NCBI GenBank assembly: GCA_913063155.1
Contig: CAJXYU010000001.1
Location: forward strand, 744,001-808,000
Direction: 5' to 3'
Source: an uncultured Desulfovibrio sp.
Lineage (GTDB): Bacteria; Desulfobacterota; Desulfovibrionia; Desulfovibrionales; Desulfovibrionaceae
Length of the DNA stretch: 64,000 bases
This document shows positions 1 to 64,000 of this stretch, in pieces. A program made the translations under genes and the position numbers. The notes beneath the pieces were generated by a model. The model saw only the letters and a program-made list of their open reading frames with translations, did not search any database and was not told the origin of the DNA. How positions within the stretch are numbered: position 1 is the stretch's first letter; every line of letters starts with the position of its first letter.

Positions 1-130
1 AGCCCAGAGCCACGGACAGAAACCGGGTGTTGGTGGTCCGGGCGAAGAAGGCCAGCGCGCTGCCTATGCCGGTGGCCAGCCCGGCAAACAGCGTCAATCC
101 GAAGGCGTAGAGTACAGCTGATGTTTCCAT
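1..130 (-). CDS. ZIP-family metal transporter, N-terminal fragment (ZupT-like)
   Basis: The first 43 codons of a leftward gene are present; the rest lies outside the window. The peptide begins [20 protein letters not shown] and continues with [20 protein letters not shown], a hydrophobic first membrane segment with the small-residue pattern at the start of ZupT-type zinc/divalent-metal permeases of the inner membrane. The ATG at 128-130 has a GGGAG-like site just upstream. The gene follows the sirtuin gene on the same strand after about 95 bases, so it could be read from the thiamine operon or from its own promoter. The assignment rests on one membrane segment only. Confidence 0.6.
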
Positions 131-225
131 ACTCCCGTTCGTAGCACATACGGAGCATTATTGTCAGCAACAACGCCAGCATATCCGAGGCCTGCATCGG
201 CCGGTCCTCCAATGCAGTTCCGGAA

Positions 226-972
226 TCAGCCCGTGCCCACCTGTTCCGCCAACTCGGGCAGGAGGAGACCGGCCTTGCCCTGCAGAAAATAATCGCTGGT
301 ATGATAGGTGTATGCGGACTCGTCGATGTTGATCTCAATGATCGTAGCTCCGCTGTTCTTGGCCACATAGGGAATGCGGCAGGCAGGCATGACTTCGCCG
401 GTGGTTCCCACCACCAGACAGACGTCGCACTGCCGGGCCTCCAGCGTGGCCTGACGGTGCACTTCCTCGGGGATGGGCTCTGAAAAAAAGACGATGTCCG
501 GCTTGAGCACCCCGCCACAGACCGGACACAAGGGGGGCAGCTTCTCCAAGCCGATGCTTTCCGTAGGGAAATGCCTGCGGCACTTCATGCACTGCATGGA
601 GCTGGTGGTGCCATGATATTCATAGACCGTGCCCGAACCGGCCTTTTGGTGCAGGCCGTCGATGTTCTGGGTGATCACGGCCTGAAGAAAGCCGCGCTCT
701 TCCAGACCGGCCAAGGCCAGATGCGCCTTGTTGGGCTTGGCCTTGCCAATCTCGTCGTAGAACAATTTCTTGATCAGCACCCAGGACTCGGCCGGATTCC
801 TGCGAAAGGCGCCCATCTCAAACTTGGCCGGATCATATCTGCTCCACAGGCCTCCCGGCCCACGGAAGGGAGGAACGCCGGATTCCACGGAAATGCCGGC
901 ACCGGTGAAGGCGATGGTGCGCCGGGATTCGCGAATAAGTCGTGCCGCATTGGCGAGCGCGTAGTTAGCCAT
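226..972 (-). CDS. Sir2-family NAD-dependent protein deacylase (sirtuin)
   Basis: A cytoplasmic sirtuin of about 248 residues, normal for bacterial CobB-type enzymes. It removes acyl groups from lysines using NAD, releasing nicotinamide and O-acyl-ADP-ribose. Visible motifs are the NAD-binding TGAGIS, the catalytic-core TQNIDGLH, the active-site YEYHG histidine, and a structural zinc site of two Cys pairs (CMKC and CPVC). I do not see the Tyr-x-x-Arg pair typical of desuccinylases, so deacetylation is more likely. It is the last gene of the riboswitch-controlled thi4-thiE run. The ATG at 972 is chosen; an in-frame GTG at 996 would add eight residues and leave a 24-base gap to thiE. Confidence 0.9.
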   Translation of the reverse strand: MANYALANAARLIRESRRTIAFTGAGISVESGVPPFRGPGGLWSRYDPAKFEMGAFRRNPAESWVLIKKLFYDEIGKAKPNKAHLALAGLEERGFLQAVITQNIDGLHQKAGSGTVYEYHGTTSSMQCMKCRRHFPTESIGLEKLPPLCPVCGGVLKPDIVFFSEPIPEEVHRQATLEARQCDVCLVVGTTGEVMPACRIPYVAKNSGATIIEINIDESAYTYHTSDYFLQGKAGLLLPELAEQVGTG

Positions 973-1020
973 GAGGCACCATATCACTGCAACCACAGTG
1001 AGTGGAACCCCCTAGGGCGC

Positions 1021-1659
1021 CTATCTCGACTTGTCCACTGTCGCGCGCAGCATACGTGCGGCTTCGCGCGGGTCCTCGGCCTTGCAAATGGCCGAAACAA
1101 CGGCAACTCCATCCGCACCGGCCCGCATAAGCTCCCCGGCGCTCGAAACAGTCACGGAACCGATAGCCACACAGGGATGGCTGCTCATGGTCCTGCGACG
1201 CACAAAGCCTTCGTAACCGAGGATCTCGGAATGATCCTTCTTGGTTTTAGTGGCGAAAATGGGACCCAGCCCGAGGTAATCAACCTCCAGCGATTCCGCT
1301 TCAGCCACCTGCTTGTCCGTGTCCATGCTCAGGCCCACGATGGCCTCCGGTCCCATGAGCCGGCGTACGTCGCCGACCGTCATATCCGACTGGCCCACGT
1401 GCACACCGGCAGCCCCCACGGCCAGGGCCACGTCCACTCGATCGTTAATGAGCAGAGGCACCCCCTTGTCGTCCAAAATGCCTTTCAGCCGGGAGGCCAA
1501 CGCAACGAACTCGCGCGTGGAAGCGTACTTTTCCCGCAGCTGAACCAGGGTAACACCGCCTTCAACCGCCTCGGAGACCACGTATTCCAGGCCTTTTTCC
1601 GCGCACATGGCGCTATCGGTTACCAGGTAGAGCGAAAGGTCGAATTGCTTCGCGGTCAT
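1021..1659 (-). CDS. thiE: Thiamine-phosphate synthase
   Basis: A 212-residue TIM-barrel enzyme that joins hydroxymethylpyrimidine diphosphate to the thiazole phosphate (or its carboxylate) to give thiamine phosphate. Family features are the early LYLVTDS strand, LVQLREK (diphosphate-binding Arg/Lys), LLINDRVDVALAVGAAGVHV, the Gly-rich YLGLGPIFATKTK and the phosphate-binding VAIGSV near the C-terminus. It lies 94 bases downstream of thi4, and a strong stem-loop occupies that gap. A GGAGG-type site precedes the ATG. With Thi4 it supplies the thiazole and coupling steps; thiC and thiD are not in the window. Confidence 0.95.
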   Translation of the reverse strand: MTAKQFDLSLYLVTDSAMCAEKGLEYVVSEAVEGGVTLVQLREKYASTREFVALASRLKGILDDKGVPLLINDRVDVALAVGAAGVHVGQSDMTVGDVRRLMGPEAIVGLSMDTDKQVAEAESLEVDYLGLGPIFATKTKKDHSEILGYEGFVRRRTMSSHPCVAIGSVTVSSAGELMRAGADGVAVVSAICKAEDPREAARMLRATVDKSR

Positions 1660-1678
1660 GATTCCTCCAAAATGATGG

Positions 1679-1741
1679 CCCTCTCCGGACAGCCCGAATA
1701 TCCTGTCCCACGAGGATGTCTGTCCTGCCGTCCGGAGAGGG
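1679..1741. other. Large stem-loop between thi4 and thiE
   Basis: A perfect 12-base inverted repeat (CCCTCTCCGGAC at 1679-1690, GTCCGGAGAGGG at 1730-1741) encloses a shorter repeat (ATCCT/AGGAT). No T-run follows on the gene strand, so it is not a standard terminator. It could stabilise or process the thi4-thiE transcript, or set the ratio of the two products. Confidence 0.6.
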
Positions 1742-1753
1742 ATATCTTAGTGA

Positions 1754-2545
1754 TTAAGCCTTCAGCTTGGCGCTGATCTCCTGGGCGGCCTTGACGCCGG
1801 ACAGGAGCATGCCGCCGAAGATCGGACCCATGCGGTAAGATCCCAGGGTAGCGTTGGCGGCCATGCCGGTGACGTAGACGCCCGGGAAAACCTCGCGGGT
1901 ATGTTCCACGGTATTGGCTTCGGCCACCTCAGCCCACATGGACTGCTCGCCCATGATGCAGCCGGCCGGGGTGTTCAGCTTGATGTCGTTCTTGCGACAC
2001 AGGGTTTTGAGCACCTCAGTGTCGTGACCGGTGGCTTCAATAACGTACTTGCACTCGATGACGACCGGGTCCACATGCAGCCCGGCCATCTCCACGGGGG
2101 AGGAGTTGATGACCAGACCGGTGACGCGCTTTTCGCCGTCCACCTCGCGGATGGCCACATCCTCCACGGACATGCAGTTGAAGACCTGAAGCCCGGCGAG
2201 GCAAGCCTGGGAAGCGAGGGTGGTGGTGGCGGTCACCGCATCGCAGGTGTAGTACTCATTCTTGTATTGCTTCATGGGCACGCCCAGCTCCTCAAGCACG
2301 TGCTTGGAGCCTTCCTGCACCACAATATAGTTCCAGGTCATTCCGCCGCCCCACATGCCGCCCCCCAGTGACAGCTTGCGCTCGAACATGGCGACCTTGT
2401 GACCGGCCTTGCACAGGTGGTAGGCCGCGGTCATGCCGGAGGGGCCGCCGCCCACGATGGCGACGTCCACGGACAGGCAGTCGCGGAACTTGTTGAAGTA
2501 CTCGGTGAGAATGGCCTCGGTAATGATTTTTTCATTAAGAGACAT
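1754..2545 (-). CDS. Thi4-type thiazole synthase, sulfide-using (His in place of suicide Cys)
   Basis: A 263-residue Thi4-family enzyme that builds the thiamine thiazole from NAD, glycine and a sulfur source. The N-terminus has the dinucleotide-binding [17 protein letters not shown] and the Gly-rich [12 protein letters not shown]; the C-terminal part has [20 protein letters not shown] and [19 protein letters not shown]. At the position where yeast THI4 has its sacrificial cysteine, this protein has a histidine (about residue 157, GLHVDP), as in archaeal enzymes that use free sulfide catalytically. That fits a sulfide-rich anaerobe. A strong AGGAGG site precedes the ATG, and a TPP riboswitch lies about 140 bases upstream. 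It is the first gene of the operon. Confidence 0.93.
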
Positions 2546-2550
2546 GCGTT

Positions 2551-2586
2551 TCCTCCTGTTGGGAATTGTTGGAGACGCACCAGGAG
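2551..2586 (-). promoter_or_regulatory. thi4 Shine-Dalgarno with possible anti-SD partner
   Basis: On the minus strand CAGGAGGA (2558-2551) is the ribosome-binding site of thi4. Just upstream, CTCCTG (2586-2581), in the loop of GACGC...GCGTC, is exactly complementary to CAGGAG. The pairing could hide the site and provide the expression platform of the TPP riboswitch. The pairing is seen; its use is inferred. Confidence 0.45.
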
Positions 2587-2683
2587 CGCGTCAGACAAAT
2601 CCTTCCGACGAGAAACACAAACGTGGATACGGGAGAATATGGACGAATTTGAGGCAGAGAGCCCAAAATATTCGGCATGTTCC

Positions 2684-2760
2684 GAGTTCCCTACGTCAGT
2701 GCGAGCTGAATCAGGTTCGATGGGTATCATCTCAGTCCCGCCCCAAGGCGGAACACCCCA
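2684..2760 (-). promoter_or_regulatory. TPP riboswitch (THI element)
   Basis: Read on the minus strand, the element has the TPP aptamer landmarks in order: the P1 strand GGGGTGTTCC, the near-invariant CTGAGA (2735-2730), ACCC, GAACCTGAT (2718-2710) and a closing GTAGGGAAC that pairs back to the first strand. It sits upstream of thi4 and should lower thi4-thiE-sirtuin expression when thiamine diphosphate is plentiful. No clear U-tract terminator follows, so translational control is more likely. Confidence 0.92.
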
Positions 2761-2924
2761 ATCGGAAGTCAGCACTGCTTACCTGGAATCACAGCCATGC
2801 GCAAGCCCTATCCCAGGCCCCCGGAATATAGTTGGACACGTGATAATTCCCGCCCGAATTGTCACCCAGCTCTTTTTCTGTGATAAATGGGAACAATATA
2901 AGGACACGATCAGGACAGACGCTT

Positions 2925-4151
2925 ATGAATGACGATTTTTGCACGGACGGAAAAGTTCGATCCATTCTCAAGACCACGGACGAGTTGAACAGGCTCAACG
3001 ACGTGGACACGATTTTGGACAAGATCCTTATGGAAGCCAGGGCCCTGTCCGGAGCAGACGCGGGGTCTATCTTTCTGGTCAAGGGAGACAGGCTTCAATT
3101 CAGCTATGTGCAGAACGACACCCTGTTCCAGACCGACGAATCCAACGCGGCCATCTATACGGACTACTCCCTGCCCATGACCGAAGAGTCTATCGTCGGC
3201 TACGCGGCGCTCACTGGAGAGGCGATGACTATCGACGACGCCTATGAAATCGAAGCCACCAAGCCGTACTCCTTCAACAAATTCTTTGACGAAAAATCCG
3301 GCTACCGCACTACGTCCATGTTGACCCTACCCATCAAATCCCACGAAAACAGGCTGGTGGGGGTGCTCCAGCTGATCAACGCCCGTAACGAACAAGGCAG
3401 GACCGTCCCTTTCAGCCCCGAATGCTCAACCTACCTGCCCTTGCTGGCCAACAACGCCAGCGTGGCCATTCAACGCGGCCTCATCAACCGCGAGCTCATC
3501 CTGCGCATGATGCAAATGGCCGAGCTGCGCGACCCCACCGAGACGGGGGCGCACGTTCAACGCGTGGGCGCTTACTGTGCAGAGATCTACCACCGTTTGG
3601 CCACCAAACGCGGGGTCAACTACAAAAAAATTAAACGCTATCGGGACCGCATCCGCCTTGCCGCCATGCTCCACGACGTAGGCAAGGTGGGCATTGCCGA
3701 CTCCATCCTCAAAAAGCCCGACAAACTGACCAGTGAAGAATTCTCCGTCATCAAGATGCACACGGTCATGGGAGCGCGGCTGTTCCAGAACCAAACCTCG
3801 GATCTGGACCACATGAGCATGGAAATCGCTTTGCGCCATCATGAAAAATGGGCGGGAAACGGTTATCCGGGAGATATACCGGACATCTGGGCGGAAGACG
3901 CCCAACCTGGCGCTCCGCTGAGCGGCAAGGAAATCCCTCTTTCCGCACGCATCTGCGCCGTGGCCGATGTCTTCGACGCCCTAACCTCGCACCGCTCCTA
4001 CAAGGACGCCTGGCCCAATGAAAAGGCGTACATGATCCTGCAGGATGACGCCGGAACCCACTTCGATCCGGAAGTGGTGGAAGCGTTCATGGATATCACC
4101 GACGTGATCAAGGCCATCCAGGGCAAGTACCAGGAAGAGGCGCATGGATAA
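2925..4151 (+). CDS. GAF domain / HD-GYP cyclic-di-GMP phosphodiesterase
   Basis: A soluble protein of 408 residues. The N-terminal part (about 20-165) is a GAF sensory domain; the C-terminal part (about 195-395) is an HD-GYP phosphodiesterase domain, which degrades cyclic di-GMP. The metal-binding HDVGKVGI, the downstream HH pair in LRHHEKWAGNGYPGDI with the GYP signature, and the closing RICAVADVFDALTSHRSYK are all intact. The chosen ATG has AGGA nine bases upstream; an upstream in-frame codon at 2859 would add 22 unlikely residues. The stop overlaps the start of the next HD protein by eight bases, so the two are translationally coupled. Confidence 0.92.
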   Translation: MNDDFCTDGKVRSILKTTDELNRLNDVDTILDKILMEARALSGADAGSIFLVKGDRLQFSYVQNDTLFQTDESNAAIYTDYSLPMTEESIVGYAALTGEAMTIDDAYEIEATKPYSFNKFFDEKSGYRTTSMLTLPIKSHENRLVGVLQLINARNEQGRTVPFSPECSTYLPLLANNASVAIQRGLINRELILRMMQMAELRDPTETGAHVQRVGAYCAEIYHRLATKRGVNYKKIKRYRDRIRLAAMLHDVGKVGIADSILKKPDKLTSEEFSVIKMHTVMGARLFQNQTSDLDHMSMEIALRHHEKWAGNGYPGDIPDIWAEDAQPGAPLSGKEIPLSARICAVADVFDALTSHRSYKDAWPNEKAYMILQDDAGTHFDPEVVEAFMDITDVIKAIQGKYQEEAHG

Positions 4152-5070
4152 CCGGGTCAAGCTCTACGACATCGTCGACCCCGGCCAACCGTCCGATGTC
4201 TTTGCAGAGGTGCGGACCCTCATTCATCGCTGCGATCCGGATTTCGACTTCACAATCTTTCTGAAGGCGTTCGCTGATGTGGAGTGTCTGTTCCGGGGAG
4301 AATACCCGGGCTACAGGGCCAGCAACACCAAATATCACGACCTTGCACACACCTGTTCCGTGGTGCTGGCGGCGGCCCGGCTCATTTTCGGGGCAATGAT
4401 CGAAGGCAGGATTATCAGCCATCGCGCCATCCAGATCGGCCTGATCGCCTCTCTCTTCCACGACGTGGGACTCATCCAGACCGAGAACGACACCAAGGGA
4501 ACCGGTGCCAAGTACACGGTGGGCCATGAGGAACGCAGCATTGAGTTCATGCAAGACCACTTTGCCGACGGTCCCCTCCCTCCCGAAGACGTGGCTGTCT
4601 GCGCACAGTGCATCCATTGCACCATACTGACGGAATCGCCCGCCGACATAGAGTTTCCCGACGACGAAATGAAATTCATGGGGCAGGTTACCGGCACGGC
4701 CGACATCGTGGCTCAGATGGCCGACCGCCATTATCTGGAAAAACTGCTTCTGCTCTTTCTTGAATTCCAGGAAGCCAGTCTCCCGGGATTTGACTCCGCC
4801 CTGGATCTTCTGGAAAAAACCAAAGAATTCTACAATTACGCGGCAAGGAAACGGCTCTCCGAGGAATTGGGCGACATCGCCCCACTCATGCGCTCCCACT
4901 TCAATGCCCGTTGGAACATAGACAGCGACCTCTACGCGGAATCCATCACCCATAACATCCGCTACCTGGATGACGCCCTGGAAGCCTGCCGTGGCGATGT
5001 GCTCTGCTTTCTTTCCAGGCTCCGTCGCGGCGGCATCGCCCGCGAGTATCTCAAGGCAACGGACTTGTAG
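4144..5070 (+). CDS. HD-domain phosphohydrolase (PDEase-like)
   Basis: A 308-residue soluble protein with an HD-type metal site arranged as in class I cyclic-nucleotide phosphodiesterases: NTKYHDLAHTCSVV (residues about 60-72), then ASLFHDVGL (about 100-108) and GHEERSIEFM. The rest is helical. A role in hydrolysing a nucleotide second messenger is likely, but the substrate cannot be read from sequence. It starts inside the last codons of the GAF/HD-GYP gene (overlap ATGGATAA) and should be co-expressed with it. The downstream EAL-HDOD gene is about 80 bases away on the same strand. Confidence 0.8.
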   Translation: MDNRVKLYDIVDPGQPSDVFAEVRTLIHRCDPDFDFTIFLKAFADVECLFRGEYPGYRASNTKYHDLAHTCSVVLAAARLIFGAMIEGRIISHRAIQIGLIASLFHDVGLIQTENDTKGTGAKYTVGHEERSIEFMQDHFADGPLPPEDVAVCAQCIHCTILTESPADIEFPDDEMKFMGQVTGTADIVAQMADRHYLEKLLLLFLEFQEASLPGFDSALDLLEKTKEFYNYAARKRLSEELGDIAPLMRSHFNARWNIDSDLYAESITHNIRYLDDALEACRGDVLCFLSRLRRGGIAREYLKATDL

Positions 5071-5153
5071 GCCCGACTCCCGTTGGTTGCGGGAATCATA
5101 CCGCCTGTAAGACTATACTTGACGCCCCCCGCAGAACCACTCATTTTAATTAA

Positions 5154-6416
5154 ATGAACACGCTTGGTCCAGACATGCAGCAGGTCTTCGAGTCCATTTT
5201 CGTGGCCCGGCAGCCTATCTTCGACCGCGAAGAACGGCCGTGGGGATACGAACTGCTGTACCGGGCTTCGGCTGAAGCATTCACCGCCGAAATATCCGAC
5301 GACGACATGGCCACCCAGTCCGTCATTGCCGACGGGGTCAGCCTGGCTCTGGAAGGACTGCCCCCGGAGCGGAGCAAGATGCTGGTCAACTTCCCGGAGA
5401 ATCTGCTGGTGCAGGACACCGCCTTTGCCCTGCCCAGCGACAATTGCGTAGTGGAAATCCTGGAGACCGTTCCTCCCACCGAGTATGTTCTTGCCGCCCT
5501 GGCCCGGCTCAAAAACGCAGGCTATACCATCGCCATGGACGACTACTGCGGCGAAGAGGCCTTGGTCCCTTTCCTTGAATACGTAGATATCGTCAAGGTG
5601 GATGTGCTGGCCCTCGACAACGACTCCGACAAAATCAAAACCGTGCTGCAAAAGCTGTCCACCCATGATGTCGTCATACTGGCCGAAAAGGTGGAGAACC
5701 GAACCGTCTTCGAAATGGTCAGGGGGCTCGGCTTCGACCTGTTTCAAGGCTTCTTCTTCAGCAAGCCGATCATCATACCTGGCAAAAAACTGAGTTCCAG
5801 CGAACTGACCAAGCTGCAGATACTTCAAGAACTGGGTAAGGACGACTTCGAGCCCAAACGGATCGCCGAAATTCTTCAGGCCGACCCATCCCTGGCCTTC
5901 CGATTGTTCCGGTACATCAATTCGGCAGGCTTCAGCCTGGCCAGCAAAGTGGACACGCTGGACCGGGCTGTGACCATTCTGGGACAGCGGGCCATCGCCC
6001 AGTGGTTGCGGACGGCCATCATGTCCGACCTCAATCCCGCTCCCAAGGCGGGGGAGTTGGTCTTCCTGTCCGTGCTACGTGCCAAATTCCTGGAACTGTT
6101 GGCCTTGAAGACCGAATTTTCCCGGAAAGGGCATCCGGATTCCTTTTTCGTAATAGGTCTTTTTTCCCTCTTGGACGCCATGCTGGGCATACGCATGACC
6201 GAGATCCTGCCGAACCTGCCCCTTGACGAACTCATCGTATGCACCCTGAATGGCTCCTGCGAAGAGCATACCTTGCTCAAGCTGGCGCACAGTTATGAAC
6301 GCGGGTACTGGAGCGACACAGACAAGCGCCTCCGTTCACTGGACCTTGACCAGCGCACGGCCGACACACTGTATGCCCAGGCCAGACATTGGGCCCAACG
6401 GGCCTTGGTCTCCTGA
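5154..6416 (+). CDS. EAL-HDOD signalling protein (YuxH/CdgJ type)
   Basis: A 420-residue protein with an N-terminal EAL-like domain (about 13-210) and a C-terminal HDOD domain (about 215-400). In the EAL part the first motif is ELLYR rather than EAL, but N79, E101, D129-D130, K148, the AEKVE glutamates and Q198 are in the expected places, so weak phosphodiesterase activity or cyclic-di-GMP binding is possible. HDOD domains are usually regulatory. Relatives affect motility and biofilm. No convincing Shine-Dalgarno precedes the ATG at 5154; the ATG at 5175 is an alternative. It is the third c-di-GMP-type gene in a row and converges with the nuclease cassette. Confidence 0.87.
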   Translation: MNTLGPDMQQVFESIFVARQPIFDREERPWGYELLYRASAEAFTAEISDDDMATQSVIADGVSLALEGLPPERSKMLVNFPENLLVQDTAFALPSDNCVVEILETVPPTEYVLAALARLKNAGYTIAMDDYCGEEALVPFLEYVDIVKVDVLALDNDSDKIKTVLQKLSTHDVVILAEKVENRTVFEMVRGLGFDLFQGFFFSKPIIIPGKKLSSSELTKLQILQELGKDDFEPKRIAEILQADPSLAFRLFRYINSAGFSLASKVDTLDRAVTILGQRAIAQWLRTAIMSDLNPAPKAGELVFLSVLRAKFLELLALKTEFSRKGHPDSFFVIGLFSLLDAMLGIRMTEILPNLPLDELIVCTLNGSCEEHTLLKLAHSYERGYWSDTDKRLRSLDLDQRTADTLYAQARHWAQRALVS

Positions 6417-6437
6417 CAGAACGCCCGCACAGTCCTT

Positions 6438-7094
6438 TCAAGCTTTTATGATATCGATGGCCGCCCCCTTTTCCCTGTCTGACCTGAGCGCGAGAATGCG
6501 ATCCGTGTCGCAGGAAAAAAGGTCCAGCGGATGATGACTGATAACCAGCACCTGAAGATTCAGGCGGTGGGCTATCCTTTTGATGAGTTTCATGAACTTG
6601 GGGATCAAAGTGGGTCGCAGCCAACAGTCCTGCTCGTCCAGCACCAGGAAAGGACGGTGCCGGTCCTCGGGGAGCTGGGAAAGTGCGATGAGTCGCAGTC
6701 CAACGGAGAGAATATTGCAAACCGAGCCCCCCTGCCCCACGAGAATATCTTCCACTTCCTCCCCTTCCCCCTGGTTGTGGATTTCAAAATGGACTTGAAG
6801 CCGGTTGTTCTTGACTTCACGGCGCGAAGCGACCACCCGATCCTGTCCGAGAATTTCGCGGATGGCGTGGGTCAGGTTGGCCTCGATCTCGTCCAACACC
6901 TTGCCGAACAAAGCCGTGGACAACTCTTCCAGCGCCTTCTGGGCGCAGGGAGCCAAATCCAGAAAGCCTTGCGCTTTAATGAGAAGCTTACGTTCGCGTC
7001 CATGTTCGTCGACTCGGCTTTCGCCGAAAGCGGATAATCGGTCCAAACGACGCTCCAGGTCGCGCAGGGAGGGAAGCGGTACATCCGGTTGCAT
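6438..7094 (-). CDS. C-terminal half of a split Rad50/SbcC-type ATPase
   Basis: A 218-residue protein that looks like only the C-terminal lobe of an SMC/Rad50 ATPase. After a helical start it has an ABC-signature-like GQGGSVCNILSVGLRLIAL, a Walker B strand PFLVLDEQD (Gln where Pro is common), and an H-loop VLVISHHPLD. There is no Walker A. The missing N-lobe with Walker A is encoded three genes upstream (8353-9582), so the two proteins probably associate to form a complete nucleotide-binding site. Its ATG shares one base with the stop of the coiled-coil gene (TGATG). It is the last gene of the run and converges with the EAL-HDOD gene. Confidence 0.82.
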   Translation of the reverse strand: MQPDVPLPSLRDLERRLDRLSAFGESRVDEHGRERKLLIKAQGFLDLAPCAQKALEELSTALFGKVLDEIEANLTHAIREILGQDRVVASRREVKNNRLQVHFEIHNQGEGEEVEDILVGQGGSVCNILSVGLRLIALSQLPEDRHRPFLVLDEQDCWLRPTLIPKFMKLIKRIAHRLNLQVLVISHHPLDLFSCDTDRILALRSDREKGAAIDIIKA

Positions 7095-7414
7095 CAGCGG
7101 CTCCCATTCTCCCGAAAAGCCTGCTCGACGGCCTGAAGCCCTTGCTGCAGTTCATTGATGTGCCGACGGTATTCTTCCACAACACGCTCGTTTTCCTTAC
7201 GTTTTTCCTCCAACAGACTGTGGAGTTCATCAGGGTCAGAAGTCTGGTATTCGGCTTCGGCCCGGGCCTTGAGCTCATCCAACTGAGCCGTCAGATTGAC
7301 GATATCCTGCTCCACCCGCACCTTGCGATCGCGCAGGGCCTCGTACTGCCTGCGCAATCCCTGCAGTTCCTGCTCCAAAGCCGCGTCGCGATTGCCGCCG
7401 TTATTCATCATCAT
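7094..7414 (-). CDS. Small coiled-coil protein of the split Rad50/Mre11 module
   Basis: A 106-residue, charged, almost wholly helical protein with heptad-like spacing from the ELQGLRRQYEALRDRKVRVE region to HINELQQGLQAVEQAF. No signal peptide, cysteine pair or catalytic motif is seen. It overlaps the nuclease gene by 14 bases and touches the C-half ATPase gene by one base. Its position suggests it may supply the returning arm of the coiled coil that a normal Rad50/SbcC carries between zinc hook and C-lobe. That role is inferred. Confidence 0.72.
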   Translation of the reverse strand: MMMNNGGNRDAALEQELQGLRRQYEALRDRKVRVEQDIVNLTAQLDELKARAEAEYQTSDPDELHSLLEEKRKENERVVEEYRRHINELQQGLQAVEQAFRENGSR

Positions 7415-8363
7415 GGATTACCTCCTCGTACAGTTCCCAAATGAGCTTGCCTTCGGCTGTGGTTGCGTCGAGATTGTCCTGTAAAAATTCCTTGAGTCCG
7501 ACCCCTTCGTGAGTCCTGCGCCAAGCCAGTCGTTCCAATCCTTGCAGGAATTGGGACTGGCCTTCCTTCTCGTGTTCTTCAGGAGGGAACTCCTGATCGG
7601 GGAAGACCTCTGCAAAGGGCATGTGAGGCAACTCCCAAGACTCCAGATCCGCACAACCAGGCCTCCAGATGTGCGCGGCTGGTTTACGCTCCCGGCTCAT
7701 GCGGGTGAAGGTCAACCGGGTGATGTTGCCAGGGTTGGCCCAAGTAGTCTGTCCCTGGCGGACGGCCTCCTGGGGCCGGTGGATGTGACCATTGATGAGC
7801 CAGTCGATGCCGGGCAACTCCTTGATGCTGTAGGACCGGTCCTTGAAATCACCGAACTTGATATTGTGGTGGGAGACCCAGACAACGGTCTCCGGATCAT
7901 CTTTCTGTTTTTCGTATCCCTTTGGAAGCGGCGCACCGTCCGGGCTGGCCCCCACCAGCACCCTCCCCTCCGGAGTCTCCACAACAAACTGCGGCCCCTT
8001 GTCCTTCATGAGGTTGACCACTCCGGCAATCTCCAGCACAGCCAGGGATACGTCGTCGGTGAAACGCGACAGATACTTATCGTGATTCCCCACCAACACC
8101 CACGGTTTGTAGGGACCTGTGTAGGAGCCGAAAAGCCGGATCAGATCCACAAGCATCTTGTTGGAGTTGTCGCGGGGCCAATGAAACAAATCGCCCAGCA
8201 GAACCGGTACCAAATCCAAGTCCACAGCCCGGTCCAACCCGGCCTTGAGCTTGTCCATGACCTGAGCCAGATACCCTTCCAGGCGCTGGCCCGGCGGGTT
8301 GTCGGCCAGGTGGGCGTCACCGATGAGCAGCAACCCTTTGCCCTGCACGGTCTCAAGTGCCAT
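7401..8363 (-). CDS. Mre11/SbcD-like metallophosphoesterase nuclease
   Basis: A 320-residue calcineurin-like phosphoesterase. The metal-ligand motifs appear in order: LLIGDAHLAD, VLLGDLFHW, VLVGNHDKY, VWVSHHN and INGHIHRP. These are the motifs of the Mre11/SbcD nuclease family. A C-terminal extension of about 100 residues may be the capping/partner-binding region. The ATG at 8363 has AGGAGG seven bases upstream; longer in-frame extension upstream is coded over the ATPase gene and is rejected. It overlaps the upstream N-half ATPase by 11 bases and the coiled-coil gene by 14. The likely role is DNA-end or hairpin processing together with the split ATPase. Confidence 0.88.
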   Translation of the reverse strand: MALETVQGKGLLLIGDAHLADNPPGQRLEGYLAQVMDKLKAGLDRAVDLDLVPVLLGDLFHWPRDNSNKMLVDLIRLFGSYTGPYKPWVLVGNHDKYLSRFTDDVSLAVLEIAGVVNLMKDKGPQFVVETPEGRVLVGASPDGAPLPKGYEKQKDDPETVVWVSHHNIKFGDFKDRSYSIKELPGIDWLINGHIHRPQEAVRQGQTTWANPGNITRLTFTRMSRERKPAAHIWRPGCADLESWELPHMPFAEVFPDQEFPPEEHEKEGQSQFLQGLERLAWRRTHEGVGLKEFLQDNLDATTAEGKLIWELYEEVIHDDE

Positions 8364-9582
8364 GACTGCATCCTCCTGCCAGAAACTCCTCGGCATCCAA
8401 TTCTCCGCCACAGGTAGGGCAGCAGCCCATGTCATTGAGCCGCGCCTTGAGCGCAGCCTCGAAATCTGCCATCTCCTGCTCCAGCGCCAACAGGCCCTGT
8501 TCGGCCTTGCCTTTTCGCTGCACAAGATCATTCATCATGCCCACGACGGAGCGTAGCGGCGCGTCGTCAAACAGCTGCGGCGGATCAACCAGTCGAGTCA
8601 TGGCTCCAGCCCGCTGCTCGACCTGTTTCAGCCCGTCTCTCACGGACTGCAACTGCCGGATCAGCCCGCTCAGGGGCTGCACGTTTTCGGTTTGCGGAGG
8701 TTCTACCAGTACGGCAAGGGTTTTGGAGGTTTCACAGGACTGACGAAGCTGTGCGGCAAGCACGGCCTGTTGGTGCAACTGCTGCTTGAGGCTCTGCACA
8801 TCCTCCAACTCCGGCGGAGCGACGACCTCCTTCATGGCCTCTGCCGCCCGCTTCAGCCAATACATGCGCTCTTCCAAGACGGTGCGCTGTCGCAGCACAT
8901 TCTCCAAAGCGGGAATCTCAACCCGAAGCCGGTCGATGCGTTCCTTGAACTTCCGGGCGGCCTCGATTCCGAGAGTCAAATCCGGCAAGGGAGCCAGCGC
9001 ATCCAGCTCACCCTCAATGTCGCGCAGCCTGACATCTCGCCCGGCCACTTCCTTTTTTGTTTCCATGACGCGGCGCTTGAGCGCTCCCTGCATGGAAAGC
9101 AGATGTGCTCCCTCCGTGGAGGAAGCCAGAAAGTCAGCCACGGCCCGGTCCGAGAGGTTGAGCAGGAAAACCGGTTCGCGCTGGTTCCCGATATGTACGT
9201 CGATGCGTTCGCCCCCGTCCAGATCCACCGGGTCCAGGCGGAGCACCTTGCGGATGTCCTCGGGCACGATACCGCGCCCCAGTTTCCAATACTCCTGCGG
9301 CTCTTCCTCGCCCGGCAGATGCAGTTCATACCCGGCGCTGCGCTTCTTGCGTACCCAAACGACCTTCACGCCGCTCTCCAACTCCAGGGAAACTCGCGTC
9401 TCCTTGGCCCCGTGACGGATGAAGTGGCGGGGCGGGGGATTGGTCGCTACGCACCGCAAGGCCTCCACAATGGCTGACTTGCCCGTATTGTTGGGGCCGG
9501 TCAGGGCGGTCACACCTGGCCCGAGCTCCACCACGGTGTGCTCGTGGGCCATGAAATTTTCCAGGACGATTTTCGTGATCAT
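8353..9582 (-). CDS. N-terminal half of a split Rad50/SbcC-type ATPase with terminal CPxC hook
   Basis: A 409-residue protein beginning with the Rad50-type MITKIVLENFMAHEHT and a Walker A TGPNNTGKSAIVEAL, followed by a long helical region and ending in GCCPTCGGEL (Cys387/388/391) a few residues before the stop. It resembles the N-lobe plus the outgoing arm and zinc hook of Rad50/SbcC, cut at the hook. No ABC signature or Walker B is present; these are in the 6438-7094 product. The helical region carries repeated PP-containing segments (VAPPELEDVQSL, VEPPQTENVQPL, VDPPQLFDDAPL). The gene is 31 bases downstream of the Cys-rich gene and overlaps the nuclease gene. Confidence 0.85.
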   Translation of the reverse strand: MITKIVLENFMAHEHTVVELGPGVTALTGPNNTGKSAIVEALRCVATNPPPRHFIRHGAKETRVSLELESGVKVVWVRKKRSAGYELHLPGEEEPQEYWKLGRGIVPEDIRKVLRLDPVDLDGGERIDVHIGNQREPVFLLNLSDRAVADFLASSTEGAHLLSMQGALKRRVMETKKEVAGRDVRLRDIEGELDALAPLPDLTLGIEAARKFKERIDRLRVEIPALENVLRQRTVLEERMYWLKRAAEAMKEVVAPPELEDVQSLKQQLHQQAVLAAQLRQSCETSKTLAVLVEPPQTENVQPLSGLIRQLQSVRDGLKQVEQRAGAMTRLVDPPQLFDDAPLRSVVGMMNDLVQRKGKAEQGLLALEQEMADFEAALKARLNDMGCCPTCGGELDAEEFLAGGCSHGT

Positions 9583-9612
9583 TCCAACTCGTACGGCAAC
9601 CGCAAGACGGTT

Positions 9613-10533
9613 TTAGGGATAACGCGGCTTGTCGGCGCTCAACACGTAAAACGCTTCCAGCCCTTTTTCGCGCATGATCTCATTGTTCTTTTGCCAACGC
9701 TCGGCCAAGGAACCGGACATGCCGTGACGCTCGCAAGGGAATTCCCCACATTCGTAACAAAAGTCCACCTGATGTTCGGCGGCACAGGCCGGGACCTTGC
9801 AGGCCTTGAACAGGCAACCTTTGCCCCTGCAGCCGGAACATTCGCCAGAGGCGAAATAATCCAACAACTCCCGGAACGCACCGTACTTTTCCAGCACAGG
9901 GTTCATAGCCGAAAGCCGGTCCGCATAAGCATGAAAATTCGGTCCCAAGCGCTCACCCAGTTCGCGGCTTAGCCGTTGTATCTCCCCGCCGCCGAAAGCC
10001 AAACACTTACCGCAGTTGAGACCACAGGGGGCAATGTGCCTTTTGATCTGTTCACGCCGGGAAATATCCTCCAACGCAAAACCTTCCCTGCGCAGAATAT
10101 CGGCAGCCACCGAGGCGGCGAAGTCCGTTATGTCCCTGCACTTCTGGCCAATGTTCTCCTGATTGAATTTCCGCTGCCCTTCGGGCGAAGCAAAATCGCA
10201 TCCGGTAAGCTTGCTGCAGTTGGTAGTACCCCAGCGTTCTCTGAACCGCTCGAGAAGTTCCTGGGTCAAAGCGTAAGGGAAGTCCATCTCCTGGTCAGGG
10301 GAAGGTTTGGTGCGCCCCGCATACAGACCGATGCCCATGATCGAGCCGGACACAGCCCCGCACAGGCCGCTGGTGCGCGACATGCCACTGCACATACCGG
10401 AGGCAATGGACTGAAGGTCACCCCGGTATCTGCCCCCGGCTTCGGCCAGGGCCCGAAACGCGCTTTCCGCACAATACCAGCCGGAATTGAAAAGTTGGTG
10501 GGCACGTTTGCCCGTCTCATTTCCCATTATCAT
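9613..10533 (-). CDS. C_GCAxxG_C_C-type domain fused to DUF3795
   Basis: About 306 residues with two Cys-rich modules. Residues about 10-150 match the C_GCAxxG_C_C redox family (WYCAESAFRAL, ASGMCSGMSRTSGLCGAVSG, TNCSKLTGCDF). The C-terminal part begins APCGLNCGKC and has CSGCRGKGCLFKACKVPAC and FCYECGEFPCERH, typical of DUF3795 proteins that may bind zinc or an Fe-S cluster. Function is unknown; a redox or metal role is plausible. The start at 10533 overlaps the methyltransferase stop; an ATG six bases later (10527) is equally possible. It is the third gene of the murJ-headed run. Confidence 0.8.
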   Translation of the reverse strand: MIMGNETGKRAHQLFNSGWYCAESAFRALAEAGGRYRGDLQSIASGMCSGMSRTSGLCGAVSGSIMGIGLYAGRTKPSPDQEMDFPYALTQELLERFRERWGTTNCSKLTGCDFASPEGQRKFNQENIGQKCRDITDFAASVAADILRREGFALEDISRREQIKRHIAPCGLNCGKCLAFGGGEIQRLSRELGERLGPNFHAYADRLSAMNPVLEKYGAFRELLDYFASGECSGCRGKGCLFKACKVPACAAEHQVDFCYECGEFPCERHGMSGSLAERWQKNNEIMREKGLEAFYVLSADKPRYP

Positions 10534-11272
10534 CCCCTTTTCCTGCGTTGCATTCCAAATACGGACAAAAGGCAAGGGCTTCCGGCGTCATGCAGGTTGC
10601 CTTCCCCTGCCCGTAATACAGCACCAAGGGCGGTTCGACCGTCAAACCGGCGTTGCCGCCCTTGCGGGCCTCCACCAGCACCATCTTGGCCGGACCGTCC
10701 ACCCGGCTGTGCACCATACGCATGCGTTTCGGTTCCAGCCCAGCGGCCCGAAGGTCCGCCAAAAGGCCCACCAGCCGCTCTGGCAGATGCACGAAAGAAA
10801 ACCGTCCCTTGTTTTTGAGCAACCGCGCGGCGCAAGCGCAAAAGTCGCTGAACCGCGCTTCGGCCTCGAACCGGGCCGTGGTGCGGTGCTCCCCCCGGCT
10901 GGGTCGGCCGGCATCCGGGTTCCGGTAAGGGGGGTTGGCCACCACAAAATCGATCATCCCGGCTTCGTTGGTATACCCGGCGACATCGGCCCGGTCCACG
11001 GTGAAAACATCATTGAGCCGCAGCTGTTCGGCATTGGCTCCCGCAGTCTGCACCGAGTCCAGGGAAAGCTCCACCCCGGTCATGCAAACTTCCCTGCTTT
11101 GATGGCGCAAAAGGATGCCCAGAGCCACCACGCCGCACCCGGTTCCCAAATCCACCCCCCGGCTTTTGGAGGGGGCATGGGTGAAGCAGGACAGAAGCAG
11201 GGAATCCAGGGAAAAGCGATATCCGTTTTCAGGCTGGCGCAAACCGCGCGGGAAATAGGATCTCGGATCCAT
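10517..11272 (-). CDS. tRNA1(Val) adenine-N6-methyltransferase-like protein
   Basis: A 251-residue class I S-adenosylmethionine methyltransferase of the TrmN6/YfiC type. It shows the SAM-binding GVDLGTGCGVVALGILL, the acidic MTGVELSLDSV, and the amino-methylating catalytic motif NPPY (in DFVVANPPYRNP). The N-terminal YRFSLDSLLLSCF is also typical. The substrate is probably A37 of a tRNA. A GGAGGT site lies inside the end of murJ, whose stop is only four bases away, so it is translated from the murJ transcript. Confidence 0.85.
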   Translation of the reverse strand: MDPRSYFPRGLRQPENGYRFSLDSLLLSCFTHAPSKSRGVDLGTGCGVVALGILLRHQSREVCMTGVELSLDSVQTAGANAEQLRLNDVFTVDRADVAGYTNEAGMIDFVVANPPYRNPDAGRPSRGEHRTTARFEAEARFSDFCACAARLLKNKGRFSFVHLPERLVGLLADLRAAGLEPKRMRMVHSRVDGPAKMVLVEARKGGNAGLTVEPPLVLYYGQGKATCMTPEALAFCPYLECNAGKGDDNGK

Positions 11273-11275
11273 GGG

Positions 11276-12802
11276 TTACCTCCCGCCCCTGGAACGAAAC
11301 ATGCCTGCCAGAAGTCGGGCCTCGTCCATACCCAATGCATAGGCCGCCGCCATATAGACGACCACCCAGGCCGGGATGAGCGCCAGCCACCACGGGTACA
11401 AGCCGACAGTGAGCCACGCGCCCAAGCCGATTCCACAACTCAACAACAACGTCTTCAACACCCCTTTCAGGCACATGGGACAACGATTGAGGCGTTTGCA
11501 CAACAAGCTGAAAAGCAATGCGAAGTTCAGAAACGAGGACAGACTGACCGCCAGGGCGAGCCCCACATGCTTGAGGGGAAACATCAACCAGGCCCCCAGC
11601 CCGATGTTGGCCACCAGGCAGACCACGGCGATGCGTACCGGGGTGCGGGTGTCCTCCAGCGCATAAAAACTCGCCACCAAAGGCCGGGACAGGGCAATGA
11701 ACGGCAGCCCCACGGAATAGGCCACCAGAGCTCGGGCCGTGGCGCTGACGGCGTCTGCACTGAAGGCTCCACGCTGAAAAAGCAGGCCGATGACCGGTTC
11801 GGCCAGGGCCAGGAGCCCGGCCGCCGCAGGCAGAGCAATGAACAAAGTCAGGCCGAGGGCCGTGCTCAGGGCCGAACCGAATTCCTCCATTTCGCGTTTG
11901 GCGGCCAGCTTGGCCAGACTGGGCAGAGCCGCGGTGCTGACGGCTATGCCGAATACGCCCAGCGGAAACTGAACCAGACGATCCGCATAATAGAGATAGG
12001 ACACGCTGCCCACAGGAAGAAACGAGGCAAGCAGGGTTCCGAGCAGAATATTGAGCTGATACACGGCCGCGCCGAACACGGTAGGCAGCATGAGCAGTCC
12101 CATTCGCGCCACTCCCTTGTTGGCCCACGACCACGGGCCACGCCAGCAGAAACCGGTCTTCCACAGGGCGGGTTGTTGTATCAGAAACTGGAAAAAACCG
12201 CCGATGAGCACACCGTAGGCCATGCAGTAGGCCACGTTCCAACCAGCATAATAGCCGAACAGTGCCGAACCGATGAGAGCCACGTTGAGTATGGTGGGAG
12301 CCATGGCCGGAGCCAGGAACCGGTCCGAGGCATTGAGAATGCCCATGCACAGGGCCACTCCACAGATGAAGATGACGTATGGGAAGCAGATGCGCACCAG
12401 ATCCACGGTGACCGCAAACTGCTCGGGGTTGTCCAGAAAGCCCGGCGCAATGGCCATGGTGATGGGGGAGGCCACCTGTTCGGCCACAAGAGTGATGCCG
12501 CAAAGAATGACCGCCAGCCAGATCATGGCGGAACGAGCCATGGCTCTGGCCGCTTCTTCGCCCTCTTCCTCCCTCACCCGGGAAAATACCGGGATGAAGG
12601 CCATGGTCAGCGAACCTTCGCCAAACAGACGACGCAGCAGGTTGGGGATACGGAAGGCCACGAAAAAGGCGTCGGCGAGCAGCCCCGCCCCCAGGGCAAA
12701 GGCCACAATCACGTCTCTAAGAAACCCCAACACTCGGGATATCAAGGTTGCCGAGGCAACCACCCCGGCATTGCGTGCTATTTTCCGGCTATGTTCACTC
12801 AC
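11276..12802 (-). CDS. murJ: Lipid II flippase MurJ
   Basis: A 508-residue inner-membrane protein with about 14 hydrophobic segments, the usual size of MurJ/MviN. It moves lipid II across the membrane for peptidoglycan synthesis. Family marks are the N-terminal ISRVLGFLRDVIVAFALGAG, AFRIPNLLRRLFGEGSLTMAFIPVF and YYADRLVQFPLGVFGIAVST. The start is a GTG with AAGGA seven bases upstream. It heads a tight leftward run that continues through the methyltransferase, the Cys-rich protein and the split ATPase/nuclease module, with an AT-rich promoter region before it. Confidence 0.96.
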   Translation of the reverse strand: MSEHSRKIARNAGVVASATLISRVLGFLRDVIVAFALGAGLLADAFFVAFRIPNLLRRLFGEGSLTMAFIPVFSRVREEEGEEAARAMARSAMIWLAVILCGITLVAEQVASPITMAIAPGFLDNPEQFAVTVDLVRICFPYVIFICGVALCMGILNASDRFLAPAMAPTILNVALIGSALFGYYAGWNVAYCMAYGVLIGGFFQFLIQQPALWKTGFCWRGPWSWANKGVARMGLLMLPTVFGAAVYQLNILLGTLLASFLPVGSVSYLYYADRLVQFPLGVFGIAVSTAALPSLAKLAAKREMEEFGSALSTALGLTLFIALPAAAGLLALAEPVIGLLFQRGAFSADAVSATARALVAYSVGLPFIALSRPLVASFYALEDTRTPVRIAVVCLVANIGLGAWLMFPLKHVGLALAVSLSSFLNFALLFSLLCKRLNRCPMCLKGVLKTLLLSCGIGLGAWLTVGLYPWWLALIPAWVVVYMAAAYALGMDEARLLAGMFRSRGGR

Positions 12803-13167
12803 TGGAATTCCTTGTTTCCGGGGCTGCGCCCAACGTCTTGAAATTCTGTCCGCTCAACTTGTCTAGAAAAATATTAGAAAAATTCTATATCTATTAATTT
12901 ATGTTATAATTTAAGCAGTTACTCTATTGCATCGACAGCGAACTCAAAGATCTAACGTCTTCAGATGAAGCTCAGCCCTTACTCCATTTTTAGCCAATAA
13001 TATCAATGCACTATACTTGAAGCCGAAAAGACTTTTTCATGGTCTTTCCTGTCAGCCAACCAAACATCCCGGCAAACGACTCTACACGCAAAGTGCTACG
13101 CCACTACAATCAGATGGCACGTTTTTATTAATCTTCTACAACATACCCTTGAAGACGCTGCAGAGAC
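12803..13167. other. Gene-free AT-rich stretch upstream of murJ
   Basis: No credible gene is seen in these 365 bases. Bases 12860-12920 are very A+T rich (runs such as AAATTCTATATCTATTAATTTATGTTATAATTT split across both strands) and probably hold the leftward murJ promoter. The fpg transcript ends into this stretch without an obvious terminator. A TCTAGAAAAA word here recurs upstream of nrdJ (17174 region); its meaning is unknown. Confidence 0.4.
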
Positions 13168-13989
13168 TCAAAAATCGCTTTTCTGGCATCCTGGGCAAAA
13201 GGTGGAAGTCCGCCCGGCCACCTTGCCAGCCTCCAGCAGGCAACCACAGCGAACACACGATTCTCCCTTCTTTCCATACACTTTGAAGCTATTCTGGAAA
13301 GCGCCGGCATCGCCGTCCGCATTGACGTAGTCCCGGATGGAACTGCCGTTCTCGGCTATGGCCTGCCTGAGTACATCCTTGACATGATTGAACAACTCCA
13401 CAAGTCTTTCATAGGGAATGCAACACGCCTTGCAATCGGGACGAATTGCGGCCCGAAACAGGGATTCATCCGCGTAAATGTTTCCTACTCCGGCCACCAC
13501 GGTCTGGTCCAGCAACAGAGCCTTGATGCGCGCGGACCGGCTCTGCACGGCTTCGGCCAAAGACTCTGCAGAGACGAGCAACGGCTCGGGGCCCAATTTC
13601 CGCCAGAACTCCCATGCTCCGATCTCGTCACCTACAAAGGCCCGCACATAGCCGAATTTACGCATGTCGGCAAAGGTCAGCACTGAACCGTCGTCCAACT
13701 CGAAACGTACCCGGTCATGAGGTTGCCGCTCCCGGTCGGCCTCATGCACCACCCGACCGGTCATCTTAAGATGAAACGCCAGACGAACGCCGCCCTCCAG
13801 GTCCACAAGCAGCAGCTTGGCTCGACGGTATACCCGCGCGACGACATGTCCCTGAACACGTTGCAAAAATAATTCAGGCTCGTTGTGTACGCTTCCCGGC
13901 CAATAGATTTCGATGCGCTCTATGCGCCGCCTTTCCAGGCTGCTGTGCAGCCCCCGGGCTATAGTTTCCACTTCCGGCAGTTCTGGCAT
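13168..13989 (-). CDS. mutM: Formamidopyrimidine-DNA glycosylase
   Basis: A complete 273-residue Fpg/MutM that removes 8-oxoguanine and other oxidised purines and cleaves the abasic strand. The N-terminus is the catalytic PELPEVETI (Pro2, Glu3, Glu6), the Lys-containing AFHLKMTGR loop is present, the helix-two-turn-helix includes LLDQTVVAGVGNIYADESLF, and the C-terminal zinc finger has CVRCGCLL...CPGCQ. It lies 15 bases downstream of a small lipoprotein gene and may share its transcript. Confidence 0.97.
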   Translation of the reverse strand: MPELPEVETIARGLHSSLERRRIERIEIYWPGSVHNEPELFLQRVQGHVVARVYRRAKLLLVDLEGGVRLAFHLKMTGRVVHEADRERQPHDRVRFELDDGSVLTFADMRKFGYVRAFVGDEIGAWEFWRKLGPEPLLVSAESLAEAVQSRSARIKALLLDQTVVAGVGNIYADESLFRAAIRPDCKACCIPYERLVELFNHVKDVLRQAIAENGSSIRDYVNADGDAGAFQNSFKVYGKKGESCVRCGCLLEAGKVAGRTSTFCPGCQKSDF

Positions 13990-14004
13990 TGCTCTTTCCG
14001 GTTG

Positions 14005-14487
14005 TTATCCTGTGATGAATGCGGACAGGGCATCCTGCTCCTGCTCCTTGTTGACGGACAGCCAGTAAACCAGGTCTCCCTGATGAAAAATCAGGTGCAC
14101 CTGCCCCATGCCGATAAAGGGGTAAACGGAGACTCCCTTGAAATCCATACGCTTCCGCCAGATAAACGGCGACTCGGCGTTCTCGAACATGCGGTGCACC
14201 ATCTCCCCTGCCTGCCTGCGGGCTTCCTTGGCGGAGTCAGCCCTGGATATCCAGATCTGAATATCCTTGCCCGGCCCCGCATAAATGCCGACCACCCCGT
14301 CCAGTGCGTGAAGAGTCTTGCCGTGCAGTTTGTTGATCCGCAACAGGGCCTGTTCGCCGGAAAACTTTGTCTTGAGTTGATATTGTCCAATAGTTTCAGG
14401 CAACAGCAAATTCATATCAGGACTTCCTGAGCAAGCTGCAAACAGAAAAACCGCAACTAAACACAACAACTTTCGCATCTTCACCAT
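14005..14487 (-). CDS. Putative lipoprotein of unknown function
   Basis: About 160 residues. The first 19 residues form a lipoprotein signal (MVKMRKLLCLVAVFLFAAC) with the modified Cys19. The mature part, about 140 residues, contains LPETIGQYQLKTKFSGEQAL, IWISRADSAKEARRQAGEMV and a C-terminal GDLVYWLSVNKEQE, resembling small periplasmic proteins found in Desulfovibrio genomes, but I do not recognise a family. Start choice lies between 14487 (GGGAG six bases upstream) and an ATG at 14478. It precedes mutM on the same strand. Confidence 0.75.
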   Translation of the reverse strand: MVKMRKLLCLVAVFLFAACSGSPDMNLLLPETIGQYQLKTKFSGEQALLRINKLHGKTLHALDGVVGIYAGPGKDIQIWISRADSAKEARRQAGEMVHRMFENAESPFIWRKRMDFKGVSVYPFIGMGQVHLIFHQGDLVYWLSVNKEQEQDALSAFITG

Positions 14488-14567
14488 CCTCGACTCCCAT
14501 GTTCGGGCCAACCTATCACAGAGTGGGCAGGACAAGAAATCAGCAAATCCCATAGGAGCTTTCAGGG

Positions 14568-14603
14568 AAAATGAAAAGGCGCTGCACAGTTGTACAGCGC
14601 CCT
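14568..14603 (-). terminator. Rho-independent terminator of the aminotransferase gene
   Basis: On the minus strand GGCGCTG and CAGCGCC (14601-14595 and 14584-14578) form a stem with a ten-base loop, followed by TTTTCATTTT. It lies 20 bases after the aminotransferase stop. Confidence 0.8.
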
Positions 14604-14622
14604 TGAATGACATTCGTCCAAC

Positions 14623-15795
14623 CTATTTGGCGGTCAGGACCTTGCCCACCTTGGTCAGGGCATCCTTAAGGACCTCGTCATCCACGGCATAGGAGAACCG
14701 GATGCAGCGATCGTCGCCGAAGGCCGATCCCGGCACCAGGGCTACTCCCGCTTCCTCCAGGATCTTGGTGCACATGGCTGCGGAGTCAGGCGCATCGTCC
14801 GTAAAAAACTTGTCCAGCACCGGGAAAAGATAGAATGCCCCGCCGGGCTTGGGACAGATAGCGCCCCAACCGGTGATGATTTCGTAGGCCATGTCACGGC
14901 GGCGGACAAAGGACTGTTTCATCTCGTCCACGATGTCCCAGTTTCCTTCCAAGGCGGTGACCGCCGCCTTCTGGGAAAAGGAGGAGACGTTGGAGGTGGA
15001 CTGCCCCTGGATCTTGACCATGGCCTTGACCAGGCTTTCATGTCCCAGAGCCCAGCCCATGCGCCAGCCGGTCATGCAAAACGATTTGGACAGAGCGCCC
15101 ACAATGGCGCAATTCTCGGGATGCGCCTCAAAAAAATTGGAAAGGGTGGACGGCTCGGCCGGAGCGTACACCAGCCGGTCGTATACCTCGTCGGAAATGA
15201 TGAACACGCCGTTTTTCAGCCCCCACTCGGCGATTTCGTCGAGCTGGGCCTGGGAGTAGCAGCACCCGGTGGGGTTGGACGGCGAGTTGAGAATCAGTAC
15301 GCGGGTCCGAGAGGTGCGATGCTTCTCCAGATCCTCGACGGACACGAGGAAACTGTTTTCCGGAGTGGTAGGCACGATGACGGATCGGCCCTCGGCAAGC
15401 TGCACCATGGCCGGATAGCTGACCCAGTAGGGGCTGGGGATAAGCACTTCATCGCCCGGATTCACCAGGGCCATGAGCAGATTGTAAAGCACCTGCTTGC
15501 CGCCGTTGGAAATGATGGCGTTGTCGGCAGTGGCCTTTGCTCCGTAAAAACGGCTGTAATATCCGGCAACGGCTTCACGAAGTTCGGGGATGCCCGGCAC
15601 CGGAGTATAGCGAGTGAAACCCTCGTCCAACGCCGACTTGGCGGCGTCAACCACGTGTTTTGGAGTTCCGAAATCGGGCTGCCCCACGGCAAGGCTGATG
15701 ATTTCCCTGCCCTGGGCACGAAGCTCCAGGGCCTTGGCGTTCACGGCCAGGGTCGCGGACGGTTTGATCCTTTCCAGTCGTTCAGAAATTCGCAT
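14623..15795 (-). CDS. Pyridoxal-phosphate aminotransferase (aspartate aminotransferase, class I)
   Basis: A 390-residue fold-type I aminotransferase of the AspC/AspAT-Ib group, interconverting aspartate and oxaloacetate with glutamate/2-oxoglutarate. The PLP lysine lies in ALSKSFCMTGWRMGW, the cofactor-binding ISNGGKQVLYNLLMAL and SPSNPTGCCYS and the carboxylate-binding Arg in CIRFSYAVDDE are present. A standard start METRI-like context is replaced by MRISERLERIKPSATLA, usual for this group. The ATG at 15795 is preferred; a GTG four codons upstream is possible. It is transcribed alone. Confidence 0.93.
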   Translation of the reverse strand: MRISERLERIKPSATLAVNAKALELRAQGREIISLAVGQPDFGTPKHVVDAAKSALDEGFTRYTPVPGIPELREAVAGYYSRFYGAKATADNAIISNGGKQVLYNLLMALVNPGDEVLIPSPYWVSYPAMVQLAEGRSVIVPTTPENSFLVSVEDLEKHRTSRTRVLILNSPSNPTGCCYSQAQLDEIAEWGLKNGVFIISDEVYDRLVYAPAEPSTLSNFFEAHPENCAIVGALSKSFCMTGWRMGWALGHESLVKAMVKIQGQSTSNVSSFSQKAAVTALEGNWDIVDEMKQSFVRRRDMAYEIITGWGAICPKPGGAFYLFPVLDKFFTDDAPDSAAMCTKILEEAGVALVPGSAFGDDRCIRFSYAVDDEVLKDALTKVGKVLTAK

Positions 15796-15974
15796 GTTAC
15801 TAAACACCTTTGTGCAGTTGAACAGAACAGATACCCTCTCCTGCCGCCCCTATAGGACAATTCCTTTTCAAGGTAAATCGCATCATGAGGCTCCGAACAT
15901 TTTTCCTCCCGCAAAGCTTGACCCGTCTACGGCTTCACCCTTCAGAATCGATACTCAAACTACAAGGAGAACTC

Positions 15975-16454
15975 ATGAAGAAAAAGACTAAACGACGTGA
16001 ACTTGTTGAGGAAATGATGGCTCGGGCAACCCCGGAAAAAGTCTTCCCGCTTCTCTGTCCGGTGCGTGAATACGACTGGTTGGAATACTGGGAGTGCGAA
16101 GTGGTCTGGTCCGATTCGGGCGTTGCGGAAGACGACTGTATCTTCCGCACATGGTATCCGGGCATGGGCGGAAAGGAAACCTGGGTCGTCAGCCGCTACG
16201 ATCCGGAGAAGGCCGTAGAGTTCGTCCGTATGAACACCAGCCGGGTCGTTCGCTATCGCATTACCCTGCACCCGGAAGGCGAAAACACCAGACTCAAGTG
16301 GCGGCAGGTTCATACCAGCTTGGATGAACTGGGGAGGACTCTCATTGAGAACCTGGATGAACGCGCGTATGCTCACCAGATCAAGGGCCTGGAAAAACGC
16401 CTCAACCATTATCTCGAAACCGGTGCCTGCCTGCGCGAGGAAAAGCAGGACTAG
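15975..16454 (+). CDS. SRPBCC (START/Bet v1-like) family protein
   Basis: A 159-residue protein. The motif TPEKVFPLLCPVREYDWLEYW near the N-terminus and the strand-rich middle fit the polyketide-cyclase/SRPBCC fold, which holds hydrophobic ligands. No ligand can be named. AAGGAGA stands five bases before the ATG. Fifteen bases downstream is a MerR-type regulator, and the pair looks like a two-gene operon, so the ligand of the pair may be related to the regulator's signal. Confidence 0.8.
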   Translation: MKKKTKRRELVEEMMARATPEKVFPLLCPVREYDWLEYWECEVVWSDSGVAEDDCIFRTWYPGMGGKETWVVSRYDPEKAVEFVRMNTSRVVRYRITLHPEGENTRLKWRQVHTSLDELGRTLIENLDERAYAHQIKGLEKRLNHYLETGACLREEKQD

Positions 16455-16469
16455 CCCAAAAGGGAAACC

Positions 16470-17000
16470 ATGTACACGGTCGGCAAACTGGCCCGTCAAT
16501 ACGGCCTTTCACGAAGTACCCTGTTGTATTACGACCGCATCGGGCTGCTCAAGCCGTCCCACCACACCAAGGGGGACTACCGGCACTACTCCGAGGAGGA
16601 CGCGGCCAGATTGCGATCCATCTGCGCCTTCCGCCAAGCCGGAGTCTCCCTCAAGGACATCGCCCGCATCCTGAATTCCCAGGAAGAGACCGAACTGGGA
16701 CATGTGCTGGAAAACCGTCTGGAGGAACTGCGCGAGGAAATGGATTCCCTGCGTCATCAGCAGAAACTGGTGGCCGGGCTGTTGGGCAGGCCCGAGCTGC
16801 TTGATGAGAACAGGGAGAGCATGGACCGCAAGACATGGTCTTCCCTGCTGGCGTCGGCAGGATTTTCAGAGGCGGACATGCGGCGCTGGCACATGGACTT
16901 TGAGCGCATGGCTCCGGAAAAGCACGAGCAGTTCCTGCGGTTCCTGCGCATTCCCAAAAGAGAGCGATCCATGATCCGCGCCTGGGCCGCAGATTCATAG
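16470..17000 (+). CDS. MerR-family transcriptional regulator
   Basis: A 176-residue regulator. The N-terminal winged helix is clear (MYTVGKLARQYGLSRSTLLY then YYDRIGLLKPSHHTKGDYRHY), followed by a long dimerisation helix (about 80-110) and a C-terminal part that has the WHMDFERMAPEKHEQFLRFL segment of an unknown effector domain. No cysteine cluster is present, so it is not a metal sensor of the MerR/CueR type. It is co-transcribed with the SRPBCC gene and followed by a terminator. Confidence 0.9.
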   Translation: MYTVGKLARQYGLSRSTLLYYDRIGLLKPSHHTKGDYRHYSEEDAARLRSICAFRQAGVSLKDIARILNSQEETELGHVLENRLEELREEMDSLRHQQKLVAGLLGRPELLDENRESMDRKTWSSLLASAGFSEADMRRWHMDFERMAPEKHEQFLRFLRIPKRERSMIRAWAADS

Positions 17001-17127
17001 AGAACGCCCAATCTGCAAAATATGATAGGTTCTTCTTATAAAATTCAACAAGACCAAAGCGGCAACACCTTTCGGCCATAAGTTTCCAACTTCCTCAAGC
17101 AACCCGTTATTCAATGTGATAATCTTC

Positions 17128-17157
17128 AAGCCGGCCTCATTTGAGACTGGCTTTTTT
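17128..17157 (+). terminator. Terminator after the SRPBCC-MerR pair
   Basis: An 11-bp stem with one mismatch (AAGCCGGCCTC/GAGACTGGCTT) and a four-base loop is followed by a run of T. It separates the MerR gene from nrdJ. Confidence 0.8.
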
Positions 17158-17259
17158 CCGCCGACTTCTGTAGTCTAGAAAAACTCTAGTTAGGAATGGT
17201 TCGCACATTCTTGATAAAAAATATACTGTTAATCAAAATACTTAGACAGAGGTTATTTC

Positions 17260-19509
17260 ATGACGAAACCCAAAATGCCTGCCAAGCTCCCCGAGCCGAT
17301 CATCAACGAAAACGCCAAGATAGTTCTGCACCGGCGCTACCTGAAAAAGGACACCCAGGGAGTCCCTTTCGAAACCCACAAGGAGCTTTTCTGGCGGGTG
17401 GCTTCAAGCATTGCCGAAGAGGAAGGCAAATATAAGAATTCCACTTACAAAACCAAGGATCTGGCCCGCGAATTCTATGACCTGATGACCTCCTACCGTT
17501 TCCTGCCCAACTCCCCCACCCTCATGAACGCAGGCACCGATTTGGGCCAGTTGGCGGCCTGTTTCGTACTGCCGGTTGAGGACTCCATCGAAGGAATCTT
17601 CGATGCGGTGAAACACGCGGCAATGATCCACAAATCCGGCGGCGGCACCGGTTTTTCCTTTTCCCGCCTGCGTCAGCAGGATTCCGTGGTGGGCTCCACG
17701 GGCGGTGTGGCCTCCGGTCCCCTTTCCTTTCTGAGAATTTTCAACTGCGCCACCGAGCAGATCAAACAGGGCGGAACCCGGCGCGGGGCGAACATGGGCA
17801 TCCTGCGCATCGATCACCCGGACATCATGCAGTTCATCAAGGCCAAGGAACGCGACGGTGAACTGAACAACTTCAACCTGTCCGTGGGCCTGACCGAAAA
17901 ATTCATGCAGGCCGTGGAAAAAGGCGAGGACTACCAGTTGGTGGCCCCGAATACCGGCCAATCCACCGGCACCCTCAACGCCCGCGAGGTCTTTTCCATC
18001 CTGGTGCAGAAGGCTTGGGAATCCGGCGATCCCGGCATCGTCTTCCTGGACCGCATCAGCCGCGACAACCCCACCCCGGCTCAGGGCGAAATGGAATCCA
18101 CCAACCCCTGCGGCGAACAGCCCCTGCTGCCCTATGAGGCCTGCAACCTGGGCTCCATCAACCTGGGTCTGGTGTATGCCGAGGGCCAGAACGGCCGCGA
18201 CGGTGAAGTCGACTGGGACGAGCTGGGACGCATCGTGCACCTTTCCGTGCGGTTCCTGGACAACGTCATTGACGCTTCCAACTACCCCCTGCCCCAGATC
18301 ACCGAAACCGTGGGCAGGAACCGCAAGATCGGCCTGGGTGTCATGGGCTGGGCGGATTTACTCTTCCAACTCGGCATCCCGTACAACTCCCAGAAAGCCG
18401 TGGACCTGGCCGAACGGGTCATGAAATTCGTCCGCGATGAGGGGCGCTCCGCTTCCAAGCAGCTTGCCGCTGAACGGGGCGCTTTCCCGGCCTACGACGA
18501 GTCGGTGTTCGGCAAGGCCAACCTCGGCCCCTACCGCAACGCCACGGTGACCACCATAGCGCCCACCGGCACCCTGTCCATCATCGGCGGCTGCTCCTCG
18601 GGCGTGGAGCCGCTCTTTGCCCTGAGCTTCGCGCGCCACGTCATGGACGGAGACAGACTGGTGGAGACCAATCCCTATTTCGAAAAGGCGCTCAAGAACG
18701 CCGACGCCCACAGCGCCAAGCTCATGGAGGAAGTGGCCAAGACCGGATCCATCAGCAAAATGGATTTCCTGCCCACGGACATCCGACAAGTCTTTGTCAC
18801 GGCCATGGACATCGAACCCATGTGGCACCTCAAAATGCAGGCCGCCTTCCAGAAATACACGGACAACGCCGTATCCAAGACCGTAAACCTGCCCAACGAA
18901 GCCACCATGGACGACATCTGGGAAATCTACTGGAAGGCCTACGAATACGGCTGCAAGGGCGTCACGGTCTATCGCGACGGCTGCAAGGCTTCTCAAGTCC
19001 TGTGCACCGGCGATTCAGACAGGGAAAAGAAGGAAAAGGCGGGAAAAGAAGAGCGCAGCGTACGCGAGCGTCCCGAGGTCATTTACGGCTTCACCCACAA
19101 GGTGGAAACCGGCTTGGGCGTACTCTATCTGACCGTCAACGAGATGGACGGCAAGCCCTTTGAGGTTTTCGCCACCATCGGCAAGTCCGGCGGGTCCATC
19201 ACGGCCAAGGCCGAGGCCATCGGCCGTCTGGTTTCCCTGGCCCTTCGTTCGGGAGTGGAGGTACGAGAAATCGTCTCCCAGCTCAGAGGCATCGGGGGCG
19301 AGAATCCCAAGTTCATGAAAAAACATCTGGTCAAGTCCATCCCGGACGCCATCGCCTATGTCTTTGAAACCCGCTACCTGCAGGGCGAACGTCTTGGGGC
19401 CGGCACCAATTCCCTGGTCAAGGAGCTCTGCCCGGAATGCGGCGAGGCCTTGGTCTTCGAAGAGGGCTGCCACATCTGCAAGTCCTGCGCATACACCAAG
19501 TGCGGCTAG
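17260..19509 (+). CDS. nrdJ: Adenosylcobalamin-dependent ribonucleotide reductase (class II)
   Basis: A 749-residue class II reductase that turns ribonucleoside di- or triphosphates into deoxy forms using B12, without need for oxygen. The active-site NPCGEQPLLPYEACNLGSINL region carries the catalytic Cys and Glu, and SGGGTGFSFSRLR and TIAPTGTLSIIGGCSSGVEP are standard. The C-terminal domain (about 600-749) ends with a CPECG...CHICKSC Cys cluster used for re-reduction or zinc. AGAGG lies eight bases before the ATG. The leader is AT-rich with no recognised cobalamin riboswitch or NrdR box. Confidence 0.96.
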   Translation: MTKPKMPAKLPEPIINENAKIVLHRRYLKKDTQGVPFETHKELFWRVASSIAEEEGKYKNSTYKTKDLAREFYDLMTSYRFLPNSPTLMNAGTDLGQLAACFVLPVEDSIEGIFDAVKHAAMIHKSGGGTGFSFSRLRQQDSVVGSTGGVASGPLSFLRIFNCATEQIKQGGTRRGANMGILRIDHPDIMQFIKAKERDGELNNFNLSVGLTEKFMQAVEKGEDYQLVAPNTGQSTGTLNAREVFSILVQKAWESGDPGIVFLDRISRDNPTPAQGEMESTNPCGEQPLLPYEACNLGSINLGLVYAEGQNGRDGEVDWDELGRIVHLSVRFLDNVIDASNYPLPQITETVGRNRKIGLGVMGWADLLFQLGIPYNSQKAVDLAERVMKFVRDEGRSASKQLAAERGAFPAYDESVFGKANLGPYRNATVTTIAPTGTLSIIGGCSSGVEPLFALSFARHVMDGDRLVETNPYFEKALKNADAHSAKLMEEVAKTGSISKMDFLPTDIRQVFVTAMDIEPMWHLKMQAAFQKYTDNAVSKTVNLPNEATMDDIWEIYWKAYEYGCKGVTVYRDGCKASQVLCTGDSDREKKEKAGKEERSVRERPEVIYGFTHKVETGLGVLYLTVNEMDGKPFEVFATIGKSGGSITAKAEAIGRLVSLALRSGVEVREIVSQLRGIGGENPKFMKKHLVKSIPDAIAYVFETRYLQGERLGAGTNSLVKELCPECGEALVFEEGCHICKSCAYTKCG

Positions 19510-19528
19510 AGATCGACGAGTAATCTCC

Positions 19529-19571
19529 GTGGGGAAAGGAGAGCCCTTTCAAAGGAGTCTTCCTTCCCCAC
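19529..19571 (+). terminator. Stem-loop after nrdJ
   Basis: GTGGGGAAAGGA (19529-19540) and TCCTTCCCCAC (19560-19571) form a long stem with one bulged base. There is no clean T-run, so it may be a weak terminator or a 3'-end stabiliser between the converging nrdJ and LysR genes. Confidence 0.5.
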
Positions 19572-19611
19572 GCTTTCATCCCTTTGCCCCGTTACGATGG
19601 GAAAAGCCCCG

Positions 19612-20493
19612 TCAAATGGCCTGATTGATGATTTCAAGCAGGTTATGCGTTGTCGGGGATACATCTCCCCGCCTGGTCACTACATGGATTTCCAGGGCGG
19701 GGTACTGGCCGGTCAGGGCAAGAAATGCGACTCCATTCCGGGATTCCGAGGCCAGGCTCTCCGGTACAATGGAAATGCCCACCCCGGCGGCGGTCAGTGC
19801 TTGGGCGGCGCTTTTCGTCTCCACCTCCTGCACGATTCTCGGCACAACCCCACACACGGCAAAAAGCCGCATCCACTCGTCATAAAGCGGTGGATGGACC
19901 TTGCGAGGGAAAAAAATCAAGGGTTCGTCAGCGAGTTCCGACATGTCCATGGAGCCGCGCCCGGCCTGCCCGTGATCCTCCGGAACGATAACGGCATACG
20001 ACTCCCGGTGGAACAACAAAGTTTCAAGACGGTCGGTGTTGTGGCGAAATAAACGGACCACTCCGGCGTCGATCAATCCCGAGCGTACGGCATCGATTTG
20101 TCGGTTGGTCCCCATCTGCCGCAGGTCGAACCGCACCTGGGGATAGGTTGTCTTGAACCGGCGAATGACATCGGGCAGTGCAGTGTTCAATGCGGGGCCG
20201 ATATAACCCAGGGAAAGCTGCCCACGCTCGCCGCCCGCCGCCGCAATCAGGTTGTGCCTTGCCCGATCCATGGCTCTCAGGATGGGACGGGCGTCCTTCA
20301 GCAGCGACTCGCCGGCTGCGGTCAACTGCACAGAGCGCCTGTCGCGCCGGAAAAGAGGCGCTCCGAGATCCTCTTCGAACTTCATGATCTGCTGACTCAA
20401 AGGCGGCTGTGAAATATTCAAACGTTTCGCGGCATTGCCGAAATGCAGCTCCTCGGCCACAGCCACAAAGTACTTGAGATGACGTGTTTCCAT
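19612..20493 (-). CDS. LysR-family transcriptional regulator
   Basis: A 293-residue regulator with the standard N-terminal winged helix (METRHLKYFVAVAEELHFGN, AAKRLNISQPPLSQQIMKFE) and a periplasmic-binding-protein-like effector domain from about residue 90. It is divergent from an aldo/keto reductase gene 111 bases away, the usual arrangement in which the regulator controls its neighbour. A perfect 7+7 inverted repeat begins three bases upstream of its start codon. Confidence 0.93.
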   Translation of the reverse strand: METRHLKYFVAVAEELHFGNAAKRLNISQPPLSQQIMKFEEDLGAPLFRRDRRSVQLTAAGESLLKDARPILRAMDRARHNLIAAAGGERGQLSLGYIGPALNTALPDVIRRFKTTYPQVRFDLRQMGTNRQIDAVRSGLIDAGVVRLFRHNTDRLETLLFHRESYAVIVPEDHGQAGRGSMDMSELADEPLIFFPRKVHPPLYDEWMRLFAVCGVVPRIVQEVETKSAAQALTAAGVGISIVPESLASESRNGVAFLALTGQYPALEIHVVTRRGDVSPTTHNLLEIINQAI

Positions 20494-20495
20494 CC

Positions 20496-20516
20496 GTGAT
20501 ATCTATTGCATATCAC
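20496..20516. promoter_or_regulatory. Probable LysR operator palindrome
   Basis: GTGATAT-ctattgc-ATATCAC is a perfect inverted repeat containing the T-N11-A pattern bound by LysR proteins. It sits between the divergent LysR and aldo/keto reductase genes, immediately next to the LysR start codon, so binding would also repress the regulator. Confidence 0.7.
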
Positions 20517-20604
20517 AATGGAATGAAAGATATATTCGCCATATCTCTACCGTGGGAGTACTTTCCGGGTAACGCTTCGCAACCACAGCAGGAGGAGTAC
20601 AGGA

Positions 20605-21597
20605 ATGAGTACAGATATGACGTTCAAAAAATTGGGAAACAGCGACATTCGTATTTCGAGCATCGGGCTCGGATGCATGGGCCTCAGCGAATTCTACGGC
20701 GCGCCAGTCTCGCGTGAGGCTGCGGACAAACTTATCGCCCACGCCCTGGACAGCGGAGTGAACTTCTTCGACACCGCCGACATGTACGGTTCAGGCCATA
20801 ACGAAGAGCTGCTCGCCCATGCCCTCAAGGGGCGACGGGACGAGGCCGTTATCGCCACCAAGTTCGGCATTGTCCGCAAAAAAGGTGAGTACGCCCGCAC
20901 AGTCTGCGGCACGCCGGAGTATGTCCGTCAGGCCTGCCACGACAGTTTGCGCAGGCTGCAAACCGACCACATCGATCTCTACTATATCCACCGTATTGAC
21001 GTAGACACGCCCATTGAAGACACCGCGGGCGAAATGTCTCGGCTCGTGGAGGAAGGGAAAATACGCGCCATTGGCCTCTCCGAAGCCTCTAGTGCGACCC
21101 TGCGCCGGGCGCACGCAGTGCATCCCGTATCAGCCCTGCAATCCGAGTATTCCATGTTCACCCGCGATCCCGAACGGGGGGTGCTCGGCGTGACACAGAA
21201 GCTGGGCACGAGCTTCGTGGCCTACAGCCCCATCTGTCGCGGGCTGCTCGGCTTGCTCAAACCCGGCGGAGAAGAAAAGGATTTTCGGAAGGCCCTGCCC
21301 CGTTTTCAGGGGGAAGCCTATGAAAGGAACCGGGAAATCGCTGAAAGGCTCGACGAGCTGGCCCAGTCAAAAGGTTGTACTCTTGCCCAACTGTCCATCG
21401 CATGGGTCATGGCGCAATCGGAAAACGTGATCCCCATCCCGGGAACCACCAAGATATGCAATCTCACCTCCAACTTAGGCGCATCTGCAGTTGCATTGGA
21501 AGAAGCCGATCTGCTCGCCATCGAAGAGATTCTCTCCACCCACAGTGTACAGGGCGCCCGGTACACAGAGGAAGGAATGAAGGGAGTGAATGCATAA
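20605..21597 (+). CDS. Aldo/keto reductase
   Basis: A 330-residue NADPH-dependent (beta/alpha)8 oxidoreductase, close to the YajO/Tas-type group. Catalytic residues are visible: Asp and Tyr in FFDTADMYGSGHNEELL, Lys in VIATKFG, and His in DLYYIHRID. The C-terminal VIPIPGTTK segment binds the cofactor phosphate. It reduces aldehydes or ketones; the substrate is unknown. AGGAGGAGT precedes the ATG. It is divergent from a LysR regulator and followed by a terminator shared with the chemoreceptor gene. Confidence 0.92.
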   Translation: MSTDMTFKKLGNSDIRISSIGLGCMGLSEFYGAPVSREAADKLIAHALDSGVNFFDTADMYGSGHNEELLAHALKGRRDEAVIATKFGIVRKKGEYARTVCGTPEYVRQACHDSLRRLQTDHIDLYYIHRIDVDTPIEDTAGEMSRLVEEGKIRAIGLSEASSATLRRAHAVHPVSALQSEYSMFTRDPERGVLGVTQKLGTSFVAYSPICRGLLGLLKPGGEEKDFRKALPRFQGEAYERNREIAERLDELAQSKGCTLAQLSIAWVMAQSENVIPIPGTTKICNLTSNLGASAVALEEADLLAIEEILSTHSVQGARYTEEGMKGVNA

Positions 21598-21651
21598 TTC
21601 CAAATCCATGCGGCGCAGCCGGACGCGAACGCAACACATTGAGAAAAAGAC

Positions 21652-21683
21652 AAAAGGGGACCCCTTCTAAGGGCTCCCCTTTT
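21652..21683. terminator. Bidirectional terminator
   Basis: AAAAGGGG and CCCCTTTT with inner CCCTT/AAGGG pairing form a hairpin flanked by A and T runs. It serves the aldo/keto reductase (+) and the chemoreceptor (-). Confidence 0.8.
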
Positions 21684-21698
21684 CTCCCTTACCAGAAA

Positions 21699-23792
21699 CT
21701 ATTTCACGCTCTTGAGTTCCTGAACCAACTGGGCCAGCAGTTCGGCCTGGCCGCTCAGTTCATCCAGGGCTTCGGTGGTCTCGGCCACGCTCCTGGCCGT
21801 GTCCATGGCGATTCTGTTGATTTCGTCGATGGACTGGTTGATCTCTTCGCTGGCTGCGGACTGTTGCTCCGCGGCAGTGGCGATGCTCTGAATCTGATCC
21901 GCGGACACTTCGGTGTCATGCACAATCTCCTGCAGTACGCTGCCGGATGCGCTGGACAGCTCGGTGGCCTGCCCCAGATCGGTAACGGCCCGTTCCATGG
22001 CGGACACGTTTCGATCCGCCGCGGCCTGGATGGAGTCAATGGAATCACCCACTTCCTTGGTGGCGGTCATGGTCTTTTCAGCCAGCTTGCGGACCTCATC
22101 CGCCACCACGGCAAAGCCCCGACCGGCTTCGCCCGCACGAGCCGCCTCAATGGCGGCATTGAGCGCCAGCAGGTTGGTCTGGTCGGCGATGTCGGTGATC
22201 ACGCTCATGATGTTGCCGATGTCCTTGGCCTTTTCATCCAGCTCGGCCATGTTGGCTTTAAGCTCCGAGGCCTGCTGCCCTATGGAGTTGATGGATTGGA
22301 CCGATTGATTGACCACGTCCGCGCCATTCATGGCCTTGGCCTTGGCGTCCTGGCCCTGAGCTGCTGCATCTCCTGCATTTCTGGCTACTTCCAGCACCGT
22401 GGCATTCATTTCCTCCATGGCCGTGGCCGTGGTCTGGATGCGGTCGCGTTGCACGTCGGTGCCGTTTTGGATCTCATTGGCCTGTTGGGCAATGATCTCG
22501 GTGACGCGGTTGACCTCTTCCACCACGGCCTCCAACTGCAAGGCAGCATGGTTCATGCCTTCGGCCTTGGCGCTTTCCGCCTCCAGACGGGCCTCTTCCG
22601 CCTCGGCCATGGCTTGCTCGGCAACCCTGGCCTTGCTTTCGGCCTCTTCGGTCTTGGCCGTAATCTCTCTGATGTTGCCTTCGAGGACGGATGACATATC
22701 GTTGAGTTCCGTAAAGATTACCCCGATCTCATCGCGACGGCTGTGTTCCACCCGGCCGTCATACTTGCCCGAGCCGATGTCGCCCAGAAAATCCACAACG
22801 GTCTGCAACGGCTTCACCGCCACCCGGTCGATAAATACCCAGATGAATGCGGCGATGAACGCCAGACTGACAAGGAAAGCGAGAGAGACGACCCACAAGG
22901 TCTGGTAGACCGGGGCCATTATCTCCTCCACCTCCACCATGCCCACGAATTTCCAGCCGAGAGAGGGGGAAGTGTAGATCTTGGCGATGTATTCCTTGCC
23001 GTTCAACCGTGTTTCCAAGGTGTCGGAAGAGGATTTGAACAGACGTTGATACTCCTTGTTCTCCAACTCATCGACATTCTTGAAATTGGTTTTCTCGTCA
23101 TCCGGGTTGGCAATGACCGTCCCATCACCTTGCATAAGGATGATGTAGCCCCGCTTCCCCAACTTGATGGCCTTGATGCGATCGGTCAGACTGGTCAGGG
23201 TAAGATCCATGGCCGCAACCCCCACGATCTGACCGTTGTCAACAATGGCCCGGCCCGTACTGACCATGGGGTCACCGGTCGTTGAAACATACGCTTCCGA
23301 AACAATTGTTTTTTCCGGGGAAGCGACCGCAGTTTTGTACCAAGGACGTTTGCGCGGGTCATAGCCGGCCGGCATGAGGTCGTCTCCACCAATGATGAAC
23401 CCGCCGTTCCTGGTGCCGATGTACGCGTCCTTGTATGCCTTGTGGCTTTTAAGAATGGCTTGGTACAATTTGCGAAGCTCCGCTCCCACCACGTCGCCTG
23501 GGAAGGCCTCATTGGAAGGGAGGGCATCCGCTCCCATGAAGTTCGTGGTGATCTCGTCCACTCGGAAGGCCCTTTCATCCAGAGCCATCATGGCTGTGTT
23601 GCGCTTGGCCTCATCCATGAACAGGGAAAGGCTGTTGTCGACCTGCGTCAACTCCCTGCCTGTGGCGTGCACAAACATATCCATGGAATTCTGGCGGATC
23701 TTGTTGGCGGTGATAACAAAAATCACCGCTACGGCGCAGATGATGGGTATCAACAAGCCGGCGATGATTTTTAGTTTAATGGAAATTTTCAC
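21699..23792 (-). CDS. Methyl-accepting chemotaxis protein with dCache amino-acid-type sensor
   Basis: A 697-residue chemoreceptor. One membrane helix (about 11-30), an extracytoplasmic dCache domain (about 35-290), a second helix (about 298-320), a HAMP segment and a C-terminal signalling domain with [20 protein letters not shown]. In the sensor Tyr144, Arg149, Trp151, Tyr152 and Asp196 are spaced as in the amino-acid-binding dCache motif of PctA-type receptors, so an amino acid ligand is predicted. No C-terminal CheR-binding pentapeptide is seen. The start is a GTG preceded by GAGGGGGAG. Two inverted repeats lie just upstream. Confidence 0.93.
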
Positions 23793-23819
23793 GGCTCCCC
23801 CTCAGTACGGTTTTGGTAT

Positions 23820-23865
23820 GTTCTGCCGACACGGCAGAACATTCTTTCACTGTTATAAGTAACAG
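23820..23865. promoter_or_regulatory. Two inverted repeats upstream of the chemoreceptor
   Basis: GTTCTGCCG-aca-CGGCAGAAC (23820-23840) is a perfect 9+9 repeat and CTGTTA-taag-TAACAG (23850-23865) a perfect 6+6 repeat. They lie 28-73 bases before the start codon. Either operator sites or a leader hairpin; no regulator can be named. Confidence 0.4.
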
Positions 23866-24057
23866 TTTGAAATACCTTACCTCAGCAACACCACGCTGAG
23901 GTTCCCATGCCCAAGGGCCTACACCAACTCCAGCCCCTGTCAAGGGGATTATCCTTTCCGAACGCATCCTTTTCCTTTCCAATTTCATCCTGCCCCCGAA
24001 ACCAGGGTTAGGCTGTGCTCATCAAGCTTTCGCCATGCAAACACAGAGGGAAACACC

Positions 24058-25215
24058 ATGACAGTCGAATACCTGGACGACGAGGCCCGCAAATGGATCA
24101 GATACGAGGACGGAAATTACGAGCCGGTGCGTCTGGACGGCAACCTGCTCAACAAGAGGCGCGGTCCGGGTATCCCGGATTGGTGGGTGGTGGACATGCC
24201 CCGCGCCTGGTCCCCGGAAAGGAACGGTTACACCTGGCAAGACAACCACCCCAGCGGCCCGCTTACTGCAAGGCGCGACGCTGCGGCTTTGCCGGAGATC
24301 CTGCTCTCCAGAAACGACCAAGGCAGGATCGTCAAACGGATCCTCACCGTACAGGGCCGCATGAGGGATTACGACTACAGCTACGACGACCAGGACAGAC
24401 TGACCGGGGTGAGGTGCAACGGTCACCCCTGCGAATGGTATTGGTATGACGCCGACGACCGGCGCTCCATGGACATGATGCCCGGAGAGGAGGGCGCCAA
24501 GCGCCATTTTGAATACAACACGGACAACCGGCTGCTGCGGGCGGGAACCGCAACCTTCGAACACGACCGGTTCGGATTCCGCTCGGCCATGATCAACGCC
24601 TTGGGACGGACCGAGTACCGGTACGCTCCCGACTACCGCCTGGAGTGCGTCATCCTGCCGGGCGGCACACGCATCGAATACCAATACGACGGCGAGGACA
24701 TGCCCTGCGCCAAGTTCGTCAACGGCAGACTGCTGGAGGAATACTGTTGGCTGGACATGGCCCGCCCGGCCTCCTTTCACAACGGAGGGATGCAGCACAC
24801 CCTTCTGTACCAGAACGGAGAGCGTCTGCCCTACGCCCTTTCCTTCGATCTGGGCTTCCTCTACCTGCGTTACGATCAGGTTGGATCGCTCATCAGCGTT
24901 GCGAACGACAAAGGAGCGGTCATAAAATACATTGAGTATGACAGCTTCGGAAATGTCCTCAAGGACACCAACCCCGCCCTGCGCATTCCCCTGGGTTTTG
25001 CGGGCGGCCTGCACGACCCGCACACCGGCCTGGTCCGCTTCGGCTGGCGCGACTACGACCCGGACACCGGGCGCTGGACCGCCAAGGACCCCATGCAGCC
25101 CGCCGGACAGGAGCCCCATACCTATGACTACGACCTGGGCGATCCGGTCAACATCTCGGAGGAAGAACTGAACGACAAAACAGCATTTGAAACCGACAGC
25201 TTTCCCAGGAAATAA
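24058..25215 (+). CDS. Short Rhs/YD-repeat core protein without toxin domain
   Basis: A 385-residue protein composed largely of degenerate YD repeats (YDYSYDDQDRLTGVRCNG, FEYNTDNRLL, YQYDGEDM) and ending with the Rhs-core closing region YIEYDSFGNVLKDTNPALR through GLVRFGWRDYDPDTGRWTAK. After the core the usual NLYxYxxNP signature is altered to TYDYDLGDPVN and only about 18 residues follow, so there is no room for a toxin tip. No signal peptide, PAAR or immunity gene is nearby. It could be an orphan Rhs fragment or a free-standing core with its own use. AGAGGG precedes the ATG. Confidence 0.85.
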   Translation: MTVEYLDDEARKWIRYEDGNYEPVRLDGNLLNKRRGPGIPDWWVVDMPRAWSPERNGYTWQDNHPSGPLTARRDAAALPEILLSRNDQGRIVKRILTVQGRMRDYDYSYDDQDRLTGVRCNGHPCEWYWYDADDRRSMDMMPGEEGAKRHFEYNTDNRLLRAGTATFEHDRFGFRSAMINALGRTEYRYAPDYRLECVILPGGTRIEYQYDGEDMPCAKFVNGRLLEEYCWLDMARPASFHNGGMQHTLLYQNGERLPYALSFDLGFLYLRYDQVGSLISVANDKGAVIKYIEYDSFGNVLKDTNPALRIPLGFAGGLHDPHTGLVRFGWRDYDPDTGRWTAKDPMQPAGQEPHTYDYDLGDPVNISEEELNDKTAFETDSFPRK

Positions 25216-25221
25216 ACTTCG

Positions 25222-25289
25222 GCAATCGCCATCTCTCGTCGGCGGATACAATATTTTGCATATCCCTCCACGCGATGGCGATTGCTTTT
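25222..25289. terminator. 12-bp inverted repeat with long loop after the Rhs gene
   Basis: GCAATCGCCATC (25222-25233) and GATGGCGATTGC (25274-25285) are perfectly complementary and followed by TTTT. The 40-base loop contains a second stem (GGATA/TATCC). It may terminate the Rhs transcript, but the loop is unusually long. Confidence 0.55.
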
Positions 25290-25448
25290 CCTCCCGCCTT
25301 ACTTCCAGCGGGCATGATTCCCCCTTGAACACCACGGGATGGTCTTCTGAAACAGAACAGCAATACATTGCCGACCGTTCACCGTGAGAAGTTTGCCCTT
25401 CCCCGAAAGGGGGGTTGCCATTGAGGCAAACTGCGGCATTATGCGATC

Positions 25449-26246
25449 ATGAGCATGTCCCCAGCTGGTCCACACATCCTGCTGTCCACGGGCAGCCTCT
25501 TCCACCTGCCGCTCAGCACGGTGGCGCGCATCGCCTCGGACGCCGGTTTCGAGGGGCTTGAACTCATCGTCAACTCGCCCAAGCTCGCACCGGGGCCGGA
25601 GCTGGAGGCCGTATCCACCATCTGCCCCATTCGCAGCCTGCACGCCCCGTTCCGCGACTGGTCCAAATGGGGAGGGCACTTCAACTCCTGGAAGGCAACC
25701 ACAGCCCTGGCCAACTCCCTGGAATGCTGCGAACACATCACTCTGCACCCGCCCGGTTCGCGACTCAGCTCCATGATCCAAAATCGCTGGTTCGCCAGAG
25801 CCCACGACCTGCGCCTGCTGCTCGATGCCGTGGGACGGGTCCGCTACTCCCTGGAAAACTTGCCTTGGGTGCAGGATTCGCCCTTCGGCAGGGATGAACT
25901 GGACAAACTTCTGGCTCAGTGTCGCCAGAAGAATGTAGGTCTGACCTATGACGTCTGTCATATGGGCGTCAGTCGAAAAGACGTGCTCACCGCCCTGCAG
26001 CGGGTGCCTGTGGAAATGCTGTACAACGTGCATTTTTCCGACGCCAAGGCGTACCGGGAACATCTCGCCCCAGGCAAAGGGAACCTTCCCCTGGAGCAAT
26101 TCCTCGGACTGCTCGGCGATATGGGGTATACAGGCCCTGTCACTCTTGAGCTGGAACCCACGGCCTTCCCCGAAGACATGGACGGCGTCACCGGGCAGCT
26201 GATCCAGATCCGCCAATGGATGACCCGCGCCTTGCGCAACGGATAA
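25449..26246 (+). CDS. Sugar-phosphate isomerase/epimerase-like TIM-barrel protein
   Basis: A 265-residue protein of the xylose-isomerase-like/AP-endonuclease 2 TIM-barrel superfamily. Metal-ligand type residues are in the expected strands: GFEGLELI, CEHITLHPPG, RYSLENLPW (Glu), GLTYDVCHMG (Asp and His), YNVHFSDA (His and Asp) and VTLELEP (Glu). It probably isomerises or epimerises a sugar or related compound with a divalent metal; the substrate is unknown. The start is weakly supported; an ATG two codons on is possible. A strong bidirectional terminator follows. Confidence 0.85.
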   Translation: MSMSPAGPHILLSTGSLFHLPLSTVARIASDAGFEGLELIVNSPKLAPGPELEAVSTICPIRSLHAPFRDWSKWGGHFNSWKATTALANSLECCEHITLHPPGSRLSSMIQNRWFARAHDLRLLLDAVGRVRYSLENLPWVQDSPFGRDELDKLLAQCRQKNVGLTYDVCHMGVSRKDVLTALQRVPVEMLYNVHFSDAKAYREHLAPGKGNLPLEQFLGLLGDMGYTGPVTLELEPTAFPEDMDGVTGQLIQIRQWMTRALRNG

Positions 26247-26261
26247 ATCACTCCTTGTCAT

Positions 26262-26295
26262 AAAAAAGGCCCGCTCGAAGGAGCGGGCCTTTTTT
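26262..26295. terminator. Strong bidirectional terminator
   Basis: AAAAAAGGCCCGCTC-gaag-GAGCGGGCCTTTTTT is a perfect 15-bp stem flanked by A and T runs. It ends the TIM-barrel gene (+) and the ChaN-PDZ gene (-), overlapping the latter's stop codon. Confidence 0.95.
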
Positions 26296-27478
26296 ATTCC
26301 TTTTTCCTTCCCAGTTTCCCCACGTCGATCTTCAGGACCGCGTCCTTGCGATGCACGAGAAAAACCAACGGCTTATCCATGTCATGGGCCTTTCTCCCGG
26401 CCACATGAAGGTCCATGAGCCCTCGCAATGGCACGCCGCAGGCCTCCACCAGCACATCGCCCGGCCTGAGGCCGGAAACATCGGCCCGGGAGCCACGTTT
26501 CACTGACTCCACAACCATGCGTCCCTGCATGACCGTAAACACGGCCCCCATACGGGAGGTATGACTTTCGGGAGAATAAAAAAACACATCCCCCGCCTTG
26601 GCGTCGAAATCATCACCGCGCCACGGCAGGATGCTCACAATACGGGCGCCCGGATCATACTGGTGAATACGACGGGCAATGCCCCACCCGTATTCCACAT
26701 GTCCGGCGCCGGCAATGACCAGCACCGGCCAGTTGTACTTCCGCCGCAACTTGACCGCTTCCGAGGCCATTGCGGAATCCCACAGGGACTGCACATATAC
26801 GAACCGTTCGAACTGGGTGGCGTTATCTACATTCCTGCCCGAATGCATCCCCATGATTTCCCGCAACATTTTCATTTGATCGTCCGCAGGATAAATAATG
26901 CTGTCAGGCAGGTCGTCGCGTTGGTCCTCGGTAAGCCCCTCCACTCCCTTGCGGCTGATGGTGCGGGGCAGGGACGGGGGAACGTTCAACCCGGCCACTG
27001 GTATACTGTGCTTCTGGGCCAGGACAAACAACCCTTCAAACTGGGAAAAGGAATAGCCCCAGCGTCGCTTCCACTCCAGCTCAGCCTCAAGATCCGCAAC
27101 AGGCACAATGCCTTCGGCAAAATCATCCAGCACGGGCTGCTTATCGACCGCAACCATCTCCAAACCGACCGCAAAGGGCGTGTCACTCTGGGCCAGAGCC
27201 CGGGCAAAAGCCTGCTGCACCTTGTGGTCGCACCGGTTTTTGTGTCCTTCGCCCATGAGAATGTAGTCGGCCCCCTGGACCATGCCCACCGCCTGCTCCA
27301 GGGTACGGCGTTCACCTTCCACGGAGACGAAGTCCCCACGTTCAGGCAGGAAAGTCACTTTCATGGGCGTACTCGTGGCAGGGGATTGCCTGGATGCGCA
27401 ACCGCCAAGCACGGCCGCCGCGATAACCATGAGCAGCATGTTGATCACGCTGACAACGTTTTCCTTTCGTTTCATCAT
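26294..27478 (-). CDS. ChaN-like haem-binding lipoprotein with C-terminal PDZ domain
   Basis: A 394-residue predicted lipoprotein. The signal ends at the lipobox VLGGC (Cys27). Residues about 45-290 match the ChaN/Tiki family: YILMGEGHKNRCDHKVQQAF, FAVGLEMV, LWDSAMASEAV and the VLVIAGAGHVEYGWGI block, which binds haem or forms a metalloprotease-like fold. The last ~90 residues (GRMVVESVKRGSRADVSGLR, PGDVLVEACGVPL) are a PDZ domain. It follows the DUF429 gene by 29 bases on the same strand. A role in iron/haem handling at the envelope is likely from ChaN relatives, but unproven. Confidence 0.87.
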   Translation of the reverse strand: MMKRKENVVSVINMLLMVIAAAVLGGCASRQSPATSTPMKVTFLPERGDFVSVEGERRTLEQAVGMVQGADYILMGEGHKNRCDHKVQQAFARALAQSDTPFAVGLEMVAVDKQPVLDDFAEGIVPVADLEAELEWKRRWGYSFSQFEGLFVLAQKHSIPVAGLNVPPSLPRTISRKGVEGLTEDQRDDLPDSIIYPADDQMKMLREIMGMHSGRNVDNATQFERFVYVQSLWDSAMASEAVKLRRKYNWPVLVIAGAGHVEYGWGIARRIHQYDPGARIVSILPWRGDDFDAKAGDVFFYSPESHTSRMGAVFTVMQGRMVVESVKRGSRADVSGLRPGDVLVEACGVPLRGLMDLHVAGRKAHDMDKPLVFLVHRKDAVLKIDVGKLGRKKE

Positions 27479-27507
27479 GTGTTCCCTTGCCGGGGTTATG
27501 GTTGGGG

Positions 27508-28218
27508 TCAGGCAAAGTCATGGTACCAGATGGCCATGGGCAACCCTTTCTCGTCCATCGGCGGATTCTCGGGCAGAGAGTGAAGGCTTCCCTTGGCTTC
27601 CCTGGCGGTGACGGCCAACACCAGAGCGTCCAGAATGTCATCCGGAGCCACTCGGGACCGGGTATGTTCAACATACATCTCATCCAACAGTTCACCAACG
27701 CTTTCGTAATACGTCTCCATCAGATGCACACGCTCGAACATTCCGGCATAGGATTTCTTCTTGTGGTCCAACGGGCACCCTTTCAATGCGGCGAAACAAA
27801 CCTCCGGGTGGCACTCGCGAACCGATTCCCTGGCAGCAATGTCATCCACCAGCAACAAGTCGATTTCCCTGATCTTCGGAACAAGAGCCTTGCCGAACGG
27901 AGTCAGCTTGCCCCCTTGCTCGCGGTTGATGGCCCACATCTCGTCCACGTTCGCGGCATGGACCACCTCGCGCAGAGGGGCGGGAAAAACGCTGGAGCCG
28001 GCCTTTATGCGCAGCCTGGCCAGTTGGTCGGCCTCACGCACGGGGTGCTCCTTCCACGGCAGCCCGATGGGCATGTCCACCAGGATGGAACGGGCGTTGC
28101 GGTATTGGGCATGGAGTCCGGCGAAATCCGTAAAGAGCTGGCATTCGGCCCTGCCCTGCTCAGCAAGGGCGATGGCGACCCACCCGCCTCTGCACCCGTC
28201 GACTCCAACATACTCCAT
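27508..28218 (-). CDS. DUF429 family protein (predicted RNase H-like fold)
   Basis: A 236-residue protein beginning MEYVGVDGCRGGWVAIAL, the acidic first motif of DUF429 proteins, which are predicted to have an RNase H-like nuclease fold. Further family marks are ILVDMPIGLPW, RECHPEVCFAALKGCPL and DDILDALVLAVTA with conserved acidic residues. No biochemical role is established. The ATG at 28218 is chosen because the family starts at MxYxGVDG; longer upstream frame runs through the paaK terminator. It is likely co-transcribed with the ChaN-PDZ gene. Confidence 0.85.
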   Translation of the reverse strand: MEYVGVDGCRGGWVAIALAEQGRAECQLFTDFAGLHAQYRNARSILVDMPIGLPWKEHPVREADQLARLRIKAGSSVFPAPLREVVHAANVDEMWAINREQGGKLTPFGKALVPKIREIDLLLVDDIAARESVRECHPEVCFAALKGCPLDHKKKSYAGMFERVHLMETYYESVGELLDEMYVEHTRSRVAPDDILDALVLAVTAREAKGSLHSLPENPPMDEKGLPMAIWYHDFA

Positions 28219-28311
28219 ATCAGTCCCCAAACATTCTCCAGTCGATTTTCGCAACCCTACACCCCGCAACCCGCAAAACACAAGCCGGGTGCAGGTCTTT
28301 TCACAAGACAC

Positions 28312-28344
28312 AAAAAAGGCCGGAGCGGCAAAGCCGCTCCGGCC
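28312..28344 (-). terminator. Terminator of the PaaK-like gene
   Basis: On the minus strand GGCCGGAGCGG-ctttg-CCGCTCCGGCC is followed by TTTTTT. It lies 23 bases after the ligase stop. Confidence 0.95.
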
Positions 28345-28366
28345 GGTAGCATCACCATAAACCTGA

Positions 28367-29632
28367 TTAATCCCAGGTGCGCTTGTCTTCGATGGGCCGA
28401 ATCTGCGGAGGCAGGGTGCCCGGTGCAAGCACCTTGAGAATGGGCCGCAACTTGATCTTTTCGCGGAAGAGATGCAGCAGTTCCTCTTCCTGTGTGAAAG
28501 ACCCGGCTTCGATGGACAGGATCATCTCGTCGATACCGCCGGGGTTGGTGACCTCGATCTGCCAACGTTTGACGTCTTCGAAGCGGGCCATGACCTGTTC
28601 CACCTGGTGCGGATACACGAACATGCCCTTGATGCGGGCGGTGGTGTCCACACGCCCCACGATGCTGCCCAGACGCGGGCTGGTACGGCCACAGGGGCAC
28701 GGGGAAGAATCGATATAGCCCAGATCGCCGGTGGCCAGGCGGATGAGCGGATAGGTCTTGTTGAAGGCAGTGACCACGATCTCGCCAACTTCTCCTTCCT
28801 TGAGGGGAATGCCGGTGTCCGGGTGACAGATCTCCACAAATGCACGGTTGGACAGATGCAGACCGGTCTTGTGGAAGCATTCGTAACCGATGCACCCCAC
28901 GTCCGCAGTGCCATAGCCCTGACGCATGATGCAGTCGAACTTCTTTTCCAGGGTGGAACGCATTTTTTCGGAGAACTTTTCACCGGTAACGAAAGCGGTC
29001 TCCAGGAAGAGGTCCTTGCGCAGGGAGAGTCCGGCCTCCTCTGCCTTCTGGGCAAGGTGCATGAGATAGCTGGGGGTTCCGACATAACCGGAGACGCGCA
29101 GCTTCTGCATGATTTCGATCTGGCTGTTGGTGTTGCCCGGTCCGGCCGGAATCACGGCACAGGACAAATTCTTGAGCGGCTCTTCGAACATGAGACCCGC
29201 CGGGGCAAGGTGGTAGTTGAAGGTGATCTGGGTAATGTCCCCGGAGCGGAAGCCAGCGGCGTAAAACCCTTCGGTCCATCCCCAGTAGTCGTCACTGCGG
29301 TCTTCGGGATCGAAAATGGGGCCCGGCGAAAGGAAGATGCGGTTGAGTTCTCCCAGGTCCTTGGTCAACAGGCCGCCAAGACGAGGTCCCATGGACTGCA
29401 GGAAGATAAGTTCTTTCTTCTTGATGATGGGGATATGCTTGAGGTCGTTGATGGTTTTGAATTTGTCCACATTGAACTGGGCGCGGTCAAAACGCTTTTT
29501 CACATCCTCGGAATAACGGTAGGCATAGCTCAGCAACTCCTTGAGTTGGAGCACATGATATTGCCGACGTTCGGAATCGTCGAGCACTTCCCTGCGGGAA
29601 TAGATACCTTCGGTCCTGTCTTTTCTTGTCAT
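28367..29632 (-). CDS. Phenylacetate-CoA ligase (PaaK)-like adenylate-forming enzyme
   Basis: A 421-residue member of the PaaK branch of the ANL superfamily, which activates carboxylates as CoA thioesters through an adenylate. Visible are the N-terminal QLKELLSYAYRYSEDVKKRF, the adenylate-site RQGYGTADVGCIGYEC, the TGDLGYID motif with Asp, PCPCGRTSPRLGSIVGR, and a C-terminal domain with IKGMFVYPHQVEQVM. In sulfate reducers these proteins are common and the acid substrate is often not phenylacetate. AGGAG stands eight bases before the ATG. It is transcribed alone, with its own terminator. Confidence 0.9.
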   Translation of the reverse strand: MTRKDRTEGIYSRREVLDDSERRQYHVLQLKELLSYAYRYSEDVKKRFDRAQFNVDKFKTINDLKHIPIIKKKELIFLQSMGPRLGGLLTKDLGELNRIFLSPGPIFDPEDRSDDYWGWTEGFYAAGFRSGDITQITFNYHLAPAGLMFEEPLKNLSCAVIPAGPGNTNSQIEIMQKLRVSGYVGTPSYLMHLAQKAEEAGLSLRKDLFLETAFVTGEKFSEKMRSTLEKKFDCIMRQGYGTADVGCIGYECFHKTGLHLSNRAFVEICHPDTGIPLKEGEVGEIVVTAFNKTYPLIRLATGDLGYIDSSPCPCGRTSPRLGSIVGRVDTTARIKGMFVYPHQVEQVMARFEDVKRWQIEVTNPGGIDEMILSIEAGSFTQEEELLHLFREKIKLRPILKVLAPGTLPPQIRPIEDKRTWD

Positions 29633-29784
29633 ATACTAACTCCTGTGCACAAAAAGTCTTTTCTATAGTGGGGCGGTATTATACCTTCTGTAATTTTTTT
29701 TGCAAGAAAAAAATTAAATTTCCTGCGTTAACAGCTAGTTACAGACGCAAGTCGAATCCCGAGAAAAACTTTTATCTTTATTGC

Positions 29785-29813
29785 TTGACAGTGAAAGGGC
29801 TGAAGTATATCTA
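29785..29813 (+). promoter_or_regulatory. Sigma-70 promoter of the tRNA-Lys/tRNA-Glu cluster
   Basis: TTGACA (29785-29790), a 17-base spacer and TATCTA (29808-29813) form a strong promoter 20 bases before the tRNA-Lys gene. Confidence 0.8.
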
Positions 29814-29832
29814 GACATTCCTTCGACGCAAT

Positions 29833-29908
29833 GGGTCGTTAACTCAGTTGGTAGAGTATCTGCCTTTTAAGCAGAGAGTCGCTGGTTCGAGCCCAGCACG
29901 ACCCACCA
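29833..29908 (+). tRNA. tRNA-Lys (anticodon TTT)
   Basis: A full cloverleaf of 76 bases with encoded CCA. The acceptor stem is GGGTCGT/ACGACCC, the anticodon arm TCTGC-CTTTTAA-GCAGA shows TTT, and the T-arm contains GGTTCGAGCC. A strong promoter precedes it. Confidence 0.97.
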
Positions 29909-29918
29909 TTTCGAAACG

Positions 29919-29940
29919 AACCAGCCATAGGCTGGTTTTT
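29919..29940 (+). terminator. Hairpin between the two tRNA genes
   Basis: AACCAGCC-ata-GGCTGGTT is followed by TTT. It could be a weak terminator or a processing signal between tRNA-Lys and tRNA-Glu. Confidence 0.55.
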
Positions 29941-29952
29941 AATATAGATGAT

Positions 29953-30030
29953 GTCCCCATCGTCTAGCCCGGTCCAGGACGACGGCCTTTCACGCCGTTA
30001 ACGGGGGTTCAAATCCCCCTGGGGACGCCA
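29953..30030 (+). tRNA. tRNA-Glu (anticodon TTC)
   Basis: A 78-base cloverleaf with encoded CCA. The acceptor stem is GTCCCCA/TGGGGAC, the anticodon arm ACGGC-CTTTCAC-GCCGT shows TTC, and the T-arm is GGGGGTTCAAATCCCCC. Confidence 0.97.
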
Positions 30031-30036
30031 AATTTC

Positions 30037-30071
30037 GAGCAGCTGCCAAAGCGGCTGCTCATCCTTTTTTT
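30037..30071 (+). terminator. Terminator of the tRNA cluster
   Basis: GAGCAGCTGC-caaa-GCGGCTGCTC with one mismatch, followed after four bases by a run of T. It starts six bases after tRNA-Glu. Confidence 0.88.
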
Positions 30072-30101
30072 CAATATCCCGCGCGAGTGGGATTACGAAT
30101 A

Positions 30102-30127
30102 CACCGGACAGGCCGCTCCTGCCGGTG
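30102..30127. other. Unexplained hairpin downstream of the tRNA genes
   Basis: CACCGGaCAGG-ccgct-CCTGCCGGTG forms a ten-pair stem with one bulge, with GGACCA directly after it. No gene covers it. It may be part of a small RNA that ends at the terminator at 30138-30170. Confidence 0.4.
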
Positions 30128-30137
30128 GACCAATTTC

Positions 30138-30170
30138 AAAGGCCCCGGAAAGCGATCCCGGGGCCTTTTT
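30138..30170. terminator. Second terminator downstream of the tRNA genes
   Basis: AAAGGCCCCGG and CCGGGGCCTTT flank an eight- to nine-base loop and are followed by TT. No annotated gene ends here, which suggests an unannotated short transcript upstream. Confidence 0.8.
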
Positions 30171-30274
30171 ACGTCTGAAAGCCTGAAAGCACACACTTGG
30201 TTGCCAATGAACGGAGGCATATACTACCCTGCCCAGGAGCACTTTCCAAAACTCTTAATGAATCGAGGTTTCCA

Positions 30275-30796
30275 ATGAGAATGAAGGGACATCGAGTCTT
30301 GATGTTTGTGGATAATATTTTCGAGGATATGGAGCTGCTGTATCCGTATTACCGCCTGATCGAGGAAGGCGCGGAAGTGGTCGTGGCCGGGCCGGATGCA
30401 GGCAAAACCTATACCGGCAAAAACGGCTACCCGTTCAAGTCCACGGCGGCGATCAAAAACCAGAAGGCAGACGATTTCGATCTACTGGTGGTGGCCGGGG
30501 GATTTGCTCCGGACAAGCTTCGCCGCGATCCCAAAGTGTTGGAACTGACCCGCGAGATACACGAAGCAGGAAAAATTGTGGCCCACATCTGTCACGGCGG
30601 GTGGATTTCCATCTCCGCAGGGATCATGAAGGGATTCACCTGCACATCCACTCCCGGAATCAAGGACGATCTCGTCAACGCTGGAGCCACATGGGTCGAC
30701 AAGGAAGTGGTGGTGGACCGTAATCAGGTTTCATCCCGCAAACCTGACGACCTGCCCGCTTTCTGCCGGTCCATCATCGAACTGACAGTTAAATAA
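30275..30796 (+). CDS. DJ-1/PfpI family protein
   Basis: A 173-residue protein of the DJ-1/PfpI glutamine-amidotransferase-like fold. The nucleophile elbow is VAHICHGGW with the catalytic Cys, the conserved acid is in IFEDMELLYPYYRL, and DFDLLVVAGGFAPDKLRRD is the standard central strand-loop. Relatives act as deglycases, glyoxalases or proteases; sequence does not decide. GAGG stands six bases before the ATG, which sets the start against longer readings. It is transcribed alone and converges with the LacI-type gene. Confidence 0.92.
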   Translation: MRMKGHRVLMFVDNIFEDMELLYPYYRLIEEGAEVVVAGPDAGKTYTGKNGYPFKSTAAIKNQKADDFDLLVVAGGFAPDKLRRDPKVLELTREIHEAGKIVAHICHGGWISISAGIMKGFTCTSTPGIKDDLVNAGATWVDKEVVVDRNQVSSRKPDDLPAFCRSIIELTVK

Positions 30797-30839
30797 AAAT
30801 TGAAAAGCCTCTCCGAGGAGAGACTTAAACACCAACTTC

Positions 30840-30870
30840 AAAGGTCCCGAAAACGATGCCGGGGCCTTTT
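30840..30870. terminator. Terminator between the PfpI and LacI-type genes
   Basis: AAAGGTCCCG and CGGGGCCTTT pair (one G-T), followed by T-rich sequence. It lies between converging genes. Confidence 0.8.
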
Positions 30871-30898
30871 CATTTTTCTGCCGCCTTATCAAATAAGA

Positions 30899-31894
30899 CT
30901 ACGATTCATGCCTGCCGCAGGACTGGCGGACGATCAACTTGCTGGCCAGCACCACCTGCCTCGTGGGCCGCTCCGGGTCTTCGATGCGCTTGAGGAGCAT
31001 TTCACCGGCGGTCTGCCCGATGGCATACGTCGGCTGATCAACCACGGTAATGGCCGGACGGATCATGGTGGTCCATGGCGATTCGTCAAAAGTGGCGAAA
31101 GCCACGGCCTCGGGCACGGGCAAATCCCTGTCGCGAATGGCACTGAATACGCCCGCTCCAAGCAAGCCGCTACTCGTGACGATCGCTTCTGGCGGATTAT
31201 CCATGTCCAACAACCTGGATGCAGCGGTGTGCCCTTCGCCCTTCTTGGCCGGCAGGCGCATTATCAGATCATCATCAAGCACCCCGGCCGCATCCAGCGC
31301 CGCCATGAATCCGGAACGGCGTTCCTGCCCGGTAGCGCTGCCTGCGCCGAACAGCCCTGCTATCCGCCGATATCCATGCCCGACCATGTGCTCCCCCAGT
31401 TCGCGCGCAGCCTCGAAATTGTCGATAAGCACGCTGTCCACGGCCGCTCCGCCCACCTTGCGGTCGATGACCACCACCGGCCCGGATTCAGCCAGCTTCT
31501 GCACCGATTCTCCGGAAAGTTTGAGCGTGGGCGCAAGTATGATCCCGGCCGCATGCTCGCTGCGCATCAGGTCAAGGTACATGCGTTCCTTGTCCGGATC
31601 TTCGTCCGTATTACAAAGAATAACGCTGTAATCATTCGCCTGGGCGACATCCTCAACGGCACGGCTTACGGAGGCGAAGAAAGGCGTTTGAATGTCGGCC
31701 ACAATAAGCCCGATGAAGCTGGAACGCCGGGAGCGCAAACTGCGCGCCGCCCGGTTGGGCGTATAATTCAAGCGTTCGGCAACGGCCAGAACCTTGCGAC
31801 GAAGTTCGGGACGTACATTGGATTTACCGCTGAGCACCCGCGACACCGTCGCAGTGGAAACGCCCGCAGCCTGTGCTATATCTTTGATTCGCAT
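30899..31894 (-). CDS. LacI-family repressor of the fructose PTS operon
   Basis: A 331-residue LacI/GalR regulator. The N-terminal headpiece MRIKDIAQAAGVSTATVSRV, LSGKSNVRPELRRKVLAVAE and YTPNRAARSLRS is textbook, and the rest is a periplasmic-binding-like effector domain (IGLIVADIQTPFFASVSRAV). It is divergent from the fructose PTS operon and the intervening 313 bases hold three related palindromic sites, so it most likely represses that operon and itself, with fructose 1-phosphate or a similar sugar phosphate as inducer (inferred). The ATG at 31894 follows AAGGGGGG; the longer frame upstream is not used. Confidence 0.93.
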   Translation of the reverse strand: MRIKDIAQAAGVSTATVSRVLSGKSNVRPELRRKVLAVAERLNYTPNRAARSLRSRRSSFIGLIVADIQTPFFASVSRAVEDVAQANDYSVILCNTDEDPDKERMYLDLMRSEHAAGIILAPTLKLSGESVQKLAESGPVVVIDRKVGGAAVDSVLIDNFEAARELGEHMVGHGYRRIAGLFGAGSATGQERRSGFMAALDAAGVLDDDLIMRLPAKKGEGHTAASRLLDMDNPPEAIVTSSGLLGAGVFSAIRDRDLPVPEAVAFATFDESPWTTMIRPAITVVDQPTYAIGQTAGEMLLKRIEDPERPTRQVVLASKLIVRQSCGRHES

Positions 31895-31931
31895 GAACTT
31901 TCCCCCCTTCCGATTTTCCGGCAATATAGTA

Positions 31932-31945
31932 TGTAATCGATTTCA
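31932..31945. promoter_or_regulatory. Candidate LacI-type operator O1 (repressor gene side)
   Basis: TGTAATCGATTTCA, a near-palindrome with a central ATCGAT, lies 38 bases upstream of the repressor gene. It differs by one base per arm from the perfect operator at 32154-32169. Confidence 0.7.
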
Positions 31946-32076
31946 CCCGTTATCACAAGTTACCGCTCTTTGCCCAAGATCACAGGGTTATTATTTATAC
32001 TTACCGTTTCTCATCCTCATGACAGCTGTGATAACACGCACAGTAAGGCTCGCCTCATGACGTTTGGGCCATATTT

Positions 32077-32091
32077 TCGAAATCGTTTTCA
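32077..32091. promoter_or_regulatory. Candidate LacI-type operator O2 (middle)
   Basis: TCGAAATCGTTTTCA resembles the other two sites (core ATCGTT for ATCGAT). It lies between them and could allow looping. Confidence 0.5.
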
Positions 32092-32141
32092 CCATGATCT
32101 TTGTTAAACAGAAAGGCTTTACAGGAATTATACGAAGCTTA

Positions 32142-32170
32142 TTGACACATTTTCTGTAATCGATTACAGT
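32142..32170 (+). promoter_or_regulatory. Promoter and operator O3 of the fructose PTS operon
   Basis: TTGACA (32142-32147), a 17-base spacer and TACAGT (32165-32170) form a promoter. The perfect 16-base palindrome CTGTAATCGATTACAG (32154-32169) covers the spacer and the -10 element, so repressor binding would block RNA polymerase directly. Confidence 0.82.
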
Positions 32171-32207
32171 AAAAAATACCTGAACACTACTCTGAGGAGG
32201 CTCGGCC

Positions 32208-34679
32208 ATGATCGAATTCAACGAACAAAGCATCGCCCTGGGCGCGAAAGCGGCCAACAAGGAAGAAGCCATCGAAGCCGTGGGGCAGGTGCTTGTTGAC
32301 GCCGGATATATTGAGCAAAGTTACATAGAAAGCATGAAAGGCCGCGAAGCCGTAGCCAACACATTCCTGGGCAACGGCATCGCCATTCCGCACGGACTGC
32401 CAGCCAACCGCGACCAGATCAACAAGACCGGCGTGGCCGTGCTCCAGGTCCCCAACGGGGTCTCCTGGAACCCCGGCGAGACGGTCTTCCTGGTGGTGGG
32501 CATTGCCGCCAAGTCCGACGAACATATTGAAATCCTGACCAACCTCACTCATGTCCTGGATGACCCGGACACGACCGCCCGACTGGCAATGACCAAGGAT
32601 TCCGGCGAAATCATCGAGGCTCTGAGCGGCGGCGCAAAGGAACGCAAACGCCCTGCCCCGGTCATGGACATGACCGGCTTTGACAGCGCCGTGGACGTAA
32701 CCATCACCGGAGAGCACGGCCTGCACGCGCGCCCTGCTACATTTTTCGTGGAAACGGCCAAGGCCTTTGACGCGGATGTGGTCATGGAATTCGACGGCCG
32801 CACCGCCAACGGCAAGAGCCTCGCCTCGCTCCTCAAGCTGGGGGTAACCTCGGGCAAGACCGTCCGCCTGCATGCCAAAGGACCGGACGCGAAAGCCGCC
32901 CTGGCCGAACTGATGGCGGCCGTGGAAGCCGGGCTTGGAGATGAAGGGGAAGAAGCCCCACCGGTTCAGACCGAGCATGGCTGGACGCCGAGAAACGTGG
33001 GCCGCACCATCCCCGGCAGAACCGCATCTCCGGGGTTGGCCGAGGGGCCGATCCGGCAATATGTGCACCGCCGCATCATCGTGGAAGCGAACGCCAAGGA
33101 CGTGGATCACGAAAACCGCGCCCTGACCCAAGCCATTGCCGCGGCCAAGGAAAACCTGGACCGTCTCTACAACGAGGTCCGGTCCCGTTCCGGCGCTGCG
33201 AAGGCAGGCATCTTCCGCGCCCATGAAGCCTTTCTTGAGGACCCGGAACTCCTGGCCGAGGTTCGGACATTGATCCAGGACGGCAAAAGCGCCGGTTTTG
33301 CCTGGCGCCAGATCATAGAGACCAGGGTCCAGGCCTTGGAGAAACACGACGATCCGGTATTGGCCGGACGGGCCATGGATCTGCGCGATGTGGGAAGACG
33401 CGTGCTGCGTCACCTTGCCGGCGTGGTCCAGGACGAACCGTTCGTACCGGATCACCCGGTCATTCTGGTGGCCGAGGACCTTACCCCATCGGATACGGCC
33501 CTGCTGGACCCGGCCCTGGTGCTGGGCTTCGTAACCGCCGCCGGCGGCCCCACCTCGCATTCGGCCATCATCGCCCGCTCTCTGGGGATTCCGGCTACCG
33601 TAGCCTGCGGACCGAGCGTGCTGGACATCGCAGAAGGCGCCATGGCCATCCTTGACGGCGACGCGGGCAACCTGCACCTCGATCCGAGCCAGGAAGACCT
33701 GAACGCCGCCGAATTGGCCCGCACCAAGCTCAACGAGCTGCGCGACGACGAATACCGAACCCGATACGAACCCGCCCTTACCCTTGACGGACACCGCATT
33801 GAGGTTGTGGCCAACATCGGCAAGGCGGGCGAAGCCGAGCAGGCCGTCAATGCGGGGGGCGAGGGCGTGGGGCTCATGCGCACCGAATTCCTGTTCCTGG
33901 GCCGCGAAACCCCGCCGGACGAAGAGGAACAATATCAGAATTACAAGACTATGGTGGAGGCTTTGAACGGCCTGCCCATCATCATCCGCACTTTGGACAT
34001 CGGCGGCGACAAGGCCGTGCCGTATCTGGACCTCCCTGCCGAAGACAACCCGTTCCTGGGCGAAAGAGGCATCCGGCTGTGCCTCAATCGCCCGGAACTC
34101 TTCCTTGAACAGCTCCGGGCCATCTACCGGGCCTCCAAACACGGCCCGGTGCGCATCATGTTCCCCATGATCGCCACCCTCGAGGAGTTGGCCGCGGCCA
34201 AGCGACTGGCCGAAAAGGCCCGCATCGAAGTGAATGCGGACCCGGTGGACATCGGCATCATGGTCGAAGTCCCCTCGGTGGTGTCCCTGGCCCGCGAATT
34301 CGCCGAGGAAACCGACTTCTTCTCCGTCGGCACCAACGACCTGACCCAGTACGTCATGGCCATGGACCGCCTGCATCCCTCGCTGGCCGCCCAGGCCGAC
34401 AGCCTGCACCCGGCGGTGCTGCGCATGATCCGAGACGTGGTCAAGGAGGCCGACCGGGCAGGCACCTGGGTCGGCGTGTGCGGCGGGCTGGCAGGCGAGC
34501 CCCTCGGGGCGGTCATCCTGGCCGGGCTGGGAGTGCAGGAACTGAGCATGGTGGTCCCCAGTATCGCGGCCATCAAGGCACGTCTGCGCTCCCTGAAGAT
34601 TGAGGACGCCCGCGCCCTGGCCGAAGAGGCCCTGGCTTGCGGCACAGTCAATCAGGTGCGCGCCCTGCGTCTGCCCTGA
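32208..34679 (+). CDS. PTS fructose EIIA-HPr-Enzyme I fusion (multiphosphoryl transfer protein)
   Basis: An 823-residue cytoplasmic protein carrying three PTS steps. Residues about 1-145 are fructose-type EIIA (His62 in AIPHG), about 158-245 HPr (His173 in GLHARPA), and about 265-820 Enzyme I (His451 in [20 protein letters not shown], active-site Cys in [10 protein letters not shown]). It passes phosphate from phosphoenolpyruvate to the membrane EIIBC encoded two genes on. With this fusion the operon needs no separate general PTS proteins. A GAGGAGG site precedes the ATG. The second gene starts 17 bases after its stop. Confidence 0.96.
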
Positions 34680-34696
34680 GCCCGGAGGTTCAAACC

Positions 34697-35653
34697 GTGA
34701 CAACTCAAAAAATACTCACCGTGACCCTGAACCCCGCAGTGGACCTGGCCTGCACCGTGCCGGGCTTCACGGCCGGGGGAGTGAACCGGGTCAGCGAATA
34801 CCGCACCGACCCCGGCGGCAAGGGCGTGAACATCGCCCGGCTGGCACGCCTGCTCGGCGTGCCCGTCATGGTCACCGGCTTTCTGGGCGTCGGGAACCAG
34901 CACATCTTCCAAAACATGTTTCGTGAGCTGGGCATTGAGGACGAATTCGTCCGCGTGCCCGGCGAAACGAGAATCGGCGTCAAAGTGCTGGATCCCGACG
35001 CCCAGTCCACAACAGACATCAACTTCCCGGGATTGATTCCGCAGGAAGCCCACGTGACCGAACTCGTCGACACTGTGGGCAGAATGGCCGCAGAGGCCGC
35101 CATCGTGGTCATCGCGGGCAGCGTTCCGGCCAACCTTGCGCCAGAAATCGTGGGCACCCTGGTGGAAACCGCCAAGACCAAAGGAGCGAAGGTTGCGGTG
35201 GACACCAGCGGCCCGGCCCTGGGTCAGGCCATCAAGTGCAAGCCCTGGCTCATCAAACCCAATGTCGAGGAACTTTCCGAGTTCCTGGGGAAAAATCTGG
35301 CCGGCAAACGGGAGATAGCCGCCGAAGCCGGCAGGCTGGTGGAATCCGGCATAGACACCGTCATCGTTTCGCAGGGAGCGCAGGGAGCCCTCATCGTCAC
35401 CGGCGAACAGGCGCTGCAGGCCCGCCCGCCCCGAGTAGAGGTGGTCAGCACTGTCGGAGCGGGAGACGCCATGGTCTGCGGCATGGTTTCCGGCATGGCC
35501 CTGGGGCTGACGCTCGAGGAGCGCATACGCCTGGCCATGGCCCTGTCCGCAGCCACGGTTACTTATCCTGGCCCGAGCCTGCCCGACCTTTCCAAAGCAA
35601 AGTCGTTTCAAAAAACGATAGAGATAGATCCATTCATCTTTCAAGGGGGTTAA
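34697..35653 (+). CDS. fruK: 1-Phosphofructokinase
   Basis: A 318-residue PfkB-family sugar kinase that phosphorylates fructose 1-phosphate to fructose 1,6-bisphosphate. It has the N-terminal [17 protein letters not shown] typical of FruK/LacC, the glycine pair [17 protein letters not shown], and the C-terminal [16 protein letters not shown] anion hole with catalytic Asp. The start is a GTG with GGAGG eight bases upstream, inside the gap after the PTS fusion gene; an upstream ATG would overlap that gene's end and lacks a site. It ends one base before the EIIBC gene. Confidence 0.95.
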
Positions 35654-35654
35654 T

Positions 35655-37391
35655 ATGTCCAAGATCGTTGCTGTCACAGCGTGTCCCACCGGGATCGCGC
35701 ATACCATCATGGCCGCAGAGGCTCTGCAGAAAGTCGGCGCCAGCCTGGGTCACGAGGTGGTTGTGGAAACACAGGGTTCCGAGGGGATCAAAGACGAACT
35801 TTCCCAGGAAGCCATCAATGCCGCCGACGTGGTCATCATTGCGGCCGACATTCATGTGGACCCGGCGCGCTTTGCCGGAAAACCCATCTACGCGGTGACC
35901 ACCAGCGAAGCCGTACGCAACACCAAGGATGTCATTCTGGCGGCACTGGGAGAGGCCGAACAGATGACCAGCGCTCCGGCTGCGGGCGGCCAGAAATTCA
36001 TCGTTGGGGTCACTTCCTGCCCCACAGGCATCGCCCACACCTTCATGGCCGCAGAGGCTCTACGCAAGGCGGCCGAGGAGATGGGGCATGAAGTGAAGAT
36101 CGAAACCCAGGGATCGGTGGGGGCCAAGAACGTGCTCACCGACGAAGACATCGCCCGTGCGGACGCCGTCGTCATCGCTGCGGACGCATTCGTGGACAAG
36201 AGCCGCTTCGAGGGCAAACCCTTGTATGAGACCACCACCAAGGCCGCCCTGGGTGAAGGCGCCACCGTCATCAACTCGGCCCTGGCCTCCAAACCCTCTT
36301 CCGGAGCAGGCCTCGCCGACCGCGTGGCCGACATCAAGAAGGAACGGTCCGCAGGGCGCACCGGCCCCTACCGTCACCTCATGACCGGTGTTTCCTACAT
36401 GCTGCCCGTGGTCGTTGCAGGCGGCCTGCTCATCGCCCTGGCCTTCGCCTTCGGCGGGATTTACGCAGGCGACAAGCCGGGCACCCTGGGCTGGGCGCTC
36501 ATGCAGATCGGCGGCACTTCGGCATTCTCCCTGTTCGTTCCAGTGCTGGCCGGGTTCATTGCCTTTTCCATCGCCCAACGTCCGGGCATCGCTCCCGGAC
36601 TCATAGGCGGCATGCTGGCCACCTCGGTGGGTTCGGGCTTTCTGGGCGGCATCGTGGCCGGTTTTCTGGCCGGTTACGTGGTCAAATTCCTGAACGACAA
36701 CATCAAAATGCCGCAAAACCTGCAAGGTCTCATGCCCGTACTCATCCTGCCATTCCTGTCCTCGCTTGTGGTAGGCCTGCTCATGATCTACGTCATAGGC
36801 CCACCCGTGAAGATTGCGCTGACGGCCCTCACCGAATGGCTGAAGGGCATGCAGGATTCCAGCGCCCTGATCCTCGGCCTGGTGCTCGGAGCCATGATGG
36901 CTTTCGACATGGGCGGCCCTGTGAACAAAGCGGCTTACACCTTCGGGGTCGGCCTGCTCTCCAGCCAGGTTTATGCCCCCATGGCGGCCATCATGGCCGC
37001 GGGCATGACCCCACCCCTGGGCCTGGCCCTTGCCGCCACCCTGTTCAGAAACCGCTTCACCGAAGACGAACATGAAGCCAGCAAAGCCGCATTCGTGCTG
37101 GGCATCTCCTTCATCACCGAGGGAGCCATCCCCTATGCGGCCCGAGACCCCTTCCGGGTCATCCCGAGCATCATGCTCGGATCGGCCGTCACCGGTGCTC
37201 TATCCATGACCTTCGGCGCACACCTGATGGTTCCCCACGGCGGCGTCTTCGTGCTGCTCATCCCCAACGCGGTTTCCCATCTGCTGGCCTACACCGCGGC
37301 CATCGCCATCGGCACCGTGGTTACCGCGGGCGCCCTCTTCGTGGCGAAACGGCCTCTCACCGAAGAAGAATCCGAAGCAGCGGAAGTTTAA
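35655..37391 (+). CDS. fruA: PTS fructose transporter EIIB-EIIB'-EIIC
   Basis: A 578-residue permease that takes up fructose and phosphorylates it at C-1. Residues about 1-100 and 112-210 are two EIIB domains, each with an intact phosphocysteine loop ACPTGIAHT (Cys10) and SCPTGIAHT (Cys122). From about 240 to the end is the EIIC membrane domain with eight to ten hydrophobic segments and the family motifs [15 protein letters not shown] and [20 protein letters not shown]. In E. coli FruA the first EIIB copy has lost its cysteine, so two intact copies are notable. GGGGG precedes the ATG. Last gene of the operon. Confidence 0.95.
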
Positions 37392-37410
37392 GCTCGGTCA
37401 CCCGCTGCAT

Positions 37411-37446
37411 AAAAAAGGCCCTCGGAAACGGTTCCGGGGGCCTTTT
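37411..37446 (+). terminator. Terminator of the fructose PTS operon
   Basis: AAAAGGCCC-TCGG pairs with CCG-GGGGCCTTTT; a T-run follows. It starts 20 bases after the EIIBC stop. Confidence 0.88.
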
Positions 37447-37738
37447 CACTTGTTTCCGCCAGACTCACAACCAGTGAACTATTCAGTTTCCATCTTCCAT
37501 TCAGATCGTTGCTTTTCGTTATTGAAACATAACACGTCTTTCGTGCAAAAATTTTGTTTCAACTCTTCAATTTCACTATGATTTCAATTTTCAAAACACA
37601 AAAACTCCTTTGTGAATCAGCCTATTACCAAAATGTGAACACTGTTTCACTCGATCGTACGTCTCCTGAAACCGCTTTCGCTCGACGCAATTCACAACCC
37701 ACGGCTATTTTTCAGCCAACGTCAAACAGGAGGAATGC
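37447..37738. other. AT-rich intergenic region upstream of phnC
   Basis: No gene is seen in these 292 bases. They are A+T rich with several GTTTCA/GAAAC words; GTGAACACTGTTTCAC (37635-37650) is a near-palindrome and may be an operator. I do not find a standard Pho box. The phnC ribosome-binding site AGGAGG is at the right end. Confidence 0.4.
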
Positions 37739-38560
37739 ATGCCGAAAGCCATCGAAGTAACAGGACTCACAAAATCCTTTGGGAAAATAACGGCGCTGGA
37801 CAACGTCGATCTTACAATCCATTTAGGTGAAATGGTTGCACTTATCGGAGCTTCCGGGTCAGGGAAATCCACCCTGCTGCGCCATCTCGCCGGCCTGGAA
37901 GTCGGCGATCCGACAGACGGAAGCGTGGAGATCCTCGGCGTCACGCTTCAAAAAAGAGGACGTCTTGCCCGAGACGCCAGGAATCAACGCGGCCGGATAG
38001 GCTTCATATTTCAACAGTTCAACCTTGTGGGCCGCCTGACCGTACTGATCAATGTGCTCACAGGTCGCCTGACAAAAATACCCATGTACCGCAGCTTGTT
38101 CAGGCTCTTCACCATAGGGGAGAGGAAACGCGCGCTCGAGGCGCTGGACCGGGTCGGCATAGCCCAATGGGCCAACTGTCGTGCATCAAACCTTTCAGGG
38201 GGACAGCAGCAGCGCGCCGCCATTGCTCGGACCATTGTCCAACAGGCCAAAGTCGTCCTTGCGGACGAACCCATAGCCTCTCTTGACCCCGAATCATCCC
38301 GCCGGGTCATGGAAATACTCGCCAACCTCAACAGCCAGGACGGCACCACCGTGGTCGTTTCCCTGCACCAAGTGGACTTTGCCCTGCATTTCTGCCCCCG
38401 GGTCGTGGCCCTCGCCCGGGGCAAGGTCCTCTATGACGGTCCTTCCCATGGAGTCAGCAATGCGCTGCTCCAGAAAGTCTATTCCGGAGATCCGGAACTG
38501 AAGACTCTCAACCTAACAGGCACAAAAGGACTCGCCGTTCTTCCAAAAGAAGCGGCATAA
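37739..38560 (+). CDS. phnC: Phosphonate/phosphite-type ABC transporter ATPase (PhnC)
   Basis: A 273-residue ABC ATPase: Walker A GASGSGKSTLLRHLAGLE, signature [20 protein letters not shown], Walker B VVLADEPIASLDPESS and an H-loop VVSLHQVDFAL. The length and the RGRIGFIFQQFNLVGRLTVL segment match PhnC. It energises import with the binding protein and permease that follow. AGGAGGAATGC precedes the ATG. The three-gene set has no C-P lyase or phosphonatase genes next to it, so the substrate (phosphonate, phosphite, phosphate) is open. Confidence 0.93.
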   Translation: MPKAIEVTGLTKSFGKITALDNVDLTIHLGEMVALIGASGSGKSTLLRHLAGLEVGDPTDGSVEILGVTLQKRGRLARDARNQRGRIGFIFQQFNLVGRLTVLINVLTGRLTKIPMYRSLFRLFTIGERKRALEALDRVGIAQWANCRASNLSGGQQQRAAIARTIVQQAKVVLADEPIASLDPESSRRVMEILANLNSQDGTTVVVSLHQVDFALHFCPRVVALARGKVLYDGPSHGVSNALLQKVYSGDPELKTLNLTGTKGLAVLPKEAA

Positions 38561-38599
38561 CCCCCAAACCCAGCATACAGTTTTGAGGAGGATTCTCAG

Positions 38600-39592
38600 A
38601 TGAAACGTCTTGCGATCGCCGTGCTCGCCGTGCTTCTGCTCTGTTCGGCGGCAATGGCCAAGGAACCCAAGGAAATCAGATTCGGAGTCATTGCCACAGA
38701 CAACACGTCTTTCCTGAAAAAGCAGTTCACCCCGCTGGTGGATGCCATGGCAAAAAGCACAGGCTATGATGTAAAACTCTTTTTCGCGTCCGACTACACT
38801 GGCGTCATCGAAGCCATGCGCTTCAAAAAAGTAGACATCGGCTGGTTCGGAAACAAATCCGCCATCGCCGCCGTGGACCGGGCGAATGCGGAAGTCTTCT
38901 GTAAAATATCCAACAAGGACGATTCAGACGGCTATCATTCCCTCCTGATCACTCACGTCGATTCCCCACTCAACTCTCTTGAAGACCTGCTCAAGGCGCC
39001 CGGCAAATACACTTTCGGCAACGGCGACCCGCAATCCACTTCGGGCAACCTCATCCCGTCCTACTACGTATTCGCTCAAAATGGGATCACCCCCAACAAA
39101 CACTTCAAGGTCGTGCGCAACGCCAACCATGAAACCAATGCGCTGGCAACGGTCAACAAGCAGGTTGACGTGGCTACGAACAACAACAAGGCTTTGTATC
39201 GCTTCAATAAACGCTGGCCGGAGAAGCGAAAGAAAATCAAAGTCATCTGGACCTCTCCGGTCATTCCGTCCGACCCTTTCTGCTGGCGCTCGGACCTCGA
39301 CCCCATCGCAAAAAGGAAGATCAAGAAATTCTTTCTCGATTTCGGCCGCAAGGGTCCCAATGCCGAAGCGGAAAGGAACACCCTGGCCGACACCATGGGC
39401 GGCTGGGGGCTGTTCATGGATTCCAATAATGACCAGCTCCTGACCGTGCGCCAGTTGGTGCTGTTCAAGGATCGCCTCAAGTTGGAAACAAGCAGGAACC
39501 TCTCTGAAAAAGAAAAAAAACAACGCATCGCCGAGATCGACAAAAAACTCACGGAGATATCCAAGCGCGTTGCCGAACTGAAACGGAACTGA
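38600..39592 (+). CDS. phnD: Phosphonate-type periplasmic binding protein (PhnD)
   Basis: A 330-residue secreted protein with signal peptide [20 protein letters not shown]. The mature part has the PhnD family strand pattern: [52 protein letters not shown] and [16 protein letters not shown], the last being the ligand-anion binding block. The C-terminal 60 residues are charged and helical. It delivers the ligand to PhnE. GAGGAGG lies before the ATG, 39 bases after phnC. Confidence 0.93.
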
Positions 39593-39665
39593 CAGAGAAC
39601 AATGGGACATCCCTGCCGGGGTGTCCCGCATCTTTCCAATCTTTTCATTATCCTGGGAGTCGACA

Positions 39666-40472
39666 ATGTCTTTGACCGATGCGGAAATGAACTCAATCCT
39701 CAACGAGAACAAAAACCTCAAACGCTCCTCTCTGGTGACGTTCTCCTACGGCGTAGCGGCGGTCGCCCTCTTCTGGGCCTGGGAGGGCGCTGAAATCAGA
39801 CCTTACGACCTGATCAGATACTCCGACAACATGATCACCTTCGTGACCGATTTTTTCCCGCCCAACTTCATGGATTGGGGCACCTACCTGGAGGAAATGG
39901 TCGTCACCATCCAGATCGCCATATGGGGTTCCTTGCTGGCCGTACTCTGCTCAGTGCCCTTGAGCCTCATGTGCGCGTCGAACATTGCCCCCACATGGGT
40001 CAACCAGCCCACGCGGCGGGCCATGGACACCTTACGGGCCATCAACGAAATCGCCTTCGCCATGGTCTTCGTGGTGGCCGTAGGCCTCGGCCCTTTTGCT
40101 GGAGTTCTCGCTTTGTTCGTACACACCACGGGAACTCTCGCCAAACTCTTTTCCGAGGCAGTGGAGTCCATAGATCCCCAGCCAGTGGAAGGCATCCGGG
40201 CAACCGGCGCCAACAAGATCGAAGAAATCGCCTTCGGCGTGATTCCGCAGGTCATGCCCCTCTGGATATCCTACTCCCTGTACCGCTTTGAATCCAACGT
40301 GCGCTCGGCCACCGTGGTCGGCATGGTCGGCGCCGGAGGAATCGGTTATACCTTCTACGAACTTATGCGCGGTTTTTACTACGATCAGGTCGCCGCCGTT
40401 CTCATCATCATAATCGCCACGGTCTCGGTTCTGGATCTCATCTCCGCCCGCATCCGGAAAATCTTCATCTAG
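39666..40472 (+). CDS. phnE: Phosphonate-type ABC transporter permease (PhnE)
   Basis: A 268-residue inner-membrane permease with about six hydrophobic segments. The EAA-type coupling loop that contacts the ATPase is [20 protein letters not shown], followed by [20 protein letters not shown] and the conserved [20 protein letters not shown]. The ATG at 39666 has GGGAG about seven bases upstream; an earlier in-frame start would add 15 residues. The set phnC-phnD-phnE is complete as an importer with one permease gene (homodimer). Confidence 0.93.
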
Positions 40473-40483
40473 CGCCAAAACAG

Positions 40484-40517
40484 AAAAGGCCCCGGAAGCG
40501 TTTCCGAGGCCTTTTTT
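40484..40517. terminator. Terminator after phnE
   Basis: AAAAGGCC-CCGGAA and TTTCCG-AGGCCTTTT pair with one mismatch, followed by TT. It also lies near the end of the converging VOC gene. Confidence 0.85.
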
Positions 40518-40533
40518 GTCATCTTCGCCGAAC

Positions 40534-40920
40534 TCAAAGCCAGTGGATGAACTCCAGCACATTGCCGTCAGGGTCGGCGATGTACACCCAACGCTCCTCG
40601 CCAGGAATCTCCAACGGCCCCTTGATGACGGGAATACCGTTTTCCCGGATCATGGCCAGGGTCGAGTCCATGTCATTCGTCTGAAAAGCCAGATGCGGCG
40701 AATTCAAGGGGTTCTCCTTGAGCTTCGGCATGGCCGCGCCCGGTTGAATATTGCTCAGCAGCTCCAGAGTGCAGCCCTGAAGCTGAAAAAAAGCGTAGGC
40801 CTCGTGAACCTCCTCGTTCACGCCCCGAGACTTCAGAGCCAGTCCCAGCTTGTTCTCGTAGAAATCCACCGCCCTGTCCATATCCGTCACTTCAAAGGCA
40901 AAATGATCCAGTTTGAGCAT
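40534..40920 (-). CDS. VOC (glyoxalase/bleomycin-resistance) family protein
   Basis: A 128-residue single-domain protein. The fold repeats beta-alpha-beta-beta-beta twice: MLKLDHFAFEVTDMDRAVDF with metal-ligand His6, then NSPHLAFQTNDMDSTLAMIR with a second His and a final VYIADPDGNVLEFIHW with Glu. These positions fit a metal-dependent glyoxalase I-like or isomerase activity. The substrate is unknown. It is opposite to the flanking genes and transcribed alone. Confidence 0.88.
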   Translation of the reverse strand: MLKLDHFAFEVTDMDRAVDFYENKLGLALKSRGVNEEVHEAYAFFQLQGCTLELLSNIQPGAAMPKLKENPLNSPHLAFQTNDMDSTLAMIRENGIPVIKGPLEIPGEERWVYIADPDGNVLEFIHWL

Positions 40921-41194
40921 GACTTCCTCACTTTTTGGCAGCTTCAGCGCCCTTCATCAACACACCGTGCCGGCATGCCGACAAGCCGGACGTATTCCCG
41001 AAATTCGCTTCGGTGAACAGACTCCCTGTTCATTCATTGCTTTTTTCTCTCTTAGAGATGAGAGACCATACCCTTTCCCGAAACCAAGACCAAGCTCAAT
41101 GGTTTGATTCGACCGGCCCTTCCCACAAGGCTTGCTCATGGTAATGAATACGGCCTATGAAGAGACAAACACCCTTGAGAAAAAGGATACGCCA

Positions 41195-41899
41195 ATGCGC
41201 GCCATAGACAAATACGACGTGCTGATTTTCGATGTCGGACAGACCTTCATGTTTAATGTGGACCGATTCGCGGCGGACGAGAACTTTCACGCCACTTACC
41301 GAACTTTGGGCGGCCGGACGCTTGACCAGGAAACCGTACAGAATACCATTCTTGACTGTCTCAACTACCTGATGAATCGATATGAATCCCCTGACTATTA
41401 CGACCGTTTTCCCAAACTGACGGAAGCAATGAAAACAGTGGCCCCGGGACTGGACGCCAGGGAGCGGACCATCCTGGAAAGCTCTTTTGCCCGGCACGAG
41501 TGCGGCCATGTCCCGGGGGAATACGCACAATGCCTCAAAGAACTCTCCAAAACCCACAGGCTAGGGGTCATCAGCAACATTTGGGCAAAAAAAGATTTCT
41601 GGCTGGAGGAATTCCGCCGCAAGGAGATTTTCGACATTTTCGATGTCATGGTTTTCTCTTCGGACCATAGCAGTATCAAGCCATCACCTGCGATCTTTGA
41701 AAGGGCCCTGGAAGGTCTGGGCACGAGCCGTTCGAAAATCCTCTTCACGGGCGACAGCTACAGGTGTGATGTCTGCGGCGCACAGAATGTCGGGATGACA
41801 ACGGCCCTGGTTCTCAATGACGGACCCGTGCCGTCCCGACTCGATCCTCAACCGGACTACCTCGTCACCAGCATGCTGGAACTGCCCCTTCTCGACTGA
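41195..41899 (+). CDS. HAD-superfamily hydrolase
   Basis: A 234-residue haloacid-dehalogenase-like protein with an alpha-helical cap. Motif I is DVLIFDVGQTF (nucleophile Asp present; Gly at the usual general-acid position), motif II LGVISNIW, motif III the Lys in SSIKPSPAIFERAL and motif IV ILFTGDSYRCDVCGAQNVGM. Phosphatase activity on a small phosphate ester is likely; the motif I change leaves some doubt. The start at 41195 has AAGGA seven bases upstream; an ATG 63 bases earlier is in frame. It stands before, but is probably not co-regulated with, the riboswitch-controlled glyA-type gene. Confidence 0.85.
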   Translation: MRAIDKYDVLIFDVGQTFMFNVDRFAADENFHATYRTLGGRTLDQETVQNTILDCLNYLMNRYESPDYYDRFPKLTEAMKTVAPGLDARERTILESSFARHECGHVPGEYAQCLKELSKTHRLGVISNIWAKKDFWLEEFRRKEIFDIFDVMVFSSDHSSIKPSPAIFERALEGLGTSRSKILFTGDSYRCDVCGAQNVGMTTALVLNDGPVPSRLDPQPDYLVTSMLELPLLD

Positions 41900-41923
41900 G
41901 CCGTTCACCCACTTGACTGCCGC

Positions 41924-41953
41924 TTGACAGCCCGACACCCCCATTGCTAGACG
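41924..41953 (+). promoter_or_regulatory. Possible promoter of the glyA-type gene
   Basis: TTGACA (41924-41929) with an 18-base spacer to TAGACG (41948-41953). The -10 match is weak, but the position, just before the ZTP riboswitch, is right. Confidence 0.45.
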
Positions 41954-41963
41954 GAAATCAGAC

Positions 41964-42050
41964 ATACCGATTCGCGTGACTGGCGAAATCAATGTGGGCT
42001 CAACCACAGGGAAACGCGAAATCGACGACACAGCCGCTCGCCTGGGCTTC
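41964..42050 (+). promoter_or_regulatory. ZTP riboswitch (pfl motif)
   Basis: The 5' half has the conserved GCGTGACTGGCG (41974-41985) followed by GTGGGCTCAACCACAGGGAA, and the 3' half has CCGCTCGCCTGGGC (42034-42047), the invariant landmarks of the ZTP/ZMP-binding pfl aptamer. ZTP signals folate shortage, and glyA is a known target class. It should raise expression of the downstream gene when one-carbon folates are low. The glyA start is 42 bases further on. Confidence 0.9.
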
Positions 42051-42091
42051 ATCGACAAACCGATGACAACCTTCCATCAGGAGGAAAGCCC

Positions 42092-43351
42092 ATGAGCGCC
42101 TACCGCGACCTGCTGCAGCAGACCGACCCCGAAGTCTTCAACACCATTTCCGGCGAAGAGAAGCGCCAATCCGAGGGAATCGAACTCATCCCTTCGGAAA
42201 ACTACACCTACCCCGAGGTACTCTGCGCCCTGGGCAGCGTGTTCACCAACAAGTATTCCGAGGGCTATCCCGGTCGCCGTTATTACGGCGGCCAGGAATT
42301 CACGGACCAAGTCGAGGAACTGGCCCGACAGCGAGCCTGCGAACTGTTCGGCTGCGAGCACGCCAACGTGCAGCCCCTGTCCGGCTCGCCCATGAATCAG
42401 GCCGTGTACCTGGGCCTGCTGGAACCGGGAGACACAATCCTGGCCATGGACCTCTCTCACGGCGGCCACCTGACCCACGGCGCACCGGTCTCCCACATGG
42501 GCGGACTCTTCAACTTCGTACGCTACAAGACCAACCCGGCGGACGGCTCCATCGACTTCGACAAGGTGCGGGATATGGCGCTGAAGAACAAACCCAAGCT
42601 GGTCCTGTGCGGCTACACTTCCTACCCCCGCGACCTGGACTACGCCGCGTTCAAGGCCATCGCCGACGAGGTGGGTGCTTACACAATGACCGACGCTTCG
42701 CATTACGCGGGGCTGGTGGCAGGCAAAGTCATGCGCAACCCCTTTGACTTCGGGTTCGACGTGGTAACCACCACCTCGCACAAGTCCCTGCGCGGCCCGC
42801 GAGGCGGCATGGTCCTCTGCTCCAAGGAACTAGCCTCCAAGATAGACAAGTCCGTCTTCCCCGGCCTACAGGGCGGGCCGCACATGAACGCCATCGCGGG
42901 CATAGCCATCACCCTGGGCAAGGCCCTGCAGCCCGAATTCCGCGACTATGCAGTGCAGGTGCTGGCCAATGCCAAGGCACTGGGCAAGGCGCTCATGGAC
43001 AGGGGCGGCGACCTGATCACCGGCGGCACGGACAACCACATGCTTGTGCTGGAAACCCGGAAGAGCTTCGGCCTGGACGGCAGGACAGCCGAGGAACTGC
43101 TGGATACGGTAGGCCTGACCACCAACAAGCAGATCATCCCGGACGATCCCAACCCACCTCTGCGTCCCAGCGGCATCCGCATGGGCACTCCGGCGGCAAC
43201 CACGCGCGGCATGAAAGAGGAAGACATGGTCATGCTGGCCAAATGGATGACCGAGACCCTGAAAAATCCTGACGACACAACAAAACACGAATCCATCCGC
43301 CGGGATGTAGTGGCTCTGTGCTCCTCCTTCCCGGTCCCCGGAATCAGTTAG
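42092..43351 (+). CDS. glyA: Serine hydroxymethyltransferase (divergent subgroup)
   Basis: A 419-residue PLP enzyme interconverting serine and glycine with tetrahydrofolate. The family frame is clear: IELIPSENYTYPEVLCALGS, NKYSEGYPGRRYYGG, LSHGGHLTHGAPVS, the PLP lysine in TTTSHKSLRGPRGGMVL and FPGLQGGPHM. It differs from the common GlyA in places: SGSPMN for SGSQAN, GYTSYPRDLDY for GASAYPR, and DASHYAGLVAG for DMAHIAGLVAA. These changes mark a subgroup; the catalytic residues remain. A ZTP riboswitch and AGGAGG lie upstream, supporting a one-carbon role. A terminator follows. Confidence 0.88.
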   Translation: MSAYRDLLQQTDPEVFNTISGEEKRQSEGIELIPSENYTYPEVLCALGSVFTNKYSEGYPGRRYYGGQEFTDQVEELARQRACELFGCEHANVQPLSGSPMNQAVYLGLLEPGDTILAMDLSHGGHLTHGAPVSHMGGLFNFVRYKTNPADGSIDFDKVRDMALKNKPKLVLCGYTSYPRDLDYAAFKAIADEVGAYTMTDASHYAGLVAGKVMRNPFDFGFDVVTTTSHKSLRGPRGGMVLCSKELASKIDKSVFPGLQGGPHMNAIAGIAITLGKALQPEFRDYAVQVLANAKALGKALMDRGGDLITGGTDNHMLVLETRKSFGLDGRTAEELLDTVGLTTNKQIIPDDPNPPLRPSGIRMGTPAATTRGMKEEDMVMLAKWMTETLKNPDDTTKHESIRRDVVALCSSFPVPGIS

Positions 43352-43401
43352 CTCTTTCCTTTTTCTCCTTCCCCTCAAGGCGTCCGCACTGCGCCTCAAA
43401 G

Positions 43402-43434
43402 AAAAGGCCGATCCCTCTCGGGACCGGCCTTTTT
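43402..43434 (+). terminator. Terminator of the glyA-type gene
   Basis: AAAAGGCCG-A-TCCC-tctc-GGGA-C-CGGCCTTTTT, a long stem with one mismatch and a T-run, 50 bases after the stop. Confidence 0.92.
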
Positions 43435-43571
43435 GAAGGCATTCAAAACTATTCAAAACGGCTCAAGCGCAAGGCGCGAAAAAGGCCAAACCCGCAACGC
43501 ACTCTTACGGTACGTAAGGATTTGACCTCTTGATCAGCGAAGCCATCGGGCTGCTCCTGGACAGCCGCCAG

Positions 43572-44123
43572 CTAGCCGAAAGAACGCTTGTACAGGTCAA
43601 TGATGGCCTGACGACCGTTGTCCTCCAGGAAACGGGTGCCGGTGCCGGTAAAATCTGTGCTGGTGATGACCGGGTTTTCCACGGAGACCCATTCGACCTT
43701 TTCCCATTTGAACCAGGCGTTGCGGGCCTGACCGAAGACATAGAGGGGCTTGTTGCAGATCTTGGCGAACTCGGCCCCCCAGCCTGTGCCACCCTTGACC
43801 GTGCCGTCTTCCTGGATAACGCCCACAATAAACACTTCGTGCCCGGAATCCACCTGATACATGACGGTCTGGAGGATCTTGCGCATGCGTTCGGCGTTGG
43901 TAAAGGTGCGGTTCAGCAGCTTGGAAACATAGGTCAGGCTGACGTCCTTGCGGACCAACTCTTCCTGGCTCAACACACGCAGGCCGGCTTCGCGTTCATG
44001 CCTGTGGCCTTCGAAACTGTAAGTAACTTCCGCGATGCCGTACTTCTCGGCAAGACGGCCGAATTCACTTTCAGCGCCACGGGCGCCACCGCTGTAGAGA
44101 GTGCAATTTTCGGGCTTGAGCAT
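43572..44123 (-). CDS. SLOG-like nucleotide-binding protein of unknown function
   Basis: A 183-residue protein. The N-terminal strand-loop TLYSGGARGAESEFGRLAEK resembles the nucleotide-binding loop of DprA/SLOG proteins (SGGARG), and VYQVDSGHEVFIVGV then GGTGWGAEFAKICNKPLYVF fits a Rossmann-like second half with a conserved Gly-rich turn. It ends TGTRFLEDNGRQAIIDLYKR. I do not recognise a named family. AAGGAGA precedes the ATG. It lies 91 bases downstream of the DEAD-box helicase on the same strand and may be co-transcribed with it. Confidence 0.7.
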   Translation of the reverse strand: MLKPENCTLYSGGARGAESEFGRLAEKYGIAEVTYSFEGHRHEREAGLRVLSQEELVRKDVSLTYVSKLLNRTFTNAERMRKILQTVMYQVDSGHEVFIVGVIQEDGTVKGGTGWGAEFAKICNKPLYVFGQARNAWFKWEKVEWVSVENPVITSTDFTGTGTRFLEDNGRQAIIDLYKRSFG

Positions 44124-44214
44124 GGTATCTCCTTAAAAATCTTGATGCGGAACTGTTGTTGTACACTATGGACGGCATTTTGGTTCATGGCAAGCCGTCG
44201 CACTTCTTTCCGAT

Positions 44215-45792
44215 TTATTTTTTCCAAATGTCCACGCGAATGGCCGGGCCGCCCTGGGAAAGCTTCTTGAAGGCGGCGTAGACCTGCTTCTTGAGCGGGG
44301 CAGGTACCGTGAAAGTGGAATAGCGACCCTGAATGCGCACGTTCTGGATCTTGAAGGGCGCAATATCGCCAGCCTTGCTTATAAGTTCCACCAGCTTCTT
44401 GGGGTACAGCCCGTCGGACCGGCCCACGTTGACACGCATGGTGATGACTCCGCCGAGTCCGGGCTTGAGCTTAAAGTCGTCGCGTATCTCGCGGTAGCTC
44501 TCGCGGTCCAGGTCGTCGCCACAGGCGCGTTTGAGCAGCGCTGCCAAAATATCCACGGGCTCATGCTCTTCCATGAGGTCATGGGCCATGCTGCGGTAGG
44601 CTTCGTGGTCGCCATTGACCAGAATCTCCTGCAGGTCGTCGGTGAGTTGCTTCTTCTTGGAGAAGATGACGTCCTCGATGCGCGGAAGGCGTTGCTTCTC
44701 GATGCGCACGCCGATGTGCTTGGATATGTACATGAGCCTGCGGAACTCACGCGGGGCGATGAGGGACACGGCCACCCCCTGCTTCCCAGCTCGGCCAGTA
44801 CGACCCACGCGGTGCACGTAGGTTTCCGGGGACTGGGGCAGCGCGAAGTTGACCACGTGGCTGAGGTCGGGCACGTCAATGCCACGCGCCGCCACGTCCG
44901 TGGCCACCAGAATGGTGATCTTGCGCTGGCGAAAACGGCGCAGGATTTCCTCGCGCTGTGCCTGGGAAAGATCGCCATGGATGGCCTCGGCCGGATAGCC
45001 CCGGTCGGAAAGACGCCCGGCCAGTTCGGCCGTATCCAGTTTGGTACGGCAAAAGACCAGGCCGTAAAAATCCGCAGCGGCATCAATGACGCGACACAGG
45101 CCTTCAAAGCGGTCCGAATCAGACATCTCATGGAAAACCTGCAGGTTGAGAGAAGTATCGTCTTTTTTGGGCTTGACCGCGATGCGCTCGTAGTCGCCCA
45201 TGAATTCCGAAGCGATACGCAGCACATCCGGCGGCATGGTGGCCGAGAAAAGCATGGTACGTCGGTTCTCGCCCGCCCCCTCCAGAATTTCTCGGATATC
45301 GTCGATAAAGCCCATGTTGCACATTTCGTCGGCTTCATCGAGTACGAAATGCTTTATGTTGCTCAGGTCCAGGCTGCCCCGGTGTATGTGATCCAGAATA
45401 CGCCCCGGCGTGCCCACCACGATGTCCACGCCGCGCCTGAGATTCTTGAATTGCAGATGGATGGCCTGACCGCCGTAAACCGGGAGCACGCGCAGTTTTC
45501 TGGCCCCCTTGAGCGAGGAGAGTTCATCCGAGACCTGAATGGCCAGCTCGCGGGTAGGGGTCAGAATGAGGCTCTGCACGTGGCGCACGCCCTCCTGGGC
45601 GTGTTCCAAAACGGGCAGGCCGAACGCGGCTGTCTTTCCCGTGCCGGTAGAGGCCTGGGCAACCACATCCTTGTCGCCTCCCAAAATCAGGGGAATGGAC
45701 AGTTTCTGGATAGGGGTGGGCTCGCTGAACCCTTTTCTTTCGAGCGCTTCAACGGCCGGATCGGAAAGGCCGAGCTTCTTGAATTCGTTCAT
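44215..45792 (-). CDS. deaD: DEAD-box ATP-dependent RNA helicase (DeaD/CsdA type)
   Basis: A 525-residue cytoplasmic helicase acting in ribosome assembly and mRNA turnover, often cold-induced. All core motifs are intact: PTPIQ (Q motif), ASTGTGKTAAF (I), PTRELAIQ (Ia), TPGR (Ib), LDEADEM (II), FSATMP (III), FCRTK, ATDVAARGIDVPDL (V) and HRVGRTGRAG (VI). The C-terminal part (about 440-525) has VNVGRSDGLYPKKLVELISK, the DbpA-like RNA-binding domain. The ribosome-binding site is weak. A terminator-like hairpin in the leader may control it. Confidence 0.95.
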   Translation of the reverse strand: MNEFKKLGLSDPAVEALERKGFSEPTPIQKLSIPLILGGDKDVVAQASTGTGKTAAFGLPVLEHAQEGVRHVQSLILTPTRELAIQVSDELSSLKGARKLRVLPVYGGQAIHLQFKNLRRGVDIVVGTPGRILDHIHRGSLDLSNIKHFVLDEADEMCNMGFIDDIREILEGAGENRRTMLFSATMPPDVLRIASEFMGDYERIAVKPKKDDTSLNLQVFHEMSDSDRFEGLCRVIDAAADFYGLVFCRTKLDTAELAGRLSDRGYPAEAIHGDLSQAQREEILRRFRQRKITILVATDVAARGIDVPDLSHVVNFALPQSPETYVHRVGRTGRAGKQGVAVSLIAPREFRRLMYISKHIGVRIEKQRLPRIEDVIFSKKKQLTDDLQEILVNGDHEAYRSMAHDLMEEHEPVDILAALLKRACGDDLDRESYREIRDDFKLKPGLGGVITMRVNVGRSDGLYPKKLVELISKAGDIAPFKIQNVRIQGRYSTFTVPAPLKKQVYAAFKKLSQGGPAIRVDIWKK

Positions 45793-45905
45793 TGGAAATT
45801 TCTTGGCGTAACGCCTGATTTTAGATTGGGCCTAGCTGATCAGAGCGGTTCTGCCGTCGGGCACTGCGGCAGGATCACTGTGAACAGCCAGAAAAAAATA
45901 GCAAC

Positions 45906-45944
45906 AAAAAAAGAGCCGTGAGAACAAGAATGTGCCCACGGCTC
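45906..45944 (-). terminator. Terminator-like hairpin upstream of deaD
   Basis: On the minus strand GAGCCGTG (45944-45937) pairs with CACGGCTC (45920-45913), followed by TTTTTTT (45912-45906). It lies 114 bases before the deaD start and no minus-strand gene ends there, so it may be a leader attenuator or the end of a short antisense transcript. Confidence 0.75.
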
Positions 45945-46116
45945 CTTGCTCGATTCGGTTTTCAAATTCTACGGAACAGCCGTGGCCGCGCCGAGAACGC
46001 ACCGCCCGACTATGTCATACAGGAAAGAAGGTCAAGCTTTTCCTTCGTCCTTGCCGCAATCCGGAATAAAACCCCATTGACAAGGCAGCCCCGCCTCGGG
46101 CATTCAAAAGGCATCT

Positions 46117-46260
46117 TATTCTCAGGGCGGGGTGAAATTCCCCACCGGCGGTATCCCGGATTGCACCGGGGAGCCCGCGAGCGCCTCTCCATGGGGAGAG
46201 GGTCAGCAGATCCGGTGAAAGGCCGGAGCCGACGGTAACAGTCCGGATGAAAGAGGGTAA
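46117..46260 (+). promoter_or_regulatory. FMN riboswitch (RFN element)
   Basis: The full set of RFN landmarks is present: CTCAGGGCGGGGTGAAATTC, CCCACCGGCGGTA, AGCCCGCGAGCG, GGTCAGCAGATCCGGT, GGCCGGAGCCGACGGT and ACAGTCCGGATGAAAGAGGG. It lies about 120 bases upstream of ribB and lowers its expression when FMN is plentiful. A TGGGCG-ttat-CGCCCA hairpin follows in the expression platform. Confidence 0.97.
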
Positions 46261-46377
46261 GACAGATCCGCTCGTCTTTGGGCGTTATCGCCCATTGCCT
46301 GCTGTCCGCCTGCACGGCGGCGCCTGTCTTTATTCCTGCGCCCTGGTTCATAACCGTTTTCCGCAAAGGAGACCGTA

Positions 46378-47022
46378 ATGGATCAGAACCTGCTGTCCAA
46401 GTGGGGCGCACCGACCGAACGCGTGGAACGGGCCTTGAAGGCTCTCTGCGACGGACGGGGCGTGCTTGTCACCGACGACGAGGACCGCGAGAACGAGGGA
46501 GACCTCATCTTCTGCGCCGACACCATCACCGAAGCACAGATGGCCATGCTCATCCGGGAATGCAGCGGCATTGTCTGCCTGTGCATGCCCGGCGAAAAAA
46601 TCGAAGAACTGGGACTACCCATGATGGTGGAGGAAAACACCAGCCGTTACGGCACAGCCTTCACCGTGTCCATCGAGGCGGCCGAAGGCGTAACCACCGG
46701 CGTTTCCGCCGCCGACCGCGTGAAAACGGTCAGGACCGCTGCGGCCAAAGGAGCACGTCCCGCAGCTCTGCACAGTCCCGGCCACGTGTTCCCGCTTCGC
46801 GCCCGTTCAGGCGGAGTGCTGGAGCGTGACGGCCATACCGAAGCCACCGTGGACCTCATGCGTCTGGCCGGACTGGGCGACTGTGGTGTACTTTGCGAGT
46901 TGACCAACCCGGACGGAACCATGGCCAAGTTGCCGGAAATCGCCGCTTTTGGGGAAAAGCACGACATTCCGGTGCTCACGGTCGGGGACCTGAAGGAATA
47001 CCGCCGAGAACGCGAGAACTAA
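46378..47022 (+). CDS. ribB: 3,4-Dihydroxy-2-butanone-4-phosphate synthase
   Basis: A 214-residue single-domain RibB that converts ribulose 5-phosphate to 3,4-dihydroxy-2-butanone 4-phosphate and formate for riboflavin synthesis. The active-site loop [20 protein letters not shown] holds the acidic catalytic residues, and [34 protein letters not shown] and [15 protein letters not shown] are standard. No GTP cyclohydrolase II domain is fused. AAGGAGA precedes the ATG. It is the only gene under the FMN riboswitch in the window; other rib genes are elsewhere. Confidence 0.96.
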
Positions 47023-47066
47023 CCGACATCTCTGACTTCTCCGATTATCGATCCCTTACCGACATC

Positions 47067-47105
47067 AAGCGGCCATTCCTACGTATGGGAATGGCCGCTT
47101 TTTTT
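47067..47105. terminator. Bidirectional terminator after ribB
   Basis: AAGCGGCCATTCC-tacgtatg-GGAATGGCCGCTT is a perfect 13-bp stem followed by TTTTT. It separates ribB from the converging small lipoprotein gene. Confidence 0.93.
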
Positions 47106-47250
47106 AACGCCCGGACATCATCGACAGCCTGGCCAACCTGGCAGGCACATGCGGTCCATGTCCCGGCCAGAGCCAGGGGGCGCAACCGGACAAAAGACCG
47201 AGGGCGAACAGAGTCAAGAGGAACAGTAAGACGATTTTGGCGAACCGCAT
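47104..47250 (-). CDS. Small lipoprotein (48 residues)
   Basis: A short gene coding MRFAKIVLLFLLTLFALGLL followed by the lipobox SGC (Cys23) and a 25-residue mature tail, APWLWPGHGPHVPARLARLS and MMSGR. AAGGAG stands seven bases before the ATG, which supports translation. It is predicted to be anchored in the envelope. The function is unknown; tiny lipoproteins of this shape include entericidin-like and OM-stress proteins, but no family match is claimed. It is transcribed alone between ribB and the Ada-like gene. Confidence 0.7.
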   Translation of the reverse strand: MRFAKIVLLFLLTLFALGLLSGCAPWLWPGHGPHVPARLARLSMMSGR

Positions 47251-47499
47251 GAAACACTCCTTGGATTGCATTGTGTGACATCTGATTTGCACCAAATGTG
47301 CCGAACCAGTTCCCGGCCCGTTCACAACCGCAAGAATCCGATAGTATGTCCCGCGAAACTGATTGATACTGCGCCTGAAACAATAGGGAGGCGCCATGAT
47401 ATTTTGTTTCAGAACCATTCCGGCTATGCTGCGGCAAATTGTGCACAGATTGCGCACTGTGCGAAAAAAAGACCCTGCCTGGTTCAAAGGAATGCATAT

Positions 47500-48327
47500 A
47501 TGAGTGAAGTTCAAGACCGAATCATTGAGATCTGCCGAATCATTGAGACCTGCCGGGAAGAACCCACCCTGGAAGAACTGGCCGAGACCGCGCACCTGAG
47601 CCCATACCATTTCCTGCGAGTTTTCCGGGAGACCGTGGGGATCACGCCCAAGCACTACGCCATCGCCGTACGCGACGAACGCATCCGGGAACTGCTGGCC
47701 CGGGGCAAGTCCGTCACCGAAGCGCTGTACGAAGCCGGATTCGGCTCGGGCTCCGCCTTCTACAGCAACGCCCAGGGCATTCTTGGCATGACACCCGGTT
47801 CGTTCAAGTCCGGCGGCAAAGGCAAGGCCATCCAGTATGCCTTCGGCCGAAGCTTCCTGGGCACCACCCTGGTGGCTGCCACGGAACGGGGCATCTGCAA
47901 CATCGAATTCGGTGAGCGAAATGAACTGCTGGACGGGCTGGAAAAACGTTTTCCCAAGGCGGAGCTACGCAAGGCCGACCCCACGTTCCGAGGTTGGGTG
48001 GCGGCGGTGACCGCCTTCATCGAATCGCCGGACAAGGGCGAAGACCTGCCTCTGGATATCCAGGGCACGGCCTTCCAAAAGCGGGTCTGGAAAGCCCTGC
48101 GCGACGTACCGCCGGGCGAGACCATGACTTACGGCGAACTGGCCGCGCGAATGAACATTCCCAAAGCCGTACGGGCAGTGGCCGGAGCCTGCGCGGCCAA
48201 CCGGCTGGCCGTGGCGGTCCCCTGCCACCGCATCATGGGGTGGGACGGCAAGCTTCGCGGCTATCACTGGGGCGTGGAGCGCAAAAAGGCGCTCCTGAAG
48301 CGGGAGCGCATGAGCATTTCGGGATAA
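47500..48327 (+). CDS. AraC-HTH / methylated-DNA-cysteine methyltransferase fusion (Ada-like)
   Basis: A 275-residue protein. Residues about 1-105 are an AraC-type helix-turn-helix (LEELAETAHLSPYHFLRVFR, SVTEALYEAGFGSGSAFY). Residues about 110-275 are an O6-alkylguanine methyltransferase with FQKRVWKALRDVPPGETMTY, YGELAARM and the acceptor-Cys motif VAVPCHRIMG. The N-terminal zinc/phosphotriester domain of E. coli Ada is absent, so it may sense and repair alkylated bases but lacks the Ada methyl-phosphotriester switch. AAGGA precedes the ATG at 47500; the longer reading frame upstream is rejected for lack of a site. Confidence 0.92.
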   Translation: MSEVQDRIIEICRIIETCREEPTLEELAETAHLSPYHFLRVFRETVGITPKHYAIAVRDERIRELLARGKSVTEALYEAGFGSGSAFYSNAQGILGMTPGSFKSGGKGKAIQYAFGRSFLGTTLVAATERGICNIEFGERNELLDGLEKRFPKAELRKADPTFRGWVAAVTAFIESPDKGEDLPLDIQGTAFQKRVWKALRDVPPGETMTYGELAARMNIPKAVRAVAGACAANRLAVAVPCHRIMGWDGKLRGYHWGVERKKALLKRERMSISG

Positions 48328-48362
48328 CCCCATGAAAGCTGTTATAAGTGGCGACAAGGCGC

Positions 48363-48408
48363 AAAAAAAGCAAGCCGAACATATGGACGGCATATGCGGG
48401 CCTGCTTC
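48363..48408 (-). terminator. Terminator of the DUF2959 lipoprotein gene
   Basis: On the minus strand GCAGGCCCGCATATG and CATATGTTCGGCTTGC pair with two mismatches, followed by TTTTTTT. It lies 20 bases past the stop. Confidence 0.75.
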
Positions 48409-48427
48409 CGTCCCCTTCGGGACAGCC

Positions 48428-49081
48428 TTACTTCTGCACTTCCATGCTTTTGATGAACTCGTTCGCTTCCCTGATTGACCGTTCCATGTCCCGAATCAAC
48501 ACGGCCACGTCCGAACGGATGGAGCCCAGTTCGCCCTTGAGCGAGGCGATGGCCCTGGCGTTCAGGTTGTGCTTGAGGAAGAGTACCTGATCCTTGAACG
48601 CGGCCAGAACAGGATCCATCTTTTCGGAGGCCCGCTTCATGGCCTTGATGAGGCGGCTGTAGCGGGCCTTGGTGTCGTCAAGGCTGTGCCTGCTCTGGGT
48701 CCGCAGCCTGGAACTGGTGTACTGCCTGATCTCGTCCCGCCACTCTTCGAACAGGGCCTCGGCCACATTCTCCACCTTGACGATGCGCTTGCGCACGGTG
48801 GCGGCCCTTTCCACGCTCAATTCGTACTCGGCGTTGAGGGTGTCGTATTTTTCCTCAACCTCCCCACCGTCCACCTGAATCACGGACCTGAACCGCTCCA
48901 GGGCATTGGCAAACTGCTCCTTGGCCTCCTCGTTGGCCTCGCGGGTGTCTTCCACGCGGTCCACCAGAATATCACGCTTGTGATACCCGAATTTCTCCAT
49001 GGTTCCGTAATAGGCGCTCTGGCAAGCGGGCAGGAAACACAGGCACAGGGCCAGGACAAAGAGGCGGATGGAGTTGGTCAT
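48428..49081 (-). CDS. DUF2959-family lipoprotein
   Basis: A 217-residue predicted lipoprotein with lipobox LPAC (Cys20). The mature protein is almost wholly helical, starting YYGTMEKFGYHKRDILVDRV and continuing with long charged heptad-like helices, as in the DUF2959 family. The function is unknown. A clear AAGGAG site precedes the ATG at 49081; an extended upstream start is rejected. It sits between the Ada-like gene and argP and has its own terminator. Confidence 0.87.
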   Translation of the reverse strand: MTNSIRLFVLALCLCFLPACQSAYYGTMEKFGYHKRDILVDRVEDTREANEEAKEQFANALERFRSVIQVDGGEVEEKYDTLNAEYELSVERAATVRKRIVKVENVAEALFEEWRDEIRQYTSSRLRTQSRHSLDDTKARYSRLIKAMKRASEKMDPVLAAFKDQVLFLKHNLNARAIASLKGELGSIRSDVAVLIRDMERSIREANEFIKSMEVQK

Positions 49082-49159
49082 GGTTTCTCCTTGAGGACTG
49101 AAGTGGGAGGCAAAAATCTCCATCGGAGATACCCCTACCGGAGGGTCCGGTAAAGACGG

Positions 49160-50059
49160 CTATTTCCCATGGCCAAGCAGTTTGCGGGCGCCGGCAGCCA
49201 ACGCCCGGCTGAAACCGGCCAGCACAGGGGAGTCGATGTTCCAGCAATGCCAATGCAGATGCACTGTATGGTCGAAGCCCGGGGCCATGTCCACCAGCCG
49301 ACCTTCGGCCAGATGTTCCGCATACTGTTGGGGCGGATACATGCCGCAAGCCAGCCCGGCCAGGGCGAAATCCACGAAATGGCCGGAAGTGGGTGCATAA
49401 AACGGGGTCAGCGGCGGAATTTTACCGAAAGCCTTTTCCAGCAACCGGTCGTGCATGTGGTCCTTGCGGTTGAAGATGAGCATGGGGGCGCGACTCATGG
49501 CCACCTTGGTGAATCCGTCCGGGAACCAGCGCTGCTTGAATTCCGGGGCGCCCATGAGCCTGTAGACCATGGTCCCGAGGTACTCGGACCGGCACCCCTG
49601 AAACGGCTCGCACCGGGAAGTGATGCAGCCGAGCACTTCGCCGTCGCGGAGGAGCTTGTGGGTCTCCTCCTGGTCGTCGGCCCGCAAATCCAGCAACACC
49701 GGTTCATTCTGTAGATAATCGCGTACCGACTCCAGAAACCAGGTGGACAGGCTGTCCGCGTTTATGCCCACGGATATGGTGGTGAACTGTTTGTCGCGTG
49801 CACCGGCCCACTCCATATCCAGGCCAAGATCGTCCTCCAGTCTGCGCACCTGCCGAAAATGCTTGAGCAGCTTCACCCCGGCCCCGGTAGCTTTCGGCGG
49901 CGCAGAGCGCACCAGCAACACCTGGCCGGTCTGTTCCTCCAGCAGCTTGATACGCTGGGACACGGCGGACTGGGTCACGTGCAGCACGCGTGAGGCCCTC
50001 TCGAATCCGCCTTCGTCAACCACTGCGGCCAGTGCCTCCAAAAGTTTGTAATCGAGCAT
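49160..50059 (-). CDS. argP: LysR-family regulator of arginine/lysine export (ArgP-like)
   Basis: A 299-residue LysR regulator with N-terminal MLDYKLLEALAAVVDEGGFE and ASRVLHVTQSAVSQRIKLLE. The effector domain has the ArgP-group marks (VGINADSLSTWFLESV, LVDMAPG). In E. coli ArgP activates the arginine exporter argO on arginine binding and is kept inactive by lysine. Here the divergent neighbour is an ArgO/LysE exporter 97 bases away, so the same circuit is likely. Confidence 0.92.
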   Translation of the reverse strand: MLDYKLLEALAAVVDEGGFERASRVLHVTQSAVSQRIKLLEEQTGQVLLVRSAPPKATGAGVKLLKHFRQVRRLEDDLGLDMEWAGARDKQFTTISVGINADSLSTWFLESVRDYLQNEPVLLDLRADDQEETHKLLRDGEVLGCITSRCEPFQGCRSEYLGTMVYRLMGAPEFKQRWFPDGFTKVAMSRAPMLIFNRKDHMHDRLLEKAFGKIPPLTPFYAPTSGHFVDFALAGLACGMYPPQQYAEHLAEGRLVDMAPGFDHTVHLHWHCWNIDSPVLAGFSRALAAGARKLLGHGK

Positions 50060-50155
50060 GAAGTATTATTAGCATTTCTTATTCATGATTAACAAGATTA
50101 GTTTTACTTACTTAAATGACCGCCATAGATTTTCCTCACCAAAGGAGAATCAATT
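50060..50155. promoter_or_regulatory. argP-argO intergenic control region
   Basis: AT-rich, with TTATTAGCATTTCTTATTCA and AACAAGATTAG words that contain several T-N11-A patterns. The divergent promoters and the ArgP site must lie here. AAAGGAGAA precedes argO. Confidence 0.5.
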
Positions 50156-50767
50156 ATGTTTGTTCCAATGATACAGGGATTCGCAACGGGCGGCGGCTTG
50201 ATAGTGGCAATAGGCGCACAGAATGCGTTCGTTCTGACCCAGAGCGTGCGGCGCAATCATCATCTCATGGTGGCCGCGCTGTGCATCCTGTTCGACTGCA
50301 TCTTCATCAGCCTCGGGGTTTCGGGCGTAGGCACAGCCGTGGCATCCCATCCTTTTCTCGGACAGGTCGCGGCCTTTGGAGGGGCGGCCTTCCTACTCTG
50401 GTACGGGTTCGGTTCCCTGCGTTCGGCCATGCGCGGCGGTTCCCTGAACACTGACGCCGAGACCGCCCACACCCTGAAGAAAACCCTGCTCCTGACGATG
50501 GCCGTGACTCTGCTCAACCCGCATTTCTACCTGGATACCGTGGTGCTCATGGGCAGCCTCAGCGGCCAGTACCCGGGCACGGACCGCTACCTGTTCGGGG
50601 CCGGGGCCGTCGGGGCCTCAACTGTCTGGTTCCTGCTCCTCAGCCTGGGGGGCCAGACCTTCGCCCCGCTCTTCCGCAAGGAAGTCACCTGGCGGCTGCT
50701 GGATTCGGTCGTCTGCCTGACCATGTGGTACATCGCCGCCAACCTCATCTTCAAAAGCCTGGCATAA
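50156..50767 (+). CDS. argO: LysE/ArgO-family amino-acid exporter
   Basis: A 203-residue inner-membrane protein with six hydrophobic segments. The N-terminal GLIVAIGAQNAFVLTQSVRR is the LysE family signature, followed by VTLLNPHFYLDTVVLMGSLS, the second conserved block with Asn-Pro. It exports basic amino acids, most likely arginine. Its divergent ArgP-like regulator supports this. AAAGGAG lies upstream. It ends 20 bases from the converging APC transporter gene. Confidence 0.93.
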   Translation: MFVPMIQGFATGGGLIVAIGAQNAFVLTQSVRRNHHLMVAALCILFDCIFISLGVSGVGTAVASHPFLGQVAAFGGAAFLLWYGFGSLRSAMRGGSLNTDAETAHTLKKTLLLTMAVTLLNPHFYLDTVVLMGSLSGQYPGTDRYLFGAGAVGASTVWFLLLSLGGQTFAPLFRKEVTWRLLDSVVCLTMWYIAANLIFKSLA

Positions 50768-50787
50768 GCCGGGCTCTCCCTTGGGCG

Positions 50788-52089
50788 TCAGCGCTCCCTC
50801 GAACAAGCCCGATACGCGAATTCCAGCCCGAATGAAAACCCGACCATGGCTGCGAGAATCCACAAATGGGAACGGGTCGCGGGCGACGACCAGACCTGCA
50901 TGCAGATGGCCGCCAACGCGCCGAGGCATAGCAACAGAGCCAGCCCGGAGATCAGCCGGCTGCCTTTGGTGGCCTCGGCCAGCCTGATATTCGCCGCGTT
51001 CACCACGGCGAAAATGAGCAGGAACCCGGAACTCGCCATGGTGGAAATGGCGTTGAGATCCACAAGGTTGGCCACAAGCAGCGTGGACAGAGACAGCAAA
51101 AGCAGCCCCGTGACCGGTTGCCCCATAAAGAGCGTTTCCAGAAAATGAGGCGCTTCATCCGCTTCCGCCATGGTATACGTAATGCGAGACGCACTGTAGA
51201 ACGTTGCGTTGATGGCGGATGCGGTCGCCAGCAACGCCGCCACGGCCATGAGCGTGAATCCCAGGGAGCCGAGAACCTTTTCGGCCGCCGCGGCCAACGC
51301 GTACTCCGACGCACCGGCAAGCCCGGCCGCTCCCATCACGCCGAGGCCCGCCATGGAAATCAGGATGTACAGCAGAATGACGATGCCCACGCTGATATAG
51401 TGGGCCGCAGGAATGGTCCTGTGCGGATTGCGGATGTCGGGGGCTGCATTGGAAATGAGTTCGAACCCCTCGTAATTGACGAAAATGATCATGGCCCCGG
51501 CCACGATCTGCACCGGGCCGACCCAGGTGGAAGCCTCCATGTTCGCATACTCGAGCCCTCCGGCAAAGGCCACGGCCACGAACAGCAGCAAAATTCCCAA
51601 CTTGGCGCCGTTGATGGAATTTTCCGTTCTGAGGACCGCTTCCGCCCCCTTGATGTTGAGCAGGGTCAGCACCAGCACGGCCCCGGAAAGAAGAACGTGT
51701 TTGGCCATGACCTGCTGGTCCGGCGCGAAGAACGTGGCCCCATACCCGCCGAAGGCCGCCGCGTACAGGGCGAGCACCACCGCGTAGCTGAGCAGCAGCA
51801 TGTTGTTCATGCTCCCCGAAAACAGGCCGTGCCCGAATGCCTGGTTGATGAACGAAACCGTGCCGCCACGATTGGGAAAGGTCACGGAAAGACGTGCGTA
51901 CGAATAGGAAGTGGAAAGGGCCACCAGGCCTCCGGCGCAAAAGGCGATGGGCATTGCCCCGCCCGCCAGTGCCGCGGAAATGCCGAGGACCGCGAAAATC
52001 GCTCCTCCAACCATGCCGCCGATGCCTATGGACACGGCTGAAAAAAGGCCAATCTGCTCCCCGTCGTCCCTCTTGATGCTGTTGTCCAC
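50788..52089 (-). CDS. APC-family amino-acid permease
   Basis: A 433-residue protein with 12 predicted membrane helices. The first helix GLFSAVSIGIGGMVGGAIFA carries the Gly-rich break typical of amino acid/polyamine/cation transporters, and later GYGATFFAPDQQ, FVNYEGFELISNAAPDIRNP fit the family. The substrate is unknown. The start is a GTG with GGAGGAA four bases upstream; longer in-frame reading to 52215 lacks a site and has an unusual composition. It is opposite argO. Its leader has a perfect GCAGAA/TTCTGC hairpin (52190-52207). Confidence 0.85.
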   Translation of the reverse strand: MDNSIKRDDGEQIGLFSAVSIGIGGMVGGAIFAVLGISAALAGGAMPIAFCAGGLVALSTSYSYARLSVTFPNRGGTVSFINQAFGHGLFSGSMNNMLLLSYAVVLALYAAAFGGYGATFFAPDQQVMAKHVLLSGAVLVLTLLNIKGAEAVLRTENSINGAKLGILLLFVAVAFAGGLEYANMEASTWVGPVQIVAGAMIIFVNYEGFELISNAAPDIRNPHRTIPAAHYISVGIVILLYILISMAGLGVMGAAGLAGASEYALAAAAEKVLGSLGFTLMAVAALLATASAINATFYSASRITYTMAEADEAPHFLETLFMGQPVTGLLLLSLSTLLVANLVDLNAISTMASSGFLLIFAVVNAANIRLAEATKGSRLISGLALLLCLGALAAICMQVWSSPATRSHLWILAAMVGFSFGLEFAYRACSRER

Positions 52090-52427
52090 ACTTCCTCCGG
52101 TTGCTGTAAATGAACGAATTTCATACCGACAGTAAAATAACCGTGTAACGGATTCAAGGCCCCCTCGAGAAATCCGGCCCTTCAGCCATGCAGAATCTGA
52201 GTTCTGCGACCTCATGCTGTATTACTCTTCACAACACAGTCGAAAAATCGAAATGATCGCCATGAACCGAATCGACTTTTCACCAAAGACGAGGATCAAC
52301 CGCTTTCACTGAACAAAAAGAATCGCGGAAAATCGAGAAGAGCCTCCCCCAAAAAGGAGGTTGCCAAACAATCCCTTCTTTCAGACCTCCGTTTTCCCGG
52401 CGTTTTCTTTTTTTTACAATTTCCAGC
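52090..52427. other. Intergenic region between the APC permease and TetR genes
   Basis: No gene is seen in these 338 bases. Two hairpins occur: GCAGAA-tctgag-TTCTGC (52190-52207) and CCTCC-cccaaaaa-GGAGG (about 52345-52364). The leftward APC promoter must lie here, and the right end leads into the TetR promoter. Confidence 0.4.
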
Positions 52428-52451
52428 TTGACACAAAACCGACCGGTCGGT
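52428..52451 (+). promoter_or_regulatory. TetR-type operator with -35 box
   Basis: TTGACA (52428-52433) is followed by the perfect palindrome ACCGACCGGTCGGT (52438-52451), 12 bases before the TetR gene start. The repressor would cover the promoter of its own gene and the envelope operon behind it. Confidence 0.75.
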
Positions 52452-52463
52452 CATTTTTATACT

Positions 52464-53078
52464 ATGGGAAAACGGGAAGAGAACAAACGCCGGAAGCAGC
52501 AGGCCATTTTGGACGCTGCCCTGAAGGTTTTTTCCGACCAGGGCTTCGCCGCCGCAAAAATGGCGGACATAGCCAACGCTGCCGGGGTGGGCAAGGGGAC
52601 CATCTACGAATACTACCAGAGCAAGGAAGATCTCTTCTTCGCGGTCTTTCGGTGGTATGTGGACGAAGTTGTGGCATCTGGCATGCTGGATGCGGCGCGG
52701 CTGGAAGGCGACGAGGCCGACCGGCTCCGGGCCTTCCTGGATTCGGCCGTCAACTCCGGCGTCGAAACCCTGGAGTACTTCGCCATTTCCCTGGAGTTCT
52801 GGGCCGCGGCCGGAAGCCCCGCCACACGTGACCGGTTCCGCAAGGCCATGCAGGCGCTCTACCAATCCTTCCGCGCGGCTTTGGAAACCCTCTTGGAAGA
52901 CGGCAAACGGTCCGGCGTGTTCCGCAAACACGTGGATTCGGCATCGGTGGCCGCAGGGCTGACCGGCGCGTTGGACGGGCTCCTGCTCCAAGGGTGGATG
53001 GACGGCCACTTCGACATCAGGGGCACTGCGCGGGGCTTTCTGGACACAATCATGCTCGGCATGCGCAACACGGAGTAA
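52464..53078 (+). CDS. TetR-family repressor of the envelope operon
   Basis: A 204-residue TetR/AcrR regulator. The N-terminal helix-turn-helix is AILDAALKVFSDQGFAAAKM, then ADIANAAGVGKGTIYEYYQS and KEDLFFAVF; the C-terminal ligand domain is helical. The palindrome directly upstream implies autorepression. The downstream LolA-like gene starts seven bases after its stop, so it heads the operon and probably controls it in response to an unknown envelope-related ligand. No Shine-Dalgarno is evident before the ATG; the leader is very short. Confidence 0.92.
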   Translation: MGKREENKRRKQQAILDAALKVFSDQGFAAAKMADIANAAGVGKGTIYEYYQSKEDLFFAVFRWYVDEVVASGMLDAARLEGDEADRLRAFLDSAVNSGVETLEYFAISLEFWAAAGSPATRDRFRKAMQALYQSFRAALETLLEDGKRSGVFRKHVDSASVAAGLTGALDGLLLQGWMDGHFDIRGTARGFLDTIMLGMRNTE

Positions 53079-53084
53079 TCAGAC

Positions 53085-53861
53085 ATGAAACACCTGTTCA
53101 CCACACTTCTTTTCACGACGCTGCTCCTGCCCGTTTCCGCCCATGCACAAGAGCCCACGGCGCAGGATATCGTCGCCAAGGCTTGGGACTACATGCGCGG
53201 CAGCACCTCGGTCTCCGTGGTGCGCATGACCGTGCACCGGCCCGACTGGGAGCGCAAATCCAAGCTCAAGGCGTGGACCAAGGGCCGCGAAGATTCCATC
53301 TTCCAGCTCATCGCCCCGGCCAAGGACAAGGGCAACGGCACCCTGAAAAAGGGCCGGGAAATGTGGACCTACAACCCCAAGATCAACCGGGTGGTCAAAA
53401 TCCCGCCCTCCATGATGTCCCAATCGTGGATGGGTTCCGACTTCTCCAACAACGATCTGTCCAAGGCCGACTCCATCATCCTGGACTATGACCACACCAT
53501 CGAGAAGGTCGAGGCGCGGGACGGATTCAAGGTCTATACCATCAAGGCTATGCCCAGGCCCGACGCGCCCGTGGTCTGGGGAATGCAGCTGCTCACCATC
53601 CGCGAGGACGGCGTGCTTCTGAAGGAGTCCTTCCACGATGAAGACCTGGAACCGGTCAAGGTGCTGACCACCAGCGATATCCGGGACATGGGCGGCAGGC
53701 CGTTTCCGCGCGTCTGGAAGATGCAATCCCTTGATACGGACGACGGGGACGCCGAAACCGGGGATGAGTATACCCTGCTGGAATACGACAGCATCACGTT
53801 CGACGTGAAGCTGCGCGACTCCCTGTTCACTCTCAACGCGCTCAAGAAACCCGTGAGGTAA
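53085..53861 (+). CDS. LolA-like outer-membrane lipoprotein-sorting protein (TP_0789 type)
   Basis: A 258-residue secreted protein with signal peptide ending AHA. The mature part begins EPTAQDIVAKAWDYMRGSTS and contains KGREMWTYNPKINRVVKIPP, MMSQSWMGSDFSNNDLSKAD and LLKESFHDEDLEPVKVLTTS, the strand pattern of the COG2834/TP_0789 domain, which has the LolA half-barrel for a lipid or acyl chain. Set between a TetR gene and FtsX-type permeases, it is a good candidate for a periplasmic carrier loaded by the transporter. It ends two bases before the first permease. Confidence 0.87.
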   Translation: MKHLFTTLLFTTLLLPVSAHAQEPTAQDIVAKAWDYMRGSTSVSVVRMTVHRPDWERKSKLKAWTKGREDSIFQLIAPAKDKGNGTLKKGREMWTYNPKINRVVKIPPSMMSQSWMGSDFSNNDLSKADSIILDYDHTIEKVEARDGFKVYTIKAMPRPDAPVVWGMQLLTIREDGVLLKESFHDEDLEPVKVLTTSDIRDMGGRPFPRVWKMQSLDTDDGDAETGDEYTLLEYDSITFDVKLRDSLFTLNALKKPVR

Positions 53862-53863
53862 CC

Positions 53864-55096
53864 ATGGAAATCCTGATGGCTTGGCGCAACGTATGGCGAA
53901 ACCCGAGACGGTCCGTCCTGACCATCCTGGCCATCGCTTTTGCCTGCCTGCTGCTCATCTTCATGCTCTCGTTCCAGTTCGGCATGTACGAGGTCATGAT
54001 CAACGCGGCCGTGAAGGTGCAGACCGGCCATCTCCAGGTCATTGCCAAAGACTACGACAAGGACATGAAGATGCGCTGGGTGGTGGAAGATCCCCAGGCC
54101 GTAGGAGATCTCATGCTGGCCGTCCCGCATATCACGGCCCATACCTTCCGGGCCAACGGCTTCGCCCTGCTCTCCTCCAGAGACCGCACTTATGGCGGCA
54201 TGGTCACTGGAGTGCTCCCCGCACGGGAACGGGAAATATCCTCAACCGCCTCCACCATCCGGCAGGGGGCCTACCTGGAGCCCGGCGACACCAACCAGGC
54301 CGTTGTCGGTTCCTTGCTCGCCAAGAACCTGCACATCTCCGTGGGAGACGAACTGGTTCTCCTGGGCAATGCCCGGGACGGCTCCATCGCCGCCACGGTG
54401 CTCAACGTGAAAGGCGTCTTCTCTTCGGGCATGGACGAATACGACCGCTCGGCCATCCAGATACCGCTCCCTTATTTCCAGGAGGTCTTCGCCATGCGCG
54501 GGGCAGTGCACCAAGTGGTGGCCGTCTGCGATTCCCTGACTGCAGTGGGCCCGGCGCAATCAACGGTTACCGGAAACCTTCCGAAAGTAAAATCCAAAAG
54601 AAATCTAGAATGTAAATCATGGGACGAGCTGTTACCTGGCCTGATTCAGTCCATTCAGATGGATCTGGGCGGGGGCATCATCTTCTACCTCATCCTCATC
54701 GTGGTGGTGGCCTTCAGCATCATGAACACCTTTCTCATGGCCGTGTTCGAACGCACCCATGAATTCGGCACCCTCATGGCCATCGGAGCCAAGCCCGCGC
54801 GACTGACCAAAATGCTGCTCTACGAATCCGCATTTCTGACCTCCTGCGGAATCATTCTGGGCATCGCCGCCGGGTGCGCGCTGACCATTTACGTGGAGTC
54901 CACGGGCATCACCCTGGGAGAAGCCCAAGGCATGCTGCGCCAGTACGGCATCCCCAACGTCATGCGGCCCGAACTCTCCTGGCTGACGGCTGTGACCGGC
55001 CCCTTCGTGGTCTTCTTCATCACCATGCTCACCGCCCTCTACCCGGCATTCAAGGTGCGCAAACTCAAGCCGGTGGAGGCGATGCATGCCATATGA
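53864..55096 (+). CDS. FtsX/LolC-type ABC transporter permease 1
   Basis: A 410-residue membrane protein with one N-terminal helix (VLTILAIAFACLLLIFMLSF), a large periplasmic domain (about 40-265), and three C-terminal helices, the LolC/LolE/MacB topology. The FtsX domain shows VVAFSIMNTFLMAVFERTHE followed by FGTLMAIGAKPARLTKMLLY. At codons about 235-255 there is a short patch of AT-rich, rare-codon DNA (54570-54630). It probably forms a complex with the second permease (55127) and the ATPase (56354). Confidence 0.9.
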   Translation: MEILMAWRNVWRNPRRSVLTILAIAFACLLLIFMLSFQFGMYEVMINAAVKVQTGHLQVIAKDYDKDMKMRWVVEDPQAVGDLMLAVPHITAHTFRANGFALLSSRDRTYGGMVTGVLPAREREISSTASTIRQGAYLEPGDTNQAVVGSLLAKNLHISVGDELVLLGNARDGSIAATVLNVKGVFSSGMDEYDRSAIQIPLPYFQEVFAMRGAVHQVVAVCDSLTAVGPAQSTVTGNLPKVKSKRNLECKSWDELLPGLIQSIQMDLGGGIIFYLILIVVVAFSIMNTFLMAVFERTHEFGTLMAIGAKPARLTKMLLYESAFLTSCGIILGIAAGCALTIYVESTGITLGEAQGMLRQYGIPNVMRPELSWLTAVTGPFVVFFITMLTALYPAFKVRKLKPVEAMHAI

Positions 55097-55126
55097 CACC
55101 ACGCACTCGGCCTAGGGAGAACACTC

Positions 55127-56344
55127 ATGCAGCTGCAACTCGCCTGGAGAAACATATGGCGCAACCCGCGCCGCACCCTGATCATCCTCACGGCCGTCGT
55201 CATCGGGGCCTGGACCATGCTCTTTTTCGGGGCCCTGTCGCGGGGCATGGCCGAATCCATGCTTACCAACTCCATCAACAACCTGACCGGGCACATTCAG
55301 ATCCAGAAACAGGGCTACCGGGACGATCCGGTGGTGGAAAACCGCATCAACGATCCGACCCCGATCAAAGCCCTGCTGGACCAAGACCTTCCACCCGAAG
55401 CCAAATGGGCTTTCCGCATCGAGGTGAACGGCGTGGCCTCCAACGCCCGCAACTCCAAAGGCGTAACCATCGTGGGCATCGACCCGGACCGGGAGCCGGA
55501 CCTTTCCTTTTACGGACAGTCCGTCACCGAGGGCCGCGCCCTCAGGCCGGACGACGCCCACGGAATCCTTGTGGGCCAGGGGCTGCTGGATTCCATGGAC
55601 ACCAAGCCGGGCCGAAAGATCGTGCTCATGACCCAGGGGGCGGACAAGGAGACGGCCTCGCGGGCCTTCAAGATCCGCGGCGTGTATCGGGCCGAGCTTG
55701 AAGCCACGGAAAAGCGGTACGTATTCGTCACCCTACCCGCGGCCCGCAAACTGCTGGGAGTAAAGAACGCGGTCACGTCCGCCTGCATCCGTTTGCCCGA
55801 GCGGGAACAGGTGGGACCAATGGCCGAAACACTCGGGAAACACCTGCCAAAAGGGCTGTCCCTGCTCACTTGGGAAGATATGCTTCCCTTGCTCACCGGA
55901 TACCTGAGCATGTTCGATTCCTTCATGTTTCTCTGGTATCTGGTGGTTTTCGTGGCCATGGGCTTCGGTATCGTCAACACCACACTCATGGCCGTGCTGG
56001 AACGAACCCGCGAATTCGGACTGCTCAAGGCCCTGGGCATGAAACCGGCGCGAATCGTACGCGGCGTGCTCACCGAATGTCTGATCCTGCTGCTGGTCGG
56101 TCTGGTCGCGGGCAACGCCCTGGGCCTCCTCACCGTCCTGGTTCTGTCCGGCGGCATCGACCTCTCGTTCATGGCCGAAGGATCGCAGTACTTCGGCATG
56201 AGCCACCTCATTTTCCCGAAGCTGATGGCGCGCGACGTGGTCGCGGCCAACGGCGTGATTCTGGTCCTCGGCCTGCTGGTCTCCCTGTATCCGGCTCTCA
56301 AAGCCGGACGCATCACCCCAGTGGAAGCAATGGCCCAAACATAG
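55127..56344 (+). CDS. FtsX/LolE-type ABC transporter permease 2
   Basis: A 405-residue relative of permease 1 with the same layout: an N-terminal helix LIILTAVVIGAWTMLFFGAL, a periplasmic domain, and three C-terminal helices with VVFVAMGFGIVNTTLMAVLE and TREFGLLKALGMKPARIVRG. Two different permeases with one ATPase resemble the LolCDE lipoprotein extractor. The gene follows permease 1 by 30 bases and ends nine bases before the ATPase. GGGAG precedes the ATG. Confidence 0.9.
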   Translation: MQLQLAWRNIWRNPRRTLIILTAVVIGAWTMLFFGALSRGMAESMLTNSINNLTGHIQIQKQGYRDDPVVENRINDPTPIKALLDQDLPPEAKWAFRIEVNGVASNARNSKGVTIVGIDPDREPDLSFYGQSVTEGRALRPDDAHGILVGQGLLDSMDTKPGRKIVLMTQGADKETASRAFKIRGVYRAELEATEKRYVFVTLPAARKLLGVKNAVTSACIRLPEREQVGPMAETLGKHLPKGLSLLTWEDMLPLLTGYLSMFDSFMFLWYLVVFVAMGFGIVNTTLMAVLERTREFGLLKALGMKPARIVRGVLTECLILLLVGLVAGNALGLLTVLVLSGGIDLSFMAEGSQYFGMSHLIFPKLMARDVVAANGVILVLGLLVSLYPALKAGRITPVEAMAQT

Positions 56345-56353
56345 GAGCCCGAC

Positions 56354-57037
56354 ATGAGTATCGTACACATAGACAACGTGACCAAGACTTACCGCCAGGG
56401 CAAGGTGGACGTGCACGCCCTGTCCGGAATTTCCCTCGACATCTCCAAAGGAGGGTTCACGGTGCTGGCCGGACCGTCCGGATCGGGCAAGACCACCCTG
56501 CTCAACCTCATGGGCGGATTGGACAATCCCACCTCCGGCTCCATCACCCTGGACGGCGAGGTCATCACAGGCCTGTCCCAGTCCCGACTGGCCGACATGC
56601 GCCTTGAGAAGATCGGCTTCGTGTTCCAGGCCTACAACCTCATCCCGGTGCTTTCAGCCCAGGAAAACGTGGAGTATGTCATGCTCATGCAGGGCGTTCC
56701 CGCAAAGGAGCGGAGCGAACGCGCCCGAGCCGTGCTGGACGACGTGGGCCTGGAAGGCAAATATTCCCGCCGTCCGGCCGAACTTTCCGGCGGCCAGCAG
56801 CAACGCGTAGCCGTGGCCCGGGCAATCGTGTCCCATCCGTCCATCGTGCTGGCGGACGAGCCCACGGCCAACCTGGATTCCAAGACCGGCCAGGGGCTGC
56901 TGGAAATCATGTGCGAAATGAACGAGAAACGAAACGCGACCTTCATCTTCTCCACACACGACCAGATGGTCATGGACTATGCCAAACGCCTCGTCCATCT
57001 CAAGGATGGACGAATCGTGGACGACGAAACCAGATAG
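56354..57037 (+). CDS. LolD-type ABC transporter ATPase
   Basis: A 227-residue ATPase of the LolD/MacB group: Walker [22 protein letters not shown]-loop [20 protein letters not shown], signature [20 protein letters not shown], Walker [17 protein letters not shown] and H-loop FSTHD. It should power the two FtsX-type permeases before it to extract or move a lipid-linked substrate at the inner membrane. The ATG follows the second permease by nine bases. Confidence 0.93.
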
Positions 57038-57040
57038 ATC

Positions 57041-58354
57041 ATGCGACAGACCGTTCTCCATCTCCTGCTCCTCTGCTCGCTCGGATGCCTGCTTGCCCCT
57101 GCCGCCTTTGCCCAGGACAACGACAGCGCGTGGGACAACGTGGATATGGAATGGGGCGGTCATTTCAAGAACTACGGCCGAGCGCTTTTTCCCGAATCCG
57201 GCACGGCCTTCGACGACGTGGGGCTGGACGCCAACTTCGACGGTTTCACCGAGTTACGGCTGAACAACAAGACCTTCTTCGGAAATACGGCCTATACCGA
57301 ACTGCACTGGGAGGCCTCACTGACCGGAGGGGGTACCCGCGAAGACGGTGAAAAGCTCAAACGACTTTACCCCGCCCTCTACCCGAATGGGCTGTTGACC
57401 CCGCCCAACGACGACCGGCGCCTTGTGGACCTGACCGCCGTGGTGCACGAAGACCGGGGCGCCGCCGTCTACCATCGCCTGGACCGGGCCATGGTGGCCC
57501 TCACCCCCGAGTGGGGCGAAGTCCGCCTGGGCAGGCAAGCCGTCACCTGGGGGCACGGGTTCACCTTCAACCCCATGGACCTGTTCAATCCCTTCGCACC
57601 CACGGACCTGGAACGCGACTACAAGTTGGGCGACGACATGGCCCTCATCCAGTTCCCGGCGGGCGACATGGACGTGGAACTCATCTATGTGGCCCGACGC
57701 GACCCGAACACCAAGGACGCGGACTTCGAGCAGGCGTCCGTCGGGGGAAAGCTGAGCTTCGCGGCCACGGACGACACAGGCGTGGACATCATCCTGACCC
57801 GGCACTACCAGGACTACATTGCCGGGGTCGGTGCCGCAGGCTACATCGGCGATGCGGCATGGCGGCTGGACGTGACCGGCACCTTGCTGAACGCCCCCAG
57901 CAGAGGGCGCACCGCCTACCTTTCCGCCGTGGCCAACGTGGACTATTCCTGGCAGTGGTTCAACAAGAACTGGTACGGCTACGTGGAACTCTACTACAAC
58001 GGCCTTTCGGACGCGGACTACGCCGACCAATTCTCGGACACGGCCATTGCCGAGCGCATCGCCCGCGGCGAACTCTACGCCCTTGGCTCCCTCTACTGGA
58101 GCGGAAACATCAATTGCGAAATCCACCCGCTGGTGAACCTCTACCTGACCTCCATCGTCAACCTCAACGACCCGTCCGGCGTCTGGCTGCCCCGCATCGT
58201 TTACGATATGTCCGACAACCTGCGCCTGAGCCTTTCCGGCTCCTTCAGTTGGGGAGCGCATAACACCGAGTACGGCGGCTACGACATTCCCGGCTACTCA
58301 TTCGACCAGAAGCCCTCCGATTCCGTATCCGTCTGGCTGACCAGGTATTTCTAA
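57041..58354 (+). CDS. Outer-membrane beta-barrel protein of the TetR operon
   Basis: A 437-residue secreted protein with signal peptide ending AFA. The mature part has alternating strands with aromatic residues, for example LRLNNKTFFGNTAYTELHWE, and VRLGRQAVTWGHGFTFNPMD, the Arg-Gly-Arg-Gln block seen in DUF1302-like and alginate-export-type barrels, and it ends in an aromatic VWLTRYF, the outer-membrane insertion signal. It starts three bases after the ATPase stop. As the outer-membrane partner it may receive or place the substrate of the carrier and transporter. The precise family is unsure. Confidence 0.85.
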   Translation: MRQTVLHLLLLCSLGCLLAPAAFAQDNDSAWDNVDMEWGGHFKNYGRALFPESGTAFDDVGLDANFDGFTELRLNNKTFFGNTAYTELHWEASLTGGGTREDGEKLKRLYPALYPNGLLTPPNDDRRLVDLTAVVHEDRGAAVYHRLDRAMVALTPEWGEVRLGRQAVTWGHGFTFNPMDLFNPFAPTDLERDYKLGDDMALIQFPAGDMDVELIYVARRDPNTKDADFEQASVGGKLSFAATDDTGVDIILTRHYQDYIAGVGAAGYIGDAAWRLDVTGTLLNAPSRGRTAYLSAVANVDYSWQWFNKNWYGYVELYYNGLSDADYADQFSDTAIAERIARGELYALGSLYWSGNINCEIHPLVNLYLTSIVNLNDPSGVWLPRIVYDMSDNLRLSLSGSFSWGAHNTEYGGYDIPGYSFDQKPSDSVSVWLTRYF

Positions 58355-58478
58355 CCACGGCAAAAGGTCGTTCGACCCAACACAGCAACGAATCCGCCTC
58401 CCATCAAAAACAACGGCAATTTTTTACAAGACAACGGCGTCCGCCAGCGTTACGGTCAAGACGGAATCGAGGAAGCCC

Positions 58479-59297
58479 ATGCGCAGCAAGGAACGAGTTC
58501 GTTACTGGCGCGATCCGGATGTGGACGCGCTGGAAATACGCCTGTCCGCCGACAGTACCCACTCCTTCCCGCACCATACGCACGATTGCTACACTATCGG
58601 CGTCATGGAGCGGGGGCGATGCTTTGCGCTCGGCAAAGGGCACGGCAGCATACCCATCACCCAGGGCGAGATGTGCCTGTTCAACCCCGGCCAGGTGCAT
58701 GCGGGAATCCTCATGGACAAGGGAGCGCGCATCACCTACCGCATGTTCTTCGTGGACCACGACTGGCTGCGCGGCATGGCAGCGGACCTGCGCGACGGTA
58801 ACGACGGCCTGCCCGAATTCGAACACATCATCGTCCACACCCCGCACCTCACACGACGGCTCATGCGCCTCAACTGGACCATCCACTCCGGAATGGACCG
58901 ACTGGCCAAGGAATCGGCCATGATGGAAGCCATGTCCAGACTCTTCTTCGCCCTCGGCGGCATCCATCGCCCCGAACCGGGCAACGAACCCCAGGCCGTG
59001 CAACGGGCCAAGGAATTCCTGGGCGACAACATCGCCAAAAAGGTCACCCTGGACAGGCTGGCCGAAGTCACGGGCCTGAGCCGCTACCACTTCCTTCGGG
59101 TGTTCAAGAAAGCCACGGGGTTGCCGCCCCATCGCTATCAATTGCAATGCCGCGTGGAACGTGCCAAGGGCCTGCTGCTCTCGGGCATGCCCATCGCCGA
59201 GGCCGCCCTGGAAAGCGGATTTACGGACCAGAGCCACTTCACCCACAAATTCAAGCAGTTCACAGGCGCAACCCCGGCCCAATACGTGGCCCGCTAG
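58479..59297 (+). CDS. AraC-family regulator with cupin-like sensor, copy 1
   Basis: A 272-residue AraC regulator. The N-terminal ligand domain (about 20-110) has the metal/ligand-type HSFPHHTHDCYTIGVMERGR and LFNPGQVHAG; the C-terminal domain has two helix-turn-helices, LDRLAEVTGLSRYHFLRVFK and MPIAEAALESGFTDQSHFTH. It is closely related to the next gene, which is a tandem duplicate (about two thirds identical by eye). The target is unknown; relatives with this sensor are often next to EamA-type exporters, as here. Confidence 0.9.
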   Translation: MRSKERVRYWRDPDVDALEIRLSADSTHSFPHHTHDCYTIGVMERGRCFALGKGHGSIPITQGEMCLFNPGQVHAGILMDKGARITYRMFFVDHDWLRGMAADLRDGNDGLPEFEHIIVHTPHLTRRLMRLNWTIHSGMDRLAKESAMMEAMSRLFFALGGIHRPEPGNEPQAVQRAKEFLGDNIAKKVTLDRLAEVTGLSRYHFLRVFKKATGLPPHRYQLQCRVERAKGLLLSGMPIAEAALESGFTDQSHFTHKFKQFTGATPAQYVAR

Positions 59298-59369
59298 CCC
59301 GACAGCAACATTCTGCAAGACTCTTTTATCCACTCACGGTAGGGTTTCCGCATGAACAGGGAGAGGCCC

Positions 59370-60191
59370 ATGCGCAGCAAAGAGCTTGTGAAATACTGGC
59401 GTGACCCGGACATGAGCGATCTGGAGATCCGCCTGTCCGCAGACAGTCGCCATTCCTTTCCGCACCATACGCACGACTGTTTCACCATCGGCGTCATGGA
59501 ACGAGGGCGCTGGCTCGCCACCGGTCCGGGCCACGGCAACCGGTCCGCCACCCAGGGGGAAATCTGCCTGTTCAACCCCGGCCAGGTGCATGCGGGCATT
59601 ATCACGAAAAAGGACGCGCGCATCACTTATCGCGTCTATTTCGTGGAAAACGAATGGCTGCAATCCATGGCAGCGGACCTGCGCGACGGCAACGACGGCC
59701 TGCCCGAGTTCCACGACATGATCATCCAGACTCCGTACCTGTTCCAGGGACTCATGAGCCTCAACTGGACCATTCATTCGGGCATGAACCGGCTGGCCAA
59801 GGAGAGCGCCATGCTGAAGGCCATGTCCGGCCTGTTCATCAACCACGGCGGCATCCGCAAACCCAGAACAGGCTGCGAGCCGTACGCCGTGCAACGCGCA
59901 AGGAACTATCTCAACGAAAACCTTTCCGAGCGCGTCTCCCTGGACAAAGTGGCCCGGGTGGCGGGGCTCAGCCGTTACCATTTTCTGCGTGTATTCAAGC
60001 AAGCCACCGGGCTCACCCCCAGCCGCTATCACATGCAATGCCGAGTGAAACGCGCCAAGGGACTGCTGCTCGCCGGAAACCCCATCGCCGAAGTGGCCCT
60101 GGACTGCGGATTCTCGGACCAGAGTCATTTTACGCACCGGTTCAAGCAGCTCACCGCAGCAACGCCCGCGCAATATCTCACAGGTTCATGA
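59370..60191 (+). CDS. AraC-family regulator with cupin-like sensor, copy 2
   Basis: A 273-residue paralogue of the preceding regulator, starting with the same MRSKE and RYW/KYW pattern, with HSFPHHTHDCFTIGVMERGR, LFNPGQVHAG, and the helix-turn-helices LDKVARVAGLSRYHFLRVFK and NPIAEVALDCGFSDQSHFTH. The ATG at 59370 has GGGAGAGG upstream; an ATG six codons earlier is in frame. The 72-base gap after copy 1 has no terminator, so they may be co-transcribed. DedA and EamA genes follow. Confidence 0.9.
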   Translation: MRSKELVKYWRDPDMSDLEIRLSADSRHSFPHHTHDCFTIGVMERGRWLATGPGHGNRSATQGEICLFNPGQVHAGIITKKDARITYRVYFVENEWLQSMAADLRDGNDGLPEFHDMIIQTPYLFQGLMSLNWTIHSGMNRLAKESAMLKAMSGLFINHGGIRKPRTGCEPYAVQRARNYLNENLSERVSLDKVARVAGLSRYHFLRVFKQATGLTPSRYHMQCRVKRAKGLLLAGNPIAEVALDCGFSDQSHFTHRFKQLTAATPAQYLTGS

Positions 60192-60201
60192 TGAGAACGG
60201 G

Positions 60202-60230
60202 AAAAAAGCCTTTTGCAAAAGGCTCTTCCC
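60202..60230 (-). terminator. Terminator of the DedA gene
   Basis: On the minus strand GGGAAGAGCCTTTT-gc-AAAAGGCTTTTTTCCC forms a strong hairpin with a T-run. It lies about 50 bases after the DedA stop. Confidence 0.75.
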
Positions 60231-60279
60231 CCGCCCCCCATCTCCATAACTCTTTGGCGATCATGCTCTGTGTGATGAA

Positions 60280-60852
60280 TCAGCCTTTTCGAATCCGTTT
60301 CTTTTCCCTGATTCGATGGAAAAGCCATAAAGCGAAGCCGCCCACAATGAGCGCCGCTATGGCCCAGTGTTCATATTTGGAGATATCGGCAAAAAAAGAT
60401 TCGAGGGCATAGCCGAAAAAATAACCGCCATACCCCACAGCCACGGCCCAGAGCGCCGCACCGATTCCATTGTAAACAATAAACATCCGCAACGGAAACC
60501 CGCTGGCGCCGAGCACGAAAGGCACCACGCTCCTGAGCCCGTACATGAACCGGAAACCGAGCATGACCTTTCGCTTATGTTCGTGAAGCATGGAACGGAT
60601 GCGTTCGGTACGCGCCTGCCAGCGAGGCCGCCGGGCCAGGGATTCAGCTCCCTTTCGGCGGCCCAGCAGAAAAAAGGCCTGATCACCGGTGAGGCTGCCT
60701 ACAAAGGCGCAGAGGATGACCCCTTCAATGCCCAGATATCCCTGGTGAGCCAAAAACCCGGCCACAACCAAGACGATCTCGCCCTCCAGCATGGTGCCGA
60801 GGACCACGGCAAGGTAACCGTATGTTGAGATGAATTCGGACAGGGATATCAT
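60280..60852 (-). CDS. DedA-family membrane protein
   Basis: A 190-residue inner-membrane protein of the DedA/VTT family. Conserved marks are GYLAVVLGTMLEGEIVLVVA with the Glu, GSLTGDQAFFLLGRRKG with the conserved Asp, and KVMLGFRFMYGLRSVVPFVL with two arginines. Family members act in lipid handling, undecaprenyl-phosphate recycling and envelope stability. It is opposite the flanking regulators and exporter and transcribed alone. Confidence 0.9.
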   Translation of the reverse strand: MISLSEFISTYGYLAVVLGTMLEGEIVLVVAGFLAHQGYLGIEGVILCAFVGSLTGDQAFFLLGRRKGAESLARRPRWQARTERIRSMLHEHKRKVMLGFRFMYGLRSVVPFVLGASGFPLRMFIVYNGIGAALWAVAVGYGGYFFGYALESFFADISKYEHWAIAALIVGGFALWLFHRIREKKRIRKG

Positions 60853-61013
60853 GCTCTTTCCATATACCGGACATTACTCTTCCATCCATTACAATTCGGC
60901 GACAATTCCCGGTCAGCAATATTTTGCAAGACCTGCTCACTGCCTATGCCTATCTCATGGCATGAGACGCCGACCGCAGCAGTTCGAAAAACTTGCGTGC
61001 AAGGAGAAAAAAA

Positions 61014-61913
61014 ATGTTACGTGCCATAACCTTATCGAGAGGGGCCGACTCCGAGGCCCCGCCGACGCTGGCCATCCTGGGCGCCGTGCTGCTTTGGGGC
61101 AGTTCGTTCCCGGCCATGAAGGCCGCGCTCCAGTACCTTGATCCTTGGACGGTCATGTGGATGCGCCTGACTTTCGGCAGCATCGCACTGCTGCCGGCAC
61201 TGAACAAACTGATGCCCAGGAAGGCCACTCGCGCGGACTGGAAGCTCCTTGCCCCTTTGGCCCTGCTCCAGCCCTGCCTCTACTTCCTGCTGGAATCCTA
61301 CGCGCTCAAGTATACCACCTCGGCCCAGGCCGGCATCATCGCCGCCACCCTGCCCATCATGGTCGCTGTGGGGGCACGATTCTTCCTGGCGGAGACCACC
61401 ACCCTGCGCGCCTATGCCGGACTGTTGGTCTCGGTGCTCGGCGTGGTCTGGCTGACCCTGGCCGGTTCACCGTCCGTGAATGCGCCCCACCCCGTGCTGG
61501 GCAACATTCTGGAGTTCGGAGCCATGGCCTGCGCGTCCGGCTACATGCTGTTGGTCAAGCGCCTCAGCGACCGGTTCGGCCCCTGGACGCTCACCGCCCT
61601 CCAGACCATGGTCGGCGCGGTATTCTTCCTGCCCGGCCTGTGGCGGCTGATGGCCGATGTTCCGATCGGCTTCACGGCCGCCCTGCCCGTAGTCATCTAC
61701 CTCGGCACCTTCGTAACACTAGGTGCTTTCGGTTTGTATAACATCGGTATTTCACGCATCCCGGCCAGCCGGGCGTCCGCATTCATCAACCTCGTACCCG
61801 TGGTGGCGGTGTTCTTTGCCTGGGCTTTCCTCGATGAAACCCTCTCGCCCGTGCAGGGGCTCGCCGCCATGTGTATTTTCCTCGGTGTCTGGATAACGCA
61901 GAGGAACGGATGA
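61014..61913 (+). CDS. EamA/DMT-family exporter
   Basis: A 299-residue inner-membrane protein with ten hydrophobic segments arranged as two EamA repeats (ILGAVLLWGSSFPAMKAALQ; LGNILEFGAMACASGYMLLV). It probably exports an amino acid or metabolite. AAGGAG stands seven bases before the ATG at 61014. It follows two AraC-type regulators and a DedA gene, and AraC-EamA pairs are common, so one of the regulators may control it. A hairpin follows the stop. Confidence 0.9.
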   Translation: MLRAITLSRGADSEAPPTLAILGAVLLWGSSFPAMKAALQYLDPWTVMWMRLTFGSIALLPALNKLMPRKATRADWKLLAPLALLQPCLYFLLESYALKYTTSAQAGIIAATLPIMVAVGARFFLAETTTLRAYAGLLVSVLGVVWLTLAGSPSVNAPHPVLGNILEFGAMACASGYMLLVKRLSDRFGPWTLTALQTMVGAVFFLPGLWRLMADVPIGFTAALPVVIYLGTFVTLGAFGLYNIGISRIPASRASAFINLVPVVAVFFAWAFLDETLSPVQGLAAMCIFLGVWITQRNG

Positions 61914-61915
61914 CA

Positions 61916-61953
61916 GAATGGGGAAGGTTCTTTCATGGGGACTCTTCCCCATT
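61916..61953 (+). terminator. Terminator-like hairpin after the EamA gene
   Basis: GAATGGGGAAG and CTTCCCCATTC form a perfect 11-bp stem with a 16-base loop, followed by TCCTTTC. A weak T-run. Confidence 0.65.
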
Positions 61954-62089
61954 CTCCTTTCAGATACTTTTCCCAGACCAACGGTCCACCAGAAACCTAT
62001 CCCAGGGAGCTACGACTTTGCCATTCACATAATAACAGTTGATTCATTTTCTCATTTCAAATTTTCTCTTTTATGCGTATGGATACTTC

Positions 62090-62941
62090 ATGTCATACGG
62101 CAACAAAATCAAATGGTTCGCTTTGATTCTGCTGCTGGCGATGCTTCTGTGCTCCCTTTCGACCCAGGTTCGGGCCGACACCAGGCCGGTTCTATGTGTG
62201 GCGCACAACCCCCTGCCTCCCTGGAAAACGACTGAAAAAGACGGCACGCCCGGCGGCATCGATACCGAACTGTTGCGCCTTCTGGCCGCGCGCATGGGAT
62301 TTGACCTGAAGTTCAAGTTCGGTCCTTTTGCCCGCTGCCTGTTCATGCTCGAAAACGGACAGGCCGATATTATGGCCACAGTCCTGCGCTCCCCGGAACG
62401 GGAACTCTCCCTGTACTATCTGCAGCCCCCGGTGCACACCCATTCCAACAAAGCCTTCTACGTTCGGAAAAATTCGAGAATCAGCATCAACCGCTTTGAA
62501 GACCTCTACCACCTGCGTATTGGCACCAATATCGGGGTCAACTACTTTTCCCGCTTCGACAGCGACCCGAAGCTCATCAGGGACCCGGCCCCAAAAAATT
62601 TCAGAATCAACATCCGAAAATTGCTCAACACACGTGTCGACGTCATCGTGGGCACCGAGGCCATGGTCGACTACTACATAGGCACTTACGGACTTGGAGA
62701 CAGGATTGAAAAGTGTTCCTATGTCTACAACAAACCCAACAACGTCTATTTTGTCCTGTCAAAAAAATCCGTCTATGCAGACAGGCTTGAGGAGTTCAAC
62801 GACACCCTACGGACATTGATGAAGGAAAAGGCTCTGGACAGGATCGGGAAAGCGCTTCTTCAGCGAACCGACGCCCATTCCCCAGCCCGTTCTGATGGTT
62901 CGACAAACCAAAGGCGATGGACGAAAGTCTTTGTCTTCTAA
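62090..62941 (+). CDS. Orphan periplasmic solute-binding protein (family 3), copy 1
   Basis: A 283-residue secreted protein. The signal ends about VRA. The mature part follows amino-acid-type binding-protein family 3: CVAHNPLPPWKTTEKDGTPG and GIDTELLRLLAARMGFDLKF, FGPFARCLFMLENGQADIMA, and LYYLQPPVHTHSNKAFYVRK. There is no ABC permease or ATPase nearby, so it may act as a sensor partner or feed a distant transporter. The ATG at 62090 is chosen; a further upstream start would add 17 hydrophobic residues. A tandem relative follows. Confidence 0.82.
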   Translation: MSYGNKIKWFALILLLAMLLCSLSTQVRADTRPVLCVAHNPLPPWKTTEKDGTPGGIDTELLRLLAARMGFDLKFKFGPFARCLFMLENGQADIMATVLRSPERELSLYYLQPPVHTHSNKAFYVRKNSRISINRFEDLYHLRIGTNIGVNYFSRFDSDPKLIRDPAPKNFRINIRKLLNTRVDVIVGTEAMVDYYIGTYGLGDRIEKCSYVYNKPNNVYFVLSKKSVYADRLEEFNDTLRTLMKEKALDRIGKALLQRTDAHSPARSDGSTNQRRWTKVFVF

Positions 62942-62980
62942 GCAAACGCAAGGAATCCACCTCAGGGAGAGAAAGAAAAC

Positions 62981-63751
62981 GTGAGGGTATCATTCCAGGC
63001 GGCCATATTCTGCGCGGCCGTCTTCATCTGCATGGGCAAGGCCGCAGTCCAGGCCGGAGAGCCGGACGTCCTGCGTGTTCAGTTCAGCACCATGGCTCCC
63101 TGGAAAATGGGAAGCAAGGGCAAGGAACGGGGCGTGGACATCGAATTCATGCAAATGCTGGCCGAACGCATGAACCTTCGTGTCGAATTCGTCCACATGC
63201 CCTTTGCGCGCGGCCTGGCCTGCATGGATGAGGGGGAGATAGATCTCATGACCGGCGTGCTGTACCGCCCGGAGCGCGAAGCCTTCCTGTACTACATCAC
63301 CCCCCCCTACTCCCAGTTCTCGCCCAAGGCATTCTATGTGCTCAAAGGATCAGACATTTCCATAAGATCGTACGAAGATCTTTACGACCTGCGCATCGGC
63401 ACCACCATAGGCGCCAAGTACTTCAGGGCATTCGACAAGGACGTGCGGCTTCAAAAAGAGCCGGTACGCAGCATGGACCTGAACTTCAAGAAACTCCTGG
63501 ACCGCCGCATCGATACGGTCATAGCCTCGGAAACCAGTGCGGACCGCCAGATCAAGGTGCGCGGGATCGCAGCCAGAATCACCAAGGCCGGCTACAAATA
63601 CCAACGTCTGAACCAGGTGCACATGGTGCTTTCCAAGCGTTCACCCCTGGCCGTCCGCCTGCCGGAGTTCAATGCGCACATGAAAGCGCTCCTTGAAAAG
63701 GGTGTACGTGAACACATCAAACGAAACTACGCCAAATTCATCACCCATTAA
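62981..63751 (+). CDS. Orphan periplasmic solute-binding protein (family 3), copy 2
   Basis: A 256-residue secreted protein starting with a GTG (GGGAGAG upstream) and a signal ending about VQA. The mature part is the same family as the preceding gene: GVDIEFMQMLAERMNLRVEF, MPFARGLACMDEGEIDLMTG, YYITPPYSQFSPKAFYVLKG and DLRIGTTIGAKYFRAFDKDV. Similarity to copy 1 is visible across the whole length (tandem duplication, older than the AraC pair). No transporter genes accompany it. A terminator follows. Confidence 0.87.
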   Translation: MRVSFQAAIFCAAVFICMGKAAVQAGEPDVLRVQFSTMAPWKMGSKGKERGVDIEFMQMLAERMNLRVEFVHMPFARGLACMDEGEIDLMTGVLYRPEREAFLYYITPPYSQFSPKAFYVLKGSDISIRSYEDLYDLRIGTTIGAKYFRAFDKDVRLQKEPVRSMDLNFKKLLDRRIDTVIASETSADRQIKVRGIAARITKAGYKYQRLNQVHMVLSKRSPLAVRLPEFNAHMKALLEKGVREHIKRNYAKFITH

Positions 63752-63775
63752 AAACGCAGCCGCTTCGCTTCACAC

Positions 63776-63811
63776 AAAACGCCCGGCAGCTTGAAAACTG
63801 CCGGGCGTTTT
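63776..63811. terminator. Terminator after the second solute-binding protein
   Basis: AAAACGCCCGGCAG and CTGCCGGGCGTTTT flank an eight-base loop. Perfect 14-bp stem with A and T runs, so it can act in both directions for the converging gene at the window edge. Confidence 0.93.
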
Positions 63812-63885
63812 CGCCGAAATCCTTGGCCACGAGGCCTGGGAGAGACGCTTTTGAAACAGGGGTTCTCCGGCACCTTCCCTAAAGA

Positions 63886-64000
63886 TTACACTATATCGAC
63901 CGTAACGCCCTCATTGACGTAATACAGGAGGGTATAGTTGGCCTGCAGGTAATTGACCAGTTCCTCCACGGAGCGATCCCCCACTCCGGAAACACGGATG
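63886..64000 (-). CDS. C-terminal fragment of an unknown protein
   Basis: The last 37 codons of a leftward gene that continues past the window. The peptide ends SVEELVNYLQANYTLLYYVN then EGVTVDIV and a TAA stop (63886-63888). It is too short to assign. The coding reading is supported by the absence of stops, the strand-like ending and the terminator that follows it. Confidence 0.5.
   Translation of the reverse strand, partial: IRVSGVGDRSVEELVNYLQANYTLLYYVNEGVTVDIV

Follow-up and report, generated by a model that had tools for sequence, protein, structure and literature searches.

Four overlapping minus-strand genes at positions 6438-9582 of a 64,000-nucleotide stretch of DNA from an uncultured Desulfovibrio sp. 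(hereafter the window) very probably encode an Mre11-Rad50-type (MR, SbcCD-like) DNA-end-processing complex of new chain topology, in which Rad50 is open at the hook. The textbook picture of Rad50 and SMC proteins is a hairpin whose two half-heads are connected via a hook or hinge. The one-chain layout of Rad50/SbcC, with the N-lobe before the C-lobe and the hook in mid-chain, was not encountered; the ATPase is split in the window and permuted in related fusion proteins. The initial annotation had proposed a single Rad50-type ATPase cut at its hook, with a nuclease gene between the halves and the pieces cooperating. This proposal is supported by the fold matches of the two lobes to both chains of one Rad50 head, by conserved gene order together with the recovery of the same three groups in trees of N, M and C, and by megaplasmid proteins that carry the C- and N-lobes as one chain in permuted order.

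Organization of the Four-gene Locus

All four open reading frames were found at the place and on the strand originally given, in the order N-M-K-C, and the gene overlaps of 11, 14, and 1 bases were confirmed. N (8353-9582, minus strand; 409 amino acids) comprises a Rad50/SbcC-like N-lobe, an arm, and a C-terminal hook motif, and M (7401-8363, minus) is an Mre11/SbcD-type phosphoesterase. K (7094-7414, minus; 106 amino acids) is a coiled-coil protein with a helix break near YxTSDxxEL, both features being judged from sequence, and C (6438-7094, minus; 218 amino acids) is a Rad50/SMC C-lobe in which a 73-residue N-terminal helix precedes the ABC half. The open frame of M extends further 5′, and the methionine that is invariant among relatives corresponds to the ATG at 8363. 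Mre11 and Rad50 parts occupy separate open reading frames in the window, and no frame containing two of the four parts was found among 80 related loci. The overlaps would hold the parts together and might, as first suggested, imply a fixed stoichiometry of the four products.

N and C Resemble the Two Halves of a Rad50 Head

The Walker A motif of N, GPNNTGKS (residues 29-36; 9475-9498, minus), lies within TGPNNTGKS, and G29, N31, N32, G34, K35, and S36 are invariant in 43 of 43 aligned rows. N matched the AAA_23 profile (5.8e-12), and its AAA_27 score (E 0.026, 14.5 bits) was below the cut-off of 22. When the N profile was compared with solved structures, SMC6 (4.2e-10), the Rad50 N-lobe 3qkr (1.4e-8), and the Rad50 hook 6zff (5.2e-6) were matched, as was a second hook structure, 1l8d. 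The predicted model of N aligned with the Rad50 N-half 1f2u_A (Z 10.6, 129 of 149 residues), with SMC and RecF heads giving Z values equal to or above this. Walker A and the predicted fold are thus consistent with a Rad50/SbcC N-lobe, although SMC and RecF heads fit the model equally. The pTM of 0.39 for this model means that its arm layout is not trustworthy.

The helical arm of N (residues 158-385; 8428-9111, minus) is built from repeats of ∼39 amino acids separated by PP loops. It is followed by the motif CPTC (C388 and C391; 8410-8421, minus), which begins 21 residues before the last residue of the protein and has the appearance of the CxxC zinc hook of Rad50/SbcC. Both cysteines are invariant in all 43 aligned rows, and the last CxxC lies 18-42 amino acids from the C terminus in 55 of 55 relatives measured. 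Because the CxxC ends the arm and could pair via zinc, tethering may be achieved by a hook near a free C terminus. The length of N varies from 399 to 680 amino acids among relatives, growth occurring through the ∼39-residue repeats, while K and C hardly vary, which is unlike a paired Rad50 coil. In four genomes, stop-to-stop frames of 605-980 amino acids raised the possibility that N was fused to an upstream domain. This was unsupported; the four genes are present and the N match begins inside those frames, so the excess was taken as non-coding frame.

The Walker B motif of C, FLVLDEQD (residues 149-156; 6627-6650, minus), contains LDEQD, and H187 (6534-6536, minus), within SHH, is presumed to be the H-loop histidine; the Walker B and H-loop residues are invariant in 61 aligned rows. 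The ABC signature usually takes the form LSGGE/Q. The corresponding region of C reads GQGGS instead, and GQGGSV (residues 120-125; 6720-6737, minus), part of the stretch GQGGSVCN, was tentatively assigned as the signature by its position. C matched the SMC_N profile weakly (9.8e-4, below its cut-off), and a search of solved structures with the C sequence found SMC but not Rad50. On closer comparison of the predicted model, the best match was the Rad50 C-half 1f2u_B (Z 11.6, 2.8 Å, 142 of 145 residues), tied with Rad50 9a9j_B (Z 11.5); Foldseek ranked a Bacillus subtilis SMC half first and Rad50 second. Signature, Walker B, H-loop, and predicted fold are therefore those expected of a Rad50 C-half, with SMC halves close behind or first.

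M Is an Mre11-type Phosphoesterase

M matched the Metallophos profile (4.4e-8), and its own profile matched the solved structure of Mre11 4hd0 (7.4e-6). The five phosphoesterase motifs are invariant in 28 aligned rows, consistent in motifs and operon context with Mre11/SbcD, and Mre11-family nucleases are Mn-dependent. The catalytic motifs are lost in three of the eight megaplasmid loci described below (L175, L176, and L177), which implies that nuclease activity is not universal.

Gene Order Is Conserved in Relatives

The scan retained 80 of 123 relatives as loci, and the complete N-M-K-C order on one strand was present in 67 of the 80 (including L081, in which frames are broken). The hosts comprise Desulfovibrionales and their relatives, Planctomycetes, a Parachlamydia, and a Bacillota bacterium, and a cultured Microcystis phage shares the order. 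When start codons were assigned by script, overlaps were found at 50 of 54 N-M, 60 of 68 M-K, and 37 of 71 K-C junctions. The invariant motif residues, together with the shared order and strand, establish a pattern beyond chance, and this conservation rules out a sequencing or assembly error that joins the genes.

The only observation favoring unrelated neighboring genes or misassembly was a lone C in six loci (L060, L088, L089, L090, L092, and L120) despite at least 3.3 kb being available upstream. Yet among the seven genomes with a lone C (these six and L063, at a contig end), N is located on a different contig in four, where M and K adjoin it, and N was not found in the remaining three. Given also that the mostly overlapping order extends over several phyla and that both lobes are joined in the permuted fusion, the probability of such an explanation is negligible; conservation already refutes it.

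Permuted Fusions on Megaplasmids and Split Forms in Phages

On proteobacterial megaplasmids, K is followed by a single C-lobe-N-lobe polypeptide and then by M. The C-N fusion used as query gave a single continuous alignment spanning the two lobes in 21 plasmid records from nine genera, its own record included. Eight loci among these records were opened, five reached through M (five of nine records) and three added. The fusion adjoins M in all eight, K was detected by profile in seven, and the CxxC lies 11-62 residues from the end of the fusion in all eight. As read from its domain order, the protein is a circularly permuted Rad50, with the C-lobe before the N-lobe, which is new here. The existence of this fusion indicates that the two lobes are parts of a single machine that is open at the hook.

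The order in the phage group is N-K-C-M, and K was not detected by profile in 15 of 27 phage-group loci or in the jumbo phage. Searches of phages with M by tblastn gave nothing at 0.01, phage M being recovered by profile only, and C gave three records at E 0.06-0.09 only. The C-N fusion query retrieved a single phage record, the split form of the Microcystis phage. A search of viral contigs with the bacterial C-lobe alignment gave 26 pattern matches, none of them a relative.

Trees of N, M, and C contain the same three groups, the plasmid and phage groups being weakly supported in some (0.43-0.55), and distances among the three proteins correlate at 0.84-0.91. The sampled bacterial copies form one group, apart from phages, in all three trees.

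K as a Return Arm or a Separate Subunit

K, proposed initially as the return arm of Rad50, is a candidate for that role. It lies upstream of C in 71 of 71 loci measured, within 60 bases in 58, which is where the distal return arm of an ordinary Rad50 would be encoded, and its sequence is coil-like along its whole length. Both points weigh against the alternative that K is a regulatory or capping subunit of a two-chain Rad50 (comparable to Nbs1 or to a partner protein of SMC) that may associate with N or M. Nevertheless, K has a gene of its own in the 71 loci and also on megaplasmids in which C and N are fused, and no frame in the 80 loci combines two of the parts. It stays at 97-120 amino acids while N varies, has a conserved helix break, and is kept beside N and M in the four genomes in which C lies elsewhere. 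A regulatory or capping role for K is accordingly a serious contender, if one slightly short of even odds.

The Split System Is Rarely Found with SbcD-family Nucleases

The genome from which the window derives was checked for a canonical sbcCD alongside the split genes, and no TIGR00618, TIGR00619, or AAA_27 match was present. TIGR00619 (SbcD) gave no match at E 1e-3; TIGR00618 (SbcC) gave none with 3 of 49 candidates scored, its curated cut-off being strict (passed by 0 of 199 genomes and 1 of 14 controls). Across the order Desulfovibrionales, SbcD-family matches (E < 1e-7) were present in 2 of 64 genomes with the system versus 115 of 133 without it, and at E 1e-3 in 8 of 64 versus 118 of 133; two genomes with N fragments at contig ends (G102 and G124) were left out of this count. 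Among Planctomycetes, the corresponding values were 0 of 11 (one of which, G204, was the chosen center) and 56 of 137. All are raw genome counts, uncorrected for kinship. The rarity of SbcD-like nucleases in genomes with the system suggests that it replaces them in its hosts.

Members of the order that lack the split system carry an AAA_27 and Metallophos pair that is presumed to be YhaN/YhaO-like and, by its distribution, is probably the counterpart. The pair resembles the split system in combining an SMC-like ATPase with a phosphoesterase but differs in having a single long chain of AAA_27 type (1216 amino acids in the one tested).

Defense and Replication as Alternative Roles

A role in defense against foreign DNA was also raised in the initial annotation. 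N matches PADLOC LmuB of Lamassu over nearly its full length (4.9e-12, residues 2-398), as well as AriA (4.2e-9) and GajA (3.6e-8), C matches mad3 (7.6e-6), and the system is patchily spread over phyla, as could be expected of an anti-phage or anti-plasmid complex built, like Lamassu or Gabija, on an SMC/Rad50-like ATPase and a nuclease. Among the 25 PADLOC matches listed for N, however, all except LmuB fall within the first 90 residues, and M has no PADLOC match. The neighborhood gives no support, none of the ten flanking proteins matching PADLOC at 1e-10, and neither partner proteins nor a defense setting were found. The neighbors in the window include MurJ, a methyltransferase, and a Fapy glycosylase, and genes that recur beside the system across the 80 loci are a methyltransferase (15), MurJ (13), C_GCAxxG (12), and a Fapy glycosylase (9). 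Phages themselves carry the split system, and it anticorrelates with SbcD-family nucleases. A defense complex is thus improbable.

Somewhat more credible, though still unlikely, is a phage- or plasmid-derived replication or recombination module, kept by some bacteria for work at replication forks and not for general break repair. In the jumbo phage, a PD-(D/E)XK nuclease and, by eye, a thymidylate-synthase-like frame adjoin the system; in phage BboS-125, resolvase and helicase genes are found a short distance further along, a few genes away; and megaplasmid copies are near topoisomerase, helicase, RecJ, thyA, or nucleotide reductase genes. Against such a derivation stand the separation of sampled bacterial copies from phages in the three trees and the recurring neighbors shared by relatives of the window. 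Moreover, a replication module would be compatible with Mre11-Rad50 end processing and not exclusive of it.

Proposed Mechanism and Comparison with Known Systems

In the favored end-processing complex, N and C would fold together into one ABC head, with Walker A supplied by N and the signature, Walker B, and H-loop by C. ATP would bring two N-C heads together as a dimer that drives M to act on DNA ends, hairpins, or blocked ends, while the CxxC at the end of the N arm would pair through zinc with that of a second N chain. The 73-residue helix of C may pair with the head-proximal part of the N arm, and K may stand in line with that helix as the distal return arm or cap the repeat arm of N. The system would then stand in for SbcCD/YhaNO-type repair in its host.

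With Rad50-Mre11/SbcCD, a group that also includes T4 gp46-gp47, the system shares both ABC half-heads of Rad50/SMC fold, a CxxC hook, and an Mre11-type nuclease in the operon. It differs in that the chain is broken at the hook, the hook lies near a free C terminus, the M gene is placed between the halves, K is separate, and the arm consists of ∼39-residue repeats, in addition to the missing TIGR00618 and TIGR00619 matches. Mre11-Rad50 fusions (Mimivirus R555 and others; PMC3175470), in which Mre11 stands in front of a Rad50-like domain, are likewise rearrangements of the same complex with viral and plasmid spread. They contrast with the present case, where the cut or permutation affects Rad50 itself and M remains a separate protein. 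The best NCBIfam match of N was ASRP NF045487 (1.5e-14, 53.5 bits, far below the cut-off of 300); the archaea-specific SMC-related proteins (PMC9389158) differ in being single chains, with a 593-position model. The initial view that the layout is undescribed stands among the literature matches listed, none of which reports a split or permuted Rad50, with subscription papers and bioRxiv outside the coverage. Where PMC7824862 speaks of “two separate polypeptides,” the subject is RNA polymerase and not Rad50.

More tentatively, and with the balance tilted a little against it, the system may represent an old third Mre11-Rad50 lineage of bacteria, phages, and megaplasmids that replaces SbcCD and YhaNO in its hosts. 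Its Rad50 chain would be hook-open, separate or circularly permuted, and its ring would be opened by releasing the C-lobe/K arm. Continuity from head to hook would consequently run via one arm only. If this were true, a closed Rad50/SMC hairpin would not be essential, and dissociation of an arm could serve to load or release DNA. The conserved cut at the hook and the permuted versions make it possible to test directly the chain connections that a Rad50 machine needs, the path of ATP signals to the hook, and the need for rings to open at that site. A genome in which standard profiles detect no SbcCD or Rad50-Mre11 can nonetheless harbor a diverged complex.

In PHROG, phrog_16465 (“exonuclease”) matched N (3.8e-25) and phrog_15167 (“ATPase”) matched C (5.8e-6); they are two separate families in that library, with no PHROG family matching M at E 1. 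Given these matches, the two probably contain phage halves of the same system, which offers a likely identity for phage and plasmid gene sets, many of them now annotated as hypothetical.

Sequence Features of the Split Rad50-like Genes

The system consists of four overlapping genes on the minus strand: N, a Rad50/SbcC-like N-lobe of 409 residues with a C-terminal hook motif (9582-8353); M, an Mre11/SbcD-type phosphoesterase (8363-7401); K, a coiled-coil protein of 106 residues (7414-7094); and C, a Rad50/SMC C-lobe of 218 residues (7094-6438). The initial annotation had described overlaps of 11 (N/M), 14 (M/K) and 1 (K/C) bases, and the same values were obtained here. Profile searches matched N to AAA_23 (5.8e-12), M to Metallophos (4.4e-8) and, weakly, C to SMC_N (9.8e-4). 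N also matched the phage family phrog_16465, labelled “exonuclease” (3.8e-25), and C matched phrog_15167, labelled “ATPase” (5.8e-6).

Alignment of relatives revealed that Walker A, Q134 (which, from its position, we take to be the Q-loop) and both hook cysteines are invariant across 43 rows of N, as are GxGGxV, LDEQDCW and H187 across 61 rows of C and the DxH, GD, GNHD, HH and GHxH motifs across 28 rows of M. The final CxxC lay 18-42 residues before the C terminus in 55/55 N proteins. Against solved structures, the N profile matched SMC6 (4.2e-10) and Rad50 N-lobes (6.8e-9 at best); separate matches were obtained to the Rad50 hooks 6zff (5.2e-6) and 1l8d (1.3e-4). The M profile matched Mre11 (7.4e-6), and the C profile matched an SMC half (1.1e-4), Rad50 being absent among its matches to solved structures.

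The model predicted for N (mean pLDDT 81.7, pTM 0.39) comprised an ABC half, helices at 158-250, ∼28-residue helices between PP loops, a final helix at 341-385 and the hook, and that for C (pLDDT 88.9, pTM 0.67) a single 73-residue helix and then the remaining ABC half. For C, Foldseek gave the first rank to a Bacillus subtilis SMC half and the second to Rad50; a further structural comparison placed the Rad50 C-half 1f2u_B on top (Z 11.6, 2.8 Å, 142/145 residues). N aligned with the partner chain, 1f2u_A (Z 10.6, 129/149 residues), and equally well or better with SMC and RecF heads (up to Z 12.7). The 1f2u head is built from two distinct chains (residues 2-149 and 738-882), and a two-polypeptide head is therefore physically possible.

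Conservation of Gene Order in Bacteria

A genome collection (84,980 species according to its description) was scanned once with the C-lobe alignment, yielding 123 relatives, and 80 of these were retained; these numbers are lower bounds because only two peptide patterns were used. The N-M-K-C order on a single strand, for which the initial annotation had proposed a search in related genomes, was present in 67 of the 80 loci, including one with broken frames (L081). Six of the remaining 13 were cut by contig ends (L057, L063, L064, L085, L104 and L105), N was not seen in one (L110), and C stood alone in six (L060, L088, L089, L090, L092 and L120). For four of the seven lone-C genomes (those six and that of L063), N was located on another contig with M and K adjoining it; N was not found in the other three. 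With script-chosen starts, overlaps were present at N-M in 50/54 loci, at M-K in 60/68 and at K-C in 37/71. Extra open frames occurred between K and C in L034, L035 (one of 688 residues), L057 (452 residues) and L068.

Carriers, by record title, included Desulfovibrio and relatives, Desulfacinum, Syntrophobacteraceae, Desulfobacca and Desulfobacterales; further carriers were many Planctomycetes, one Parachlamydiaceae bacterium and two Firmicute-type bacteria (one locus cut by a contig end). Within the phylum of the window, the C-lobe was found in 14 of 297 sampled genomes.

Phage and Megaplasmid Forms

Microcystis phage Mvi-JY20 carries four overlapping genes in the N-M-K-C order of the window, all annotated “hypothetical protein”; the third phosphoesterase motif of its M is GQHD. 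The order in an uncultured 485-kb phage was N, M, coil (judged by position and eye) and C, with a PD-(D/E)XK nuclease gene separating M from the coil; a 377-residue open reading frame, sliding-clamp-like by eye and without a Pfam match, lies between the coil and C. Its C led to two viral contigs, one from the same phage and one retaining N, M and C in order. In a group of relatives of Bacillus phage vB_BboS-125, the genes run N, K, C, M. All of N, C and M were present in 27/27 viral contigs (vB_BboS-125 being one), and K was detected by profile in 12. In vB_BboS-125 itself, the AP2-domain gene gp33 separates the N-lobe gene from the K-like coil gene, and M (NC_048735.1, 22420-23403; L123:9247-10230) is an intact Mre11-type phosphoesterase unannotated in the record. 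Microbacterium phage Magritte encodes an N-lobe, gp155, in which no hook was seen (L124:4001-5053), and a C-lobe, gp2 (L125:284-934), with ∼40 kb between them if the genome is closed end to end.

In all eight plasmid loci opened (Variovorax, Acidiphilium, Bosea, Methylorubrum, Rhizobium, two Pseudomonas and Alteromonas), K was followed by a single polypeptide in which the C-lobe precedes the N-lobe, and then by M. K was recognized by profile in seven loci and by position only in Alteromonas. Internal stops were found in 0/8 fusion frames, and Walker A lay downstream of Walker B by pattern in 7/8; the L173 fusion has an off-pattern Walker B and a C profile match of 2.4e-28. The fusion query aligned unbroken over both lobes in 21 plasmid records from nine genera, including its own. 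The fusion is a natural circular permutation of Rad50 and shows the C and N lobes to be parts of one protein. It also shows that the hook opening persists even with the lobes fused; a CxxC lay 11-62 residues before the end of 8/8 fusions.

M beside the fusion retained DxH, GNHD and GHxH in five of the eight loci. The catalytic motifs were lost in two Pseudomonas plasmids (L175:6730-7626 and L176:6754-7656) and one from Alteromonas (L177:6641-7417), which suggests a solely structural role for these proteins. Genes for topoisomerase, helicase, RecJ, thymidylate synthase or ribonucleotide reductase flank L170, L171, L175 and L176, a phage-like replication set on plasmids of 0.27-0.91 Mb typed as non-mobilizable.

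The Place of K and Common Inheritance

K lay upstream of C wherever one locus held both, a position that fits the distal return arm in an ordinary Rad50. N, however, varied from 399 to 680 residues in units of ∼39, whereas K (97-120) and C (208-246) were nearly constant; moreover, K remained beside N and M where C had moved away, and was a separate gene even where C and N were fused. These observations imply either that the variable repeats of N fold back on themselves or that K acts separately, as a cap or regulator.

Trees of N (first 170 residues, 40 sequences), M (37, leaving out the two Pseudomonas loci and the Alteromonas locus) and C (40) each recovered the same three groups, with support for N, M and C of 0.90, 0.94 and 0.96 (bacteria), 0.51, 0.91 and 0.55 (plasmids) and 0.43, 0.96 and 1.00 (phages). 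Distance correlations of 0.84-0.91 over 54 bacterial loci were as expected for jointly inherited parts, although shared ancestry by itself would likewise produce high values.

Comparison with Known Systems

The system resembles Rad50-Mre11/SbcCD in its predicted mode of working. However, the single chain with a mid-chain hook that defines Rad50-Mre11/SbcCD was looked for and is absent, and the system is therefore regarded as a variant and not counted among its members. The closest unusual arrangement found in print was the Mre11-Rad50 fusion family (PMC3175470), in which the pair is rearranged otherwise than in the split or permuted system. Among the matches listed from open journal literature searched in full text, none described a split or permuted Rad50.

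In the window, which lies on a contig of 1.14 Mb, the system adjoins a C_GCAxxG_C_C gene, a methyltransferase, MurJ and a Fapy-DNA glycosylase. These recurred in 12, 15, 13 and 9 of the 80 loci, respectively, all in the nearer relatives of the window; many loci are too short to show these genes. Among ten flanking proteins, none matched a defence family at 1e-10. Most of the length of N matched LmuB, a defence protein (4.9e-12), which we read as shared SMC ancestry. The setting favors a housekeeping function as a resident system.

Relation to SbcD-family Nucleases

The initial annotation had asked whether a canonical sbcCD is also present; SbcD-family nucleases were mostly absent from genomes with the system, which suggests their replacement. 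N was carried by 64 of 199 Desulfovibrionales genomes (E<1e-50). An SbcD-family match (E<1e-7) was found in 2/64 genomes with N versus 115/133 without, counted without phylogeny correction and after dropping two genomes with N fragments; at E 1e-3, the values were 8/64 and 118/133. The curated SbcD cut-off was passed by 28 of the 118. At the loci of five of the weaker matches, which were opened, a long ATPase bearing a GxNEAGK[ST] P-loop adjoined the phosphoesterase in every case, and the one such ATPase tested was AAA_27. The genome of the window gave no match to TIGR00618, TIGR00619 or AAA_27. Among Planctomycetes, SbcD-family matches were present in 0/11 genomes with the system versus 56/137 without (p 0.007, without phylogeny correction), one of the 11 being the sampling center, picked because it bears the system.

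The two exceptions were G125, whose match is a fragment holding a stop, and G115, a genome of the same genus with both the split system and sbcCD (L132, G115:C1:1170000-1180000). The SbcC signal of the latter is split over two open frames of 912 and 214 residues, possibly the mark of a decaying or interrupted gene.
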